Shown here one piece after another: positions 1-64,000 of a DNA stretch of 64,000 nucleotides. The translations under genes and the position numbers were made by a program. A model generated the notes under the pieces. That model made no database searches, was not told where the DNA came from, and worked only from the letters and a program-made list of their open reading frames with translations. Position 1 is the stretch's first letter; every line of letters starts with the position of its first letter. The DNA is from Mariprofundus sp. NF (GTDB lineage Bacteria; Pseudomonadota; Zetaproteobacteria; Mariprofundales; Mariprofundaceae), in assembly GCF_013387455.1 (NCBI RefSeq), contig NZ_VWNC01000004.1, positions 62,001-126,000 on the forward strand, read 5' to 3'.

Positions 1-66
1 CGATTTGCGCAGACCCCCGCTTTGAATCATGATCGCCACCCTGACAAAACCCTCTCTGGAGAGCCC

Positions 67-1389
67 ATGACCAAGTTACTACTGACATTTTTTCTACTCA
101 TAAGTTTGATGCCTGCTGTGCACGCCGCAGAACTTAAAGAGAGCATTTACAAAAACGGTGTCAAACTGATCGTTGAAGAGGATCACTCCGCCCCCGTTGC
201 CATGGTACAGATCTGGCTGCGCGTCGGTGGCCGTGATGAGCTGCCGGGCAAAACCGGCCTGGCACATGTATTTGAGCACATGATGTTCAAAGGCTCCGAC
301 AAGCTTGAACCGGGTGAATACAGCAAACGCATCTCTGCCATGGGCGGCAATGACAACGCTTTTACATCAACCGATTTCACCGCCTATTTCGAGACGGTTC
401 CGGCCAAACGGGTTAATGAGGTTCTGGCGATGGAGGCCGAACGCTTTGCCAACCTGAAACTGCGCGATGAGGATTTTCAGAAAGAGATAAAAGTGATCAT
501 GGAGGAGCGCCGCATGCGCACCGAGGATGATCCCAACAGCCGTATGTTTGAGGAGCTCTCCGCCGCCTCCCTGCGCCTGCACCCCTACCGTAACCCGGTG
601 ATCGGCTGGATGCAGGATCTCGAACAACTGACCATCGCGGATGTGAAAGCCTTTTATAAGAAACACTATGTGGCAGGTAATGTGGTTGTGGTTGTGGTCG
701 GCGATGTCGATTTTGATCAGATGAAGAAGGCCGTAGCCAAAACCTTTGGTCGCCTTAAAACAGGCCCTGTTCCGGCCCGTTTTAATCCGGTTGAGCCCAA
801 ATCCTTCGGCCCTAAACGTATTGAAGTCAGTCTGCCTGCCCAGCTGCCGATGCTGGCGATTACCGTGCCTGTACCTGTCTGGAAACCGGGCGAAAATGAC
901 CGTGAGGCTGCGGCACTATCACTGGCAACCCAGATTCTGGCTGGCGGCAGAGCGGCACGTATGCAGCGTGAACTGGTAGATGAGCAGCGCGCAGCCTTTG
1001 CTGCCAGTGCAGGCTACGATGCCCACGGCATGGGGCTGGATCTCTGGTACGCCTACGGCATGCTCGGCCCCGGTCAGAGCCCTGAGGCATTCGAAAAGAG
1101 CCTCTGGCAACTGCTGGGTGATATGGCAGTTAATAAGGTCGATGAAAACCGGCTCAATGCAGCCAAACGCAACATTATTGCCGCCAATGTCTTTGCTCAG
1201 GATTCGCTCTACCTGCGTGCCAAGGAGATCGGCCGCATGGAGGTTGTCGGTCTGGGAGCTGCCAACCGTGACCGCTGGATTGAAGCGATCAAAAGTGTCA
1301 CGGCAGAGGATATTAAAACGGTCATGGGACGCTGGCTGAAACAGGAGCGCTCCACCACGGGCACGCTGCTACCGGAGGTGAAATCATGA
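67..1389 (+). CDS. M16 family zinc peptidase, catalytic member of a pair
   Basis: Predicted periplasmic or membrane-associated zinc endopeptidase of the pitrilysin/M16B family, 440 aa. The inverted zinc motif HVFEH (HxxEH) lies near residue 70, followed by the usual downstream acidic stretch. The N-terminus (MTKLLLTFFLLISLMPAVHA) reads as a signal peptide, so I start at ATG 67, which has a GGAG ribosome site just upstream, and not at an upstream TTG. The stop overlaps the ATG of the next gene (ATGA). The partner lacks the zinc motif, as in typical proteobacterial M16 pairs that work as a heterodimer. The physiological substrate cannot be told from sequence. Confidence 0.9.
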   Translation: MTKLLLTFFLLISLMPAVHAAELKESIYKNGVKLIVEEDHSAPVAMVQIWLRVGGRDELPGKTGLAHVFEHMMFKGSDKLEPGEYSKRISAMGGNDNAFTSTDFTAYFETVPAKRVNEVLAMEAERFANLKLRDEDFQKEIKVIMEERRMRTEDDPNSRMFEELSAASLRLHPYRNPVIGWMQDLEQLTIADVKAFYKKHYVAGNVVVVVVGDVDFDQMKKAVAKTFGRLKTGPVPARFNPVEPKSFGPKRIEVSLPAQLPMLAITVPVPVWKPGENDREAAALSLATQILAGGRAARMQRELVDEQRAAFAASAGYDAHGMGLDLWYAYGMLGPGQSPEAFEKSLWQLLGDMAVNKVDENRLNAAKRNIIAANVFAQDSLYLRAKEIGRMEVVGLGAANRDRWIEAIKSVTAEDIKTVMGRWLKQERSTTGTLLPEVKS

Positions 1390-2693
1390 GATATCGCCTG
1401 ATTACAGCTCTTCTGCTACTACTCTCTTTCTCATCCACAGCCTCTGCCGTACCGCCTATTCAGCAGGCTCAACTCAACAATGGCCTGCGAATACTGCTGA
1501 TGGAGGCACACAATGTGCCCATGGTCTCGATGAATCTTGCCATGGTGGCTGGCTCCCGTTTCGACACTGCCGATAAAGGCGGTACTGCCAGCATCCTTGC
1601 ATCGATGCTCTCTGATCATACTGCCAAACATGGACATGAGGTTTGGGCTGATCTGCTTGATGGTGATGCCATCCAGTTGGGAGGCGGCGTTGGCCGTGAT
1701 GAGATGAATCTATCTCTGACCGTGCTTAAGGATGTGCTGGAGCCGGGGCTGGATGCCTTTGCCGAAGCGCTGCTACAGCCGGGCTGGAACAAAAAGCGCT
1801 TTGCCATCATGAAACAGAATGCATTGGCATCGGCACAGAAAGAGCAGGAGGAGCCGGGCGTACAGGCAGGTGAGGCAGCAGCCACACTTCTCTTTGCAGG
1901 CCACCCTTACGGTCACCGCTCCGGCGGTTCACTGGCTTCGCTGAAAAAGATCGAAATTGCTGATCTCAAACAGCTCTATAAAACCCAGATCAAACCGCAG
2001 GGGGCAGTGCTTGCCGTCAGTGGTGACATCACCATGGCAGAACTTAAACCGCTGTTGGAGAAGAAGCTGGCCACATGGATCGGCTCTCCGGCAAACGGGC
2101 TGGCCGATATCACGGCCCCACAGGGTGTGCGTGGCAAAAATGTGGATGTGTCACTGCCAACCAGCCAGACACAGCTGCAGCTGCTGCGCCTTGGCCCAAC
2201 ACGCGGTGATGCGGACTTCTTCCCGGTCTTTGTTCTCAATCATATTCTCGGGGGTGGCGGCTTCGGCTCACGTCTGATGGAAGAGGTGCGCGAAAAGCGT
2301 GGGCTGACTTACGGGGTTTACTCCTACTTCTCACCGCTGGCGACCAACGGCCCGTTCGTGATCAGTCTGCGCACGCGCGCTGATCAGGCCACTGAGGCTG
2401 AAGCCGTAGTGCGCAACGTTCTTGCCGAAATGGCTGCTGGCAAGATCACAAAAAAACAGCTTACCGAAAGCAAAGAGAATCTGACCGGTAGTTTCGCCCA
2501 GCGCATGGACTCCAACCGTGAACGCGTCTCCCTCATCTCCATGATCGGGCTGTATAACCTGCCTCTGGATTATCTAACCGTCTGGAGTGATCGCATTGAT
2601 GCCGTGACCCTGCAACAGCTGCGTGATCAGGCTGCTGTTTACCTGAATCCCGACCACTGGAACCGTGTCCGGGTCGGATCAAACCTGAAGTGA
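1386..2693 (+). CDS. M16 family peptidase-like protein, non-catalytic partner
   Basis: 435-aa M16-family protein with an N-terminal signal peptide (MRYRLITALLLLLSFSSTASA). Where the first gene has HxxEH this one has no zinc motif (SILASMLSDHT region). It keeps the C-terminal substrate-binding R/Y signature around residue 300 (FGSRLMEEVREKRGLTY). This division of labour, one chain with zinc and one with the R/Y pair, is known for two-subunit M16B proteases. Translation is coupled to the upstream gene by a 4-bp ATGA overlap, and its stop in turn overlaps the rsmD start. Confidence 0.9.
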   Translation: MRYRLITALLLLLSFSSTASAVPPIQQAQLNNGLRILLMEAHNVPMVSMNLAMVAGSRFDTADKGGTASILASMLSDHTAKHGHEVWADLLDGDAIQLGGGVGRDEMNLSLTVLKDVLEPGLDAFAEALLQPGWNKKRFAIMKQNALASAQKEQEEPGVQAGEAAATLLFAGHPYGHRSGGSLASLKKIEIADLKQLYKTQIKPQGAVLAVSGDITMAELKPLLEKKLATWIGSPANGLADITAPQGVRGKNVDVSLPTSQTQLQLLRLGPTRGDADFFPVFVLNHILGGGGFGSRLMEEVREKRGLTYGVYSYFSPLATNGPFVISLRTRADQATEAEAVVRNVLAEMAAGKITKKQLTESKENLTGSFAQRMDSNRERVSLISMIGLYNLPLDYLTVWSDRIDAVTLQQLRDQAAVYLNPDHWNRVRVGSNLK

Positions 2694-3223
2694 GGATCAC
2701 TGCCGGAAGCTTGCGCGGGCGGGTGCTCAATGTGCCGGATGAGCCGGGCCTGCGCCCGACACCTGCCAAGGTGCGGCAGGCACTGTTTAATATCCTCGGC
2801 CCAATCGATGATATGCGACTTCTCGATCTCTTTTCAGGTTCAGGTGTAATGGCGCTGGAAGCGATCTCAAGAGGAGCTTCGGCACTCTCTATCGAGCAAA
2901 ACCGCAGATTAACCCGTGACATGGAGCAGATTCGCCAGCAGTGGGATTTGGCTGCGGGCTGGCAGATCAAAACAAGTCTGGTGGAGAAAGGGCTGCCTGC
3001 TTTGGCGGGCCAGAGCTTTGATCTTATTTTTGCCGATCCACCCTACCATAAGGGTTTTGCTGAAAAGCTGCCGCAGTGGCTGGACAGAGATGATATCGGT
3101 TGTGGCTTGTTGGTCATTGAGGAGTCGACTCGAGTCAATCCGACCTGGCCTGAGGGGTGGCAATGTGAGCAGAGTCGCCGCTATGGTGACTCCACCCTCC
3201 ACTTCCTCTCCAGAGATTGCTAA
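2690..3223 (+). CDS. rsmD: 16S rRNA (guanine(966)-N(2))-methyltransferase RsmD
   Basis: SAM-dependent methyltransferase that modifies G966 of 16S rRNA in the 30S subunit. It has the 177-aa length typical of RsmD, the opening MRITAGSLRGR, the SAM-binding motif DLFSGSGVMALEAISRGA near residue 45, and the N6/N2-methylase motif ADPPYHKG near residue 115. The start is GTG at 2690, overlapping the TGA of the preceding M16 gene, so it is probably translationally coupled. In many bacteria rsmD is next to coaD; here coaD lies far away, at 49.7 kb. Confidence 0.93.
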   Translation: MRITAGSLRGRVLNVPDEPGLRPTPAKVRQALFNILGPIDDMRLLDLFSGSGVMALEAISRGASALSIEQNRRLTRDMEQIRQQWDLAAGWQIKTSLVEKGLPALAGQSFDLIFADPPYHKGFAEKLPQWLDRDDIGCGLLVIEESTRVNPTWPEGWQCEQSRRYGDSTLHFLSRDC

Positions 3224-3298
3224 TCCCACCGGAATAAATCCGCGATTCCCTAACAAAGGCTTCAACGCTACGGTTCGCCTCCTGATCTGGAGGTTATT

Positions 3299-4228
3299 GT
3301 GACTCACATCCGTATTGCAACGCGTCGTTCCCCGCTGGCCCTGTGGCAGGCTGAATATGTATCGGCTGAACTCAAAAGGCTTGATCCATCGGTGACCACC
3401 GAGCTGGTCAAGATTGTCACCAAGGGCGACAAAATTCTCGATGTGCCACTGGCACAGGTGGGTGGTAAAGGGCTATTCACCAAAGAGATTGATGAAGCAC
3501 TGCTTGATGGCCGAGCCGATATCGCTGTGCACTCGATGAAGGATGTACCGACTCAGCTGCCTGAGGGGACCAGTATTCGCGCCCATCCCAAGCGCGAAGA
3601 TCCGCGTGATGCTATCGCAACAATTACTGGCGGCGGTCTGGATTCGCTGCCTGAAGGCTCAACAATCGGAACCTCAAGCCTGCGTCGAATCGCCCAGCTT
3701 CAGTCTAAATACCCTTCATTCATCTTCACCTCGATTCGCGGCAACATCCAGACTCGCCTCTCCAAGCTTGGCACAGAGGTCGATGCAGTGATTCTGGCCG
3801 CAGCAGGCGTATGCCGCATGGGCATGGAAGCAGAGATGCACGAATTTATCGGTACCGATGTGATGCTACCTGCCGTTGCACAGGGCACACTCGGCATTCA
3901 GACCCGTGATGCTGATGATGGCATCAATACACTGGTCGATCAGATGAATGATCCGGAAACAGTTGTTCGCACCAAAGCTGAACGTGCTTTTCTGGCTACC
4001 CTTGAGGGTGGCTGTCAGGTGCCGATTGCGGCCTATGCCACACTCGATGGTGATTCACTGCATCTGAAAGGGCTGGTGGGTTCAGTTGATGGTAAAATCG
4101 TCATCGCACGCGAAGCAACAGGCGCCCAGAGCGATGCCGAAGCTATCGGCACTGCACTGGCCAATGAAGTACTGGATGCCGGTGCCCGTCCGATCCTCGA
4201 GGCGCTCTACGCCGAATCAAACAAGTAA
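3299..4228 (+). CDS. hemC: Hydroxymethylbilane synthase (porphobilinogen deaminase)
   Basis: Cytoplasmic haem-pathway enzyme that joins four porphobilinogen units into hydroxymethylbilane. 309 aa, the normal length. It opens IRIATRRSPLALWQAEYV and contains the active-site aspartate region (HSMKDVPT) and the dipyrromethane attachment cysteine in LEGGCQVPIAAYA near residue 240. The GTG start at 3299 is preceded by a good ribosome site (TGGAGG). It is 75 bp downstream of rsmD on the same strand. No other haem genes are in the window. Confidence 0.97.
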   Translation: MTHIRIATRRSPLALWQAEYVSAELKRLDPSVTTELVKIVTKGDKILDVPLAQVGGKGLFTKEIDEALLDGRADIAVHSMKDVPTQLPEGTSIRAHPKREDPRDAIATITGGGLDSLPEGSTIGTSSLRRIAQLQSKYPSFIFTSIRGNIQTRLSKLGTEVDAVILAAAGVCRMGMEAEMHEFIGTDVMLPAVAQGTLGIQTRDADDGINTLVDQMNDPETVVRTKAERAFLATLEGGCQVPIAAYATLDGDSLHLKGLVGSVDGKIVIAREATGAQSDAEAIGTALANEVLDAGARPILEALYAESNK

Positions 4229-4250
4229 TTAACCAGCACAGCCTATCTTG

Positions 4251-4280
4251 TTCGTGTTAATTCGTGTGCATTCGTGGCTA
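4251..4280 (+). repeat. Three tandem 10-bp TTCGTG-type repeats
   Basis: Directly after hemC three imperfect 10-mers follow in register: TTCGTGTTAA, TTCGTGTGCA, TTCGTGGCTA. They fill part of the 58-bp gap between the converging ends of hemC and the glycosyltransferase gene. Repeats of this kind are common in intergenic DNA of environmental bacteria; no function is evident. Confidence 0.5.
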
Positions 4281-4286
4281 GCGGTT

Positions 4287-5543
4287 CTATTCTTTACGGG
4301 TTTTGACTTCGATCCAGCGGGACATGAACTCTGTGCTGCGCTGATGATGATGACGCAGCATGGCACCTGTAAAATTGTTCAGTCGATGCTGCTCTAAATT
4401 GCCCTGCAGCGCTTTGATGCGCGCAATCAATGCGTGGCCGTTCGTCTCAGCACTGAACAGTGCTCGCACAATATCAAAGCCGCGCTTCCTTGCAGCACTC
4501 CAGGCTTGCTCATCACGGTAAAGGGCCACGGCAGCCTGGGCAAAACTCTCTGCATCATCTGCAATGCTGCCGCTCCACGGCAGATCACCAAACATGCCCT
4601 CTGCTCCTATAGTGGTGGTAACATTCGGTGTGCCACTGAGCATCGCATCGGCCAGCTTGGTCTTGATACCCGCCCCGAAACGCAGTGGCGCCAGACAGAC
4701 TCGGGCCTGCGACATAACAGCATGTAGATCCTCGGCCCGTCCCAGCACACGGAAACCCTCTCTCTTGTTATCCAGAGCAGTTGCTTTGGGCGGTGTATAA
4801 GCGCCGTAGATATGCATTTCGGCTTCAGGCAGTTCAGCTCTTATCTTCGGCCAGATCTCCTCTTTCAACCACAATACGGCATCCCAGTTGGGTGCATGGC
4901 GGAAATTGCCGATGGCCACAAAATGAGAGCGCTGTTCGAATTCGGGCCCATCGGTACAAATCTGTGTCTCATTGAACATAAATGGGCAGTAGTGCAGCAG
5001 CGAAGCATCAAGGTTGAACTGCTCGATAAGCAATTCCATCTCATTATTGGATACCATAATCGAGAGATCTGAACGCAGTATCGCAGCGACCTCACGCTTG
5101 GCCACCTCACTGATCAGCTCATTTTTTGCAAGCTGACCAACAACCTGCCGCTGCTGTTTAAACTGCTTATGGCGTGCTTCGCGCAGCAGATGCAGGTCTA
5201 CCGTTTCAATGATGCGCATCGCATCAGGGCAGGTCTTTTCCACCCGCCAGCCGAACTGCTCCTCCATTGCAAAACGATCAAAAAGAACGATATCCGGCCT
5301 TAAATCGGCCAAAAACAGATCAAAACTGCTCTCATTAACCATAATATCAGCTGTCTCTATACCAAGCTGCCTGAGATCCGCCGAATGTTCATTTGCCGCA
5401 GCCGTAGAGCCATAGGTCACCCGCCACCCCTGCTGCACAAACAGCCGGCTTAACTCCAGCATGCGCAGACCGGCACCGGATGAGGCCGGCTCAGGCCAGA
5501 GGCCTCCAACCATCAATACATTCATCTCTTTCTCTGCTGACAT
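4287..5543 (-). CDS. Glycosyltransferase, GT4-like family
   Basis: About 418-aa GT-B-fold glycosyltransferase. It opens with the strand-loop MNVLMVGGLWPEPASSGAGL, where the glycine-rich loop sits in the acceptor domain. The nucleotide-sugar domain carries a C-terminal RFGAGIKTKLADAMLSGTP motif near residue 310, of the kind that binds the donor in GT4 enzymes. The longest frame begins at a TTG at 5579; I prefer ATG 5543, with ATG 5525 (directly at MNVLMVGG) also possible. It converges with hemC and is divergent from the reductase gene. It is a lone gene with no capsule or LPS cluster around it, so the acceptor is unknown. Confidence 0.75.
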   Translation of the reverse strand: MSAEKEMNVLMVGGLWPEPASSGAGLRMLELSRLFVQQGWRVTYGSTAAANEHSADLRQLGIETADIMVNESSFDLFLADLRPDIVLFDRFAMEEQFGWRVEKTCPDAMRIIETVDLHLLREARHKQFKQQRQVVGQLAKNELISEVAKREVAAILRSDLSIMVSNNEMELLIEQFNLDASLLHYCPFMFNETQICTDGPEFEQRSHFVAIGNFRHAPNWDAVLWLKEEIWPKIRAELPEAEMHIYGAYTPPKATALDNKREGFRVLGRAEDLHAVMSQARVCLAPLRFGAGIKTKLADAMLSGTPNVTTTIGAEGMFGDLPWSGSIADDAESFAQAAVALYRDEQAWSAARKRGFDIVRALFSAETNGHALIARIKALQGNLEQHRLNNFTGAMLRHHHQRSTEFMSRWIEVKTRKE

Positions 5544-5654
5544 AAGCGCCATCTCAACAGCGCCGGGTCCACGGGTCAATAGACCTACTCGCTATACGTT
5601 GAAATTGAGCGATTCAGGATCAGAATGGCGATATATTCTACCTACGGAGCTCTC

Positions 5655-6614
5655 ATGCCGATCATCACCTATCAGGGTAACAGTTACGAATGCAGTTCTG
5701 ATCAAACGCTGCTGGATGGTGTTAACAGCCAGGGTGCGAATCTACCTTATGGGTGTCGTAGTGGTCTCTGTCAGGGCTGTCTGGTCAAAGCGGTGAAAGG
5801 CACGCCTCCTGCATCTGCACAGATGGGCATCAAACCAACCTTGAAAGAGAAGGGCTACTTTCTCTCCTGCCTCTGCAAACCTGAATCCGATTTTGAAATC
5901 AGCCGTCCTGATCGCAGAGATGAATTTTCTTCGGCGACCGTCACTGAACTTGAATATCTCAATCAGACAGTCATCAAAGTGGTGACAAGTTGTCCTGACA
6001 CATTCAGCTACAAACCCGGCCAATTTGTAAATATTATCCGATTAGCCGATGGTTTGGCTCGCAGTTACTCTCTGGCCTGCATTCCAAGCGATGGCCATCT
6101 TGAGTTTCATATCCGACTGCTAGCCGACGGTAAAATGAGCAGCTGGATTGCCGATGATCTGAAGTGTGGTGATGAGGTGTTGTTAAGTGAGGCGATGGGC
6201 GACTGCTGTTATCGCGATGCCTATGCTGACCGGCCACTACTGCTGGCAGGCACCGGCACCGGCTTAGCCCCTCTCTACGGCATCCTTCGTGACGCATTGT
6301 CATCAGGGCACAGGCGTCAAATTCGCCTCTTACATGGTGGCCTGAGCAGTGATGACCTCTATTTCGATCCGGTTTTGTCTCAACTGGCTGCTGAACACGA
6401 TAACCTGAGCTACATCCCCTGTGTATTGCACGGCGAAACACCAGAGGGCGGCTTAAGTGGTTCGATTGATACTCTGATTGCCGCTCAACTTGAATCTGAG
6501 CGCGACTGGGCAGCTTTCCTATGTGGTGATTCAGCCATCGTCAGTGCGATGCGCAGGAGCTGTTTTAGCCAGGGTGTGGACGAGAACTCGATCCACAGCG
6601 ACGCTTTCGGCTAA
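5655..6614 (+). CDS. Ferredoxin-domain NAD(P)H oxidoreductase (2Fe-2S / FAD / NAD)
   Basis: 319-aa electron-transfer flavoprotein of the oxygenase-reductase type. Domains in order: a plant-type 2Fe-2S ferredoxin (residues 1-90) with cysteines in YGCRSGLCQGC and a fourth in FLSCLC; an FAD-binding barrel with RSYSLA near residue 145; and an NAD(P)-binding domain with LLLAGTGTGLAPLYG near residue 200. This layout matches reductases such as CDP-6-deoxyglucoseen reductase or phenol/methane monooxygenase reductase. No oxygenase or partner gene is nearby, so its electron acceptor is unknown. I start at ATG 5655, which has GGAG 9-12 bases upstream, not at ATG 5625. Confidence 0.85.
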   Translation: MPIITYQGNSYECSSDQTLLDGVNSQGANLPYGCRSGLCQGCLVKAVKGTPPASAQMGIKPTLKEKGYFLSCLCKPESDFEISRPDRRDEFSSATVTELEYLNQTVIKVVTSCPDTFSYKPGQFVNIIRLADGLARSYSLACIPSDGHLEFHIRLLADGKMSSWIADDLKCGDEVLLSEAMGDCCYRDAYADRPLLLAGTGTGLAPLYGILRDALSSGHRRQIRLLHGGLSSDDLYFDPVLSQLAAEHDNLSYIPCVLHGETPEGGLSGSIDTLIAAQLESERDWAAFLCGDSAIVSAMRRSCFSQGVDENSIHSDAFG

Positions 6615-6633
6615 GGCTATTTATGAAACAGAA

Positions 6634-6656
6634 GCGGCCACCCCATAGGGTAGCCG
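6634..6656. terminator. Hairpin between converging genes
   Basis: GCGGC-ACCC on the left pairs with GGGT-GCCGC on the right around a short CATA loop, with one mismatch. It sits between the stop of the reductase gene (6614) and the stop of the leftward EF-hand gene (6683), so it may end transcription in both directions. The T-tracts are weak. Confidence 0.5.
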
Positions 6657-6682
6657 CCATTGAATCTCATAATCTTCAGGTA

Positions 6683-7186
6683 TTACTGCTTATCGTGACC
6701 TGAACCCTCTTCCTGACTCTTTTTGAGGTCCGACAGCCTGAGCTCCCAGAAGGTAACCAGCTCTTCGCGGGTAATGATATGATCCAGATTGCGATCAATC
6801 CTCATAAATTCATTGCGTACAGACTCCAGCTTCTCATCCCTGCTGATCTGCTTGTCCTTATTGCTGTCCCAGCGTTTCATGATGCTGTTGATCATCTGCG
6901 CTTTAACTTTCGGTGATTTAATATTCAACTCTGAGCGGCCAGCATAACGCTTGGCAAACATCTCATCAGCGCTGATGACACCATCACTATTGGTATCGAT
7001 TTTATTGAACTGGTGGTCAGCTACCTGTTCAAATTCCGCAGCTTCAATCTTACCATCATGGTTGTAATCCTTCACAGCCATCACCTTGTCCGCTGTCTCC
7101 TGCGGATCATAGGAGGGCAGAAAAGATGCCTGAGCAGGCGCGGCCAACATCATAAATCCCGCAAACAGTAGTAACTTTTTCATCAC
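6683..7186 (-). CDS. Secreted EF-hand calcium-binding protein
   Basis: 167-aa exported protein: signal peptide MMKKLLLFAGFMMLAAPAQA, then at least three and probably four EF-hand loops. The clear ones are DYNHDGKIEAAEFE, DTNSDGVISADEM and DSNKDKQISRDEK; the fourth, DRNLDHIITREEL, has histidine where glycine is usual. The protein should bind calcium outside the cytoplasm. A second, smaller EF-hand protein is 1 kb away on the same strand. The actual role (sensor, buffer or structural) cannot be told. A 187-bp non-coding gap follows upstream. Confidence 0.8.
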   Translation of the reverse strand: MMKKLLLFAGFMMLAAPAQASFLPSYDPQETADKVMAVKDYNHDGKIEAAEFEQVADHQFNKIDTNSDGVISADEMFAKRYAGRSELNIKSPKVKAQMINSIMKRWDSNKDKQISRDEKLESVRNEFMRIDRNLDHIITREELVTFWELRLSDLKKSQEEGSGHDKQ

Positions 7187-7374
7187 TTATTCCCCTTTCT
7201 ACAGCAGATGCCGGATAAACTCCGAACATTGCAAATCATAACGCATGCACCGGCGTTCACCAACTGTGGTCACCCGGCAACAAACTTTGCGGCAGCCTAT
7301 AGCTGCACGCTTATTAGTAAATTAACATGTAATTAAAGAGCTCCTAATGTTGGCGCTGCCATCAACAGGTTTGG

Positions 7375-8016
7375 CTACTGCGTAAACTGTTGTGGAAGTG
7401 GGGCGATCCATAGGCCATAGCCGACTGCAGCATACAAAAGCATATAGGAGCGCCAGCTCTGACTGCTGAACAGAGTAAGTGCTGTCCCGAAAGAGGTTTT
7501 GATCGAAGCACCGATAAAATTAACGCTATAGAGCTCATCAAGCAGCAGGTGCAACAGATACCCACCGGTTACAAACGCTGCCGCCAGCCATGCAAAAGAG
7601 ACCTGCCAACCGAGCAGGTAGTGGCCGGCAAAGAGCGAGCCTATCCCGAACAGCAGTGCCATCGGCACAGAATGGAATAGCCCCCTGTGCTCAGTAGTCG
7701 CAGCAAATAGCGGCAGCAGCACCAGGCGAACAAAGAGGGCGGCCAGTAGAGATGAAACAAGCAGAGGCAGCAGGTTTAACGATGTATAATAGTGAAAGAT
7801 CACCGCAATGGCTGTGGCAAAACTGAGTATCGTAAAAAGTATTCGGGCCGGAATAGAGTGATCAGAATCGACATCAGGCAGTAGCCCGGCATGCAGAGCC
7901 AGTAGAAAAAGAAGCAACGCCTGCATCTGGCTGATTGGCACTGTTTGCATAACCAGTGCCGTAGCACTCAAAGCTCCAGCTGCGGCAACCGTCAAATGGG
8001 TTCTGAAATTAGCCAT
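7375..8016 (-). CDS. DUF457 / YdjM-like inner membrane putative hydrolase
   Basis: 213-aa integral membrane protein with about five hydrophobic segments. The N-terminal MANFRTHLTVAAAGA and the acidic LLPDVDSDHS motif near residue 50 match the YdjM / membrane-bound metal-dependent hydrolase family (DUF457), whose conserved His and Asp residues are thought to bind metal. A further conserved-looking HLLLDELYSVNF lies near residue 155. In E. coli the relative YdjM is LexA-regulated; I see no clear LexA box here. It lies between the two EF-hand genes, all read leftward. Confidence 0.72.
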   Translation of the reverse strand: MANFRTHLTVAAAGALSATALVMQTVPISQMQALLLFLLALHAGLLPDVDSDHSIPARILFTILSFATAIAVIFHYYTSLNLLPLLVSSLLAALFVRLVLLPLFAATTEHRGLFHSVPMALLFGIGSLFAGHYLLGWQVSFAWLAAAFVTGGYLLHLLLDELYSVNFIGASIKTSFGTALTLFSSQSWRSYMLLYAAVGYGLWIAPLPQQFTQ

Positions 8017-8091
8017 ATCATCCCCCCTGTTCGGTCATAAGGAGAAGCTGACGTTATAGTTTGTCTCTCGCCGTGAGCCTGCTCACCGTGA

Positions 8092-8107
8092 TTTAGGGAA
8101 CCCTAAA
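8092..8107. terminator. Perfect 7-bp palindrome downstream of the second EF-hand gene
   Basis: TTTAGGG-AA-CCCTAAA followed on the + strand by an A-run. It lies in the 215-bp gap between the leftward EF-hand gene (ending 8232) and the YdjM-like gene (starting 8016). It may be a weak terminator or part of a structured intergenic repeat. Confidence 0.35.
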
Positions 8108-8199
8108 AAACTACGTCCATGTAGATTTTTAGCACGTAAAGACAAAAGCGTGGTTTTGCCTTTACTCACAAAATCAAGCACTTACCGTGCATTATTTTG

Positions 8200-8219
8200 G
8201 CAGTCCATCCATGGACTGC
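8200..8219. repeat. 9-bp perfect inverted repeat
   Basis: GCAGTCCAT-CC-ATGGACTGC, a perfect hairpin 12 bases beyond the stop of the leftward EF-hand gene. With the 8092-8107 palindrome it gives this gap unusual secondary-structure potential. There is no T-run typical of a rho-independent terminator. Confidence 0.45.
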
Positions 8220-8231
8220 ACGGAAGCCTCG

Positions 8232-8549
8232 TTAAAATTCCATCCGCTCCGGCTCTTCCTCGACAAGAAAGGGTTGCAACAGATTTTCAAACCAGCGCTC
8301 CAGCTTCTCAACGCCCTCACGCACATCATCGAAATCTTTATCAGAGATCACGCCATCGCTGTTTCTATCCATCGAATCGAATGTTGGCCTGGCGGCCTTC
8401 TCCAATCGCTGCATCACCTCGGCAAAGGTGATCTGGCCATCGCCATTGGCATCAAATGCTCCCACACTCTTTTCACCCGCCAGTGCAGGAGTGGCCGATA
8501 GCATCAAAGTTATTAGCAGTGCCACTGCAGTTGTTTGTAATGATCTCAT
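8232..8549 (-). CDS. Small secreted EF-hand protein
   Basis: 105-aa exported protein. The signal peptide MRSLQTTAVALLITLMLSA... ends near ALAG. Two EF-hand loops follow: DANGDGQITFAEV and DRNSDGVISDKDF. The start at ATG 8549 is chosen because a near-perfect AGGAGGT ribosome site lies just upstream; the frame could run further up but has no comparable signal. The protein ends in an acidic, hydrophobic tail (FLVEEEPERMEF). It is the second calcium-binding exported protein in 2 kb. Confidence 0.8.
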   Translation of the reverse strand: MRSLQTTAVALLITLMLSATPALAGEKSVGAFDANGDGQITFAEVMQRLEKAARPTFDSMDRNSDGVISDKDFDDVREGVEKLERWFENLLQPFLVEEEPERMEF

Positions 8550-8646
8550 CCGGACACCTCCTGATTTAGACAACCCTGACTCTGCGGCCAGGTTGCTATA
8601 GATGCAGTCGCTATAACAGCACTGCAAATCGCATAAATTCCCCGCA

Positions 8647-9309
8647 TCACTGTTTCAGTGCCAGTGTCATACCATCAGCTACCGGCAGCATGACAAGTTC
8701 AATGCGCTGATCCTCCTTCAGTTTGCGATTGAATGCGCGGATCGCCTCTGTTGCACTGTCATGCTTCGCATCATCAATCACACTGCCGCCCCACAGCACA
8801 TTATCGATCACAATCACTCCGCCCGCTCTGATAAGCTGCAGGCAGCGCTCATAGTAGAGCTCATAATTCTCCTTATCCGCATCAATAAAAGCGAAATCAA
8901 AGGAGGCCGCTTCATCGAACTCAAGCAGCTCATCAAGTGTCTGCAGGGCCGGACGAAGATACAGTGAGACCTTATCCTGAACACCGGCCTGCTCCCAGAA
9001 GCGGCGGGCAACAAAACTCCAGCGCTCAGAGATATCACAGGTGATAATCTGTCCATCTTCAGGCAGCGCCAGAGCCATCCAGAGCGTGGCATAACCGGTG
9101 TAGGTGCCAACCTCGATCACCCGTCTGGCGCCAGTGAGGCGAATCAGCATTGCCATAAACTGCCCCTGTTCAGGCGCTGAACGCATCACCGAGAGCTCTT
9201 CAGCCTCGGTCGCCTCTCTCAAGCGAGCCAGCACCTCCGGTTCACGAAGCCCCATATCCAGTAGATAGCTGTATAGCTTTTCATCCATATTGATCGTTCG
9301 ATTTGCCAT
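8647..9309 (-). CDS. SAM-dependent O-methyltransferase (caffeoyl-CoA/catechol type)
   Basis: 220-aa methyltransferase of the O-methyltransferase family 3. SAM motif I is VIEVGTYTGYATLWMA near residue 60; later comes the acidic FAFIDADKENYELYYE motif near residue 140, with the metal-binding aspartates typical of cation-dependent O-methyltransferases, then VIDNVLWGG. The substrate is unknown; such enzymes act on catechols or similar diols, and a bacterial member can be broad. It follows the permease gene by 9 bp on the same strand and is probably co-transcribed with it and the CBS gene. Confidence 0.85.
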   Translation of the reverse strand: MANRTINMDEKLYSYLLDMGLREPEVLARLREATEAEELSVMRSAPEQGQFMAMLIRLTGARRVIEVGTYTGYATLWMALALPEDGQIITCDISERWSFVARRFWEQAGVQDKVSLYLRPALQTLDELLEFDEAASFDFAFIDADKENYELYYERCLQLIRAGGVIVIDNVLWGGSVIDDAKHDSATEAIRAFNRKLKEDQRIELVMLPVADGMTLALKQ

Positions 9310-9318
9310 ATTAGTAAC

Positions 9319-10632
9319 CTACAAAAAAGTGGAGAAGAAGAGTGAATAGACGAGGCTCGCAACAATCAGACTGAAAAACATGGTTGGGATGCCCACCTTC
9401 ATCCACGCCATTGGTGTAATTGCAGCGCCTCTGATACCGCAACGCTCCGACTCTGCAATAGCGATCAGATTGGCCGTAGCCCCGATATGGGTGCCGTTAC
9501 CACCCAGGCCAACGCCGATGGCCAGCGCCCACCACAGAGGCGTGATATTGATACCCATCGACTCCAGCCCCAGCACAATCGGTATAATCGTTACCGTAAA
9601 GGGGATGTTATCAACGATGGCGCTGAGCAGTGCTGCGCACCACATCACCGCAAGGCCGGTTATCAACAACCCTTCAGGGTTGCGGGCGATATCGACAAGC
9701 TGCAGACCCACCCAGTGCAGCAATCCGGACTTCTCTACGCCTCCGACGATAATGAACAGCCCGACAAAGAAGGCGAGTACCGACCAGTTCACCTGGCCAA
9801 ACAGCGCCCCCGGTTCAGGATGCTCAAGCAGCAGTACGATGCAGAGCCCGACAAACGCCGCATAAGCCGGATAGATACCCAGAATGTGATGCACAAAAAA
9901 GAGCCCGATAATCACAGCCAGCGCAAAGAGTGAACGCTTTAATCCGGCGCTGTCATGAATTGCTTTACTCTCATCCAGGTCAACAGGCCGATCCACTTTG
10001 GGAAGATGCTTACGAAACAGAAACAGAATAAGCAGCACTGTGCAGAACCAGACCAGCAGGATTGTCGGCCCCATATGGACAATAAAACGGGTGAAATCGA
10101 TGCCGCCCGCTGTACCGATCATGATATTGGGTGGATCACCAACCAGCGTGGCAGCGCCACCGATATTCGAGAGCATCGCTTCGGCCATCAGAAAAGGCAG
10201 CGGATTGACTTCAAGAATACGAGCGATCAGCACGGTAATCGGTGCAAAGATAATCACCGTTGTCACATTATCGAGAAACATACTGATGATGCTCACAGCC
10301 AGAGAGAGATAGATCAGCAGCAGTCGAGAGTCACCACGGGAAGCTTTGGAGAGTATGACCGCCACATACTCAAAAGCGCCGGTTGGCCTGAGCATGGCGA
10401 CCACCATCATCATCGCCGTGAGCAGTAGGATGGTATTGCCATCAATGGCCTGGATCGCCATATCCTGTGAATAGAAACCGACAGCTGTTCCGACACCGAT
10501 CATCACCACAGCACCAATAATCGCTGCGCTGGTGCGGTGCAGAACTTCACTGAAGATCAGCACATAAGCTCCCAGCATCACGGCCAGGGCGATATACATA
10601 TCAAACGTCAATTCAGTAGCGTATTCAGCCAT
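9319..10632 (-). CDS. ArsB/NhaD-superfamily ion permease
   Basis: 437-aa polytopic membrane protein with about 11-12 hydrophobic helices. Family signatures include FLDNVTTVIIFAPITVLIAR near residue 120, GGAATLVGDPPNIMIG near residue 160, and a second inverted-repeat half with SAIVDNIPFTVTIIPI and GGNGTHIGATANLIA. These two N/P-rich hairpins are typical of the ion transporter superfamily that includes NhaD, ArsB and SLC13/CitM-type permeases. The transported ion cannot be fixed from sequence; a sodium/proton antiporter or organic anion permease is possible. The start is 2 bp after the stop of the upstream CBS gene. Confidence 0.83.
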   Translation of the reverse strand: MAEYATELTFDMYIALAVMLGAYVLIFSEVLHRTSAAIIGAVVMIGVGTAVGFYSQDMAIQAIDGNTILLLTAMMMVVAMLRPTGAFEYVAVILSKASRGDSRLLLIYLSLAVSIISMFLDNVTTVIIFAPITVLIARILEVNPLPFLMAEAMLSNIGGAATLVGDPPNIMIGTAGGIDFTRFIVHMGPTILLVWFCTVLLILFLFRKHLPKVDRPVDLDESKAIHDSAGLKRSLFALAVIIGLFFVHHILGIYPAYAAFVGLCIVLLLEHPEPGALFGQVNWSVLAFFVGLFIIVGGVEKSGLLHWVGLQLVDIARNPEGLLITGLAVMWCAALLSAIVDNIPFTVTIIPIVLGLESMGINITPLWWALAIGVGLGGNGTHIGATANLIAIAESERCGIRGAAITPMAWMKVGIPTMFFSLIVASLVYSLFFSTFL

Positions 10633-10634
10633 AT

Positions 10635-11087
10635 TCAGAACTGATGATATTTGAGCAGAAGTCGGGCAATCGCCATGCGCGTAATCACCCCGATATATTG
10701 ATCGCCATCCACGAGAAATACATAACTGGAGTTGTACTTTTCCATAATCGACAGAGCTTTAATCACCGGAGAGTGAGGGGTGATCGTGGCAATATGGCCG
10801 GTGACATAGGGGTCAACGTTGAGCTTGAGGATATCACCGTTGATCACTTCCGGTGCGCTTTCACTGCATATTTGGTCGCCGAGAAGATGCGCATGATGGG
10901 AAATGTCCTGAGGCAGGCAGAGACTTTTAAAGGTATGGCGTAGTGAAAAGCGCCCCACCACTTTACCTTCTGCATTACAGAACGGTAGACCACCCACGTT
11001 GTGGCTAACGCATTCACGAAAAGCATCACCAATCACCGTGCCGGAATAGACAACACCTGTGGGTATTACAACATCCATCAGCTTCAT
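10635..11087 (-). CDS. CBS-domain protein, likely regulator of the adjacent permease
   Basis: 150-aa soluble protein with a CBS-domain pair. The C-terminal CBS motif is clear (TPHSPVIKALSIMEKYNSSY ... YIGVITRMAIARLLL); the N-terminal half is more diverged but has the parallel PFCNAEGKVVGRFSLR. CBS pairs bind adenosine nucleotides and often gate transporters or enzymes. It is 2 bp upstream of the permease and reads in the same direction, so I infer control of that permease. The ATG is preceded by AGGAG. Confidence 0.78.
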   Translation of the reverse strand: MKLMDVVIPTGVVYSGTVIGDAFRECVSHNVGGLPFCNAEGKVVGRFSLRHTFKSLCLPQDISHHAHLLGDQICSESAPEVINGDILKLNVDPYVTGHIATITPHSPVIKALSIMEKYNSSYVFLVDGDQYIGVITRMAIARLLLKYHQF

Positions 11088-11153
11088 AAGGACTCCTGTT
11101 TCATCCCCGTCAACCCTAGTTTAGCCTGAAATCAGTCTGATTGCTGCATAAAC

Positions 11154-11633
11154 TCAATCATTCAGAAGCAGGGCAAGCTGCTCAACCTCCTGTTCAGAGA
11201 ACACATCTATACCGTGCCTCCTCAACAAACAGGCGGCCACCCCCTCACCGTCGATCTTGATACCGGAGAATCTGCCATCATTCACACTGTTTACACCACA
11301 TGAGGGGCTGCCCTCTTTTAAGATGGCAAATCCAATCTGATGTTTCATACAGAGGGCCAGTGCCCGCTCCGCGCCATCAACAAAGGCATCGGTAACATCT
11401 TCACCGTTCTGCCGTTGCACACTGCCCCTGCCGCGCAAAACGGCATCTGCAGAACCTGAAACAATCTCAGCCGGAGGCCTCGGTATCGGCAGTCCGCCAG
11501 CCACCTCAGGACAGATCGAAATCAGTCGTCCTTCGCTCTGCCACTGCGCAATCAAACCGGACTGACGGGAGTCACCACCATCATAACGAACCTTCTCACC
11601 CAGCAGGCAGGCGCTTACCAGAATCTTCTGCAT
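11154..11633 (-). CDS. DUF523 protein (TudS-like thiouracil desulfidase family)
   Basis: 159-aa stand-alone DUF523 protein. It has the family's three cysteine motifs: ILVSACLLGEKVRYDGG at the N-terminus, ISICPEVAGGLPIPRPPAE near residue 45, and EGSPSCGVNSV near residue 105. In the characterised member TudS three such cysteines hold a [4Fe-4S] cluster that removes sulfur from thiouracil. That reaction here is inference. I start at the M of MQKILVSACLL (11633). It is the last gene of the leftward group that begins at 13911, 57 bp after the lipocalin gene. Confidence 0.82.
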   Translation of the reverse strand: MQKILVSACLLGEKVRYDGGDSRQSGLIAQWQSEGRLISICPEVAGGLPIPRPPAEIVSGSADAVLRGRGSVQRQNGEDVTDAFVDGAERALALCMKHQIGFAILKEGSPSCGVNSVNDGRFSGIKIDGEGVAACLLRRHGIDVFSEQEVEQLALLLND

Positions 11634-11690
11634 GATAGCATGGTTATACAAAAGCAGGGCTCACACAAGCTGCGACAGGGGAGAGCGCCA

Positions 11691-12236
11691 TCACTCATGA
11701 GCTGCCTCTCCATGGCTGACCCGTATCAGGCCATCGACATTAAAGCCGAGCCCCTTCGCTTGAACCACGAATCGAGTCATCACTGCAGGGGGTGCCTCCG
11801 GGGTTCTCGACAATAGCCACAGGTATGATCTGTCTGGGCCGGTAACGAAAGCGTAGCGATACTCCGGATCCAGTTCGAAAACAACATATGATGCGTAAAA
11901 TGGCCCGAAGAACGACACCTTAAGATAACCCTCATCTGGCTGATCAACAAAATATGCTTTGCCTTCGGCCAGTTTCCATGAGTTGTCATCAACCGAGTAG
12001 CCCCTGTTGATCACCTTCACACCACCATCATCACGCAACACATATTCGGCACTCACCTGAGTCAGCCCGCGCTCAAATGAGTGGTCCAGTCGAGCAATTT
12101 CATACCATTTCCCAAGATAACGGTTGAGTTCAAACCCGCTCACCGGCTGCACGCCTTCGGGAACACCAGTACACCCATTCAAGAGCAGCAAAACCACGGA
12201 GATCAGACAGAGGCCGGCACGCCTTATTTCCAACAC
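11691..12236 (-). CDS. Lipocalin-family outer membrane lipoprotein (Blc-like)
   Basis: About 181-aa lipocalin. The lipoprotein signal ends in a lipobox LLLLNGC, so the mature protein should be lipid-anchored, probably in the outer membrane. The lipocalin signature LGKWYEIARLDHSFERGL follows about 50 residues in, with later strands KVSFFGPFYASYVVFELDP and RSYLWLLSRTP as in Blc. Blc binds lysophospholipids. I choose GTG 12236, because the longer frame to 12338 would overlap the upstream gene by 83 bp and places extra residues before the signal peptide. It follows the DUF523-DUF1722 gene by 19 bp. Confidence 0.82.
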   Translation of the reverse strand: MLEIRRAGLCLISVVLLLLNGCTGVPEGVQPVSGFELNRYLGKWYEIARLDHSFERGLTQVSAEYVLRDDGGVKVINRGYSVDDNSWKLAEGKAYFVDQPDEGYLKVSFFGPFYASYVVFELDPEYRYAFVTGPDRSYLWLLSRTPEAPPAVMTRFVVQAKGLGFNVDGLIRVSHGEAAHE

Positions 12237-12255
12237 ACCGGGGTATGCTTGCACC

Positions 12256-13221
12256 TCAACGACCGGAATCTGAGAGTTCAAACAGGGCTCTGGGATATGG
12301 CTCAAGAAAGTGCTGCGAACCAAGGTAGTCATGATCAAAGCGGATCACATATGATTTCAGCAGATGTTGCAGTGTCGCCAGCGTCACCCGCTCATCGCGG
12401 TACTCCTCAAGCGCATCAAGAAACAGTTTTTTCTCTGCACTATTCAGCCCCTCAGAGATCCAACCGAAACCATGAAAGAGGGCGTTGATAATGTTGCTCT
12501 GGCGGGGCATCTGCATCAGCGCCTCGCGGAAGGCTGTTGCGTAGGCCTGCACCAGATCCTGCAGTGGAAGCTTCTCATGATTGGCTGCGATGCGGCCACA
12601 GACGCGCATCTGCTCCTGATGGTAGCACATCAACAACAGCTTGTGGCTGGCGTGAAAGGTTGAGATAGCAGATGCTGAAGAGGCGCGCTCAAGTCCACGC
12701 AGGCGCGCCAGCGCAAACAGGCGCATCAGATAGGCCTCTCGAATCTGGAAGTTTTTCAGCCGCCCTTCATCCTCAACTGCGGCGTAGGGGAATGCCTTGA
12801 TCGCCGCATGGGCGAACATGCCCATCCCCTTAATCGCTGAACTCCCCTTCAGATCGCTACTGTAAATTTTGACCACCGACGGACCACAGGAGGGAGAGCG
12901 CCCCTTAAAAAGGAAACCGTCGATCTCTGTCAGCTCAGCTCTCTGCCTGTCGATATATGCATGCATCGCGCCAGTAACATCGGCACCGCTTGAAGGCTGC
13001 ACCATACGCACCTGATCTCCCTGCTGCACCAGCCGTACCGGCTGACGCGGGGTGCCTAAGCCAATATCAGCCTCCGGACAAATCGTGATGATCTCAACAA
13101 ATGGCTTCAAACTTTCAACCAGATCATCGGTGATTGTCTGGCCGTTGTAACGGCATGGCTCAAAGCCGAGGCAGCGGCTGACAACCAGACGCGGTTTACA
13201 GGCATTCTCTAGATCATTCAT
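12256..13221 (-). CDS. DUF523-DUF1722 fusion protein (YbgA-like)
   Basis: 321 aa with two domains. Residues 1-160 are DUF523 with the three cysteine motifs (VSRCLGFEPCRYNG, TICPEADIGLGTPRQPV, GRSPSCGPSVV). Residues about 185-310 are DUF1722: FHASHKLLLMCYHQEQMR through YVIRFDHDYLGSQHFLEPYP. In E. coli the related YbgA is encoded beside the DNA photolyase gene phr. Here the upstream neighbour is a pyrimidine-dimer glycosylase, a parallel link to UV damage. The ATG has an AAGGAG ribosome site and follows the glycosylase stop by 9 bp. Confidence 0.85.
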   Translation of the reverse strand: MNDLENACKPRLVVSRCLGFEPCRYNGQTITDDLVESLKPFVEIITICPEADIGLGTPRQPVRLVQQGDQVRMVQPSSGADVTGAMHAYIDRQRAELTEIDGFLFKGRSPSCGPSVVKIYSSDLKGSSAIKGMGMFAHAAIKAFPYAAVEDEGRLKNFQIREAYLMRLFALARLRGLERASSASAISTFHASHKLLLMCYHQEQMRVCGRIAANHEKLPLQDLVQAYATAFREALMQMPRQSNIINALFHGFGWISEGLNSAEKKLFLDALEEYRDERVTLATLQHLLKSYVIRFDHDYLGSQHFLEPYPRALFELSDSGR

Positions 13222-13230
13222 ATGCTCTCC

Positions 13231-13911
13231 TTAAACCCAAAGCGCCAACTCGGAAAGTGCTGTGGAGTGCAGCAGATACTCCACCCTTCTCTCCACGACT
13301 GCAGCGCGGATTGCATCCAGCAGTACAACAGGCTGCTGTGGCGGTGGTGTGTCCCCTTTGACATAACCCCACATATGCTGAAGTGCATTATACAGTCGTC
13401 CCGCATCAACTGGTGCTCTGAGCGTTTCAACCAACAGGCTGGCCAGCCCCTCCATATCATCGCGATAGCGGCCATGTGCAACTTCCGGGCCAATTACTTT
13501 ATAGAGATTGGGATCATGCGCCATCACTGAATATTTATGCTGTGCCCAGAGTTGCTGGCTGTTTACGGGTAGCGGAATACGCCCGGACCTCTGATCAGCA
13601 GCATATTTACCTGCTAAGAGTCTAAGCTGCTGCGCGGGCGGATCGATATAAATATCTGGCCAGACAACTTCGCCCAGCTGTTCTGCCAGTGGTGAATGAT
13701 GGTTATAACCACGCAACAGCATTTCAGAGACCAGTAGCTCATGGCGCCGTTTCAACGCTTCTATGCAACCCACCCAGCGCAAGGTTTCAGGATGGTTGGC
13801 ATAACCCTTTTTACCCTGATCGAGGATATTAAACATGCCGTGCAGTTCCCTGTGTTCGCCAAGCAGTTGCTGGCGAGCCAGATAACCCGGATAGATATCC
13901 CATATACGCAT
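13231..13911 (-). CDS. Pyrimidine-dimer DNA glycosylase fused to DUF1722
   Basis: 226 aa. The N-terminal 75 residues (MRIWDIYPGYLARQQLLGEH...) match the T4 endonuclease V / Pyr_excise family. LGEHREL aligns with the phage enzyme's AEYREL, putting Glu22 in the place of its catalytic Glu23. The C-terminal half (HKYSVMAHDPNLYKVIGPEV, then LVETLRAP and HMWGYVKGD) resembles DUF1722. I start at ATG 13911, where the conserved fold begins; a longer frame to 14085 runs into the divergent MipA gene. It heads a leftward run with the YbgA-like, lipocalin and DUF523 genes. Glycosylase/AP-lyase activity is inferred. Confidence 0.8.
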   Translation of the reverse strand: MRIWDIYPGYLARQQLLGEHRELHGMFNILDQGKKGYANHPETLRWVGCIEALKRRHELLVSEMLLRGYNHHSPLAEQLGEVVWPDIYIDPPAQQLRLLAGKYAADQRSGRIPLPVNSQQLWAQHKYSVMAHDPNLYKVIGPEVAHGRYRDDMEGLASLLVETLRAPVDAGRLYNALQHMWGYVKGDTPPPQQPVVLLDAIRAAVVERRVEYLLHSTALSELALWV

Positions 13912-13987
13912 GTGTGCCAGCGTAACGTATATAGCACATATCGGAAACAGCTTTGCAGTAGCAACCGCATCGCTAGAGTCCGGCAGC

Positions 13988-14800
13988 ATGAGACAACTGA
14001 CGATTGCCCTGCTTGTTCTGTTTTGCGCATCCACCGCCTGGGCTGAGGAGCAGGCTGATGCACCGCCACTGTTGGAGTTGGGCATTGCTGTGGGAGGCGC
14101 ATCCCTGCCACACTATATGGGCAGTGATGAGCGCTATCTCGTTGGTGCGCCTATTCCGTACGTCATCTATCGTGGTCAGCGTATGCGCATTGATCGCTCC
14201 GGTATCACACGCAAACTCTTCGGCTTTAACAGCATCAATATCGATGCATCACTGGGTGTGGGGCTACCGGTTCGCAATACCAATCGCGCCCGTGCCGGCA
14301 TGCCTGAACTTAAATTCAGTTTTGAGATCGGCCCACGCCTGAACTGGCAGATCATCGAAGAGGAAAACCGTAAACTTACGCTGCGCCTACCATGGCGTGG
14401 TGTGATTGATACATCCGGCAGCTGGTTGGGTTGGGTCGTTGAACCCGAATTAAGGTTTGAGCAGCAGCTAAGTGAGAAGCTACAACTCAACCTTGCTACA
14501 GGTGCCCTCTATGGTTCTACCGCCTATCATAAACACTACTACGATGTGGCCCCACCCTATGCCACGCCTACAAGGCCTGGTTATCAAGCCGGCAGAGGCC
14601 TGCACTCCTTCTCAGCTACGGTCAGCATGCGTTATAACATCAGTGAAACAGTGAACCTGTTCAGCGCCGTCCGTTATCGCAATCTCTCTGCCGGTGTAAT
14701 TACCGACAGTCCACTGGTAAAAGATAAAAACTACGTGGCAGTTGCAGCCGGTCTGGCCTGGAGCTTCTGGAGCTCTGAACGGCGCGGTTCAGCTGATTAG
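13988..14800 (+). CDS. MipA/OmpV family outer membrane protein
   Basis: 270-aa outer-membrane beta-barrel of the MipA/OmpV family. The signal peptide is MRQLTIALLVLFCASTAWA. The mature start shows the family pattern GIAVGGASLPHYMGSDERY followed by PIPYVIYRGQRMRIDRSG. It ends in alternating hydrophobic strands and a final LAWSFWS segment. MipA links murein-synthesising and hydrolysing enzymes in E. coli; many family members are plain outer-membrane proteins of unknown role. I start at ATG 13988, where the signal peptide begins. It is divergent from the glycosylase gene, and its 3' end overlaps the convergent PfkB gene by 12 bp. Confidence 0.87.
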   Translation: MRQLTIALLVLFCASTAWAEEQADAPPLLELGIAVGGASLPHYMGSDERYLVGAPIPYVIYRGQRMRIDRSGITRKLFGFNSINIDASLGVGLPVRNTNRARAGMPELKFSFEIGPRLNWQIIEEENRKLTLRLPWRGVIDTSGSWLGWVVEPELRFEQQLSEKLQLNLATGALYGSTAYHKHYYDVAPPYATPTRPGYQAGRGLHSFSATVSMRYNISETVNLFSAVRYRNLSAGVITDSPLVKDKNYVAVAAGLAWSFWSSERRGSAD

Positions 14801-15664
14801 AGAGGCAATCTCTAAAGCATTTGGCAGTGCAGGACGTGCTCCCAGTTTAGTGCAGGTCAGCGCACCGGCTGCAGAGGCGTAACGCAGCAGCTCCTGCCAC
14901 GTCAGATTAAGTGTAAGTCCGTAAGCGAAAGCACCATGAAAAGCATCTCCCGCTCCGGTGGAGTCGACTGCTTCAATATTAAAGGCGGGTAGGGAACCCT
15001 GTTCTCTCGATTTGGCCCAGATCAATCCCTTTTCGCCAAGTGTGATCACCACGTTTTCGGACACTGCTGCCAGTTCATCCAGCGCCAGCCCCATATCCTC
15101 ACTCTGGCACCACTGGCGTGCGAACTTCTCCGAGGCCACGAGATAATCAACACGCCCGGCCAGCTCCTGCGTTCCCTGGTGCAGTGATCCTGCATCAATC
15201 ACGGTTATTATATCATTGGCCTTAGCCCAACTGCACAGCGCCACAGAGAGCAGCGGTTCATGGCCATCAAACAGCATCACTTTAGGCCTGTTCTCTATGC
15301 TAACTGCATCCGCAGCAAGCCAGGAGGTATCACCCTTGTAGTTAACCAGTGAACGACTGCCATCGGCTTTGGCGAGAATCTGTGAGACAGGCGAAGGGTA
15401 CGAGCCACGTTGAATCAGCGAGGTATCAACACCCTCTGATTCCAACTCACCAAGATGGATATCACCGAAGAGATCGTTGCCGAGGTAACCACAGAATCCA
15501 GATGCAGCACCCAGTCGCGCCGCACACACTGCCGCATTGGCAGCAGGTCCACCGCCAGCCAGCTGCATGGCATCAGCAAATATCTTCTCATCCGCTCCGG
15601 GATGGGTAGCGGAGGACATGGTAATATCGTAGGAGGCGTGGCCGACACAGAGCAGATCAAGCAT
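14789..15664 (-). CDS. PfkB-family carbohydrate/nucleoside kinase
   Basis: 291-aa ribokinase-fold sugar kinase. The N-terminal PfkB signature region is LAGGGPAANAAVCAARLG near residue 35, followed by GFCGYLGNDLFGDIHL. The C-terminal ATP/catalytic signature is DSTGAGDAFHGAFAYGL near residue 237, whose aspartate acts as the base. The substrate is not evident: ribokinase, adenosine kinase and fructokinase relatives look alike at this level. It converges with the MipA gene. The long gap upstream (15665-16029) holds the 55-bp repeat array. Confidence 0.85.
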   Translation of the reverse strand: MLDLLCVGHASYDITMSSATHPGADEKIFADAMQLAGGGPAANAAVCAARLGAASGFCGYLGNDLFGDIHLGELESEGVDTSLIQRGSYPSPVSQILAKADGSRSLVNYKGDTSWLAADAVSIENRPKVMLFDGHEPLLSVALCSWAKANDIITVIDAGSLHQGTQELAGRVDYLVASEKFARQWCQSEDMGLALDELAAVSENVVITLGEKGLIWAKSREQGSLPAFNIEAVDSTGAGDAFHGAFAYGLTLNLTWQELLRYASAAGALTCTKLGARPALPNALEIASLIS

Positions 15665-15755
15665 GCAGCAAGCTTACCTTAAACGAGTGATGGCGGAATA
15701 GTTGTATGAAACGGAGAAAGAGGGGGTGCCATTAAGTTGCCCGGTTTGTTTGCAT

Positions 15756-16023
15756 AAAGGCCTAACGCGAAAGAGGCGAGTAACATTAAGTTACTCAGGT
15801 TTATGATATTAAAGGCCTAACGCGAAAGAGGCGAGTAACATTAAGTTACTCGGGTTTTTGATATTAAAGGCCTAACGCGAAAGAGGCGAGTAACATTAAG
15901 TTACTCGGGTTTTTGATATTAAAGGCCTAACGCGAAAGGGGCGAGTAACATTAAGTTACTCGGGTTTTTGATATTAAAGGCCTAACGCGAAAGGGGCGAG
16001 TAACATTAAGTTACTCGCCCCTT
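15756..16023. repeat. Five tandem 55-bp hairpin repeats beyond tRNA-Leu
   Basis: Units begin with AAAGGCCTAACGCGAAAG at 15756, 15811, 15866, 15921 and 15976, an exact 55-bp period. A degenerate half unit precedes at about 15727-15755. Each unit contains the palindrome GAGTAAC-ATTAA-GTTACTC. Units 2 and 3 look identical; unit 1 differs in the tail, and units 4 and 5 read GGGGCGAG in place of GAGGCGAG. The unit nearest the tRNA has the longest stem. No coding frame fits the array. It fills most of the 365-bp gap between the PfkB gene and tRNA-Leu. Confidence 0.92.
15989..16023 (-). terminator. Strong hairpin terminator after tRNA-Leu (last array unit)
   Basis: The unit next to the tRNA forms a perfect 15-bp stem, AAAGGGGCGAGTAAC pairing with GTTACTCGCCCCTTT around ATTAA. 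It begins 7 bases beyond the encoded CCA end of the leftward tRNA-Leu, which fits a terminator for the tpiA-secG-tRNA transcript. The other units keep only the inner part of this stem, which suggests the array grew by copying this terminator. Confidence 0.7.
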
Positions 16024-16029
16024 TCTTGT

Positions 16030-16116
16030 TGGTACCGGGGACTGGACTCGAACCAGCACGGATTTTACTCCACAGCGACCTCAACGCTGCGTGTCTACCA
16101 ATTTCACCACCCCGGC
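16030..16116 (-). tRNA. tRNA-Leu (GAG)
   Basis: 87-nt class II tRNA read leftward. The acceptor GCCGGGG pairs with CCCCGGT, followed by A and an encoded CCA. The anticodon loop TTGAGGT sits in the stem CAGCG/CGCTG, giving anticodon GAG for CUC/CUU leucine codons. It has a leucine-type variable arm and the T-loop GGTTCGAGTCC. It lies 37 bp after secG, the same arrangement as secG-leuU in E. coli. Confidence 0.95.
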
Positions 16117-16125
16117 ATTACATCA

Positions 16126-16143
16126 GGGTCAATAAATGACCCC
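16126..16143. other. Short inverted repeat between secG and tRNA-Leu
   Basis: GGGTCA-ATAAAT-TGACCC lies between the secG stop and the tRNA 5' end. It could stabilise the secG mRNA end, mark an RNase processing point, or act as a weak attenuator. There is no downstream T-run on the leftward strand. Confidence 0.45.
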
Positions 16144-16153
16144 GAAAAACTAG

Positions 16154-16531
16154 TTATTCTGCTGTTGGAAGTCCATCTGCTGGTGCAGTTGAATTGCTCT
16201 TCAGTTTGGATGGATCAAAGCCACCTGTCAGCGGCTGTGACTGGGCAGGAGCCTCAACCGGAATTTCATCGATAATCGTCTGTTCGACAACAGAACCTAC
16301 CTGCTGCTGGGAGAAGAAGGCCAGTGTCAGACTGGTCACCATAAATGCTGCCGCCAGACCGCCTGTCATCTTACCCAAGAATGAGCCGGAACCACGACTT
16401 CCGAACAGGGTCTGTGCTCCGCCGCCACCAAAAGAGGCACCGATATCTGCACCCTGACCGCGCTGAACCAGGATCGTTCCGATCAGCAGCAGTGCAATCA
16501 GCACATGAATAATAATAAGAACTGTTGTCAT
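16154..16531 (-). CDS. secG: Preprotein translocase subunit SecG
   Basis: 125-aa inner-membrane protein of the SecYEG channel. Two hydrophobic segments (residues about 3-20 and 55-75) flank the conserved cytoplasmic loop LVQRGQGADIGASFGGGG ... TLFGSRGSGSFLGK. The tail is rich in P, Q, S and T, as in many proteobacterial SecG proteins. It follows tpiA by 15 bp and precedes tRNA-Leu, an order shared with many proteobacteria. Confidence 0.95.
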   Translation of the reverse strand: MTTVLIIIHVLIALLLIGTILVQRGQGADIGASFGGGGAQTLFGSRGSGSFLGKMTGGLAAAFMVTSLTLAFFSQQQVGSVVEQTIIDEIPVEAPAQSQPLTGGFDPSKLKSNSTAPADGLPTAE

Positions 16532-16546
16532 CTGTTCTTTGTCTCC

Positions 16547-17296
16547 TTAGCTCGATGCTTTCGCAGCGGCCTGTACAATCGCCATAAACGAGTCCGCCTT
16601 CAGACTCGCGCCACCCACCAGCGCACCTTCCACGCCCGGGCAACCCATCAACTCTTCCGCGTTACCCGGATTCACACTGCCACCGTAAAGCACGCGGCAA
16701 TCATGACCCAGACGCTGCAACTCTGCATGCACAAATGCATGCGTTTCAGTCACCTGTTCAACCGATGCAGTCAAACCTGTGCCAATCGCCCATACCGGCT
16801 CATAGGCTACTGTCAGCGGTGCACTCTTAGGTGCGCCCTTGAGCACAGCCAGCTGCTCAGCCAGAACAGTGTTGGTAACACCCTTCTCGCGCTGCTCCAG
16901 TGTTTCACCGATGCAGAGGATCGGCTCAAGGCCATGCAACCAGGATGCGTTCATCTTCGAACGAATCTGGGCATTGCTCTCGCCAATAATGCTGCGACGC
17001 TCTGAGTGACCGATAATCACATAGTGACAACCGGCATCACGCAACATCATCGGACAGATAGAACCGGTAAAAGCACCCTTGTCTTCATAATAAACGTTCT
17101 GCGCGCCCAGTGCGATGCCCATCTCTGCCAGACGATCTGACATCGAATGCAATAGCGTGAATGGCGGCATCAGTCCCACTTCAATATGATCCGGTGCAGG
17201 GTTGCTGCCAAAATCATCCATAAAATCTTTCGCTTCCTGCAGTAGTCCGTTCATCTTCCAGTTGCCTGCTATCAACTTGCGCTTTTCATTGCTCAT
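16547..17296 (-). CDS. tpiA: Triose-phosphate isomerase
   Basis: 249-aa TIM-barrel enzyme that interconverts dihydroxyacetone phosphate and glyceraldehyde 3-phosphate. It serves glycolysis, gluconeogenesis and, in an autotroph, the Calvin cycle. Catalytic motifs are present: GNWKMNG (Lys), VIIGHSERR (His), AYEPVWAIGTG (Glu) and the phosphate-binding LYGGSVNPGN. It is the first gene of the leftward tpiA-secG-tRNA-Leu unit and divergent from rsmA. Confidence 0.97.
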   Translation of the reverse strand: MSNEKRKLIAGNWKMNGLLQEAKDFMDDFGSNPAPDHIEVGLMPPFTLLHSMSDRLAEMGIALGAQNVYYEDKGAFTGSICPMMLRDAGCHYVIIGHSERRSIIGESNAQIRSKMNASWLHGLEPILCIGETLEQREKGVTNTVLAEQLAVLKGAPKSAPLTVAYEPVWAIGTGLTASVEQVTETHAFVHAELQRLGHDCRVLYGGSVNPGNAEELMGCPGVEGALVGGASLKADSFMAIVQAAAKASS

Positions 17297-17421
17297 GTTA
17301 AGACCTCCCAGAATAGAACCAACGGCTCGAAAACGGTCGCGGATTCTAGGAAGCTTACCATATAAGGCAAGGGAAAATCGGAAGTACTATGAAAGCCCGC
17401 AATATTGGCTACGCTTGCCCC

Positions 17422-18201
17422 ATGACAGAGAGCTCTTCACAACATGCCAAAAAGTCGCTCGGCCAACACTTCCTGCGCGACCATAATGCCATACGCCGTA
17501 TCACTGATGCCATCCCGGAAGGGGCCAATGCCATTGAGATCGGCCCGGGACCTGGTGCCATCACCGAGTCACTGCTGGCGCGAGTCAGCAAACTGACTGT
17601 CATCGAGATGGATAACCGTTTTGCCGCCCACTGGCAGGATGTGGCTGAGAGTAATCCGGCGCTATCAGTGATTCACGGTGATGTCATGAAAGAGCTGGAA
17701 GGGGTAGTGGCTGCGGTTCAACCTGAATGGATTGCCGGCAATTTGCCCTACAATCTTAGTGGCCCGCTGACCGCCAAGCTGGCTGGTTTCAATCTCTCCG
17801 GTGGCATGGTGTTGATGTACCAGCGCGAGGTAGCTGAACGCATCGCATCAGGACCCGGCAGCAAGGTGTATGGCGGACTCTCTGTACTGGTGCGTCACTT
17901 TTATGATGTAAAACGGCTACTGACACTACCGCCCGGTGCATTTGTGCCGCCGCCCAAAGTGCATTCGGCAGTGATCCTGCTGACCCCGCATGGCAAAACA
18001 CCCGCCTGTAGTTATGAACTTCTTCAGAAAACAGTACGGCAGGGTTTTGCCCATCGCCGTAAGACCATCAATAATAATTTCAGGGGCGAGTTAAGTGCTG
18101 AAGAGTTTGAGGCCATTGCGATTGATCCGCGCAAACGCCCTGAACAGCTCGATTACGATGCCTGGGTCAGCATTGCGATAGCCCTGTCAAACAAGGGATA
18201 G
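17422..18201 (+). CDS. rsmA: 16S rRNA dimethyladenosine transferase (KsgA)
   Basis: 259-aa SAM-dependent enzyme that dimethylates A1518 and A1519 of 16S rRNA late in 30S assembly. Motifs in order: KKSLGQHFLRDHNAI, AIEIGPGPGAITESLL (SAM motif I), GNLPYNLSGPL (motif IV, the N6-adenine NLPY), and the C-terminal GFAHRRKTINNNF. I choose ATG 17422, which gives the usual short lead into the conserved region; ATG 17389 in the same frame would add 11 residues. It is a single gene flanked by leftward units. Confidence 0.95.
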   Translation: MTESSSQHAKKSLGQHFLRDHNAIRRITDAIPEGANAIEIGPGPGAITESLLARVSKLTVIEMDNRFAAHWQDVAESNPALSVIHGDVMKELEGVVAAVQPEWIAGNLPYNLSGPLTAKLAGFNLSGGMVLMYQREVAERIASGPGSKVYGGLSVLVRHFYDVKRLLTLPPGAFVPPPKVHSAVILLTPHGKTPACSYELLQKTVRQGFAHRRKTINNNFRGELSAEEFEAIAIDPRKRPEQLDYDAWVSIAIALSNKG

Positions 18202-18266
18202 ATCAACCAGCCACGTCATAGAGCAGCTGTTTGCATCAATAAACTTCAGTTTGCAGGGATAATTTA

Positions 18267-18926
18267 TTAACTGGAAACAGGCCAGGAGCTGAGTTTGGTT
18301 CCCGTCACACGATAGAGCGGCGACACATCTTCAGGTGTACTTTTAGTCACATTAAGATCATGCAGCAGGCCATCTTTGACGCTATAGATCCAGCCATGCA
18401 CAGAGAGGGGATCGCCGCGCTCCCAGGCATTCTGAACGATTCGGGTATGACAGATATTCTCCACCTGCCGGATCACATTCAGTTCGCAGAGCCTGTCCAT
18501 ACACTCTGATTCACTCATCTTCGACATCTCTTTTTGATTCACCATGTAGGTGTCACGAATGCTACGAATCCAGTTGTCGACAATGCCGTGATGCTGGCCC
18601 GCCATGGCAGCACGCACACCGCCACAATCGTAGTGGCCGGTGATAACAATATGTTTAACACCCAGCACATCCACTGCATATTGCGCGCAAGAGAGACAGT
18701 TCAGATCGGTGTGATGCACCTGATTGGCCACATTACGGTGCACAAACACCTGCCCAGGCTCAAGGCCGGTAATCTCATTGGCGGGAACACGACTATCTGA
18801 ACAGCCAATCCAGAAAAAGTCCGGATTCTGAAAAGAGGCAAGGCGATCAAAATAGGCAGGGTTTTCCTGCAAGCATCTGTCAGACCAGTCGCGGTTATTT
18901 TGTAAAAGCTTTTCAGGACCACACAT
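18267..18926 (-). CDS. Beta-class carbonic anhydrase
   Basis: 219-aa zinc enzyme interconverting CO2 and bicarbonate. Zinc-ligand motifs are GCSDSRVPANEITG (Cys, with the Asp-Arg dyad) near residue 43 and VITGHYDCGGVRAAM (His and Cys) near residue 98. It resembles the Can/CynT type. It is the last gene of the leftward comF-grxC-can run, 11 bp after grxC. In an organism with phosphoribulokinase it may help supply inorganic carbon, but a general housekeeping role is equally possible. Confidence 0.95.
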   Translation of the reverse strand: MCGPEKLLQNNRDWSDRCLQENPAYFDRLASFQNPDFFWIGCSDSRVPANEITGLEPGQVFVHRNVANQVHHTDLNCLSCAQYAVDVLGVKHIVITGHYDCGGVRAAMAGQHHGIVDNWIRSIRDTYMVNQKEMSKMSESECMDRLCELNVIRQVENICHTRIVQNAWERGDPLSVHGWIYSVKDGLLHDLNVTKSTPEDVSPLYRVTGTKLSSWPVSS

Positions 18927-18937
18927 CTAAACCTACC

Positions 18938-19195
18938 TTAACCGGCCAGCATGGGATCCAGTTCACCCCGGCTATCCAGAGCATAGAGGTCATCGCAACC
19001 ACCGATATGCTTTCCATTGATAAAAATCTGGGGAATGCTGCGGGCTCCACCGGAGCGCTCCACCATCGCAGCCTGACGCGCCAGATCGCTCTGCACATCG
19101 TATTCGGTGAACTCCACACCTTTATTTTTCAAAAGGTTTTTAGCTCGTACACAGTAGGGGCAGTAGTCGCCCGAATAAATTTCAATATTAGCCAT
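18938..19195 (-). CDS. grxC: Glutaredoxin 3
   Basis: 85-aa dithiol glutaredoxin with the active site SGDYCPYCVRAK (CPYC) at residues 9-18, the cis-proline region ARSIPQIFINGKHIGGCDD, and a normal thioredoxin-fold length. It reduces disulfides and mixed glutathione disulfides in the cytoplasm. It lies 9 bp downstream of comF and 11 bp upstream of the carbonic anhydrase gene, so probably in one transcript. Confidence 0.95.
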   Translation of the reverse strand: MANIEIYSGDYCPYCVRAKNLLKNKGVEFTEYDVQSDLARQAAMVERSGGARSIPQIFINGKHIGGCDDLYALDSRGELDPMLAG

Positions 19196-19204
19196 GGGGA
19201 AAAC

Positions 19205-19960
19205 CTATCCTCTGTTTAAAGTTCGCGCCAGCGACAACACCTTCACCTCTTTTTGCAATGGCCTTGTCGCTCTGGCCGCAAAGTGCAATGTTGAACCTGT
19301 GGTCAGTATATCATCAACAATCCAGATCGTGGAAGCATCCGCCAGACGCGCCCGGTAGTCGCCAGCCAGTGCAAAAGCCTTACGAAGATTTTTTCTACGC
19401 GCTGAACCGGAAAGTGCGGATTGGCGTGGCTGTTCACCAACTCTGCGCAACAACTGCCAATCCCAGCTGCAACCGCTGCCAGCAGCCAGCCAGCGACAGA
19501 GATCAGCGCTATGATGCACACCGCTTTTACGCATACGTGAAAGCGGCATCGGCACAGGCAGCAGAAGATCATCTGACTTAATCAACTCGTTGATGCGGGG
19601 CATGGCCGCAGCAAGCAACCAGCGCACACCACCGTCCTGCCCCTGCAATTTCCAGTTCAAAATCGCATCGCGAACCGGCCCCTTATAGGCGTAGATACTC
19701 AGGGTCTCTGCCTGCGCAGGTGGTTGAGTCAGACATTGTCCACACGGCCCCGGCGCCATAGCTTCGGGTAATTCTGATCCGCAACGACTGCAGGCTGAAC
19801 GGGGCCAGATCACGGTTTTTTCAAAGCAGGACTTACAACAGGCACGGCTGAGCACTTCGCCTTCACTCAACGGCTGCTGGCAAAACAGACATGCTGGCGG
19901 AAACAGTAATCCACGCGCCCCGTTAACCAGATCAAAGCCTTTGGTTGACAGTCTCTTCAT
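19205..19960 (-). CDS. comF: ComF-family amidophosphoribosyltransferase-like protein
   Basis: 251 aa. The N-terminus carries a zinc-ribbon-like cysteine set (PPACLFCQQP, RACCKSCFE, CSRCGSELP, GPCGQC); the C-terminal half is a phosphoribosyltransferase fold with the PRPP loop TIWIVDDILTTGSTL near residue 215. In naturally competent bacteria ComF helps handle incoming single-stranded DNA; the exact biochemical role is unsettled. I start at MKRLSTKG (19960), 11 bp from the divergent bioF start, so the two genes share a very small promoter space. Confidence 0.87.
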   Translation of the reverse strand: MKRLSTKGFDLVNGARGLLFPPACLFCQQPLSEGEVLSRACCKSCFEKTVIWPRSACSRCGSELPEAMAPGPCGQCLTQPPAQAETLSIYAYKGPVRDAILNWKLQGQDGGVRWLLAAAMPRINELIKSDDLLLPVPMPLSRMRKSGVHHSADLCRWLAAGSGCSWDWQLLRRVGEQPRQSALSGSARRKNLRKAFALAGDYRARLADASTIWIVDDILTTGSTLHFAARATRPLQKEVKVLSLARTLNRG

Positions 19961-19970
19961 GCCTACCAGC

Positions 19971-21110
19971 ATGCCGCACATGCCCGATTCGCGCAATTGG
20001 TTTCCCGAGACCCCCGCCACTCGCCGTCGACGCCTAACCGCGTCGCGTCGTCAGGGCATGTTGATCCACCTCGATGGAGAGCAGCTCATCAACTTCGCCA
20101 GCAACGATTATCTCGGCCTGAGCTTTCATCCTGCCGTCTGTATGGGTGCCAAAGGTGCGCTTGATGACGCGGTTGGTAGCGGTGCCTCACGCCTTATTTC
20201 AGGCGATGATCCGATGCTGCATCGCCTTGAAGAGAAGCTGGCTGCCTGGAAAGGTTATGAATCCTGCCTGATTGTAGGCTCCGGTATGCTGGCCAATATC
20301 GGCCTTATTCAAGCGCTGGCTGATCGTCACAGCCACCTGTTTGCCGATAAACTCAATCACGCATCACTGGTGGATGGTGCACGCCTCGCCGGTGGCCAAT
20401 CGCATCGCTTCAAACATCTGGATAGCAAACAGTTATCACAGCTTCTTGAAAAACATCCGGCAGAAAAACGCATCATCGTCTCTGACGGTATCTTCAGCAT
20501 GGATGGCGATTGTGCTGATGCAGCCGCGCTGCTGGGGCTCGCCGAAGCTAACGATACACTGCTGCTGATTGATGATGCCCACGGCATCGGCTGCATGGGG
20601 CCTGAGGGCAGAGGTATCACAGCCCGGGATAACATATCCGGCCACCCGCGCCTGATCGAGGTTGGCACCTTTGGTAAGGCATTTGGTTCATACGGAGCAT
20701 TTATTCTCGGCACAGATGAATTGATTGAAGGATTGCGGCAGCGGCAACGCACCCTGATCTACTCAACCGCCCTGCCGGTTGCCATGATTGCAGCTGCAGA
20801 GACTGCACTGCTCCTGATCCAGCGTGGTCAGCAGCTACAGCAGCTCAGAGAGAATCTGGCACTGTTCAAAGAGAAAACGGCGGGGCTCGGCTTTATGGCC
20901 TCAAGCAGTCCGATCCAGCCACTGATTATCGGCTCAGATGAGAAGGCGCTGCAGTTGGCAGCAGCACTGCGAGAAAACGGTTTCTTTGTACCGGCCATTC
21001 GCCCGCCCACCGTTCCCGAAGGTACAGCCCGTCTGCGTTTTACCATCACAGCAGCCCACAGCAGAGAACAGATCGAGAAACTGACCGCATGCCTGCGGGA
21101 GCTTCTATGA
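19971..21110 (+). CDS. bioF: 8-amino-7-oxononanoate synthase
   Basis: 379-aa PLP enzyme that condenses pimeloyl-ACP (or -CoA) with alanine in biotin synthesis. Conserved segments are NFASNDYLGLSFHP, GSGASRLISGDDPMLHRLEE, LIDDAHGIGCMG and the PLP-lysine region EVGTFGKAFGSYGAF. Start choice is uncertain: ATGs at 19959, 19971 and 19980 are in frame and none has a strong ribosome site; the conserved region tolerates any of them. It is first in bioF-bioH-bioC-bioD, and its TGA overlaps the bioH ATG. Confidence 0.93.
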   Translation: MPHMPDSRNWFPETPATRRRRLTASRRQGMLIHLDGEQLINFASNDYLGLSFHPAVCMGAKGALDDAVGSGASRLISGDDPMLHRLEEKLAAWKGYESCLIVGSGMLANIGLIQALADRHSHLFADKLNHASLVDGARLAGGQSHRFKHLDSKQLSQLLEKHPAEKRIIVSDGIFSMDGDCADAAALLGLAEANDTLLLIDDAHGIGCMGPEGRGITARDNISGHPRLIEVGTFGKAFGSYGAFILGTDELIEGLRQRQRTLIYSTALPVAMIAAAETALLLIQRGQQLQQLRENLALFKEKTAGLGFMASSSPIQPLIIGSDEKALQLAAALRENGFFVPAIRPPTVPEGTARLRFTITAAHSREQIEKLTACLRELL

Positions 21111-21838
21111 GCCAGAAACCATTGGCCTTCCTGCATGGCTGGGCGCAATCGCGTCAGATCTGGTGTAATCAGTTTGACTCTTTCAGCGATGCACTGTTTC
21201 TCAATCTGCCGGGTCACGGCGGCGCAGCCGATCTTCCTGCCGATGCGTGGGTTGAAGCTATTGTAGCACAACTACCCGATGAACCGTGTCATCTGGTCGG
21301 CTGGTCACTTGGTGGCATGCTGGCCATGCAGATCGCTGCGACACACCCTGAACGGGTGGCTGGCCTTATCCTTGTATCAACGACACCGCGTTTCAGAGCA
21401 TCAGAAAGCTGGCCGCACGGTAGCAGCAGTGAGGTGTTCAACGGTTTTAAGCAGGCGGTTGAATCGGGTTCTCCAAAAGCACTAAGCCGCTTTTTTGCAT
21501 TGATGCTGCACGGCGATGGTTTAAGCCGAAGTGATTATAACCGACTGGCCAAAATAGCTGTCGATCGCAGTAACCCGGTCAGTGCCACAGGCATGCAGGG
21601 TGGCCTTGAGCTGCTGCAACAACTGGATCTGTGTCCGCTCACTAATGCGATCAAGCAGCCCACGCTGATTGTGCACGGAGAAAGCGATGCCGTTGTACCG
21701 GTGGCCGCTGGCCGCTGGCTGGCAGAACAGATCAGTCACAGTGAATCACACATTTTCCCGGATTGCGGTCATGCGCCCTTTCTTACCCGGCCCGACACAT
21801 TTAACGAACTCGTTCAAACATGGTGGTCAGAACAGTGA
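21107..21838 (+). CDS. bioH: Pimeloyl-ACP methyl ester carboxylesterase
   Basis: 243-aa alpha/beta hydrolase that cleaves the methyl ester from pimeloyl-ACP, ending the BioC-started pimelate route. It has LAFLHGWAQSRQIW (oxyanion-loop HGW), the nucleophile elbow VGWSLGGMLAMQ (GWSLGG, Ser near 78), LIVHGESDAVVP (Asp) and FPDCGHAPFLTRP (His). I start at ATG 21107, where GGGAG sits just upstream, overlapping the bioF stop. The context between bioF and bioC supports BioH over a generic esterase. Confidence 0.92.
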   Translation: MSQKPLAFLHGWAQSRQIWCNQFDSFSDALFLNLPGHGGAADLPADAWVEAIVAQLPDEPCHLVGWSLGGMLAMQIAATHPERVAGLILVSTTPRFRASESWPHGSSSEVFNGFKQAVESGSPKALSRFFALMLHGDGLSRSDYNRLAKIAVDRSNPVSATGMQGGLELLQQLDLCPLTNAIKQPTLIVHGESDAVVPVAAGRWLAEQISHSESHIFPDCGHAPFLTRPDTFNELVQTWWSEQ

Positions 21839-22731
21839 AAAATAGCCATATCCACAGTAATCAGGTCAAACGCTCCTTCTCCGCAGCTTCAGATAGTTAT
21901 GACGAACATGCCGTGCTGCAGCGTGAGATCGGCGACCGACTGCTTGGACACCTTAACTTCACCAAAATTGATCCCAAACGCATTCTCGATATCGGTTGCG
22001 GCACCGGTTATTTCACGCGCCTGCTACGCGGCAAATACAAGAAGGCTGAGATCACCGCCTTTGATCTCTCTGAATCGATGGTTGCCACCACCCGCAAAGC
22101 ACACGCGCGCAGGCTGCCGTGGCATGGCCGTCATCTGCACGCCTCAGGTAACGCAGCATCACTGCCATTTAAAAGCGGATCATTTGATCTGGTCTGCTCC
22201 AATCTGGCCATGCAGTGGGTGCCTGAACCTGATCAGATGCTGGCCGAGATGCGCCGCGTTCTGGCTCCGGGTGGCCTGATCCTCTTCTCTACCTTTGGCC
22301 GTCGCACCCTCTCCGAGTTGCGCCAATCACTGGCCGAGATCGATCCGGGTAATGCCGGACTGGTTCTGCCATTCCCCGATGTCATGAGTCTGGGTGATGC
22401 GATCTCAAAACTTGCCGTTGAGATGCCGGTTACCGATGCAGACCTCTTCACGCTCACCTATCCCGATACCATCAGCCTTGTTCGCGAGCTCAAAGGTTTA
22501 GGCGCCTCGGCATCCGCCATTCGCGGTCGCAAGAGCGGTCTGTATGGTCGTTCGCTGATCAGAAAACTGGAAGCCCAGTACTCTGAGCGATACCGCGACG
22601 AAGATGGCCGCATCCGCGCCACCTTCGAAGCACTTTATGCGCAGGCGTGGTACAAAGAGGAAGGATATGAGCACCGCGACGGCACTATTCCGATCAAGGT
22701 GGAAGGGGATCTAAGAATCGATGGCCTCTAA
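21835..22731 (+). CDS. bioC: Malonyl-ACP O-methyltransferase
   Basis: 298-aa SAM-dependent enzyme that methylates malonyl-ACP to start pimelate synthesis. The N-terminus NQVKRSFSAASDSYDEHAVL is typical of BioC; SAM motif I is ILDIGCGTGYFTRLL, and SFDLVCSNLAMQWVPEPDQ follows. I choose GTG 21835, overlapping the bioH TGA, because it places the conserved region at the usual distance; ATG 21820 in frame is an alternative. It is separated from bioD by a 144-bp inverted-repeat element. Confidence 0.9.
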   Translation: MKNSHIHSNQVKRSFSAASDSYDEHAVLQREIGDRLLGHLNFTKIDPKRILDIGCGTGYFTRLLRGKYKKAEITAFDLSESMVATTRKAHARRLPWHGRHLHASGNAASLPFKSGSFDLVCSNLAMQWVPEPDQMLAEMRRVLAPGGLILFSTFGRRTLSELRQSLAEIDPGNAGLVLPFPDVMSLGDAISKLAVEMPVTDADLFTLTYPDTISLVRELKGLGASASAIRGRKSGLYGRSLIRKLEAQYSERYRDEDGRIRATFEALYAQAWYKEEGYEHRDGTIPIKVEGDLRIDGL

Positions 22732-22738
22732 AACCAAT

Positions 22739-22882
22739 TTCACCGCAAAGAACGCAAAGTTACGCGAAGGGACAAACAAAAACGGAACGTTACTCAAAAG
22801 CGATGTTTATGGCAGAAACTACCAGTATGCTTATTCCCTGATTTGCCTTTCCTTTGCGTTTCTTCGCGCCCTTTGCGGTGAA
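22739..22882. repeat. 144-bp imperfect inverted repeat (MITE-like) between bioC and bioD
   Basis: The ends are TTCACCGCAAAG and its exact complement CTTTGCGGTGAA. Inside, both arms carry further related GCAAAG/GCGAAG blocks, so the whole element folds back on itself imperfectly. Similar CGCAAAG-rich palindromes occur scattered in many bacterial genomes. It encodes nothing convincing, and fills nearly all of the 165-bp gap within the otherwise tight biotin operon. Confidence 0.75.
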
Positions 22883-22896
22883 GAACTGTCTGTCGC

Positions 22897-23532
22897 ATGC
22901 TGATCTTTATTACTGCCACCGACACAGAAGCCGGAAAAACCTGGGTAACCGCCTCAGTTGTGCGTGCACTTTTACATGAGGGAAGAAGTGCCAAAGCACT
23001 GAAACCCATCGCCTGCGGTCTGGATGAGGCGGGTCGCAACGAGGATATCGATCTCCTGCTAGCCGCCCAACAAGTGGACGATGCAGATCAGATCAGCCTC
23101 TTTCGCTACGCGCTTCCTGCTGCGCCCTCACAGGCTTCCGCAGCAGAGGATCAGATTGTTGATACAGAAAAACTGGTGCAGTGGTGTGAAGAACAATCAT
23201 CCGAAGTAGAAACCTGCCTGATAGAAGGGGTCGGTGGCCTGATGGTACCGATCACCGACGATTGGTTAGTAAGTGACTGGATCAATGCATTGCCCGATGC
23301 CGAGGTGTGGCTGGTTGTCGGCTGCAGACTCGGAGCCATCAACCAGACCCTGCTTACCTTGGAAAAGCTCAAACAGATGGGTCGAACGCCTGCCCGTATC
23401 TTCTTCAATGCCACCAAGCCTGAATTCAACACCTGGCTCGAACCAACCCGCAAAGCAGTCGAACCATTCCTGAATCAGAGTTGCGCCATTCACGCCCTGA
23501 AATTTGGAAAAGCGCCGAACGTGATCCGTTAA
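22897..23532 (+). CDS. bioD: Dethiobiotin synthetase
   Basis: 211-aa ATP-dependent carboxylase forming dethiobiotin from diaminopelargonic acid and CO2. The P-loop is ATDTEAGKTWV at residues 7-17, followed by LKPIACG; the second conserved block EGVGGLMVPITDDW lies near residue 110. It is slightly shorter than E. coli BioD. It is fourth in the biotin group here; bioA and bioB are not in the window. Confidence 0.94.
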   Translation: MLIFITATDTEAGKTWVTASVVRALLHEGRSAKALKPIACGLDEAGRNEDIDLLLAAQQVDDADQISLFRYALPAAPSQASAAEDQIVDTEKLVQWCEEQSSEVETCLIEGVGGLMVPITDDWLVSDWINALPDAEVWLVVGCRLGAINQTLLTLEKLKQMGRTPARIFFNATKPEFNTWLEPTRKAVEPFLNQSCAIHALKFGKAPNVIR

Positions 23533-23551
23533 ACCTCTTTTATTTCAACAT

Positions 23552-25132
23552 TCAAGCCTGGCCCTTATCACTCTGAGTGTTCTGGGTTTCGTCCGTGTCA
23601 CGCCCTTCAACCGGCTCATAAATAATCAGATGGCGCAGGTCTTCGCATGCATCCACGGTTTTCTCACGACACCAGCGCCTGATGAACAGGTAGACAATGA
23701 CAAAAACAGAAGCAGTGACAAACAGATAGGGCTTCTGAACTACGGCAAGTTCGATCAGGCCAGCAAAAAAATCGGGCAGGATATAATCAAGGATATCCGC
23801 CAGATCGCCCCATAGGCCGACATGCTCCGGCTTTGGTAGTGGCGGATTCACCCATAGGCTGTAGGCAGCCGCAACCATGGCCAGCGAAAAGGTGAGCATC
23901 ACACCGTAGAGCCGTTTTCTCCACAGTATCCAGCGCTCAATCGTTGCTCGAACCTTCGCCCAGCTCGGGGCTCGGCCCGGATACCTGGCTACTGGTGCAA
24001 CATCCAATTTACTTTCAACCAGATCAAATTTTGCAGGAATCTGTCCCGGTGCATAGTTGTCTGTTCGCTCATTCAGCCGCTCGATCACACTCTGATGAAG
24101 CTGGATATTCCCCTCCATCCTGCCCTGACACAGCTGTTCAATCTCACGGGGATGATAGCGGTAGAAGGAACCGAATCCGGATCTGGAGTCATACATGCGG
24201 CCATGAGCATTACTGTCATCAAATGCCATCTGAAGTGCATCCTGTTCAAAGACCAGCCCATCTTTTTCGGCCCGTAACATCATCCAGTAGAGTGGTACAC
24301 TGGCCATACCTGAGCGCGGATAGCCTCCACCGACATTAGAGTGCATACCGGAAAACCAGACCTGCTCCACACTCTCCTTTTCTCGCCCTGCCTCACGCCA
24401 GACATAGGGCCAGAAAGCTGTGCGTTCATCATCAATGGCCAGCGCCTGATAGGCATGTTTCACATTTTTGGTCAGCCTGTAATAGTAAAAGTTGTGTGGC
24501 CAGATCATATCGAGCACTTTCTCGGCCACCCAGAAAATCGCATTAAGCATAGCAACCACAGGGCCGGTGACATCCGTCCGTTTGGGAAAACCCAACGCAA
24601 CCACGGTATCCCAGATACCCATGAAATGGATCGGAACTACGCCGTGTGATTTAGTTGCGTCTTGTTTCAGGTTTTCAGCAAGCCCGGGATTGGTGTTAAA
24701 CTTTTTATAGGCCTCAAACGCCTCATCGACGAGTCCATCAAGTTCAGCGTGGCGAAGCCCCTCGCCTTTTGCCAGGCCACAACGATAGATAAAACCGTTG
24801 CAGGCTCTGACAGTTGAAGCGCCTCGACTAAATCCAAAGAAGTAGATCCTGTCACCGGGCCGATAGTTGCGCGCCAGAAACCGGTAGAGGTCGCAGACAT
24901 TATCTTCAAAACCAAACCCAAAGGCGCCGCCAAGTGCCTTAAGGTATTTATTCTTCTCAGTGCCCACACCATTATCGTAGAAGAGAATCTGTTCATTGAT
25001 CTCAACGTCATCATCAACTTGACCGCTAAAATGTTTATCCACTGTTTTGTAAATCTTGTAGACGTTGCTATCTGGCGTGGTGCCGCCTTTATTACCCGTG
25101 CCATCGGCACATACAATGAGATTTCTGGCCAT
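23552..25132 (-). CDS. DUF2235 alpha/beta-hydrolase with C-terminal membrane segments
   Basis: 526 aa. It opens with the DUF2235 pattern NLIVCADGTGNKGG and has the nucleophile elbow YFFGFSRGASTVRA (GFSRG, Ser near residue 103). WFSGMHSNVGGGYP near residue 270 is the family's C-terminal His/Asp region. Two hydrophobic stretches (about residues 420-440 and 475-490) predict anchoring in the inner membrane. DUF2235 includes type VI secretion phospholipase effectors such as Tle1, but no secretion genes, VgrG or immunity gene lie nearby, so a membrane lipase-like role is as likely. It stands alone, with nudF 158 bp upstream. Confidence 0.8.
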   Translation of the reverse strand: MARNLIVCADGTGNKGGTTPDSNVYKIYKTVDKHFSGQVDDDVEINEQILFYDNGVGTEKNKYLKALGGAFGFGFEDNVCDLYRFLARNYRPGDRIYFFGFSRGASTVRACNGFIYRCGLAKGEGLRHAELDGLVDEAFEAYKKFNTNPGLAENLKQDATKSHGVVPIHFMGIWDTVVALGFPKRTDVTGPVVAMLNAIFWVAEKVLDMIWPHNFYYYRLTKNVKHAYQALAIDDERTAFWPYVWREAGREKESVEQVWFSGMHSNVGGGYPRSGMASVPLYWMMLRAEKDGLVFEQDALQMAFDDSNAHGRMYDSRSGFGSFYRYHPREIEQLCQGRMEGNIQLHQSVIERLNERTDNYAPGQIPAKFDLVESKLDVAPVARYPGRAPSWAKVRATIERWILWRKRLYGVMLTFSLAMVAAAYSLWVNPPLPKPEHVGLWGDLADILDYILPDFFAGLIELAVVQKPYLFVTASVFVIVYLFIRRWCREKTVDACEDLRHLIIYEPVEGRDTDETQNTQSDKGQA

Positions 25133-25290
25133 GCTCTCCCCCTTAAGGATGATGCAATGGGTTGGAAACTCTCTGTTGTTGTGAATGCGCTATCCTTAGC
25201 GCCCCGCCCTGATCAATCTAACTTCTCTTGCAAAGCCGAGCGTACACCCTTCCATTTTTCCTGTCTCTCCCCCAAACAGGGGACAAGCAG

Positions 25291-25884
25291 TTACGACTCT
25301 TCCGAATCAGAAACTACACCTTTACAGCCGAAGGCGAGAAGCAGGGCAAGCATCGGGGCACCTGATGCGATCTTTCCTTCATCAAGCATGGCCAGTGCCT
25401 CATCCCGTTTGACCCAGAAGCTACGGATATCCTCATGCTCAGCATCGCAACCGCCGCCACTGCTGGTCGGGCTGTTTTTATCGACCAGCCCAAGAAAGAG
25501 ATCAATACGCTCAGAGCAGGCTCCGGGTGTGGTGTAATAACGGCCAAGGAATCGGGTCTTATAGGGGATAAAGCCGGCCTCCTCCTCCGATTCTCGGATT
25601 ACGGCCTGTTCAGCGTTTTCACCTTCATCAACCATGCCTGCGACTATTTCGACCAGCCACGGATTATCACTGCGTGCTGCAGGGCCGATGCGGAACTGCT
25701 CAAGCAGCAGCACTTCATCGAGTTTCGGATCATAAAGCAGCATCGCCGCAGCATCACCGCGCTCCATGTTTTCCCGTACAATCTCAAGGCTGCCACCATC
25801 AAAACGGTCATGCTCTACGGTATATCGATCCATGGCAAAAAAGCCCTGATAGGGACGCTCTTTATGTTTTATTTTATAATCCAT
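25291..25884 (-). CDS. nudF: NUDIX hydrolase, probable ADP-ribose pyrophosphatase
   Basis: 197 aa. The Nudix box GMVDEGENAEQAVIRESEEE is complete (G-x5-E-x7-RE-x2-EE), followed by AGF. The flanking sequence (N-terminal beta strands, LLEQFRIG, and the downstream YYTTPGACSERIDLF) is that of ADP-ribose pyrophosphatases, which split ADP-ribose to AMP and ribose 5-phosphate. I start at ATG 25884 with a CGGAG site upstream; the longer frame runs back over the divergent response-regulator gene. Confidence 0.88.
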   Translation of the reverse strand: MDYKIKHKERPYQGFFAMDRYTVEHDRFDGGSLEIVRENMERGDAAAMLLYDPKLDEVLLLEQFRIGPAARSDNPWLVEIVAGMVDEGENAEQAVIRESEEEAGFIPYKTRFLGRYYTTPGACSERIDLFLGLVDKNSPTSSGGGCDAEHEDIRSFWVKRDEALAMLDEGKIASGAPMLALLLAFGCKGVVSDSEES

Positions 25885-25942
25885 GGCACAACTCCGTTTC
25901 AAGACTTCACGCATCATACAATTAAATGCTACAGTAAGCCGC

Positions 25943-26626
25943 ATGAAGATTCTGGTAGTTGAAGACGAAGAGCGCGTTGCCCACTTCATTCAGAAAGGTC
26001 TGAAGGAGGAGGGGCACGCCGTAGATGTTTCCTATGACGGTGAGGATGGTGAATTCCTTGCTGAAGTGAACGATTATGACCTGATCATTCTTGATCTGAT
26101 GCTGCCCAAGAAAAACGGTATCGTGGTCTGTCGTGAACTGCGTGCCAGCGGCGTAGCCACTCCGGTGTTGATGTTGACCGCCCGAGACTCGGTTGAAGAT
26201 AAAGTGCGCGGTCTGGATGCCGGTGCTGATGATTACCTGCCTAAACCGTTCGCCTTTGAAGAGCTTCTGGCTCGTGTACGTGCACTGCTGCGCAGGCAAT
26301 CCGACAGCAAATCGCCTGTACTCAAGATGGCCGATCTGGAGCTTGATCCGATCAGCCGTCGTGTCTCCCGTAGCGGCAAGGCGATTCGTCTTACCACCAA
26401 AGAGTATGCACTGCTTGAATACCTGATGCGTAATCCGGACAAGGTGCTGTCGCGCACCCTGATCGGTGAACATGTCTGGGATATGAACTTTGACCCGGAG
26501 AGCAATGTGATTGACGTGTATGTCAGCCATCTGCGCGCCAAGATCGATAAAGGTTTTGAACCGGCACTGCTGCACACCCTGCGCGGCCAGGGCTACCTGC
26601 TCAGCGACGACTCTCCACCCGTTTAA
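25943..26626 (+). CDS. OmpR/PhoB-family response regulator
   Basis: 227 aa. Receiver domain (residues 1-115): MKILVVEDEERVAHF with the acidic pair, the phosphoacceptor in LIILDLMLPKKNG (Asp near 51), and the conserved Lys in DYLPKPFAFEELLARVRALL. The C-terminal winged helix (130-222) has RLTTKEYALLEYLMRNPDKVLSR and the recognition region NVIDVYVSHLRAKID. It is upstream of and in the same frame as the sensor kinase gene, so they form a two-component pair. CusR/QseB-like relatives look closest; the target genes are unknown. Confidence 0.93.
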   Translation: MKILVVEDEERVAHFIQKGLKEEGHAVDVSYDGEDGEFLAEVNDYDLIILDLMLPKKNGIVVCRELRASGVATPVLMLTARDSVEDKVRGLDAGADDYLPKPFAFEELLARVRALLRRQSDSKSPVLKMADLELDPISRRVSRSGKAIRLTTKEYALLEYLMRNPDKVLSRTLIGEHVWDMNFDPESNVIDVYVSHLRAKIDKGFEPALLHTLRGQGYLLSDDSPPV

Positions 26627-26659
26627 GCGGAGTCTGTCCTGACTCTTAACCCTCTGGCA

Positions 26660-28144
26660 TTGATTAACTGGATTCGCTCCAACCTGTTCCGCACCTTTCG
26701 CGGCAGGCTGGCGCTGCTCTATATCACGCTGGAGCTCGGCATTCTTATCTTTGCCGCTGCCGTGCTCTATGCTGCACTCTCCAACCGCGTCTATTATGAG
26801 GTGGACGAGCAGCTGACCAGTCAGGCCACCTCACTCTCCAATGAACTGGAGAGCTCGCCCTTCTACTTCTGGTCAGGTCACCTGAGCAGCTTTGCCAACC
26901 ATTACCCCGGTGCTATCCAGCTTATCGGTGCCAACGGACTGATTCTTTTCCGCTCTGATCGCTCACTGATCGATAAAGGTGGTAACGATGTCAGCCGCGC
27001 CCTCGGCCACTCATTCCGTGCTGGTGCTCCCGCCTTTGCCTCAACCGAATCGCTTCTGGATAAGGGTAATATCCGTGTGATCGCCTTCCCCATTCACAGG
27101 GACGGCCGCGTAGTTGCCACGCTGATGCTGGGACACAGCACCAATGATATTCGCTCCGTGTTTAACCTGCTCTACCTGCTCGGTGGTATTCTTGGCGCGA
27201 TCTCCATTGTGATCAGTGCTGCAGCCGGTTACTACATGGCCAAGCGGGCGCTGGAACCGATTCAGGAGATCACATCCACGGCGCGTGGTGTTGCCGCCGG
27301 TGACCTCTCCCGCCGCCTGAAATCCGAATCTCAGGATAAAGAGATTCGCGTTCTGGTGCGTGTGCTTAATAAGATGTTCACCGATCTGGAGGCGAGCTTT
27401 CAGGGCCAGAAACGGTTTACCGCCGATGCCTCGCATGAGTTACGCCTGCCCCTGACCATTCTTAAAGGTGAAATCGAAGTGGCGCTACGTCACCCACGCT
27501 CTGAAGAGGAGTATCAGCAGATTCTTCGCCAACAGCTTGGCACCATCGATCGCATCCAGCGTATTGTGAATGACCTGCTCACGCTGGCCCGCTCTGATGC
27601 CGGTCAGCTGGAGCTGGTGCAGACTCCTGTGGATCTCTCACTGCTGCTGCAGGAGGTGGGTCAACAGCACCTGATCCTCTTTGATGGTCAGAATGTTACC
27701 CTCGATATGGATATCGAAGATGATATGGAGATCACCGGTGAAGCAGGCCAGCTTGAGCGAACCATGATGAATCTGCTCTCCAACGCCTTCAAACATGCGC
27801 CAGAGCATTCGGCCATCCACCTGAGCGCCAAGACAGCCAATGGCTCTGCGATCATCACAGTGCGCGATGAGGGGCCCGGCATTGCTGAAGAGCAGCAGGA
27901 TCGCCTGTTTGACCGATTCTTCCGCGCTGATGATGCCCGCTGCCGTAAAGATGGCGAAGGTGCAGGCCTTGGTCTGGCGATCTGTAAACGCATCGTTGAA
28001 GCCCATGCCGGTAAAATCAAGGTACAGAGCACGCCCGGTGAGGGTGCAAGTTTCATTATCCGCCTACCTCTGGCCGGTGTTGATCACGGCCACCTCAAAC
28101 GCCTCGATAATATCCTCATCGATCCCGACACCGATAAAGCGTGA
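26660..28144 (+). CDS. Sensor histidine kinase of a two-component pair
   Basis: 494-aa membrane kinase. TM1 is about residues 17-40, a periplasmic sensor region follows to about 165, then TM2 (about 168-192), HAMP, HisKA with FTADASHELRLPLTILKGEI (phospho-His near 262), and the ATPase domain with NLLSNAFKHAP, VRDEGPGIAEEQQDRLF and GEGAGLGLAICKRI. Leucine replaces the usual threonine in the H-box (SHELRLPLT). The first start I find is TTG 26660; a CTG at 26639 sits better behind the GCGGAG site at 26627-26632. The stimulus is unknown. Confidence 0.9.
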   Translation: MINWIRSNLFRTFRGRLALLYITLELGILIFAAAVLYAALSNRVYYEVDEQLTSQATSLSNELESSPFYFWSGHLSSFANHYPGAIQLIGANGLILFRSDRSLIDKGGNDVSRALGHSFRAGAPAFASTESLLDKGNIRVIAFPIHRDGRVVATLMLGHSTNDIRSVFNLLYLLGGILGAISIVISAAAGYYMAKRALEPIQEITSTARGVAAGDLSRRLKSESQDKEIRVLVRVLNKMFTDLEASFQGQKRFTADASHELRLPLTILKGEIEVALRHPRSEEEYQQILRQQLGTIDRIQRIVNDLLTLARSDAGQLELVQTPVDLSLLLQEVGQQHLILFDGQNVTLDMDIEDDMEITGEAGQLERTMMNLLSNAFKHAPEHSAIHLSAKTANGSAIITVRDEGPGIAEEQQDRLFDRFFRADDARCRKDGEGAGLGLAICKRIVEAHAGKIKVQSTPGEGASFIIRLPLAGVDHGHLKRLDNILIDPDTDKA

Positions 28145-28212
28145 TTTTTAGCCCGGTCTGTTAAATCAGGTTTCTAATAAGTACAGAGATTGTCTGGAAG
28201 AAGTCAGAAGAA

Positions 28213-28827
28213 CTATTTAGACCAGATGACGCGACGGCCCTTGATGGTAAACCCCTCTTCAACCATCCGTTTCAGGGTTGCCGGATAGATAATATGCTCT
28301 TCGCGCTGGATGCGGGCATGCAGAGAGTCACGCGTATCATCATCGAGAACCGGCACAATCGCCTGAGCCAGAATCGGGCCACCATCCAACACCTCATCAA
28401 CAAGGTGAACGGTACAACCGGAAGCCTTAACACCATATTCCAGTGCATCTTCAACAGCTTTGGCACCGGCAAATGCGGGAAGGATGGAGGGGTGAATATT
28501 GATAATGCGGCCACGAAAGCGACGTACAAATGCGGAGGAGAGGATGCGCATGTAGCCGGCCAGGACAATCCACTGGCAACCGTGTTTGTCTAACAGGTCT
28601 GCACATTCTGCGTCATACTGTTCACGATTCTCATAATCTTTCGGGTTAACATGGATAACATGCGGCACACCCGCCTGGCGGGCAATATCCAGTGCCTTGG
28701 CATCAGCCTTGTCACAAATAACCAGCCGCACATCAACAGGGCAGTGCCCCGCCGCCTCAGCATCGAGGATGATTTTCAGGTTGGAGCCACGGCCGGAAGC
28801 CATCACCGCAATAGATTTGGAACTCAT
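28213..28827 (-). CDS. purN: Phosphoribosylglycinamide formyltransferase
   Basis: 204-aa purine-pathway enzyme that formylates GAR using 10-formyl-THF. Signatures are VMASGRGSNLKIILDAE at the N-terminus, LAGYMRILSSAFVRRFRGRI, and the catalytic NIHPSILPAFAGAKAVEDALE (Asn, His) with VHLVDEVLDGGPILAQA carrying the Asp. It is the last gene of the leftward purM / DUF2157 / purN group; a DUF2157 gene separates it from purM, unlike the direct purMN pair in E. coli. Confidence 0.96.
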   Translation of the reverse strand: MSSKSIAVMASGRGSNLKIILDAEAAGHCPVDVRLVICDKADAKALDIARQAGVPHVIHVNPKDYENREQYDAECADLLDKHGCQWIVLAGYMRILSSAFVRRFRGRIINIHPSILPAFAGAKAVEDALEYGVKASGCTVHLVDEVLDGGPILAQAIVPVLDDDTRDSLHARIQREEHIIYPATLKRMVEEGFTIKGRRVIWSK

Positions 28828-28938
28828 ACACCACCCATCTCAGAGATTGATGCAGCACGAACACTGCATGGCAAACTCTTAATCATCGCCATCATAAAGC
28901 AAGCAAAGGCTTATAAGGGCAAAAGCTCTGCTGGTCTG

Positions 28939-29916
28939 TTAGCTGTGATCAATGAATGGCGGCACATATCTGGAGAGCACAAATCCGGCTGTTTTTGCAT
29001 ACACGAAGCTGCGAATCTTGTACCAGTATGTGCCAAAGAAAATAATGAATGCGCCAAATGCGGCAAAGATCAACAGGGTCAGATTTTCAATCGCAAAGGC
29101 ATTGCTTTTGGAGAGCGCGATCACCGCATAGATCGCGTACGACAAACTTGAGACCAGCAGTGCCCGGCGATCCACGTATAGCGCCACCAGAAAGAAAGCG
29201 ATAAAGAAAGCGATAATCAAAACCTCTTTAAAGGGTAGCGGGCCGGTTGATGCGAGCAGGGTTACCATCACCCCGTGCACAACCAGCGGAGCAGCCAGCA
29301 GATGTAGCCAGAATGCAGCATCGCTGAATCTTGTCTTCCTGTTGATATCGCGGGCATCAAACCACATCGCTGCAGCAAATACGCTCAAGCCATAGATGAT
29401 GAAAACATACTGCGCATGAAACAGATCGATTTCGATGATTACGCTGATCATGGCAATGCATCCGAGTGCAATAGGCAGCAGCGTGAACGGGATTTTATAA
29501 CGCCAGTAAAACAGCCCTGCCAAAGCCGTGAGAAAGAGTAAGTTGAGCAATCCGTAATCTGCCATGGAGAGTTCAATCAGTTGGGATGCAAAATAGAGAC
29601 TCGAAATCAGCAGTGCGATGCCTGGAAGCACCAGGCGACGACCACGAACCAGCCACTCGGTCGTGGCAATTAACAGTACAAGAGGAATGATGTTAAGCAG
29701 TGAGATCATGTTGATCTGTGCAGATGCTACAGCCACAAAAACAATGCCCAGTGTAATAAACACATCACCGAAACCACGTACAAACTTCATATGATCTTCT
29801 GAGTGATCATCATCTGAAACACTCTTTTCAGAGTCCAGAAAATTCAGCAATGCCTCAACCTGCTCTCTGCTGATGATGCCCTGCTTTGCAGCTGCTTCCA
29901 GTCTGTTTCGATTCAT
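28939..29916 (-). CDS. DUF2157 polytopic membrane protein
   Basis: 325-aa inner-membrane protein. A soluble N-terminal part (about 55 residues, with GIISREQVEALLNFL typical of the DUF2157 start) is followed by roughly nine to ten hydrophobic helices. The function of the family is not known. I start at ATG 29916, which has AAGGAA just upstream; a longer frame to 29967 would cross the purM terminator. It lies between purM and purN. Confidence 0.72.
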   Translation of the reverse strand: MNRNRLEAAAKQGIISREQVEALLNFLDSEKSVSDDDHSEDHMKFVRGFGDVFITLGIVFVAVASAQINMISLLNIIPLVLLIATTEWLVRGRRLVLPGIALLISSLYFASQLIELSMADYGLLNLLFLTALAGLFYWRYKIPFTLLPIALGCIAMISVIIEIDLFHAQYVFIIYGLSVFAAAMWFDARDINRKTRFSDAAFWLHLLAAPLVVHGVMVTLLASTGPLPFKEVLIIAFFIAFFLVALYVDRRALLVSSLSYAIYAVIALSKSNAFAIENLTLLIFAAFGAFIIFFGTYWYKIRSFVYAKTAGFVLSRYVPPFIDHS

Positions 29917-29940
29917 GGGTTTCCTTGTGTGGTATGCATT

Positions 29941-29970
29941 CAAAAAACAAAGGGTGCCATAAGGCACCCC
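29941..29970 (-). terminator. Rho-independent terminator of purM
   Basis: Read leftward: a 7-bp stem GGGTGCC-TTAT-GGCACCC followed at once by TTTGTTTTTTG. It lies 33 bp after the purM stop and just before the DUF2157 gene, so it should separate those two transcripts. Confidence 0.85.
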
Positions 29971-30002
29971 ATGTCATTCTGTTTCTATAAATCGAATAGC
30001 GA

Positions 30003-31055
30003 TTAACCGACCAGTGTTACAGCTTCACCACTGCGCTTGTGAACTGTGCCGATACGGAAGGTCGTTTCACCGGCTTCTTTAAGTACCGCTTCAGCTTTCT
30101 CAGCTTCGCTCTCAGAGAGGATCACGGCAAAACCGATGCCCATATTAAAGGTGCGATATCGCTCATCACGTTCTACATCGGCAAAGTTCAGAAGATATTC
30201 AAATGCCGGTGGCACAGGCCATGCACCGACATCAATGGTGACTGCCAGATCATCTGTTAACAGACGCTCGAAGTTATCAAACATGCCGCCACCAGTGATG
30301 TGAGAGAAACCGTGAATGTCGGTATCACTCTTCATCAATGCATTCACTGCAGGAACGTAAAGACGTGTTGGTGAAAGAACACCCTCAACTGCTTTACGAC
30401 CATCAGAGAGCACATCGTTGTTCAGATCAGCTTCGCCCAACTCAAGCAGTTTGCGCACCATGGAGAAACCGTTGGAGTGGGGGCCGTTGGAGGCAACGCC
30501 GATAATGATATCACCGGCACTGATTTTGCTGCCATCCACCATCTTAGGCCGATCGACTACACCGACACAGAAACCACCGATATCGTAGTGACCCGGTGCA
30601 TACATGCCCGGCATCTCGGCAGTTTCACCACCGACTAACGAGCAGTCACAGGTGCGGCAGGCATCAGCAATGCCTTCAACCACGCCGGCCAGCGTTTCTC
30701 CAGCCAATTTTCCGGTTGCCAGATAATCGAGGAAGAAGAGCGGGGTTGCACCAAGTGCAGCCAGGTCATTCACACACATGGCAACAGCATCAATGCCTGC
30801 CACATGCGGTCGATCAAACTCCTGCAACAGCAGCAGTTTAGTGCCTACGCCATCAGTACCTGACACCAGTACCGGCTCTTCCATATTGGAGAAATCCGGT
30901 TTGAACAGGCCACCAAAACCGCCGAGCCCAGATAGAACTTCCGGACGCATGGTACTGTTCACCGCTTTTTTGATGCGACCAACAAAGGCGTTGCCTGCAT
31001 CGATATCTACACCACAGTCGGCATAGCTAAGTTTACTCTTCTCTGTAGCACTCAC
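30003..31055 (-). CDS. purM: Phosphoribosylformylglycinamidine cyclo-ligase
   Basis: 350-aa AIR synthetase that closes the imidazole ring in purine synthesis. The N-terminus LSYADCGVDIDAGNAFVGRI, the SGTDGVGTKLLL block, VGGETAEMPGMY and the GISHITGGG-type segment (GFSHITGGGMFDNFER) are all present. Its length is normal. It starts 13 bp after gyrB and ends at a clear terminator, so it may share readthrough transcription with gyrB. Confidence 0.97.
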   Translation of the reverse strand: MSATEKSKLSYADCGVDIDAGNAFVGRIKKAVNSTMRPEVLSGLGGFGGLFKPDFSNMEEPVLVSGTDGVGTKLLLLQEFDRPHVAGIDAVAMCVNDLAALGATPLFFLDYLATGKLAGETLAGVVEGIADACRTCDCSLVGGETAEMPGMYAPGHYDIGGFCVGVVDRPKMVDGSKISAGDIIIGVASNGPHSNGFSMVRKLLELGEADLNNDVLSDGRKAVEGVLSPTRLYVPAVNALMKSDTDIHGFSHITGGGMFDNFERLLTDDLAVTIDVGAWPVPPAFEYLLNFADVERDERYRTFNMGIGFAVILSESEAEKAEAVLKEAGETTFRIGTVHKRSGEAVTLVG

Positions 31056-31068
31056 TTTTCAGCTTCCC

Positions 31069-34625
<3,557 letters not shown>

Positions 34626-34632
34626 CTGTCGT

Positions 34633-35733
34633 TTAGATCCTCATCGGCATAATAACATAGCGCGATCCTTCATCATCTTCACCACGTACCAGTACCGGAG
34701 AGAGTTCATCTTTAAGCTCAATGCGTACTGCTGAAGAGCGAATAGCACTCAGTGTATCCCTGAGATAACGACCATTAAAACCGATAGCGACCTCCTGACC
34801 ATTGTAGTCCGTGGCGATATGTTCTTCGGCCTCTTCCTGCTCGGTATTATGCGCAGATATATCAATACCCTTCTCTTTGAAGGTGAGTCGAACATCGTGA
34901 GTAAACTCATTGGCTACAATCATACTTCGGCGCAGTACCTGATCAAATTCACCCTTGGCCACAATCGCCTGAGCCGGGTTATTGACTGGAATGACATCCT
35001 GATAAACCGGGAAACGGGCATCGATCAATTTAGAGGTAAGAATATTGGAGTCAGCTACCAGACGAATCTGACGCTCACCCAAAAAGAGTTCAATCTGACC
35101 CTGACACTCATCACAGAGCTTTCTGATCTCCAGCACTGCCTTGCGTGGCACAATGCATTTCACAGCCTCTGTCTCCTGCTGAAGACGAACTTCAGAGAGA
35201 GCCAGCCTGTGACCGTCAGTGGTAACCAGTCTGAGCATATGCTGATCATCCACCTCAAACAGACTACCGGTCAGATATTTACGGGTCTCATCTGTAGACA
35301 TGGCAAAGGCAGTGGCTGCAACCATATCGGAAAGTGTTGAGCCGGATAGTGTGATCGAGCTGCCACCCTGCTCCTCTGTTAACGCCGGATATTCACCAGC
35401 TGCGAGTGAGGCAAGACGGAACCGGGAACGGCCACTGCGAATCGATACAAATGTTTCACCACTCTCAAGGGTGACATCCTGATCAGCATCGAGCTCTTTG
35501 ATGATATCAAACAGTTTTCTGGCTGATACAGTGATCGAACCCTCTTTTGTTACTGTAGCAGGTGCCTGAGAACGAATACCAACCTCAAGATCAGTGGCAG
35601 TAACATGCAACGTGTCGTTTTCTGCCTGCAGTAAAATATTGGCAAGAATCGGGATGGTGTGGCGTTTTTCTACAATGCTCTGACAACGCTGCACTGCCTG
35701 CAACAAAGATGCTCTGGACAATGTGATGTTCAT
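34633..35733 (-). CDS. dnaN: DNA polymerase III beta subunit (sliding clamp)
   Basis: 366-aa clamp that tethers DNA polymerase III to DNA as a ring-shaped dimer. It opens MNITLSRASLLQAVQRCQ and has the three-domain length; LATDGHRLAL-like TTDGHRLALSEVRL lies near residue 170, and it ends in the conserved SPVLVRGEDDEGSRYVIMPMRI. An AGG-rich ribosome site precedes the ATG. The upstream side faces the 1.06-kb origin region instead of dnaA directly. Confidence 0.98.
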   Translation of the reverse strand: MNITLSRASLLQAVQRCQSIVEKRHTIPILANILLQAENDTLHVTATDLEVGIRSQAPATVTKEGSITVSARKLFDIIKELDADQDVTLESGETFVSIRSGRSRFRLASLAAGEYPALTEEQGGSSITLSGSTLSDMVAATAFAMSTDETRKYLTGSLFEVDDQHMLRLVTTDGHRLALSEVRLQQETEAVKCIVPRKAVLEIRKLCDECQGQIELFLGERQIRLVADSNILTSKLIDARFPVYQDVIPVNNPAQAIVAKGEFDQVLRRSMIVANEFTHDVRLTFKEKGIDISAHNTEQEEAEEHIATDYNGQEVAIGFNGRYLRDTLSAIRSSAVRIELKDELSPVLVRGEDDEGSRYVIMPMRI

Positions 35734-35756
35734 ATCTACTACCTAATCCCCTTTAT

Positions 35757-35990
35757 ATTTATAAAAACTCATAGTCATCATAGGTGCTGTGAGTATTGTG
35801 AATAAACCCCATTTATCCATTGTTCACATGGCTTTTTAGCATCTCCGGTCTGTGTGTGAATCCAGGAGAGAGAGTGAACAGGATGTGGATAATTAATCAT
35901 GCTCAGTCGCATCAGTTCGGTCAATCACTTTATGCTCAAACTATCCACAACATATGCGCGGACAGACTCACACCTTATTAGCCAAAAGAG
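35757..35990. repeat. Origin module, copy 1
   Basis: About 230 bp that recur, without gaps and at a constant offset of 620 bp, in copy 2. Shared blocks include CATAGTCATCATAGG, GCTGTGAGTATTGTGA, GTGAACAGGATGTGGATAA, TATGCTCAA and CTATCCACA. All three DnaA-box positions are matched between copies. It sits next to the dnaN start. Confidence 0.88.
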
Positions 35991-36376
35991 AAGTGTTGTT
36001 CCTTTCTTCTACCGGATGGGGGTACAACAATTGAAGCTGGATAAACCCTCAATGGCTGTTTCCAGACAGAGAGTAGATCAAACAAAGAACCAATATGCTA
36101 AAAGTCGTTAAGATGATTACTTCATTCTACTCTATTTATTCGTCACCAACATGAATACTTAATGTGGAATACCTTTCGATCATGTGAATGAACCTTAGCT
36201 AAGTTTTGAATATCTACTTGAGTTGAGAACAGTTATTGAGATTCTATTCACTGTTTTCCTATAACTGAAAAACAGATGATTGCATGATCTGAATAATGAA
36301 ATTAAGAGATGCTGTTACAAAGATATGTTGGAATATTCTGTAAGGTTGTTGCCTTTATTACTTGTTACCCTTTTAT

Positions 36377-36610
36377 TTTAATAAAGATTCATAGTCATCA
36401 TAGGGGCTGTGAGTATTGTGAGTAAGGGTGGAATAGCCATTCATGCACTGGCTTTAAGTGCTTTTTGAACTGTGTGTGAATGATGGAGAGCTTGTGAACA
36501 GGATGTGGATAAACTCCGATTGGTAACAGGATGGTGGTCAGATATCGGGTTATGCTCAATCTATCCACAGGCTGTGCGGGGATAGGCTAACACCTTCTTA
36601 GAGAGGCGAA
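36377..36610. repeat. Origin module, copy 2
   Basis: Second copy, offset by exactly 620 bp from copy 1. It keeps the perfect TGTGGATAA box and the CTATCCACA box; the box at 36417 has one change (TGTGAGTAA against TGTGAATAA in copy 1). It is flanked on both sides by AT-rich DNA and lies about 180 bp from the dnaA stop. Confidence 0.88.
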
Positions 36611-36791
36611 CGGTTCAGCTGTAGTGTTAATTTATAATATATAAAGTTATTTAATAACAGTTAGTTACAAGTATTAATAAGGTAGACATGAGTGTTCATG
36701 AGAAATAGAGCCCATATCAAATATTAACCGGTTTTTTGATTGTTATATCGTGATTTAAAAAGCTCTTATGACAGAGCCCGGGTAGAATTAT

Positions 36792-38123
36792 TTACTGTTT
36801 AAGCAGGGACATAATACGACCCATCTCTTCATCAAAATCATCAGACTCTTTACGTTTTGCATTAATTTTACGTACCGCATAGAGAACAGTTGTATGATCT
36901 TTTCCACCAAATCGACTACCAATCTCGGGCAGGGATAGTGTAGTAAGCTCTTTAGTAGCATACATCGCTATCTGGCGTGGGAATGCAATGGTGCGACTGC
37001 GTTTACTTGAAGACATCTCACGTATATTAATATTAAAGTAGGAGGCGACCTTCTTCTGAATATCCTCTACAGAGACAGCACGAACCTCCTCATGCAGGAG
37101 ATCACGCAGTACATGCCGGGCAAATGCGATATCAATGGTGCGACCGGTCAGTGTTGCATGGGCAGTAAGACGGGTCAGTGCACCTTCAAGTTCACGCACA
37201 TTATTTTTAATACGCGATGCCAAGAGGTGGCCAACATCTTTATCAAGATGAACACCTGCCAACTCCGCTTTACTGGATAGAATGGCTAAACGTGTCTCAA
37301 GATCAGGTGGCTGAATATCTGCAACCAGTCCCCAGTTAAAGCGGGAGCGCAGACGCTCCATCAGATTAGTAAGATCGCGCGGGCTACGGTCAGAGGTAAG
37401 AATAATCTGTTTCTTCACCTCGTAAAGGGCATTGAAGGTATGAAAAAACTCCTCCTGCGTACGATCTTTACCGGCAATAAACTGGATATCATCAATAATC
37501 AGTACATCCACCTGACGATACTGATTGCGAAAGGCATCGGTTGAACCATTACGAATCGCCTGGATCAACTCATTGGTGAAACGCTCACCCGTACGGTAGG
37601 CGATGCGGGTGTGATCCTTACTCAACAGCTCATTGGCAACTGCATTGATCAGATGTGTTTTACCAAGGCCTACACCACCATAGAGGTAGAGCGGGTTATA
37701 GATAGCACCGGGTTTATCAGCGACTGCACGGCAAGCTGCATTGCAGAACTCATTACCGGAACCGACGACAAAATTTTCAAAGGTAAAACGCGGGTCGATA
37801 TAACCATCAACATTGGATTGCCTGCTTTCAACGGCCACCTCTTCTTTTTTCACTTCTGCAGCAGCAGCGAGCTTGGCATCCACCTCATAGAGGATATTAA
37901 TATGATCGCCGATCATAATATGGGCCAGTTCAGTAAGACGTTTTCCGTAGCTGGCTTTCAGGCCATCAAGAAAAAAGCGATTGGCAACCTTGATGGTTAA
38001 ATCACCATCATTGTAGTGGGCGGTTAACGGTCGAATCCACGCATCAAAACGGGATGCAGGGATCTCATCCATCAGTGCATCTTTGATACGGTGCCAGTAA
38101 GATTCGTCAAAGGTGGTTGTCAT
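36792..38123 (-). CDS. dnaA: Chromosomal replication initiator protein DnaA
   Basis: 443-aa AAA+ initiator that binds DnaA boxes and opens oriC. Walker A is YGGVGLGKTHLINAVANELL near residue 150, Walker B is VLIIDDIQFIAGKDRTQEEF, and the DNA-binding signature GSRFGGKDHTTVLYAVRKI is near the end. Domain I (residues 1-80) helps oligomer formation and helicase contact. I choose ATG 38123 (MTTTFDESYW); the longer frame begins at a GTG at 38159. Unusually for the simplest layout, the putative origin is downstream of dnaA, between it and dnaN. Confidence 0.97.
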   Translation of the reverse strand: MTTTFDESYWHRIKDALMDEIPASRFDAWIRPLTAHYNDGDLTIKVANRFFLDGLKASYGKRLTELAHIMIGDHINILYEVDAKLAAAAEVKKEEVAVESRQSNVDGYIDPRFTFENFVVGSGNEFCNAACRAVADKPGAIYNPLYLYGGVGLGKTHLINAVANELLSKDHTRIAYRTGERFTNELIQAIRNGSTDAFRNQYRQVDVLIIDDIQFIAGKDRTQEEFFHTFNALYEVKKQIILTSDRSPRDLTNLMERLRSRFNWGLVADIQPPDLETRLAILSSKAELAGVHLDKDVGHLLASRIKNNVRELEGALTRLTAHATLTGRTIDIAFARHVLRDLLHEEVRAVSVEDIQKKVASYFNINIREMSSSKRSRTIAFPRQIAMYATKELTTLSLPEIGSRFGGKDHTTVLYAVRKINAKRKESDDFDEEMGRIMSLLKQ

Positions 38124-38184
38124 TGGCAGAATAGTACATGCTTGCCCAGCTTCATCCACTCTATAGATGAGTCGCGATCATTCC

Positions 38185-38212
38185 TTGACACCATTGCGAT
38201 GCTATTTATCAT
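38185..38212 (+). promoter_or_regulatory. Sigma-70 promoter of rpmH operon
   Basis: TTGACA at 38185-38190, a 16-bp spacer, and TATCAT at 38207-38212, with transcription expected near 38219, about 50 bp before the rpmH ATG. The -35 is a perfect consensus. It should drive rpmH-rnpA-yidD-yidC-mnmE. Confidence 0.8.
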
Positions 38213-38269
38213 GCGCGACCCTTTTTAAGCGACTGCTTATCAAGTTGATAAGGTATCAGGAGATTTACC

Positions 38270-38404
38270 ATGAGCTTTACATATAAGCCAAGCCGTATCC
38301 GCCGCGCACGCCGTCATGGCTTCCGTGCACGCATGGCAACCAAAGCAGGACGTGTGATTATGAATCGTCGCCGCGCTAAAGGTCGTAAGGACCTGACAGT
38401 ATAA
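38270..38404 (+). CDS. rpmH: 50S ribosomal protein L34
   Basis: 44 aa, the standard L34 length, very basic: [18 protein letters not shown], then [10 protein letters not shown] and [12 protein letters not shown]. Found by reading the + strand directly, as it is too short for routine ORF calling. The ATG has AGGAG upstream. Its TAA is followed, in the same frame, by the coding sequence of rnpA with only two codons between the stop and the likely rnpA start. Confidence 0.97.
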
Positions 38405-38410
38405 ATCGGT

Positions 38411-38752
38411 CTGAACCAGCACTTCCCTAAATCAGGGCGTTTACGCTCAAAATCTGATTTCGCCGCCATGCGAAAAGGCAGGCGAATCAGTGTAGGGGGA
38501 GTACGGCTGGTCTATCGTTTTAACGGTTCCGAGCACTCTCGTCTGGGGCTTGCTGTTTCAAGAAAATATGGCAATGCCGTTGCAAGGAATCGTCTGAAAC
38601 GCCAGCTGCGCGATCATTTTCGTTGTGGCAGTTATGATTCACTGGGTATTGATGTTCTGGTGATACCGATTGTGAATGTAGACAGAATGGTGGATCCAGT
38701 ACATGACTTTTCTCAAGCTCTGCTCAAGATTCGTCAGCCGCATCAGGGATAG
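38411..38752 (+). CDS. rnpA: Ribonuclease P protein component, apparent CTG start
   Basis: Protein subunit of RNase P, which matures tRNA 5' ends. The core is GLAVSRKYGNAVARNRLKRQ, the RNA-binding RNR motif. The first ATG (38468) would give only 94 aa and lose the conserved N-terminal block FPKSGRLRSKSDF, which is encoded in frame just upstream. Reading back from it, the frame is open to the rpmH stop at 38402-38404, with no ATG, GTG or TTG; the only plausible start is CTG 38411, giving 113 aa, the usual length. Translation may be coupled to rpmH. Confidence 0.85.
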   Translation: MNQHFPKSGRLRSKSDFAAMRKGRRISVGGVRLVYRFNGSEHSRLGLAVSRKYGNAVARNRLKRQLRDHFRCGSYDSLGIDVLVIPIVNVDRMVDPVHDFSQALLKIRQPHQG

Positions 38753-38762
38753 GTTTTGATCG

Positions 38763-39014
38763 ATGCGTAAACTTTTTCTGTTACCTGTCCGTTTTTATCA
38801 GTTGTTCATTTCGCCTGTTATGCCATCGCATTGCCGGCATTATCCCACCTGTTCATATTACACAATCGAGGCCGTGCAACGCCATGGCGTGTTGCGCGGT
38901 ATTTGGCTTGGTACGAAACGTCTGTTACGTTGCCATCCGTTTTCAAAAGGTGGGTTCGATCCGGTACCGGAAGTTGAGGCAACCAGATCTCTAAAAGTTT
39001 TGAGGGAGAAATAA
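38763..39014 (+). CDS. yidD: Membrane protein insertion efficiency factor YidD
   Basis: 83-aa small protein that helps YidC-dependent membrane insertion. It has the family pattern [20 protein letters not shown], then [16 protein letters not shown] (conserved cysteines) and [16 protein letters not shown]. It likely sits at the inner face of the membrane by an amphipathic N-terminal helix. It is 10 bp after rnpA and 2 bp before yidC. Confidence 0.96.
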
Positions 39015-39016
39015 TC

Positions 39017-40612
39017 ATGGAACAACGCAATATGATTCTGGCATTTGCACTGTCGATGCTGGTTCTACTGGGGTGGGGAGCACTATTCCCAGAGCAGGAG
39101 CCATCCGCTTCACAGCAGGTTCAGACAGAATCAACCCAAAAACTGATGCCTCCCTCCGACAAAATGGCTGCTATCCCTGATGCCGGCGTTGTAGCTGAAG
39201 TCAGCGATGTGACTCCGGCTGTTGCCAAACCTATGGCTGTGCCTACATCTGTTCCGATCACCCCGGCTGCTTTTGAGATCAGTAATGATCTGTTGAAACT
39301 CTCTGTGAATGAGAAGGGGTGGTTTACCCGTGCGGTTCTGACTAATTACAGAGAGTCTCTGGAGAAAGATTCTGCTCCGGTTGCTGTACTGCACATGGAT
39401 GAAGGTCATTCTGTCTATGTGAATACCGGTGTGATGGGTCGCCAGTTGGCTCAGCAGTTTGCAGCGGTAAAACAGAGTGGAGACGCAGCTGTTCTGCGTG
39501 CTGTGCTTGATGACGGACGCATCTGGGAGCGTCAGATAAGTCTCACGCAGGGATCCTATGTTGTTGATGTTAAAGATAGAATTATAGAGGGCGGTGGCTT
39601 GAAGCTTTATCGTCAGGTGGTTGAGCGTCATCCTGATAAAGAGTCGAGCACTTTCTATGAACACATGGGTCCAACTGGCTTGTTTGATGGCAAGTTGCAG
39701 GAGCCGGATTATGATGAGCTGGATGAGAAAGGCTCCATTCGCTCAGCCTCTATGGGTGGCTGGACTGCGATTATGAACCGCTACTTTATTGCTGCGCTTA
39801 TCTCCAATCCTGACCAGGACTATCCTTATTACTATAAAGGCGATGGTCGCTCTTATCAGGCTGGCCTGATTGATGATGGTAAACTTGAGGGCAGAGATGC
39901 TCTGTTCAACACCCGCATCTATCTTGGCCCTAAATCTATTCCTGTACTTGAAAGTGTGAATGCCGAGCTGGAACGCGCTGTAGATTTCGGCTGGTTTTCT
40001 CCGATTTCCAAGCCGATGCACAGCTTCCTTGAGTGGCTCTATCAGTATCTGGGCAACTTCGGCTTCTGTATTATTGTTCTGGTGATCTGCATCAAAATCC
40101 TCTTCTTCTATCCTACCCAGAAGTCGTATGAGTCGATGGCATCAATGCGTAAATTGCAGCCGGAGATGACCCGCTTGAAAGAGCAGTATGGCGATGATCG
40201 TCAGAAAATGGGCCAGGAGGTGATGGGCCTTTATAAGAAACATAAGGTGAATCCACTGGGTGGATGCCTGCCTATCATTATTCAGATCCCTGTTTTCTTT
40301 GCCCTTTATAAGGTACTGCTGATGTCGATTGAGATGCGGCAGGCGCCATTCATCGGCTGGATTACAGATATGTCAGTGCAGGATCCATTCTTTGTACTGC
40401 CTGTACTGATGGGTATCTCCATGTTTATTCAGCAGAAACTTAATCCTCAGCCGCCTGATCCAGTGCAGGCTAAAGTGATGCAGTTTTTGCCATTCCTGTT
40501 TACTGCCATGTTCCTTTTCTTCCCGGCAGGTCTCGTACTCTACTGGGTAGTTAATAACGTACTCTCTATTGTCCAGCAGCGTATGGTAATGAAGAGGATG
40601 AACGTCGATTAA
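39017..40612 (+). CDS. yidC: Membrane protein insertase YidC
   Basis: 531-aa inner-membrane insertase. An N-terminal TM helix (residues 6-24, with the opening MEQRNMILAFALSMLVLLGW) is followed by a large periplasmic domain (about 80-320). The conserved five-helix core contains KSYESMASMRKLQPEMTRLK, GGCLPIIIQIPVFFALYKVL and FLPFLFTAMFLFFPAGLVLY. This is the Gram-negative type with a big P1 domain. Its TAA overlaps the probable mnmE start region. Confidence 0.97.
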   Translation: MEQRNMILAFALSMLVLLGWGALFPEQEPSASQQVQTESTQKLMPPSDKMAAIPDAGVVAEVSDVTPAVAKPMAVPTSVPITPAAFEISNDLLKLSVNEKGWFTRAVLTNYRESLEKDSAPVAVLHMDEGHSVYVNTGVMGRQLAQQFAAVKQSGDAAVLRAVLDDGRIWERQISLTQGSYVVDVKDRIIEGGGLKLYRQVVERHPDKESSTFYEHMGPTGLFDGKLQEPDYDELDEKGSIRSASMGGWTAIMNRYFIAALISNPDQDYPYYYKGDGRSYQAGLIDDGKLEGRDALFNTRIYLGPKSIPVLESVNAELERAVDFGWFSPISKPMHSFLEWLYQYLGNFGFCIIVLVICIKILFFYPTQKSYESMASMRKLQPEMTRLKEQYGDDRQKMGQEVMGLYKKHKVNPLGGCLPIIIQIPVFFALYKVLLMSIEMRQAPFIGWITDMSVQDPFFVLPVLMGISMFIQQKLNPQPPDPVQAKVMQFLPFLFTAMFLFFPAGLVLYWVVNNVLSIVQQRMVMKRMNVD

Positions 40613-41936
40613 TCAGGTCACTGATAAAACAACCATTGCCGCTATTGCCACCCCGCCAGGCCGGGGTGGCGTAGGGGTGATTCGCATTTCAGGCATAGAT
40701 GCCCTGAATGTTCTGCAACAACTTACAAATTCTAAGCGGGATTTCCCTGCCAGAGTTGCAATCCTCTCATCATGGTTGGACGCTGCAGGCGATGTGCTGG
40801 ATCAGGGCTTATCACTCTATTTTCCGGCACCTCACTCCTATACGGGCGAGCACACGGTTGAACTGCAGGGGCATGGTGGCCCTGTGCTGCTGCGCGCTCT
40901 GCTGGAGCGCTTGTTTGAGCTGGGTTGCAAACCAGCCGAGCCGGGTGAGTTCACCCGCCGGGCGGTTGAGAATGGAAAAATGGATTTGGCCCAGGCAGAG
41001 GCCGTAGCCTCCTGTATTGATGCTGCCACCATACGCGCAGGAAAACAGGCTCAGCGGCAGCTACAGGGTGCTTTCGGGCGACATATAGAGCATCTGATGC
41101 AGCAGCTGACCTCTCTGGTAGCGCATGTTGAGGCCAGTCTCGATTTTCCTGAAGAAGAGATTCCCGAACTGTTCTTCAGTCGACTGGATGAAGATATGCA
41201 ACAGCAGTTGATTCAGCCGATCCGAGCCATGCTTGATTCCGCACCACTTGGCGAGCGTCTGTTTGATGGTGCTACTGTGACTATAATCGGTGCTCCTAAT
41301 GTTGGTAAATCAAGCCTTCTGAATGCACTGGCAGGGCGTGACAGGGCTATTGTCAGTGATATTCCGGGCACAACGCGAGATGTGCTTGAGATCGATTTTG
41401 AGGTGCATGGTATTCCTGTGCGCCTCTCTGATACCGCAGGCATCAGGGAGAGTGAAGACCGGATCGAGCAGGAGGGGGTGCGTCGTGCCCATCAATCTGC
41501 TGAGCAGGCTGATGCGACACTGTTTGTTGCCGATGCTATGCGTCCGGATACCTGGCACTGCAAGGTTAATGCGGATATTTTCCTGATGAATAAATGCGAT
41601 GTTGGGCAAGGGGCATATCCAGATCACTTTATCTCAGCCAGTGCGACAAACGGTTCAGGCTTGAACGATTTAAGAGATCGTCTGGCTGCTAGCTTGGGTG
41701 ATATTGATATCGCGGACGAGTCGATGCTTGTAACCCGAGAGCGGCATTGTCAGAGCCTTAGCGAAGCGCTGCACTGTATTGAGACAGGTATGCAGACGCT
41801 GCACGATGAGGAGAAACTCGAGATTACCGCCATGCAGTGGCGAGCTGCCTGGGCAGCATTGGGTGGCATTCTGGGCATTGGCGATGTTGAACATATTCTT
41901 GATCAGGTCTTTTCAGAGTTCTGCATTGGTAAGTAA
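40608..41936 (+). CDS. mnmE: tRNA modification GTPase MnmE, apparent ATT start
   Basis: GTPase that works with MnmG to modify U34 of tRNAs. The G domain has GAPNVGKSSLLNALAGRDRA, DIPGTTRD and NKCD; the C-terminus ends CIGK, the family hallmark. The conserved N-terminus IAAIATPPGRGGVGVIRISG starts upstream of the first GTG (40677). In that frame no ATG, GTG or TTG exists back to the stop at 40599-40601. ATT 40608 lies 9 bases after GAAGAGGA, a fair ribosome site, and gives 442 aa, close to the usual length. It overlaps the yidC stop. Confidence 0.85.
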   Translation: MNQVTDKTTIAAIATPPGRGGVGVIRISGIDALNVLQQLTNSKRDFPARVAILSSWLDAAGDVLDQGLSLYFPAPHSYTGEHTVELQGHGGPVLLRALLERLFELGCKPAEPGEFTRRAVENGKMDLAQAEAVASCIDAATIRAGKQAQRQLQGAFGRHIEHLMQQLTSLVAHVEASLDFPEEEIPELFFSRLDEDMQQQLIQPIRAMLDSAPLGERLFDGATVTIIGAPNVGKSSLLNALAGRDRAIVSDIPGTTRDVLEIDFEVHGIPVRLSDTAGIRESEDRIEQEGVRRAHQSAEQADATLFVADAMRPDTWHCKVNADIFLMNKCDVGQGAYPDHFISASATNGSGLNDLRDRLAASLGDIDIADESMLVTRERHCQSLSEALHCIETGMQTLHDEEKLEITAMQWRAAWAALGGILGIGDVEHILDQVFSEFCIGK

Positions 41937-41983
41937 AAACGTCTTCTATTTGGACTTCAGGTTTCAGTAGTCGCGGCTTTTCC

Positions 41984-42013
41984 TTGAATGTTAGGGGTAG
42001 TTTGCGGCATAAT
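41984..42013 (+). promoter_or_regulatory. Probable promoter of the phosphoribulokinase gene
   Basis: TTGAAT (41984-41989), an 18-bp spacer, and CATAAT (42008-42013), about 100 bp before the prk start, in the 176-bp gap after mnmE. It would give prk its own transcription inside the housekeeping row. Confidence 0.5.
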
Positions 42014-42112
42014 GGCCAACCTTTTGGCGTTATTTAATCCAGAGGGACAGGGGACAAAAGAGGCTAGGGACTCCGTAAGCCCTTGATTCAAAAAGTTTTT
42101 TTGGGAGATACC

Positions 42113-42976
42113 ATGTCAGCAAATCATCCAGTGATTTCCGTAACGGGTTCATCAGGAGCCGGTACCAGCACAGCAAAAGTAGCACTCGAGCATATTTTCA
42201 GGCGCGAGAAAGTTACACCAGCAATTGTCGAAGGCGACTGCTTTCACCGTTTTGACCGTCTCACATTCCGTGAGAAATCTGCAGAGTTCGAAGCTCAAGG
42301 CAAGCGCCTGAGCCACTTCTCTGATGAGGCTAACCTGTTTGATAATATTGCCGACCTGTTCAAGTCCTATGGCGAAGTCGGTAAGGGTCTTGCCCGCACC
42401 TACATCCATGATGATGAAGAGGCTAAGATTTATGGCGTTGAACCGGGTAAGTTTACCGATTGGCGCGAAGTTGGAGAGGGTTCTGATCTGCTGTTCTACG
42501 AGGGCCTTCATGGCGGCGTAGAAGAGGTGCTTCCATATGCCGACCTGCTGTTAGGTATTGTTCCAGTTGTAAATCTGGAGTGGATTCAGAAAATCCACCG
42601 TGATACCGAAATGCGTGGTTACTCATCTGAAGCCGTGGTTGAAAACATTCTTAGCCGAATGCATGACTATGTGCACTTCATTACTCCACAGTTCAGCAAT
42701 TCGGATATCAACTTCCAGCGTGTTCCTCTGGTTGATACCTCTAACCCGTTTATTGCGCGTGATGTGCCCACTCCGGATGAGAGTGTTGTTGTGATTCGTA
42801 TTCGCAAGCCGGAAAAATGGGGTATCGATTTCCCTTGGCTGACCTCTATGTTGAATGGTTCATTTATGTCTCGTCGCAACACCATGGTTGTTCCGGCTGG
42901 CAAGATGATGTTTGCTATGGAGCTAATCCTCTCCCCGATTATTCATGATATGATGGAGAAGAGGCGCAAGGGTTAA
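42113..42976 (+). CDS. prk: Phosphoribulokinase
   Basis: 287-aa kinase that makes ribulose 1,5-bisphosphate from ribulose 5-phosphate, a step specific to the Calvin cycle. The P-loop variant GSSGAGTSTAKVALEHIF is at residues 10-27, with VEGDCFHRFDR (catalytic Asp) and FYEGLHGG later. It is the proteobacterial short form. I start at ATG 42113 with GGGAG upstream. It lies between mnmE and mnmG with its own promoter and terminator. No RuBisCO genes are in the window. Confidence 0.95.
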   Translation: MSANHPVISVTGSSGAGTSTAKVALEHIFRREKVTPAIVEGDCFHRFDRLTFREKSAEFEAQGKRLSHFSDEANLFDNIADLFKSYGEVGKGLARTYIHDDEEAKIYGVEPGKFTDWREVGEGSDLLFYEGLHGGVEEVLPYADLLLGIVPVVNLEWIQKIHRDTEMRGYSSEAVVENILSRMHDYVHFITPQFSNSDINFQRVPLVDTSNPFIARDVPTPDESVVVIRIRKPEKWGIDFPWLTSMLNGSFMSRRNTMVVPAGKMMFAMELILSPIIHDMMEKRRKG

Positions 42977-42991
42977 ATCCTGCGCCATTTC

Positions 42992-43023
42992 GAAAAAGGG
43001 GGGCTTTAGGCCCCCTTTTTTTA
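42992..43023 (+). terminator. Rho-independent terminator of prk
   Basis: GGGGGC-TTTAG-GCCCCC stem, extended by an A-run pairing with the seven-T tail. It starts 17 bp after the prk stop. A textbook terminator. Confidence 0.92.
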
Positions 43024-43082
43024 TTGCTTTGAAAAGATTTACCCCTACGCTTCCTCCCCCTTTGAGAAAAATTATGGAGAAT

Positions 43083-43098
43083 GGTTTCACGTGAAACA
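43083..43098. promoter_or_regulatory. parS site overlapping the mnmG start
   Basis: GGTTTCACGTGAAACA matches the universal ParB site TGTTTCACGTGAAACA at 15 of 16 positions and contains the perfect palindrome GTTTCACGTGAAAC. The GTG in its centre is the mnmG start codon. ParB, encoded 3 kb away, should bind it to seed chromosome partition complexes. Confidence 0.92.
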
Positions 43099-44962
43099 TC
43101 CGCAAGACATTGATGTAATAGTTATTGGTGCCGGACATGCTGGTTGTGAGGCGGCATGGGCTGCTGCCAGTCGGGGTGCGCGCGTGCGTCTGATTACACA
43201 GAATCTGGATACCATTGCCAAGATGTCCTGTAATCCGGCCATTGGTGGTATCGGCAAAGGGCACCTTGTTCATGAGGTTGATGCCCTTGGTGGCTTGATG
43301 GGGATGGCGGCTGATCGTTCTGCTCTGCAGTACCGCGTCTTAAATCGACGCAAGGGGCCAGCGGTACAGGCGACACGAGCCCAGTGTGATCGGCGCATTT
43401 ACCATATGGTAATCAGAGCGATGCTGGACTCTCATCCGCGTGTAAGCCTGCATCAGGGCACAGTTTCAGAGCTTCTATTCGAAGGTGATTCTGTAGTCGG
43501 CGCGGTAGACGAGTTAGGTGTGCAGCACATGGCCCGGGCTGTTGTGCTGACAACGGGAACCTTTCTATCAGGATTAATCCACGTGGGCGAGAAGAGTATG
43601 CCTGCAGGTCGTGCGGGCGATGCGGCAGTGCATGGCCTGACTGACGAGCTCTACCGTAGAGACTTTAAGCTGGGGCGTTTGAAGACCGGCACGCCACCAC
43701 GCCTTGATAAGAAAACAATTGATTGGGCTTCATTGGATTTACAGTCTGGCGAAACAGATGTTCAGCCCTTTTCGGCGCTGCATGAGCAGGTGACTCAGGA
43801 TCAGATACCATGTGCCATCACCCGAACAACAGAAAAGTCGCATGAGATTATTCGTGAAAACATGAGTCGGTCACCGATGTTTTCAGGAAAGATTGAAGGG
43901 ACAGGGCCACGCTACTGTCCAAGTATTGAAGATAAGGTGGTCCGCTTTGCAGATAAAACAAGCCATCAGATCTTTCTTGAACCTGAAGGAAAGGATCACA
44001 ACGAGGTCTATCCAAACGGCATATCCACCTCACTACCCATTGATGTACAGTGGGCTTTTATTCATTCTATTCCCGGCCTGGAGCAGGCTGTCATCATTCG
44101 TCCGGGTTACGCGATTGAATATGACTATGTCGATCCAACTGAGCTAAAACCCTCTTTTGAGAGCAAGAAAGTGGCGGGTCTGTTCCATGCTGGCCAGATT
44201 AATGGCACAACAGGTTATGAGGAGGCTGCAGCCCAGGGCCTGTTGGCTGGCATTAATGCTGCAGCAAGGTCGATTGATGTAGAGTTCTGGGTTCCGGACA
44301 GATCCGAAGCTTACCTTGGTGTTATGGCTGATGATCTGGTTACCAAAGGCGTGACCGAACCTTATCGTATGTTTACCTCCAGAGCAGAGTTTCGCCTGCA
44401 ACTTCGGGAAGATAATGCTGACATGCGATTGGGTGATTGGGCGATTCGGCTTGGCCTCTACGATGAAGCGCGTTCTCACCGTTTTATTACAAGAAGGGAG
44501 CGGGTAACGGTTGGACTGGCTGAATCGCGTGAGATGGTTGTTGGCACAGGCGCAGCATGGCGAGATCGCTTGGTGGCATTAAATCTTCCCATGCCATCGC
44601 AATCAATGAGTCTCGCCTCCTACTGTCATAGATCTGATGTGCAGCCCGCTGAGGCATTGAAGTTATTGTCTCTCTATCCTGAGTTTAGTGTCAGAGACTT
44701 GAAGAGTCTGACTGCGCTCGTGCACTACGAGGGTTATCTCGATAAGCAGCAGCTTGAGGTTGACCGTTTCAAGCAGATGGAGGGCTTTAGGATTCCAGAG
44801 GGATTTGATTACGCTTCTGTTAAGGGGTTAAGTATCGAGTGTTGTCAGCGTTTGATCACGGCACAGCCAGCAACGATTGGACAGGCATCGCGCCTGTCAG
44901 GCATCACGCCTGCAGCGATTACATCTCTGATGCTCTATCTGAGGGTGAAGCATGAGTTGTGA
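43091..44962 (+). CDS. mnmG: tRNA uridine-5-carboxymethylaminomethyl modification enzyme MnmG
   Basis: 623-aa FAD protein, partner of MnmE in making (c)mnm5 modifications at U34. The dinucleotide site is [40 protein letters not shown] and [12 protein letters not shown] follow; [20 protein letters not shown] marks the second FAD motif. The GTG start (MKHPQDID) lies inside a parS site, so the first three codons are encoded by parS bases. GGAG is 11 bases upstream. It overlaps rsmG by 11 bp. Confidence 0.96.
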
Positions 44963-45524
44963 TCTCTATGTTCAGGAGGTGATGAAGTTTCGTCGGGCGT
45001 TGAATCTCACCTCAATATCAGATCCACAGCTGTTTCATGAGCGTTTTATTGCGCCTTCGCTGGCGCTTGCCAGGTGGATGCCCGATGAGGGGCGCATGCT
45101 TGATGTCGGTAGTGGCATGGGGGTTCCCGGTATTCCACTGTTGATTGCAAAGCCAGGGTTGGTTGGGGTTTTAGTGGAGAGAAGGAAGAAGAGGGCTGAG
45201 TTTTTGCGCCATATTGTTCGCAAGTTGAAGTTGAATGCAGAGGTATATGATGCCGATGTGAATGATCTCCCATCCCTGCATGTCGACCTGTGTGTTGCCA
45301 GGGCAGTAACAGATGAGGCGATGCTACTGCGTATGTGTACGCCTCATGCCAATGTTAATGCGTTGGCTGTGCTTCCTGTACCGCTTGCACATAAACCGCA
45401 AGCTTCAGAGGGATGGAGGCTGAGCGGTGAACATGATCTAAATATCTCGAATGAAGAAGGGGATGGCATCCAGCGAGTCCGGTGTTATCGTTATTGCGAC
45501 GATTCAGAGGGAGGTTTCACGTGA
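44952..45524 (+). CDS. rsmG: 16S rRNA (guanine(527)-N(7))-methyltransferase RsmG
   Basis: 190-aa SAM-dependent methyltransferase acting on G527 of 16S r[23 protein letters not shown] is followed by SAM motif [21 protein letters not shown] and [19 protein letters not shown] stands where VARAVA is usual. It is slightly short compared with E. coli GidB (207 aa). Its stop TGA lies within the second parS site and overlaps the parA GTG start. Confidence 0.94.
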
Positions 45525-45528
45525 AACA
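45513..45528. promoter_or_regulatory. parS site overlapping the rsmG stop and parA start
   Basis: Same 16-mer as the mnmG site, GGTTTCACGTGAAACA, 15 of 16 to the ParB consensus. It encodes both the last codons of rsmG (stop TGA at 45522-45524) and the parA start GTG at 45521. ParB binding here could also affect parAB expression. Confidence 0.93.
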
Positions 45529-46306
45529 TCAGGGATTCGGCCCGGTCACTGCAGTGGCCAATCAGAAAGGCGGTGTGGGTAAAACAACAACCAGCATTAA
45601 TCTGGCAGCCTCTTTGGCAGCGCTTGATCTGCGAGTTCTATTGATTGATCTGGATCCTCAAGGGAATTCGACATCAGGGCTGGGCGTGGACCAGCAGCAT
45701 GTAGAGTCAGGCACCTATGATGTCTTGCTGGGCGACAGCTCGATTGCCGATGCTGTGGTGAAAACAGAGTGTGAAAACCTCTATCTTCTGCCCGCAACGA
45801 TGGATCTTGCCGGTGCCGAGATTGAATTGGTTAATGAGCAGGGGCGTGAGCAGCGCATGAAAAATGCCTTTGCAGCGTATCAGGGTGAAGCTTTTGACCA
45901 CATCTTTATCGATTGCCCGCCGGCTTTGAGTATTTTAACGGTCAATGCACTTACGGCTGCTGACTACATTATGGTGACATTGCAAACTGAGTTTTATGCC
46001 ATGGAGGGTTTAACTCAGCTAATGGACACGATCCGGCGCATTCGCCAAGGCTTGAATCCAGGCCTGAACATGGAGGGCATCCTGCTTACCATGGTGGACC
46101 GCCGAAATAACCTTTCTACTCAGGTGGAGCAGGATGTTCGTGCCTACTTCGGCGCGCAAGTCTATGAGAGCGTTGTGCCCCGCAATGTACGGCTATCTGA
46201 AGCGCCAAGTTTTGGGGTGCCAGTGATGTATCATGATCTGAAGTCCAAGGGTGCACAGGCGTATCTTGATGTGGCGCAGGAACTGTTGCATCGCAGGTCA
46301 ATCTGA
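45521..46306 (+). CDS. parA: Chromosome partitioning ATPase ParA (Soj)
   Basis: 261-aa Walker-type ATPase that moves ParB-parS complexes. The deviant Walker A is ANQKGGVGKTTTSINLAASL; then LLIDLDPQGNSTSGLG and IFIDCPPALSILTVNAL. I start at GTG 45521 ([18 protein letters not shown]), inside the parS palindrome, with GGGAGG about 6 bases before it; a longer frame from GTG 45482 would read through most of the rsmG tail without benefit. parB follows after 39 bp. Confidence 0.96.
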   Translation: MKHQGFGPVTAVANQKGGVGKTTTSINLAASLAALDLRVLLIDLDPQGNSTSGLGVDQQHVESGTYDVLLGDSSIADAVVKTECENLYLLPATMDLAGAEIELVNEQGREQRMKNAFAAYQGEAFDHIFIDCPPALSILTVNALTAADYIMVTLQTEFYAMEGLTQLMDTIRRIRQGLNPGLNMEGILLTMVDRRNNLSTQVEQDVRAYFGAQVYESVVPRNVRLSEAPSFGVPVMYHDLKSKGAQAYLDVAQELLHRRSI

Positions 46307-46345
46307 TCATTAAATAGCTACCGGTATTACTTTGGGAGAAGCGTT

Positions 46346-47194
46346 ATGGCTACATTGAAAAACAGAGGATTAGGGCGGGGTTTAAGTGCACTATTGGCAG
46401 ACACGCCTACACCGGAAGTGATGCGGCAGGCTTCTCAAGTACCTATCTCCAAGATAAAACCGAACTCCTACCAGCCGAGAACCCACTTTGCCCATGATGA
46501 GCTGGATTCTTTGACAGAGTCCATCCGTCGTGAGGGTGTGCTCATGCCTATCCTTCTGCGACCGCAGGGTGATGGATATGAGTTGATTGCCGGAGAGCGC
46601 CGCTGGCGAGCCTCTCAGGCAGCGGGCTTGCAAGAGATTCCGGCTGTGATTCGTGATGTAGATGATATGCAGGCACTGGAGCTTGCCATTATTGAAAATG
46701 AGCAGCGTGATGATTTGACAGCGATTGAGTCAGCCAGGGCTTATCGTCGTATGATCGATGAGTTTGGTTGTACGCAACAGCAGGTGGCGGAAAAGATTGG
46801 TGTTTCTCGTGTTCAGGTTAGTAATCTGATTCGCCTGCTTCAGCTCTCTCCGATAATCAAAGAGATGATTGAAAAACGGCAGCTTAGCATGGGCCAGGCG
46901 CGACCGCTTGTGGGCTTGCCGACACATGTCGCCGAGTCACTTGCACGTCAATGTATTAGTAAGGTCTGGAGTGCCAGGCAGATGGAGCAGGAGGCCAAGC
47001 GTGCGGCAAAAAACCCGGTTGATAAAACAAAACCTGAGCCGGATGCCGATGTGGTTGCGCTGCAGGATGAGTTAACGCGAAAGTTGGGGCTCCCTGTTGA
47101 GATTGTCTGCAGGAAAGGCGGTTCCGGTGAGTTAAAGATTGCATATACCCGCCCGGTGGAGCTCGATGGCGTATTGAGAAAGCTGCGCTATTAA
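46346..47194 (+). CDS. parB: Chromosome partitioning protein ParB (Spo0J)
   Basis: 282-aa parS-binding CTPase. It opens KNRGLGRGLSALLADT, typical of chromosomal ParB, then the catalytic-region motif LIAGERRWRASQAAGLQEIP (the C-motif and arginine-rich GERRWRA), ENEQRDDLTAIESARAYRRM, and the helix-turn-helix QQVAEKIGVSRVQVSNLIRL. The C-terminal dimer domain ends near residue 280. Together with parA and two parS sites it forms a complete segregation locus by the origin. Confidence 0.96.
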   Translation: MATLKNRGLGRGLSALLADTPTPEVMRQASQVPISKIKPNSYQPRTHFAHDELDSLTESIRREGVLMPILLRPQGDGYELIAGERRWRASQAAGLQEIPAVIRDVDDMQALELAIIENEQRDDLTAIESARAYRRMIDEFGCTQQQVAEKIGVSRVQVSNLIRLLQLSPIIKEMIEKRQLSMGQARPLVGLPTHVAESLARQCISKVWSARQMEQEAKRAAKNPVDKTKPEPDADVVALQDELTRKLGLPVEIVCRKGGSGELKIAYTRPVELDGVLRKLRY

Positions 47195-47239
47195 GATGAA
47201 ATGTTATTATAAATCAATAGGTTATGTGGGGTTCGTGTT

Positions 47240-48256
47240 GTGAGAGTGGGTGCTTCTGTATGTCGGGCTGTAAATTGGCATGCCCAATCCGGCGGTGTTC
47301 AGTGGGTAGAGCAGCGTCTTCTCCCACATCGTTTTGAGCAGGTGGTAAGTCTCAATCCTGAGGATGTCGCGGTTGCTATTGAGTCGATGCAGGTGCGTGG
47401 TGCACCTACGATTGGGGCGACGGCAGCTTATGGTTTAGCGCTGGCGTGGAAAGAAGATCGGGATCGTTTCTTTGATTTCTGGCTGCCCCGGTTTCGTGCC
47501 ACGCGGCCAACAGCAGTTAATCTGTTTCATGCTTGTGATGCGATGCAGCGTTGCGGTGAGGGTGACCCATCATCGGCTGAGATGATTGAGGCTGCAGAGG
47601 CTTATGCGGATGCTGAGGTGTCGGCTAATCGTGCCATAGGGGCATGCCTTGCCGAGTCTCTTGCTGTTGGTCAGAGGCGTATTCTAACCCACTGTAATGC
47701 AGGCTGGTTGGCTGCAGTCGATTGGGGAACAGCAACCTCGGGCATCTATCATCTGGCACATGCAGGCGAGAAGCCGTTTGTCTGGGTGGATGAAACAAGA
47801 CCACGCCTGCAGGGGGCGCGCTTAACCGCCTGGGAGCTGAACCAGGAGGGTATTGATTGCCGTATTCAGGCTGATGGTGCATCTGCCTGGATGATGGCTC
47901 AGGGCAAGGTGGATGCCATTGTCGTAGGCGCTGACCGCATTGCTGCCAACGGCGATGTGGCCAATAAAATTGGTACCTATGCACTATCCCTGGCTGCCAG
48001 AGAACATGGCGTGCCGATGTATGTGGCTGCCCCCTCTTCTACATTTGATCCCGCTTGTCCCAGTGGCTCTGATATTCCCATTGAAGAGCGGGACGATGGT
48101 GAGGTTCTGGAGATGGACGGCCTGGATCAGGATGGCCTCTTTCGCCATATTCGCATCGCCGCGGCAGGTGTTAGCGCCAATAATCCGGCCTTTGATGTGA
48201 CGCCCTTTGCTAATATCACGGCGATTGTTAATGAATCCGGGGTGTGGAAACCTTAA
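47240..48256 (+). CDS. mtnA: Methylthioribose-1-phosphate isomerase
   Basis: 338-aa isomerase of the methionine salvage pathway, converting methylthioribose 1-phosphate to methylthioribulose 1-phosphate. Motifs: MQVRGAPTIGATAAYGLALA, the catalytic-Cys block THCNAGWLAAVDWGTA, GEKPFVWVDETRPRLQGARL, and VVGADRIAANGDVANKIGTY with the catalytic Asp. The GTG start at 47240 is the most upstream reasonable one. The eIF2B-alpha-like fold is shared with ribose-1,5-bisphosphate isomerases, but the motif set fits MtnA. No other salvage genes are in the window. Confidence 0.93.
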   Translation: MRVGASVCRAVNWHAQSGGVQWVEQRLLPHRFEQVVSLNPEDVAVAIESMQVRGAPTIGATAAYGLALAWKEDRDRFFDFWLPRFRATRPTAVNLFHACDAMQRCGEGDPSSAEMIEAAEAYADAEVSANRAIGACLAESLAVGQRRILTHCNAGWLAAVDWGTATSGIYHLAHAGEKPFVWVDETRPRLQGARLTAWELNQEGIDCRIQADGASAWMMAQGKVDAIVVGADRIAANGDVANKIGTYALSLAAREHGVPMYVAAPSSTFDPACPSGSDIPIEERDDGEVLEMDGLDQDGLFRHIRIAAAGVSANNPAFDVTPFANITAIVNESGVWKP

Positions 48257-48339
48257 GGAAGCAGCTGTTTTTGGCAGGAGCCAATAAATCAGTGGCTTCA
48301 TAAGGTTGTATTCGGCACCTGCTTTGCTTAACTACAGGT

Positions 48340-49617
48340 ATGGCGAATATTTACCGATTTGTAATTTTGATGTTTGGCATGCTTGCGTTTGCTGGTGGTC
48401 TTTATGCAGATACGGGCAAAATCGTAAGCAGTATCAATATTGATGGGTTGAAGCGAACAGAAGAGGCGACGGTTCTACGGGAGTTGCCATTTTATATTGG
48501 CTCTGTCTGGCAGGATGAGTTCGCTAGCATTTCAGAGCGAAGAGTGCGAAATCTCGGCATATTCAGTGAAGTGGTGGTTTTGCCACCGGACGAGTCAGGG
48601 CAGGTTAATCTGCGCGTGAAAGAGCGCTGGACGCTATGGGTGCTTCCTCAGGCATCACGCAAGGATAACGGCGCATCATCTGCATCCGTTGTGGTGGATG
48701 AACATAATCTCTGGGGACTGAATCACCATATCCGTCTGGCCTACAAGCGGGATACCGGAAAAAACTTCTCCACCTTAAAAGGCACCTCATATGAGACTTC
48801 ATACAACTGGCGCAGGATTGCCGATTCGAAGCTGAGCATGGTCATGAGTGGTACATGGGGACGCTCGCTGTTCGATGCCTATAACAACGGCATTCATGCC
48901 GCCCAGTATCTGCAGCGAGCCAAAAGTGGCAGCGTACTATTTAATTATGCTCTGGATGAGGTACCTGAAGAGGGGTGGAATGTAGCGTTTGGTTTCTCCG
49001 GCTCTAATGCCTCATACCGGTTTCTCTCTGGGACACCGCAGGTTGATCTGGTTGGTAATCGTATTCGTGCCCTGCTGGCCGGGGTGAGCTTCAGAGCGAT
49101 AGATGATCAGATCACCTGGCTCTCCGGCAGGGCTTTTGACTACGCTGTCTCAGCTGCCCACAGGGGACTCGGTTCAACAGTGAACAGCTACAGCCATGTT
49201 GCCTCAATACGGGATTATTATGCCTTTTCAGGAGAGAACACGTTCAACATTCGTCTCAATGGCGCCCTGATGAGTGGTGATGTGCAGCGCAGTGGCATCT
49301 TTGATATCGGTAACCGCAACGGATTGCGTGGCTATTATCCGGGAGAGCTGCAGGGAACTCACTATCTCTATGGCACCTTTGAGGGGCGCTTTCCGATCCG
49401 GGAGGGCTCAAACTTCCAGCTCGTAGCCTTTACTGATATGGGCAAGATCGGCGGCAGGGTAGGGACTTCGGTTACCCGTGGCTTGGCAGTGGGTGCCGGA
49501 GGCGGCTTCCGTTGGACCATGCGCTGGCTGGCCAAAGGTACGTTGCGGGGCGATATGGCCTATGGTGTTGCCACCAAGCGCTGGCGCTTTTACCTGGGCA
49601 CCGGGCAGGCCTTCTGA
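48340..49617 (+). CDS. BamA/TamA-superfamily outer membrane protein with one POTRA
   Basis: 425 aa: a signal peptide (about residues 1-23), one POTRA-like domain (about 27-95, VSSINIDGLKRTEEATVLRE ... SERRVRNLGIFSEV), then a predicted beta-barrel ending in YGVATKRWRFYLGTGQAF, a typical terminal strand with final Phe. The barrel has the conserved-looking RNGLRGYYPGEL segment (RG-Y motif of Omp85 loop 6). This is far shorter than BamA (five POTRA), so it is an Omp85-family member of unknown task, possibly a surface-exposed or assembly factor. Confidence 0.8.
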   Translation: MANIYRFVILMFGMLAFAGGLYADTGKIVSSINIDGLKRTEEATVLRELPFYIGSVWQDEFASISERRVRNLGIFSEVVVLPPDESGQVNLRVKERWTLWVLPQASRKDNGASSASVVVDEHNLWGLNHHIRLAYKRDTGKNFSTLKGTSYETSYNWRRIADSKLSMVMSGTWGRSLFDAYNNGIHAAQYLQRAKSGSVLFNYALDEVPEEGWNVAFGFSGSNASYRFLSGTPQVDLVGNRIRALLAGVSFRAIDDQITWLSGRAFDYAVSAAHRGLGSTVNSYSHVASIRDYYAFSGENTFNIRLNGALMSGDVQRSGIFDIGNRNGLRGYYPGELQGTHYLYGTFEGRFPIREGSNFQLVAFTDMGKIGGRVGTSVTRGLAVGAGGGFRWTMRWLAKGTLRGDMAYGVATKRWRFYLGTGQAF

Positions 49618-49676
49618 TGAGAAACGTACAAAAACAGCTCTGAATCCATTACTGTTCATCTCTTGATGGGGGAAAT

Positions 49677-50150
49677 GTGAAAAAGACAGCTATTTATCCC
49701 GGTACCTTTGATCCGATCACACTCGGCCATGTTGATGTGGTTAAACGTGGACTGAAGACGTTTGATCGCGTTGTGATCGGTGTTGCAGACAATCCCGGAA
49801 AAGGGCCCATGTTTGATGTTGAAACACGTTTAAGCATGGTTCGCGAGACATTTAAGGATGAGCCGAATGTAGAGGCGGTTTGCTTTTCAGGCCTGCTGGT
49901 TGATCTCGCCCATGCTCATCAGGCGGCCGCGATTCTGCGAGGTTTGCGCGCTGCATCCGATTTCGAGTATGAGTTCCAGATGGCAACCATGAATCGCAGG
50001 CTTGATGAGCGCATTGAAACCGTGTTTGTCATGGCTCGCGAGGACTACACCTTTGTCTCATCCCGTTTTATCCGGGAGATCTCCAGCATGGGAGGCGATG
50101 TCTCCGAGTTGGTTCCCCCTGTAGTTATCCCATATCTGGCTGCTAAGTAA
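49677..50150 (+). CDS. coaD: Phosphopantetheine adenylyltransferase
   Basis: 157-aa coenzyme A enzyme transferring AMP to 4'-phosphopantetheine. The nucleotidyltransferase signature is YPGTFDPITLGHVDVVKRG (TxGH-type), with ILRGLRAASDFEYEFQMATM and the second motif FVSSRFIREISSMGGDVSEL. The GTG start is preceded by GGGGG. It is in the usual size range. It is the last gene before the tRNA cluster. Confidence 0.97.
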   Translation: MKKTAIYPGTFDPITLGHVDVVKRGLKTFDRVVIGVADNPGKGPMFDVETRLSMVRETFKDEPNVEAVCFSGLLVDLAHAHQAAAILRGLRAASDFEYEFQMATMNRRLDERIETVFVMAREDYTFVSSRFIREISSMGGDVSELVPPVVIPYLAAK

Positions 50151-50306
50151 AACATCACGTAGCGTTTTAAGATTCGGTCACGCGCTTGTCGCAAAGTGCA
50201 GTTGTTTACCTAATATTTTATAGATAAACAGCAGCGAATTGAGCTCTTGTTCTCTCTTAAAAAGAAGCGCTATCTGACGGAATAAACAACTCTTTTCAAA
50301 TAGTGC

Positions 50307-50334
50307 TTGAGTTCAGAATTTTGATCGTTATGAT
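50307..50334 (+). promoter_or_regulatory. Promoter of the tRNA-tuf operon
   Basis: TTGAGT (50307-50312), a 16-bp spacer, TATGAT (50329-50334), then a GC-rich discriminator GCGCC and the first tRNA at 50346. GC-rich discriminators mark stringently controlled tRNA and rRNA promoters. Confidence 0.75.
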
Positions 50335-50345
50335 GCGCCACCCTT

Positions 50346-50421
50346 GCCGGCATAGCTCAGATGGTAGAGCAGCTGATTTGTAATCAGCAGGCCACGGGTT
50401 CGATTCCTGTTGCCGGCTCCA
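50346..50421 (+). tRNA. tRNA-Thr (TGT)
   Basis: 76 nt with encoded CCA. The acceptor GCCGGCA pairs with TGCCGGC. The anticodon stem CTGAT/ATCAG holds the loop TTGTA, giving anticodon TGT for ACA codons. First gene of the Thr-Tyr-Gly-Thr-tuf series that matches thrU-tyrU-glyT-thrT-tufB of E. coli. Confidence 0.95.
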
Positions 50422-50522
50422 GTTTAACCGTATTTTTGTTGCGCTCATTGACAGTGCGCGGCAAAGGTGCATAATCGCGCGCCCTTTTGGGTTGGCCTGC
50501 TTGCGGGACAAGGGCGTGACAT

Positions 50523-50607
50523 GGAGAGATTCCCGAGTGGCTAAAGGGGGCAGACTGTAAATCTGCTGGCTCAGCCTACGTTGGTTCGAATCCAGCTCTC
50601 TCCACCA
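50523..50607 (+). tRNA. tRNA-Tyr (GTA)
   Basis: 85-nt class II tRNA with encoded CCA. The acceptor GGAGAGA pairs with TCTCTCC. The anticodon GTA lies in CAGACTGTAAATCTG, and there is a long variable arm. Second tRNA of the tuf operon. Confidence 0.95.
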
Positions 50608-50643
50608 GTTTCTGAAGAGGTTCCCCTGAGCTTCTTCGGGTGT

Positions 50644-50717
50644 GCGGGCGTGGTACAATGGTAGCACCTCAGCCTTCCAAGCTGATGACGCGGGTTCGAT
50701 TCCCGCCGCCCGCTCCA
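50644..50717 (+). tRNA. tRNA-Gly (TCC)
   Basis: 74 nt with encoded CCA. The acceptor GCGGGCG pairs with CGCCCGC. The anticodon loop CTTCCAA between TCAGC and GCTGA gives TCC, reading GGA/GGG. Third tRNA of the tuf operon. Confidence 0.95.
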
Positions 50718-50744
50718 TTTGTCTTTAATAGGACAATGGATCTG

Positions 50745-50819
50745 GCCCAGGTAGCTCAGGGGTAGAGCACATCCTTGGTAAGGATGAGGTCGCGAGTTCA
50801 ATTCTCGCTCTGGGCTCCA
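50745..50819 (+). tRNA. tRNA-Thr (GGT)
   Basis: 75 nt with encoded CCA. The acceptor GCCCAGG pairs with TCTGGGC using one G-U. The anticodon loop TTGGTAA between CATCC and GGATG gives GGT, reading ACC/ACU. It lies 63 bp upstream of tuf. Confidence 0.95.
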
Positions 50820-50882
50820 GTTTAGATGGTTATCTGCTTGCAGGTCTCCATCGTAGTTTAAAAACATGTATGGAGAATAACT

Positions 50883-52073
50883 ATGGCAAAGGAAAAGTTT
50901 GAGCGTAATAAACCGCATGTAAACATTGGTACCATTGGTCACGTCGACCATGGCAAGACCACGTTGACCGCTGCAATCACGAAGGTTCTGTCTCTGACAG
51001 GCGGCGCTGTGTTCAAGGACTACGGCGACATTGATGGTGCTCCGGAAGAGCGCGAGCGCGGTATTACTATTGCAACTGCACACGTTGAGTATGAGACAGA
51101 AGCACGTCACTACGCACACGTTGACTGCCCGGGCCATGCTGACTATGTGAAAAACATGATCACTGGTGCTGCTCAGATGGATGGCGGTATTCTGGTTGTT
51201 TCCGCAGCTGATGGCCCAATGCCACAGACTCGTGAGCATGTACTGCTTGCCCGTCAGGTAAACGTACCTCACCTGGTAGTCTACCTGAACAAGGCAGACC
51301 AGGTTGATGACGAAGAGCTGCTTGAACTTGTAGAGATGGAAGTTCGTGAGCTTCTCGACTCTTACGATTTCCCGGGTGACGATACGCCAATCATCATCGG
51401 TTCTGCACTGAAGGCACTGGAAGGCGATGCATCTGATATCGGCGCTCCATCTATCCTGCGTCTGATGGCTGCAGTAGATGAGTTCATTCCTACCCCTGCA
51501 CGTGATGTAGACAAGCCATTCCTGATGCCTGTTGAGGATGTATTCTCAATCTCAGGTCGTGGTACAGTTGCTACCGGTCGTATTGAGGCTGGTATCATCA
51601 AAGTTGGTGAAGAGATCGAGATCGTTGGTATTAAAGACACCGTTAAGACTACCTGTACCGGTGTTGAGATGTTCCGCAAGCTGCTGGATAGTGGTGAAGC
51701 TGGCGACAACGTAGGTCTTCTTCTTCGTGGTACCAAGCGTGAAGACATCGAGCGTGGTCAGGTTCTGGCTAAGCCGGGTTCAATCACACCACACACCACA
51801 TTCAAAGCTGAAGCATATATCCTGAATAAAGAAGAGGGCGGTCGTCACACCCCATTCTTTAACGGTTACCGTCCACAGTTCTACTTCCGTACAACTGACG
51901 TAACCGGTTCAGTTACCCTCCCGGAGGGAACTGAGATGGTGATGCCTGGCGATAACATCTCTATGGATGTTGAACTAATTACCCCAATCGCAATGGATAA
52001 AGAGCTTCGTTTCGCTATCCGCGAAGGTGGTCGTACGGTCGGCGCTGGCGTCGTAACTGACATTACTAAGTAA
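50883..52073 (+). CDS. tuf: Elongation factor Tu
   Basis: 396-aa translational GTPase that carries aminoacyl-tRNA to the ribosome. G1 is [13 protein letters not shown], the switch I region [10 protein letters not shown]3 [14 protein letters not shown]4 NKADQVDD (standard NKxD), and the ending is [16 protein letters not shown] good GGAG site precedes the ATG. It is part of the tRNA-tuf unit. Only this tuf copy is visible; whether a second exists elsewhere cannot be judged. Confidence 0.99.
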
Positions 52074-52090
52074 AACCTAAAAGATGTGCA

Positions 52091-52120
52091 GCGGCGGTAG
52101 ACTTGTGCTACCGCCGCTTT
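52091..52120 (+). terminator. Terminator after tuf
   Basis: A 10-bp perfect stem GCGGCGGTAG / CTACCGCCGC around ACTTGTG, followed by TTT. It starts 17 bp after the tuf stop and 25 bp before rpmG; the short T-tract means some readthrough into rpmG is likely. Confidence 0.75.
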
Positions 52121-52141
52121 GCCGTCACTGGAGATTAAGAA

Positions 52142-52297
52142 ATGCGTGATTTATTGGCTTTGGCGTGTGAAGAGTGTAAACGCAAGAACTACACCACCGA
52201 CAAGAACAAGCGTACCACGACAGATAAGCTGGTGCTGAACAAGTACTGCAATTCATGTCGTAAGCATACGCCACACAAGGAAACAAAGATTAAGTAA
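52142..52297 (+). CDS. rpmG: 50S ribosomal protein L33
   Basis: 51-aa basic protein found by direct reading. It has a zinc-ribbon pattern: [10 protein letters not shown] with CxxC and [11 protein letters not shown] with CxxC, so it is the zinc-binding (C+) form of L33. Its placement between tuf and tRNA-Trp/secE is common in bacteria. It ends 5 bp before tRNA-Trp. Confidence 0.95.
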
Positions 52298-52302
52298 CAC
52301 CT

Positions 52303-52378
52303 AGGCGAGTAGCTCAATTGGTAGAGTACCGGTCTCCAAAACCGGGTGCTGTGGGTTCGAGTCCCTCCTCGCCTGCCA
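52303..52378 (+). tRNA. tRNA-Trp (CCA)
   Basis: 76 nt with encoded CCA tail. The acceptor AGGCGAG pairs with CTCGCCT. The anticodon loop CTCCAAA between CCGGT and ACCGG gives CCA, reading UGG. It sits between rpmG and secE. Confidence 0.95.
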
Positions 52379-52415
52379 GTGTGATTTGTGTGGATAGTAT
52401 AATAGGAGCTTAAGT

Positions 52416-52604
52416 ATGAGTCGTGTCGTAGAGATGCAGAAATTCATGAATGAAGTGAAGGTCGAAGCCAAAAAGGTAACGTGGCCGGATCGTAAAGAGA
52501 CAATGCAGTCTACGCTGCTGGTGTTTGTTATGGTCATCTTTATTGCTCTGTTTCTGTGGCTGGTCGACTGGGGCTTGAGCTCACTCGTTAAGCAGGTGAT
52601 CTAA
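52416..52604 (+). CDS. secE: Preprotein translocase subunit SecE
   Basis: 62-aa single-TM form of SecE (E. coli has three TM segments). The amphipathic FMNEVKVEAKKVTWPDRKET is the conserved cytoplasmic helix, followed by one transmembrane segment (about residues 33-52). The ATG has AGGAG upstream. The TAA overlaps the nusG start (TAATG). Confidence 0.96.
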   Translation: MSRVVEMQKFMNEVKVEAKKVTWPDRKETMQSTLLVFVMVIFIALFLWLVDWGLSSLVKQVI

Positions 52605-53134
52605 TGGCGATGCGTTGGTATGTGGTTCAGGTCTACTCCAATTATGAAGATAAAGTGGAGGGGATGCTGAGGGAAAATGCGGAGCGAGCGGGCCTTTCCG
52701 AGAAGTTCGGTCAGATTCTTGTTCCCCGTGAGGAAGTGGTTGAGCTGAAAGAGGGTCAGAAGGTGACATCTCAGCGCAAATTCTTCCCGGGTTATATCCT
52801 CGTTGAGATGGAGTTGAACGACGATACCTGGCATGTGGTAAAAGATACCCGTCAGGTGAGTGGTTTCCTTGGTTCTGCAAACAAGCCGATGCCTATGCCA
52901 CAGCGCGAAGTTGATGCACTGATTCAGCAGATTGAAGAGGGCATTGAACGTCCTAAGCCTAAGGTTATGTTTGATATTGGTGATGCGGTTCGCGTTATTG
53001 ATGGTCCGTTTGCCTCCTTTAACGGTGTTGTTGAAGAGGTGATGGAGGATAAGGCGAAGCTGAAAGTGAGCGTCTCTATCTTCGGTCGTCCGACTCCGGT
53101 TGAGTTGGAGTACATTCAGGTTGAGAAAGGATAG
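52604..53134 (+). CDS. nusG: Transcription termination/antitermination protein NusG
   Basis: 176-aa RNA polymerase-binding factor linking transcription with Rho and ribosomes. The NGN domain (1-115) opens MRWYVVQVYSNYEDKVE and holds FFPGYILVEMELNDDTW; the C-terminal KOW domain has GDAVRVIDGPFASFNGVVEE. Immediately downstream of secE, as in nearly all bacteria. Confidence 0.98.
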   Translation: MAMRWYVVQVYSNYEDKVEGMLRENAERAGLSEKFGQILVPREEVVELKEGQKVTSQRKFFPGYILVEMELNDDTWHVVKDTRQVSGFLGSANKPMPMPQREVDALIQQIEEGIERPKPKVMFDIGDAVRVIDGPFASFNGVVEEVMEDKAKLKVSVSIFGRPTPVELEYIQVEKG

Positions 53135-53276
53135 GGCCGAAGGCTCTAATCTTTTTGTAACAAGCCCTTTCACAGGATGTGAGAGTTTACCGCAAAGCAG
53201 CGGGAGCATAAGTCACGGATAGTGACATGCGAATAAAGGCGGAAGGCAAGAGGCCCGAAACCGGTTGGAGATATAA

Positions 53277-53705
53277 ATGGCAAAGAAACTTGATAAAATT
53301 GTGAAGCTGCAGGTTCCTGCAGGTTCCGCAAACCCATCCCCACCAGTTGGTCCGGCTCTCGGTCAGGCTGGTGTGAACATCATGGAGTTCTGTAAAGCGT
53401 TTAACGCCAGAACCCAGGAGATGGAGAAGGGCTTGACCCTTCCTGTTGTGATCAGCGTTTACGCGGATCGCTCATTCGATTTCGTTATCAAAACCCCACC
53501 TGCATCTGTACTGCTTCTCAAAGCAGCCAAGATTGCTAAAGGCAGTGGTGAGCCTAACAAGAAAAAAGTCGGCACTGTGACCAGCGCTCAGCTTCGTGAG
53601 ATCGCTGAAGTCAAAATGCCAGACCTTAACTGCTACGATGTTGAAGCTGGCGCGAAGATCATAGAGGGCACTGCTGTCTCTATGGGTCTGGAAGTTAAGG
53701 GTTAA
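53277..53705 (+). CDS. rplK: 50S ribosomal protein L11
   Basis: 142-aa L11 of the GTPase-associated centre: [20 protein letters not shown] at the N-terminus, then KPPASVLL-like [20 protein letters not shown] and the end VSMGLEVKG. It is part of rplK-rplA. The 142-bp gap after nusG has no gene and could hold a leader or L1-binding site; I see no definite structure. Confidence 0.98.
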
Positions 53706-53716
53706 GGGGGCGTAAG

Positions 53717-54403
53717 ATGGCAAAAGTAACCAAACGTATGAAAGCAAGCCTTGCGGCCGTTCCGGCACAGGCTGTTAATGTAAAAGATGCACTTGACGCA
53801 ATCAAAGCGCAGCCAGCTACCAAGTTCGATGAGTCTGTTGATGTGGCGATCAAACTGGGTGTTGACCCGCGTCATGCCGACCAGATGGTTCGTGGTTCAA
53901 TCGCACTGCCAAACGGTACCGGTAAAACTGTTCGTGTTGCCGTATTTGCTAAAGGGCCTAAGGCTGATGAAGCAACTGCAGCCGGTGCTGATATTGTTGG
54001 CGCTGATGATCTGGTTGAGAAGGTTCTCGGTGGTTTTATGGAGTTCGACCGCGTTGTCGCCACACCGGACATGATGGCACAGGTTGGTAAGCTGGGTCGT
54101 GTGCTCGGTCCCCGTGGCCTGATGCCCAATCCTAAGCTGGGCACCGTAACTATGGATGTCACCAAAGCTGTTGGCGCAATCAAATCCGGTCAGATTGAAG
54201 TGCGTGTCGATAAGGGTGGTGTGATTCATGCACCTGTTGGTCGTCGCTCTTTTGATGCAGCCAAACTCAATGAAAATGTTCAAGCGCTGCTGGCTGAGCT
54301 GAATCGCCTGCGTCCTTCATCTTCAAAAGGCCGCTACATGCTGAAGATGAGTATCTCTTCAACCATGGGCGCTGCAGTACGCGTGGATGAAACCACACTT
54401 TAA
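53717..54403 (+). CDS. rplA: 50S ribosomal protein L1
   Basis: 228-aa L1, which forms the stalk near the E site and often represses its own operon by binding the rplK leader. It has [40 protein letters not shown] and [11 protein letters not shown]. It lies 11 bp after rplK. Confidence 0.98.
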
Positions 54404-54647
54404 GAATTAAGCGCGCCGGCACATGGAGTGCCGGTGCATTAAGTTTGCCGACTCAGGTTGGCGTGCCGCAAGGCAGAAGAATCGACTCAACTGATGCAGA
54501 TGTTTGCTGAGGTGACGTCGAAAATAACGATCCGTCCTAGACTGCTGGAGCCAGACTCAAGATGAGCGCGGCTTAATTGGGGAGACCCTTCCAACAATAG
54601 ATGGGGTGCAAGCTCACTTGCGCGGGTCGAAAAGCAAGGGGGTAAAT
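54404..54647 (+). promoter_or_regulatory. Leader of rplJ (L10 leader region)
   Basis: About 240 bp between rplA and the rplJ start without a gene. It contains a 7-bp hairpin CCGGCAC-ATGGA-GTGCCGG (54416-54434) and further complex structure. In many bacteria this place holds the L10-leader RNA, where L10-L7/L12 binds its own mRNA, and a promoter. The position and structure fit; a covariance match was not tested. Confidence 0.7.
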
Positions 54648-55166
54648 GTGATTAAACAAGACAAACAACGCATTGTCGAAGAACTTCACGCTGCCTGGTC
54701 CGAATCTACAGCTGGTGTAGTGACTCACTACCGCGGCCTGACTGTTTCCCAAATGGGAGATCTTCGCCGTGATCTGCATAATGCAGATGTGTCTCTACAG
54801 GTTGTAAAAAACACTCTGGCGCGTCGCGCGGCAGAGGGTACGGGCTTTAAAGCAGCTGAAGAATTGTTCACAGGCCCAGTAGCAATCGCTTTTGGTAAAG
54901 ATCCGGTAGCCATGGCAAAAGCCATCTCCGACTTCGCCAAAAAGAACGATAAGCTTCTGGTTCAAGGTGGCGTACTCGACGGCAAGTTGATGGATGCTGC
55001 AGGTGTTAAAGCACTGGCAAGCCTTCCATCTCGCGAAGTTCTGCTCTCCAAAATGCTCGGCAGCATGCAGGCGCCAATCAGCGGATTCGTCCGTACATTG
55101 GCTGAAGTACCTGCATCGTTCGTACGCACTTTGGCAGCCATTCGCGATCAGAAAGAAGCAGCATAA
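54648..55166 (+). CDS. rplJ: 50S ribosomal protein L10
   Basis: 172-aa L10 that anchors L7/L12 dimers at the GTPase centre. It opens IKQDKQRIVEELHAAWSEST and has VTHYRGLTVSQMGDLRRDLH and VVKNTLARRAAEGT. I start at GTG 54648, with GGGGG upstream; a longer frame from 54606 would use bases of the leader and does not look like L10. rplL follows after 48 bp. Confidence 0.97.
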   Translation: MIKQDKQRIVEELHAAWSESTAGVVTHYRGLTVSQMGDLRRDLHNADVSLQVVKNTLARRAAEGTGFKAAEELFTGPVAIAFGKDPVAMAKAISDFAKKNDKLLVQGGVLDGKLMDAAGVKALASLPSREVLLSKMLGSMQAPISGFVRTLAEVPASFVRTLAAIRDQKEAA

Positions 55167-55214
55167 ACATTTATCACTTAATTTTTTTAACTATAGCACA
55201 AGGAGCTAACTAAA

Positions 55215-55595
55215 ATGGCAATCACAAAAGATGAACTAATCTCAGCAATCGAAACTATGACCGTTCTGGAACTGTCTGAGCTGGTAACAGCACTGGAAGA
55301 CAAATTCGGCGTATCTGCAGCTGCACCTGTTGCAGTAGCAGCTGGCCCGGCCGCTGGTGGCGAAGCCGCAGCAGCTGAAGAGCAGACCGAGTTCAACGTT
55401 GTACTGCAGTCTGCAGGCGAGAAGAAAATCCAGGTAATCAAGGCAGTTCGCGAAGCAACTGGTCTGGGCCTGAAAGAAGCTAAAGCACTGGTAGACAGCG
55501 CACCTGGCAACGTTAAAGAAGGCGTTTCTAAGGACGAAGCTACAGAGTTGAAAGCTAAGCTGGAAGAAGCGGGCGCAACTGTAGATCTTAAGTAA
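55215..55595 (+). CDS. rplL: 50S ribosomal protein L7/L12
   Basis: 126-aa acidic stalk protein, present in several copies per ribosome, recruiting translation factors. It has the N-terminal dimer helix, an Ala-rich hinge (about residues 36-58), and the C-terminal [20 protein letters not shown] and [26 protein letters not shown] precedes the ATG. An attenuator-like hairpin separates it from rpoB. Confidence 0.98.
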
Positions 55596-55638
55596 GCTAC
55601 TGTTGTTTCACGTTTCAACGTAAACGTATCAGGTTAAT

Positions 55639-55675
55639 CCCCGGTGGCGGAAGCTACCGGGGCTTGGCCTTTTTC
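55639..55675 (+). terminator. Attenuator-like hairpin between rplL and rpoB
   Basis: CCCCGGT / ACCGGGG stem around a 10-base loop, followed by a TTTTT run a few bases later (55670-55674). In E. coli a partial terminator at this spot lowers rpoBC expression relative to rplJL. Probably the same here. Confidence 0.72.
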
Positions 55676-55719
55676 GCATTTAAGAGTTTTGGAAAATCTG
55701 TACGTCGTTCGAGGTAACC

Positions 55720-58700
55720 ATGGCTAAGCAAGCATCATTGAAACGCATTCGTAAAAATTTCGGTAGTATCAAGTCTCCTATCAGCATGCCAAACATGTTG
55801 AATCTGCAGACCGAGTCCTATCATGAATTTGTCGGTTATGGCGAAGCTGTGAATGACTCCAGACTGGCGACAGTTTTCCAGTCTGTATTCCCGGTTCGTG
55901 ATTATGCCGGTAATGCTGAGCTGGGTTTTGAAGGGCTCGAGTATAGCCCTCCCCGCTACGATCTTGACGAGTGTCGTCGTCGTGATTTGACCTATGCCCT
56001 GCCGGTTAAGGTCAAGCTGCGCCTGAAGATCTTTGACAATGAGGGTGAGAAGCGCGGTAAGCGCAAGGTTCGCGAAGTACGCGACCAGTCCGTATACATG
56101 GGTGAAATCCCCCGCATGACCGAGCATGGCTCGTTCATCATCAATGGTACCGAGCGTGCCATCGTTTCCCAGATGCACCGTTCTCCGGGTGTATTCTTTG
56201 ATCATGATCGCGGTAAAACACATGCTTCAGGTAAATTCCTGTTTAAAGCACGTGTGATTCCTTACCGTGGCTCATGGCTCGATTTTGAATTTGATGCAAA
56301 AGATAAGGTGAATTTCCGTATCGATCTGCGTCGCAAAATGCCTGTTGGCATCCTGCTTAAGGCGATCGGCCTCTCCACACAGGATATCCTGGATCGTTTT
56401 TATCAGCGTCGCACCTACCGCTTCAGTAAAGATGGTGTGCAGGTTAAATTTGTACCTGAACTGTTTGAAGGCACACGTGCGGTTACCGCCATCAAGGTTG
56501 GTAATAAGCGCATTGTTGCTGAAGGCAAGAAGTTCACCAAGGTGGCTATTAAGCGCCTGACCGAAGCTGAAATCGACTGGATTGATGTGCCGCTTGAGAG
56601 TGTGGTCGGTGAGGCTGCAGCTGAACCTATCCTGATCGCCGGTGGCGAGATTCTGATTGATCACAATCAGGAGCTGACTGAAGACTCTATCTCTGAGCTG
56701 CAGGCAGCAGGCATCAAAGAGTTCGACTGTCTGCTGATTGACACCTCGGTTCGTGGCCCCTGGTTGGCTGATACCCTGCGTCTGGATATGGTTCAGTCGC
56801 GTGAAGAGGCGCGTGTTGAGATCTACCGCATGATGCGCCCTGGTGAGCCGCCAACAGTTGAAACTGCAAAAGCGCTGTTTGAATCACTGTTTTATGATCC
56901 ATCCCGTTATGACCTCTCCCGTGTTGGCCGTATGAAACTCAACAGCCGTCTGGGTATTGATAACGATGCTGTTCCTCTGGATCAGGGCACACTGCGTGAT
57001 GAAGATATCCTGCTAGCCCTTGATACACTGCTCTCACTGCGTGATGGCATCGGTGAAGTGGATGATATCGATCATCTCGGTAACCGTCGTCTGCGCTCTG
57101 TAGGCGAGCTGCTGGAGAACCAGATTCGTGTTGGACTGGTACGCATGGAGCGTGCTGTTCGTGAGCGTCTGAGCTCTGGCGATCTGACTGAGATGATGCC
57201 TTCTGATGTTGTTAATGCCAAACCGTTGATCGCATCGGTGAAAGAGTTCTTCGGTTCATCCCAGCTTTCACAGTTTATGGATCAGACCAACCCTCTTTCA
57301 GAAGTGACGCATAAACGTCGCCTCTCGGCCCTCGGCCCTGGTGGTCTTTCTCGTGAACGTGCCGGATTTGAAGTTCGAGATGTACATCCAACCCATTACG
57401 GTCGTCTCTGTCCTATTGAGACGCCTGAAGGTCCAAACATCGGTCTGATCAACTCACTGGCTACCTATGCCAAGGTAAACGATTTCGGTTTCCTTGAATC
57501 GCCATACCGTAGGGTTGTTGATGGACAGGTAACCGACGTAGTTGATTACCTCTCTGCAATTGATGAGGCCACCCCGGTTATTGCCCAGGCCAATGCAAAA
57601 GTGGATGAGAATGGTCGCTTTGTGAATGATCTGATCCAGTGTCGTCAGGGTGGTGAGTTCATCATGGCTGACTCGGCTGGCATCAACTATATGGATGTCT
57701 CACCATCACAGGTGGTTTCTGTTTGTGCAGGCCTGATTCCATTCCTTGAGCACGATGATGCGAACCGCGCATTGATGGGTTCAAACATGCAGCGTCAGGC
57801 TGTGCCTCTGCTGCGTAGCGAGAAGCCGCTGGTAGGTACCGGCATGGAAGCGCCACTGGCACGTGACTCGGGTGTATCTCAGGTTGCCCGTCGTGGTGGT
57901 GTTGTTGAGCGCGTTGATGGCGAACGAATTGTAGTGAAGGTGTATGACGACGAGCAGGTTGAAGGTGAACCCGGCGTAGATATCTATCGCCTGTTCAAGT
58001 ATCGCCGCTCCAATCAGAACACCTGCTTTAACCAGCGTCCGCTGGTTAAGAGTGGCGAACTTGTTGCCAAGGGCGACATCATCGCAGATGGTCCATCCAC
58101 GGATCTGGGCGAGTTGGCACTGGGCCGCAATGCACTGGTAGCACTGATGCCATGGCGTGGATACAACTTCGAGGATGCGATTGTGATCTCCGAGAAGCTG
58201 GTAAAAGAGGATGTTTATACCTCGATCCACATTGAAGAGTTTGAAGCGGTTGCCCGTGATACCAAACTCGGTGCTGAAGAGATCACCCGCGATATTCCGA
58301 ATGTCGGTGAAGAGGCACTGCGTCATCTTGATGATTGCGGTATCGCTTATATCGGCGCGGAAGTAAAACAGGGCGATATCCTTGTTGGTAAGATCACACC
58401 GAAGGGTGAAACCCAGCTCTCTCCTGAAGAGAAATTGCTGCGTGCGATCTTCGGTGAGAAAGCATCCGATGTTCGTGATACCTCCATGCGCGTTAAACCC
58501 GGTGATGAGGGCGTTGTTGTTGACGTTCAGGTCTTCACCCGTCGTGGCGACGAGAAAGATGATCGTGCCAAGGTAATTGAAGAGAGCTCTATTGAGCAGC
58601 TCTATGCTGATAAGGAAGATGAGCGCCGTATTCTTGAGGGCAATGCAGTAAGTCGTCTTGGCGACCTTCTGATTGGCCAGAGTGCTGCCAAGTTCAAGGG

Positions 58701-59814
58701 ACTTAAAGCAGGCACAGAGATCAAGGCTGAACATATTGAAGCGCTGAATCTACGTGATCTCACCGGTGTCTCTGTTGCTGATGACACTGTCAATGAACGT
58801 GTTGCCGAGATTCTTGAGTCGATGGACAAAGAGCGCGGCAGACTTGAGTCACGCTTTGAAGAGAAAGTGGCCAAGGTTCGTGAAGGCTCTGAGCTGAAAC
58901 CTGGTGTGATTAAGGTTGTGAAAGTGTTTGTGGCTGTGAAGCGCAAGCTGCAGCCGGGTGACAAGATGGCGGGTCGTCATGGTAACAAGGGTGTTATTTC
59001 GGTCATCGTTCCGGAAGAGGATATGCCATATACCGAAGATGGCACACCTGTTGATATCTGTCTGAACCCGCTGGGCGTACCTTCACGAATGAATATCGGT
59101 CAGATTTTCGAGATTCATATGGGCTGGGCTGGCAGTGAGCTTGGTAAGAAGATTGACGGCATGCTCAAAGACAAAATGCCAACTGAAGAGCTGCGCGCAT
59201 TCCTGCTGGAGTGCTACCTCGAAGATGAGCAGGCATGCAGCGATATCAAGGGCATGGATGAAGAGTCACTGCTTGAGTTGGCACATAATCTGCGTGGCGG
59301 CATTCCTATCGCTACTCCGGTGTTCGATGGTGCGAAAGAGCATCATGTTCAGCGTATGCTGAAACTTGCCGACAAGCCTGAATCGGGTCAGACCATGCTC
59401 TATGATGGTCGTACCGGCGAGCCGTTTGATCGTCCGATTACTATCGGCATGATGTATATCCTTAAGCTGCATCATCTGGTGGATGAGAAGATTCATGCTC
59501 GTTCAACCGGTCCATACTCGCTTGTTACGCAGCAGCCGCTGGGTGGTAAGGCGCAGTTCGGTGGCCAGCGTTTCGGTGAGATGGAAGTTTGGGCACTGGA
59601 AGCATACGGCGCGGCTTACACGCTGCAGGAGATGCTGACTGTGAAGTCGGATGATGTGCAGGGCCGTACGAAGATGTACGAGTCGATTGTACGCGGTGAT
59701 ATGTCGTTTGACGCAGGTATTCCTGAGTCCTTTAACGTTATGACCAAAGAATTGAATGCTCTGGGTATTGACCTTGCCATGGTCAAACGTCCAGCCGTGA
59801 ACGAAGGAGAATAA
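55720..59814 (+). CDS. rpoB: DNA-directed RNA polymerase subunit beta
   Basis: 1,364-aa beta subunit. Conserved blocks: [12 protein letters not shown] near the start, the rifampicin region [20 protein letters not shown] and [40 protein letters not shown], then [19 protein letters not shown] and [20 protein letters not shown] near the end. Residues of the rifampicin site are wild type by sight (S, D, H and R in place). The ATG has a GAGG site upstream. It lies 3 bp before rpoC. Confidence 0.99.
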
Positions 59815-59817
59815 GTT

Positions 59818-64000
<4,183 letters not shown>

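Follow-up and report, generated by a model that had tools for sequence, protein, structure and literature searches.

The tandem hairpin array located behind tRNA-Leu(GAG) in the iron-oxidising bacterium Mariprofundus sp. NF is probably, judged from its sequence and that of related loci, the tRNA-Leu-linked member of a new, REP-like family of box-flanked palindromes found in Mariprofundus on the sense strand at the 3' ends of both tRNA genes and protein genes, and repeated tandem duplication of an incomplete unit would have enlarged it. The family is apparently previously undescribed, and a literature search found no paper combining Mariprofundus, tRNA and tandem repeat.

Architecture of the array

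In the window (the whole stretch of 64,000 nucleotides that was analysed), Tandem Repeats Finder identified positions 15755-16017 as the strongest tandem array by a wide margin (period 55, 4.8 copies, 98% matches, score 498). The array starts at the last base of tRNA-Leu(GAG) and comprises five 55-bp units followed by a decayed sixth, which upholds the first-pass annotation of five units plus a remnant at an exact 55-bp period; GAGTAACATTAAGTTACTC occurs five times at a spacing of exactly 55 bp. One further genomic copy of this core palindrome was detected on contig 11 (C11:10619-10637), where it follows a 3' fragment of tRNA-Met. The locus is organised as follows.

16547..17296, minus strand: tpiA (Pfam TIM, 1.2e-86)
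16154..16531, minus strand: secG, upstream of tRNA-Leu(GAG) and in the same direction (Pfam SecG, 6.8e-21)
16030..16116, minus strand: tRNA-Leu(GAG) (ARAGORN); the A-N-CAA format begins with the final A of its CCA (16030)
15982..16029, minus strand: unit 1, the complete element, ACAA + 37-nt hairpin (16-bp stem, loop TTAAT) + GCGTTAG
15927..15981, minus strand: unit 2, spacer + 8-bp core hairpin + 3' arm + GCGTTAG, without the 5' outer arm
15872..15926, minus strand: unit 3, partial architecture as unit 2
15817..15871, minus strand: unit 4, partial architecture as unit 2
15762..15816, minus strand: unit 5, partial architecture as unit 2, more diverged
about 15718..15745, minus strand: sixth unit, a remnant (GGGCAACTTAATGGCACCC...) that has lost the box (direct sequence reading)
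14789..15664, minus strand: pfkB-family kinase gene, next downstream and co-directional (Pfam PfkB, 3.7e-48)

A hairpin had been assigned to each unit, with a full-length stem beside the tRNA; the latter is borne out by unit 1, whose hairpin (15989-16025) adjoins tRNA-Leu(GAG) and has a perfect 16-bp stem, but in units 2-5 loss of the 5' outer arm leaves a stem of only 8 bp. Unit 2 matches unit 1 at all 55 nt, while unit 3 carries one difference, unit 4 two and unit 5 more, such that divergence does grow with distance from the tRNA, as first proposed. The minus strand of the array folds with a z-score of -11.4 relative to shuffled sequences, and a comparison with Rfam returned nothing above the gathering score except the tRNA, the remaining microRNA matches being due to chance.

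A common element format with covarying stems

All 45 tRNA tails of the window genome and 100 tRNA-Leu/Met tails from relatives, outgroups included, were read. The common format consists of A-N-CAA, a perfect stem of free sequence and GC-G-N'-TAG, and it was present as CCA-NC-AA-stem-GC-GN'TAG in 40 of the 100 tRNA-Leu/Met tails, CAA being found in 36 and GC in 39 of these 40. With 74.6 bits, unit 1 is one of the top-scoring sequences for covariance model R1. Two classes of hairpin were distinguished: class A has a GTGAC-TYAAT-GTCAC core and A/T tracts, and class B has TTAATAA-type loops and lacks a U-tract.

The outer 12 stem positions of 36 distinct hairpins pair at 96%, as compared to 57% with swapped arms (maximum 72% in 2000), and stem covariation across 34 tRNA tails is strong (0.533 versus 0.153 +/- 0.012 in shuffled and at most 0.189 in slid controls, the latter preserving the relatedness of the sequences), although both figures are upper bounds on independent support since the sequences are related by descent. 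When elements of every kind are pooled (57 distinct ones), A always precedes N, and the N:N' combinations are A-T (30), G-A (25) and G-C (2); the linkage of A with T is marked (p = 7e-17, a figure inflated by shared ancestry), and the common combination G-A is not a Watson-Crick pair. Sequestration of CCA through pairing with TAGG in the pre-tRNA is at most a possibility, as it is predicted in only approximately half of the tails and most elements at protein genes have no CCA.

Distribution and orthologous loci

A search with the motif AATGTNAC-n-TTTYGCGTTAG gave matches in 16 of the 23 Mariprofundus genomes and no match in 18 others. The broader tRNA-tail form ACCAACAA-n-GCGTTAGG was found in 19 of the 23 and was absent from 51 further members of the family; elsewhere in the phylum the broader form gave few matches, none of them palindromic by eye. 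The tRNA-tail form is thus restricted to Mariprofundus among the genomes tested.

The first-pass annotation had proposed a search for the unit elsewhere, and this revealed copies in the genome and in relatives, including orthologous arrays in strain KV, which has five units of 55 bp, and in M. ferrooxydans PV-1, which has at least five of 60 bp; in PV-1 a 138-base assembly gap lies between secG and the array, at the expected position of the tRNA. In KV, a P4-type tyrosine recombinase gene follows immediately after tRNA-Leu(GAG) (L154, 3083-4586), representing an integrated island with no counterpart at this position in the window genome, and the array is located on a different contig from the tRNA and integrase, behind a tRNA 3' fragment and beside the orthologous kinase gene. 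This arrangement indicates that the island was inserted between tRNA-Leu(GAG) and the array, which is thus resident chromosomal sequence. A mobile element carrying the array is ruled out at the tRNA locus, as the KV insertion left the array beside the kinase gene.

Six displaced tRNA-Leu 3' fragments that precede displaced tails (L017, L075, L086, L088, L089 and L331), spanning different species and isoacceptors, are all one G short and read CTCG-TACCA or CCCG-TACCA, not CGGTACCA; the tRNA-Met 3' fragments do not carry this change. Additionally, at one locus (L267, G011:C1:18650-19350) tRNA-Leu(GAG) has disappeared from behind secG and the tail hairpin persists, fully paired (AACAC...GTGTT); the tRNA-Leu(GAG) gene of that genome is found elsewhere (C1:2340004).

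Palindromes at the 3' ends of other genes

Dispersed copies were searched for in five genomes as CAAG-n-CGCG-N-TAG. Palindromes, including tRNA-linked ones, constituted 13 of 30 pattern matches in the window genome (0.75 expected) and 24 of 32 in PV-1 (1.2 expected). The search revealed palindromes far from tRNAs, upon which a purely tRNA-bound element was discarded. In the neighbourhoods of dispersed elements, N is preceded by A in 43 of 45 cases and N:N' is mostly G-A. With simple ORF calls and loci selected for holding elements, an ORF on the same strand ends no more than 60 nt away from 24 of the 45 elements, as against 10.7% of random positions. The stop codon is often at a fixed place within the 5' arm of the element, the encoded proteins then ending in (E/K)-Q-x-x-stop, and the host genes include glnD, nadE, a DinG-like helicase gene and a cation efflux gene. 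The common boxes, together with the copies that follow protein genes, show that the unit is part of a wider family, not a tRNA terminator alone.

Many short-type copies adjoin no long ORF end, and short copies are near-identical at many sites (CAAGCGGCGCTGTCCCGCCGCGCGATAG in PV-1); a search of plasmids with the short-type consensus returned nothing convincing. Between species, some orthologous loci have the element and others do not. In the glnD-linked palindrome, the central segment has opposite orientations in the window genome (CAACGGGTGTTG) and in KV (CAACACCCGTTG; L337 9861-9906 and L348 9842-9887). Near the rRNA of PV-1 (L349, 9796-9986) three elements stand in a row, the later ones following a truncated copy of the flank of the next terminator (ttcg..cataaaaaaagcccca), as if flank and element had been duplicated together.

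Proposed growth of the arrays from a gene-proximal unit

Additional arrays were identified behind protein genes, namely a second hairpin array in the window genome (contig 11, L344 9830-10064; 44 bp x 5.0), which lies behind the DinG-like helicase gene with the same polarity as the window array, and an array of 45 bp x 5.4 behind glnD in PV-1. In both, as in the window, only the first unit is complete; the partial units behind it are separated by a constant spacer, and the last ones are decayed. Across 19 arrays the stem of the first unit is mostly 15-16 bp and distal stems never exceed 11 bp, as determined with a simple stem finder that occasionally reports a spurious 5-bp stem in distal units, the first unit being outside the examined stretch in three arrays. 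In the window, units 1 and 2 share a CCCC variant that is paired with GGGG in unit 1 only (KV has CCTC/GAGG), which fits copying outward from the gene-proximal unit.

It may be envisaged that slippage or unequal exchange at the strong gene-proximal hairpin duplicated a segment composed of inner hairpin, 3' arm, box and downstream spacer, and that repetition of this event near unit 1 would account for the period, the missing arm and the polarity. Each new unit would therefore lack the 5' outer arm, unit 1 alone would remain complete and older units would decay with distance. The breakpoint is always inside the 5' arm, which chance slippage alone does not explain, and it is chiefly for this reason that a recombinase deserves consideration. 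The palindrome itself may spread through recognition of its shape and end boxes, and it would act as a folded single strand at the 3' end, shielding or delimiting the transcript in a REP-like manner. No transposase or other partner of the palindromes was found in the DNA examined.

Discussion

Mobilisation by a REP-associated tyrosine transposase (RAYT), with the hairpin and its AA/GC internal mismatch as recognition features, is a tentative proposal, which overlaps with the favoured reading of a box-flanked palindrome family and would name its mobiliser. The palindromes resemble REP/REPIN/BIME elements in being small, extragenic, dispersed (13 here and 24 in PV-1, with about one expected in each) and variable between species, with near-identical short copies at many sites and compensatory changes in the stem. 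They also share the AA/GC mismatch (evident from the CAA and GC counts of the tRNA tails) with E. coli REP, in which its alteration abolishes cleavage (PMC3733652). However, the ends A-N-CAA and GC-G-N'-TAG correspond to neither the GTAG nor the CGTC tag of RAYT-linked REP palindromes, and the RAYT signature motif had no match in 1.57 Mb of examined DNA, outgroup and duplicated loci included. Furthermore, the long-type stems are unrelated between loci, and the arrays are direct head-to-tail repeats, not inverted pairs, with later units that lack the 5' arm.

The original description of the array was that of an amplified tRNA terminator. The present data do support an amplification that started at the tRNA-proximal unit, with outward decay, but the terminator part is doubtful in view of sister tails without a U-tract and the scores of the distal units. 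The array is unlikely to represent an intrinsic terminator amplified into tandem back-ups that insulate tpiA-secG-tRNA-Leu from the downstream kinase gene. The units are indeed placed between co-directional genes, and with a d'Aubenton-Carafa-type score the very strong stem of unit 1 yields a borderline +7.7 and class A tails with long T-tracts reach +31. Conversely, distal units score -57 and -66, class B sister tRNA-Leu tails, with a box-flanked hairpin and no U-tract, score -53 to -81, and at least one of them, the Leu-CAG tail, has a separate, ordinary terminator (+23.8) behind its hairpin. A consensus terminator scan of the array found none on the tRNA strand, and the boxes are also present at protein genes and, in one case (L338), next to a terminator that already exists. 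As the format is present in tRNA-Leu tails without a U-tract, termination cannot be its unifying feature; first units of class A can terminate transcription as a secondary role, by which the shared boxes are not explained. Within the palindrome family, the distal units are probably by-products without terminator activity.

The first-pass proposal that the array serves as a source of small structured RNAs, or as a sponge for RNA or protein, is improbable: it lies in the direction of tRNA transcription, folds strongly (as noted above) and has a precedent in E. coli, where sponges derived from a tRNA-Leu 3' spacer are known, but its distal units decay and are not conserved, and unit sequence and period vary by species (55 bp here, 60 bp in PV-1). 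The E. coli tyrT repeat region (rtT RNA) consists of tandem units of approximately 178 bp that contain a tRNA 3' fragment; it is similar in that tandem repeats follow immediately after a tRNA gene, but the Mariprofundus units are 55 bp, hairpin-based, devoid of a tRNA fragment and part of a dispersed family. Similarly, pneumococcal BOX (boxA-boxB(n)-boxC) is a palindromic repeat whose inner module of approximately 45 bp is tandemly repeated, but its sequence and host are unrelated, and the Mariprofundus partial unit comprises the inner hairpin and the 3' arm.

It is very doubtful that the elements are integron attC sites, or derivatives thereof, recognised by an integron integrase. The A-T type reads AAC-AA-stem-GC-GTTAGG and so follows the attC box order with its A-rich and GC-rich spacers (PMC2727003), and the length (approximately 55 nt), gene 3'-end location and variable stem are likewise shared; moreover, five Mariprofundus members have full IntI matches, and real attC-like sites read TAACAA...GCGTTAG. 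R' (GTTRRRY) is present in many elements as GTTAGGC, but R'' is TACCAAC and not RYYYAAC, the G-A type has no AAC/GTT and the G-C type no GTT. The stems are perfect, lacking the extrahelical bases of attC sites, the first G of which is absolutely conserved (PMC2727003). The window genome contains no TIGR02249 match above the cut-off, and the elements persist without a full IntI both there and in PV-1. Membership of the attC class was therefore rejected on the R'' box, the extrahelical bases and the integrase. Integron integrases and attC-like sites were observed in EBB-1, OFTM252 and other Mariprofundus (L220, L221, L223; G012:C29:111365-112003), and a literature search found no detailed discussion of integrons in this genus. 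A highly speculative and improbable extension is that the palindromes behind ordinary chromosomal genes, including tRNA-Leu, form an attC-format pool usable by an integron integrase or a related single-strand recombinase; if true, gene-plus-attC cassettes would have a natural source, and the growth of the arrays in one direction would be explained.

The box-flanked palindromes are defined here by their linked end bases, their attachment to gene 3' ends and their tandem arrays of fixed polarity, and they caution that hairpin arrays behind tRNAs are not necessarily amplified terminators. Should a recombinase be involved, the origin of the 3' recombination hairpins of genes would become testable in a cultured genus.

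Follow-up and report, generated by a model that had tools for sequence, protein, structure and literature searches.

Two tandem predicted oriC modules between dnaN and dnaA in Mariprofundus, with recurrent duplication and sequence constraint across the genus

Bacterial chromosomes are taken to use, and to need, one origin of replication. What, then, does a long repeat of DnaA-box DNA between dnaN and dnaA represent: a single origin with an accessory part, a binding site for surplus DnaA, a decaying duplicate, or a second origin? The locus lies in a 64-kb stretch of a Mariprofundus sp. genome (the whole stretch is hereafter the window; this genome is G000, and the other G-numbers are the genomes compared with it). 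Its gene order on the minus strand is gyrB-recF-dnaN-gap-dnaA, with dnaN at 34633..35733, dnaA at 36792..38159 and a gap of 1061 bp; the names gyrB and recF, and those of the plus-strand rnpA/yidC/mnmE-like genes beyond dnaA, are provisional. Across this gap, 35746-35990 aligns without a single indel to 36366-36610 at an offset of 620, with 160/245 identities (65%), against 62 +/- 6.7 (maximum 87) for shuffled sequence and 98/245 for the next-best match on either strand of the window, and a repeat search returns blocks of 58, 43 and 52 nt, every one spaced 620. This confirms the gapless duplication at an exact 620-bp offset proposed in a first-pass annotation of this DNA, with the copy length corrected from ~230 bp to ~245 bp, ending at the AT-rich DNA by the dnaN start. 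The same annotation rightly placed a perfect DnaA box in each copy: TTATCCACA occurs at two sites only in the 64 kb, at 35884..35892 in copy 1 and 36504..36512 in copy 2, both on the minus strand.

That the locus is an origin, with a module duplicated within it, also holds. As in other bacterial oriC regions, clustered DnaA boxes adjoin dnaA and dnaN, low-stability DNA adjoins the boxes (z = -3.6 and -4.0, see below), and the GC skew switches sign at the site: the cumulative curve, drawn over the 64-kb window only, has its minimum at 36150, between the copies, rather than at the distant position that would have spoken against an origin here. What did not stand is the view of the repeat as a box cluster only. 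In 12 genus genomes and in G033 of a neighbouring genus, the gap between dnaA and dnaN is about 250-340 bp long, mostly ~270 bp, and holds one module each, whose alignment reads, towards dnaN, as three inverted boxes and then direct boxes; next come two adjacent tandem boxes with the consensus TTATCCACA CTATCCACA, five GC-rich bases, DNA resembling TATGATGATGAC and, last, AT-rich DNA and the start of dnaN. Because these single-copy relatives carry the same module once in the same gap, the repeat is, on comparative grounds, the entire oriC of this lineage, and more than a cluster of boxes.

Both copies follow this plan. Copy 1 (35746..35983, minus strand), the dnaN-proximal one, is orthologous by genus alignment and profile to the single oriC of the relatives and stands in the same place relative to dnaN in 22/22 genus genomes with the region; the distal, extra copy 2 (36366..36603, minus strand) matches the profile with 125 bits (E 2e-37) and keeps 92% of the genus-conserved columns. 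The inverted array, on the plus strand, comprises TTATGCTCA at 35930, CTATCCACA at 35941 and AGACTCACA at 35964 in copy 1 (35930..35972), and TTATGCTCA at 36550, CTATCCACA at 36561 and AGGCTAACA at 36584 in copy 2 (36550..36592), its TGTGGAT and GAGTATAA columns being conserved genus-wide. On the minus strand follow tandem boxes a and b, TTATTCACA (35797..35805) and ATACTCACA (35788..35796) in copy 1, TTACTCACA (36417..36425) and ATACTCACA (36408..36416) in copy 2, and next to them a GC-rich spacer with a trinucleotide-periodic, DnaA-trio-like element, kept in nearly all of the 35 modules compared (alignment A1): GCACC with TATGATGACTATGAG at 35768..35787, and GCCCC with TATGATGACTATGAA at 36388..36407. 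The three matching box positions first reported are real, and the match extends to the three inverted boxes, to other box-like sites, to the tandem pair (35788-35805 and 36408-36425) and to the adjacent unwinding element. Other searches of the region returned little: Rfam gave no match in 35400-39000, promoter matches were fewer than in shuffled sequence, and Dam/SeqA-type control was rejected, with GATC absent from both modules.

Each copy also ends in its own weak DNA. By 40-bp nearest-neighbour energy against the window, the predicted opening DNA of copy 1 (35743..35782, z = -3.6) faces dnaN and that of copy 2 (36354..36393, z = -4.0) faces the inter-copy spacer; both are local stability minima and rank in the lowest 0.1% of the window. 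The minimum for the window as a whole, the 40-mer at 36628-36667, is at neither opening site: it falls on the far side of the inverted box array, between copy 2 and dnaA. The AT-rich DNA at 36110-36370, seen at first as possible unwinding DNA between two box clusters, does flank the opening site of copy 2, but copy 1 has its own, facing dnaN, and since spacer, periodic element and AT-rich site are all present in each copy, a shared unwinding region is unsupported. The spacer between the copies (35991..36365) is 34% GC and fast evolving.

How might such a unit open? In the basal unwinding system (BUS), tandem boxes load DnaA-ATP onto an adjoining trinucleotide element, and the duplex opens (PMC8287927, PMC10721633). 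Our modules share with the BUS of B. subtilis (box 6/7, GC spacer, DnaA-trios) the co-oriented tandem boxes, a ~5-bp GC-rich spacer, the periodic element and the AT-rich DNA, all in the same order; in a BUS the co-oriented tandem boxes lie within about 16 bp of the trios, and here 5 bp separate box b from the periodic element. DnaA is alike too, E183, N187, I190, I193, R202, K222 and E228 being identical to the B. subtilis residues that capture trio bases or grip the strand, with differences at two such positions, where N196 is G and E223 is D. Unlike that system, the modules here occur two or three times per chromosome, and the periodic element departs from B. subtilis trios in that CTA (3'-GAT-5' on the other strand) occupies only the first triplet in most modules and most later triplets are TGA, although the distal copies of G005 and G010 read CTA TGA CTA CTA CTA. 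Read on the box strand, the element runs C-TAT-GAT-GA(T/C)..., and in 32/35 modules five consecutive triplets have their middle adenine on that strand, whereas the adenine of the published DnaA-trio is on the opposite strand (box strand CTA; PMC8235120). The middle adenines at 35768-35782 and 36388-36402, and in all modules of A1, thus sit opposite to the published trio strand despite the conserved DnaA contact residues. The published rule asks for at least three triplets with the middle adenine on the strand opposite the box strand; since only 19/35 modules, and neither window copy (two such triplets each), pass it, we do not file the element as a DnaA-trio, and by position and periodicity it may act in a trio-like way. 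Deviant trios were anticipated by the authors who described them (PMC8287927).

Is the second module a peculiarity of one strain? We counted modules by profile search in the 22 genus genomes that cover the dnaA-dnaN region: 10 have two or three, and 12 have one, a figure that includes two drafts (G006, G014) with so little sequence upstream of dnaA that an unassembled upstream copy could be missed. Two modules lie in the gap in G000, G015, G011, G005, G010 and G012, and three in G001; G002 and G009 have one in the gap and one upstream of dnaA, and G004 one in the gap and two upstream. The extra module is thus upstream of dnaA in 3/10 multi-copy genomes and downstream in 7/10, and the dnaN-proximal copy is present in 22/22. 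As for the relatives in which the first pass proposed to look for both copies, the sisters G015 and G011 (a single contig of 2,537,610 bp) hold both, and the single-copy sister G007 (likewise a single contig, 2,301,665 bp) holds one full module. All 12 extra copies are full length, co-oriented and within ~3 kb of dnaA/dnaN, and all retain the terminal opening unit, TATGA periodic element included, with weaker tandem boxes in some (G012_734, G001_640, G005_678). In the upstream-of-dnaA copies G009_2016, G002_2050, G004_1930 and G004_2938 the tandem boxes are perfect, TTATCCACA-CTATCCACA, and are stronger than those of the dnaN-proximal copies of G002 and G009. Scanned whole with model R1, the genus genomes yielded no full-length module at any other place.

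Among 80 loci of distant relatives, comparing the DNA around dnaA with itself turned up 3 weak repeats that contain boxes (E 4e-5 to 8e-9); the best E-values in the ten multi-copy genomes run from 1e-12 to 6e-56. A further duplication, outside the genus, occurs in G063, which belongs to a different genus of the same family: two modules in the same orientation and 349 bp apart stand upstream of its dnaN (L236, 1877-2450), and dnaA is not adjacent. In G084, an oriC module stands ahead of dnaN on each of two contigs (L237, L238), and the second of these dnaN genes looks frameshifted; this could be a second copy or mixed strains. Within the genus, the 2019-bp three-module gap of G001 (L178) also has a fragment that, by eye, resembles an IS5-type transposase, along with a 48-nt inverted repeat common to two of its spacers, and in G004 (L184) the end of an ORF that, by eye, is P-type-ATPase-like lies upstream of dnaA in place of the usual rpmH neighbourhood.

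Are the extra copies maintained, or simply young? We called alignment columns conserved when at least 90% conserved among single-copy modules, and variable when below 60%. The extra copies match 82-92% of the conserved columns and 21-32% of the variable ones, which is near chance, and the primary copies of the same genomes 88-96% and 23-37%; the impression that selection had kept the boxes while other bases diverged is borne out. Between G000 and G015, the distal copy is identical at 221/245 positions (90%) and the proximal at 243/250 (97%), while their surroundings fall in the range of 60-78% (146/188 in the flank on the dnaA side; 172/288 aligned columns in the spacer, whose alignment has many gaps); between G005 and G010 the figures are 212/238 for the distal copy and 233/238 for the proximal. 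By these comparisons the extra copy is constrained, less than the primary one and more than its surroundings, and the opening unit is within the conserved part. The two copies are not equivalent, since the distal one evolves faster. Nor would the extra copies be kept as a dnaN leader, because the ribosome-binding GG of the single copies is mostly lost from them in the alignment.

In a tree of DnaA and DnaN, the multi-copy genomes fall into three groups (G011/G000/G015, G001/G004/G009/G002 and G012/G010/G005), and in the module tree the extra copies cluster with the primaries of the clade they come from; those upstream of dnaA in G002, G009 and G004 make up a group of their own beside that clade's primary copies. 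A single ancestral duplication was rejected by the AU test for all extra copies as one clade (p = 7e-5), as it was for the gap-located ones alone (p-AU 6e-4); duplication therefore recurred. In G011 and G012, within-genome identity over the first 55 columns (50/55 and 45/55) exceeds that between genomes, which suggests gene conversion, and this could distort both the module tree and the AU result. As conversion could make old duplicates look young, we offer about four events, and additional copying in G004 and G001, as an estimate only. A tandem duplication of dnaA together with oriC would be expected to leave remnants of dnaA or dnaN, and none are found in the spacers. Origin turnover, in which a new copy replaces the old, is also disfavoured, the dnaN-proximal copy being kept in 22/22 genomes.

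What, then, is the second module for? Could it be no more than an error of assembly? The G000 assembly is a draft of 24 contigs, but the same arrangement recurs in G015 and in the single-contig G011, and copies that differ at 35% of their positions cannot be a collapsed or repeated read stack, so that an artefact can be regarded as refuted. That same divergence, together with an unconstrained spacer, might instead be read as the mark of a non-functional remnant of a tandem duplication; this we hold to be very improbable, considering that conserved columns are kept at 82-92% against near-chance matching at variable ones, and that copies have persisted across speciation in G000/G015, G005/G010 and G002/G009/G004. 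A functional extra module could also bind DnaA and so delay initiation, or repress dnaA by feedback, roles that would suit its high box density and its position just upstream of dnaA in three genomes. Yet it is downstream of dnaA in 7/10, the opening unit and its order are kept, and there are no dispersed copies, whereas a site that titrates DnaA could lie away from the origin; titration or feedback is accordingly improbable.

The strongest alternative is that of a bipartite origin with one firing site, in which the distal module, as an auxiliary, would bind DnaA and help the proximal one to open by looping to it, as oriC1 does for oriC2 in Helicobacter pylori; there, interaction of the nonessential subregion through looping has been reported (PMC8235120). 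The weaker constraint on the distal copy fits such a role, as does the fact that the dnaN-proximal copy is never lost among 22 genomes, and the upstream-of-dnaA position in G002, G009 and G004 recalls the layout of B. subtilis and H. pylori. Set against this, the opening unit is kept in 12/12 extra copies, and known auxiliary subregions need none. Because mere DnaA binding would not call for it, an opening-competent second origin is favoured over an auxiliary, which we judge unlikely, if a serious contender. Our own reading, of two complete tandem oriC modules, a primary origin and a second, opening-competent module under selection, seems to us somewhat probable as judged from sequence. Its parts are firmer than the whole: the completeness of the extra copies, their conservation, the selection on them and their recurrence in the genus are what the comparisons above show.

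How would a chromosome with two such modules work? We posit that the duplication arose in the ancestor of this Mariprofundus sp. and its two closest relatives, and that each module, with one array of inverted boxes, one of direct boxes and an opening unit at its end, could be assembled upon by DnaA-ATP and would open the AT-rich DNA adjoining it. The dnaN-proximal module would be the primary origin, and the distal one would add initiation capacity or robustness, with DnaA loaded nearby, firing in its own right or as a back-up. As the modules are 620 bp apart, the same two replichores would result whichever fires, so that a second origin would cost little, which would explain why extra copies are repeatedly tolerated beside dnaA and absent elsewhere. 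A more tentative and rather doubtful proposal is that every module, two or three as the case may be, fires in vivo, which would make the genus a natural multi-oriC case with a copy number that changes repeatedly.

By the evidence of alignment, the duplication is real and functionally constrained: whole origins have been repeatedly duplicated in one genus and selectively kept, and sister species with a single copy offer natural controls. Whether a bacterium would keep a second oriC, and for what reason, can now be tested directly in culturable strains. The 35-module alignment also defines the origin of a lineage, with its unusual trio-like element, whose oriC has only incidental mentions in the literature we searched; likewise, no report of recurrent duplication of an oriC module alone was found in the open-licence literature, itself weak evidence of absence. 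Several known systems come close. The bipartite origins of B. subtilis and H. pylori also have two DnaA-binding regions near dnaA, and in G002, G009 and G004 box clusters are, as there, separated by dnaA, on both sides of it; in the window both are on the same side. The subregions of those origins differ in content, with the opening element in one (PMC8235120), whereas ours are whole modules, paralogous to one another, and by sequence each has an opening unit. An opinion paper of 2015 by Gao states that evidence was lacking for any chromosome using two functional origins, and lists putative double origins, in Acidaminococcus fermentans and others, and the duplication in M. bovis BCG (PMC4403523). 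Pseudomonas aeruginosa, in the account cited in PMC4403523, has two autonomously replicating origins, only one of them essential under laboratory conditions, and is alike, by description, in carrying two origin-like elements on one chromosome. The cases of Gao are similar in having more than one oriC-like region per chromosome, some of them beside dnaA, but they involve a second dnaA, large duplicated segments, islands or sites far apart, and are confined to one or few strains; in Mariprofundus it is oriC alone that is duplicated, recurrently, and with the selection upon it measured.
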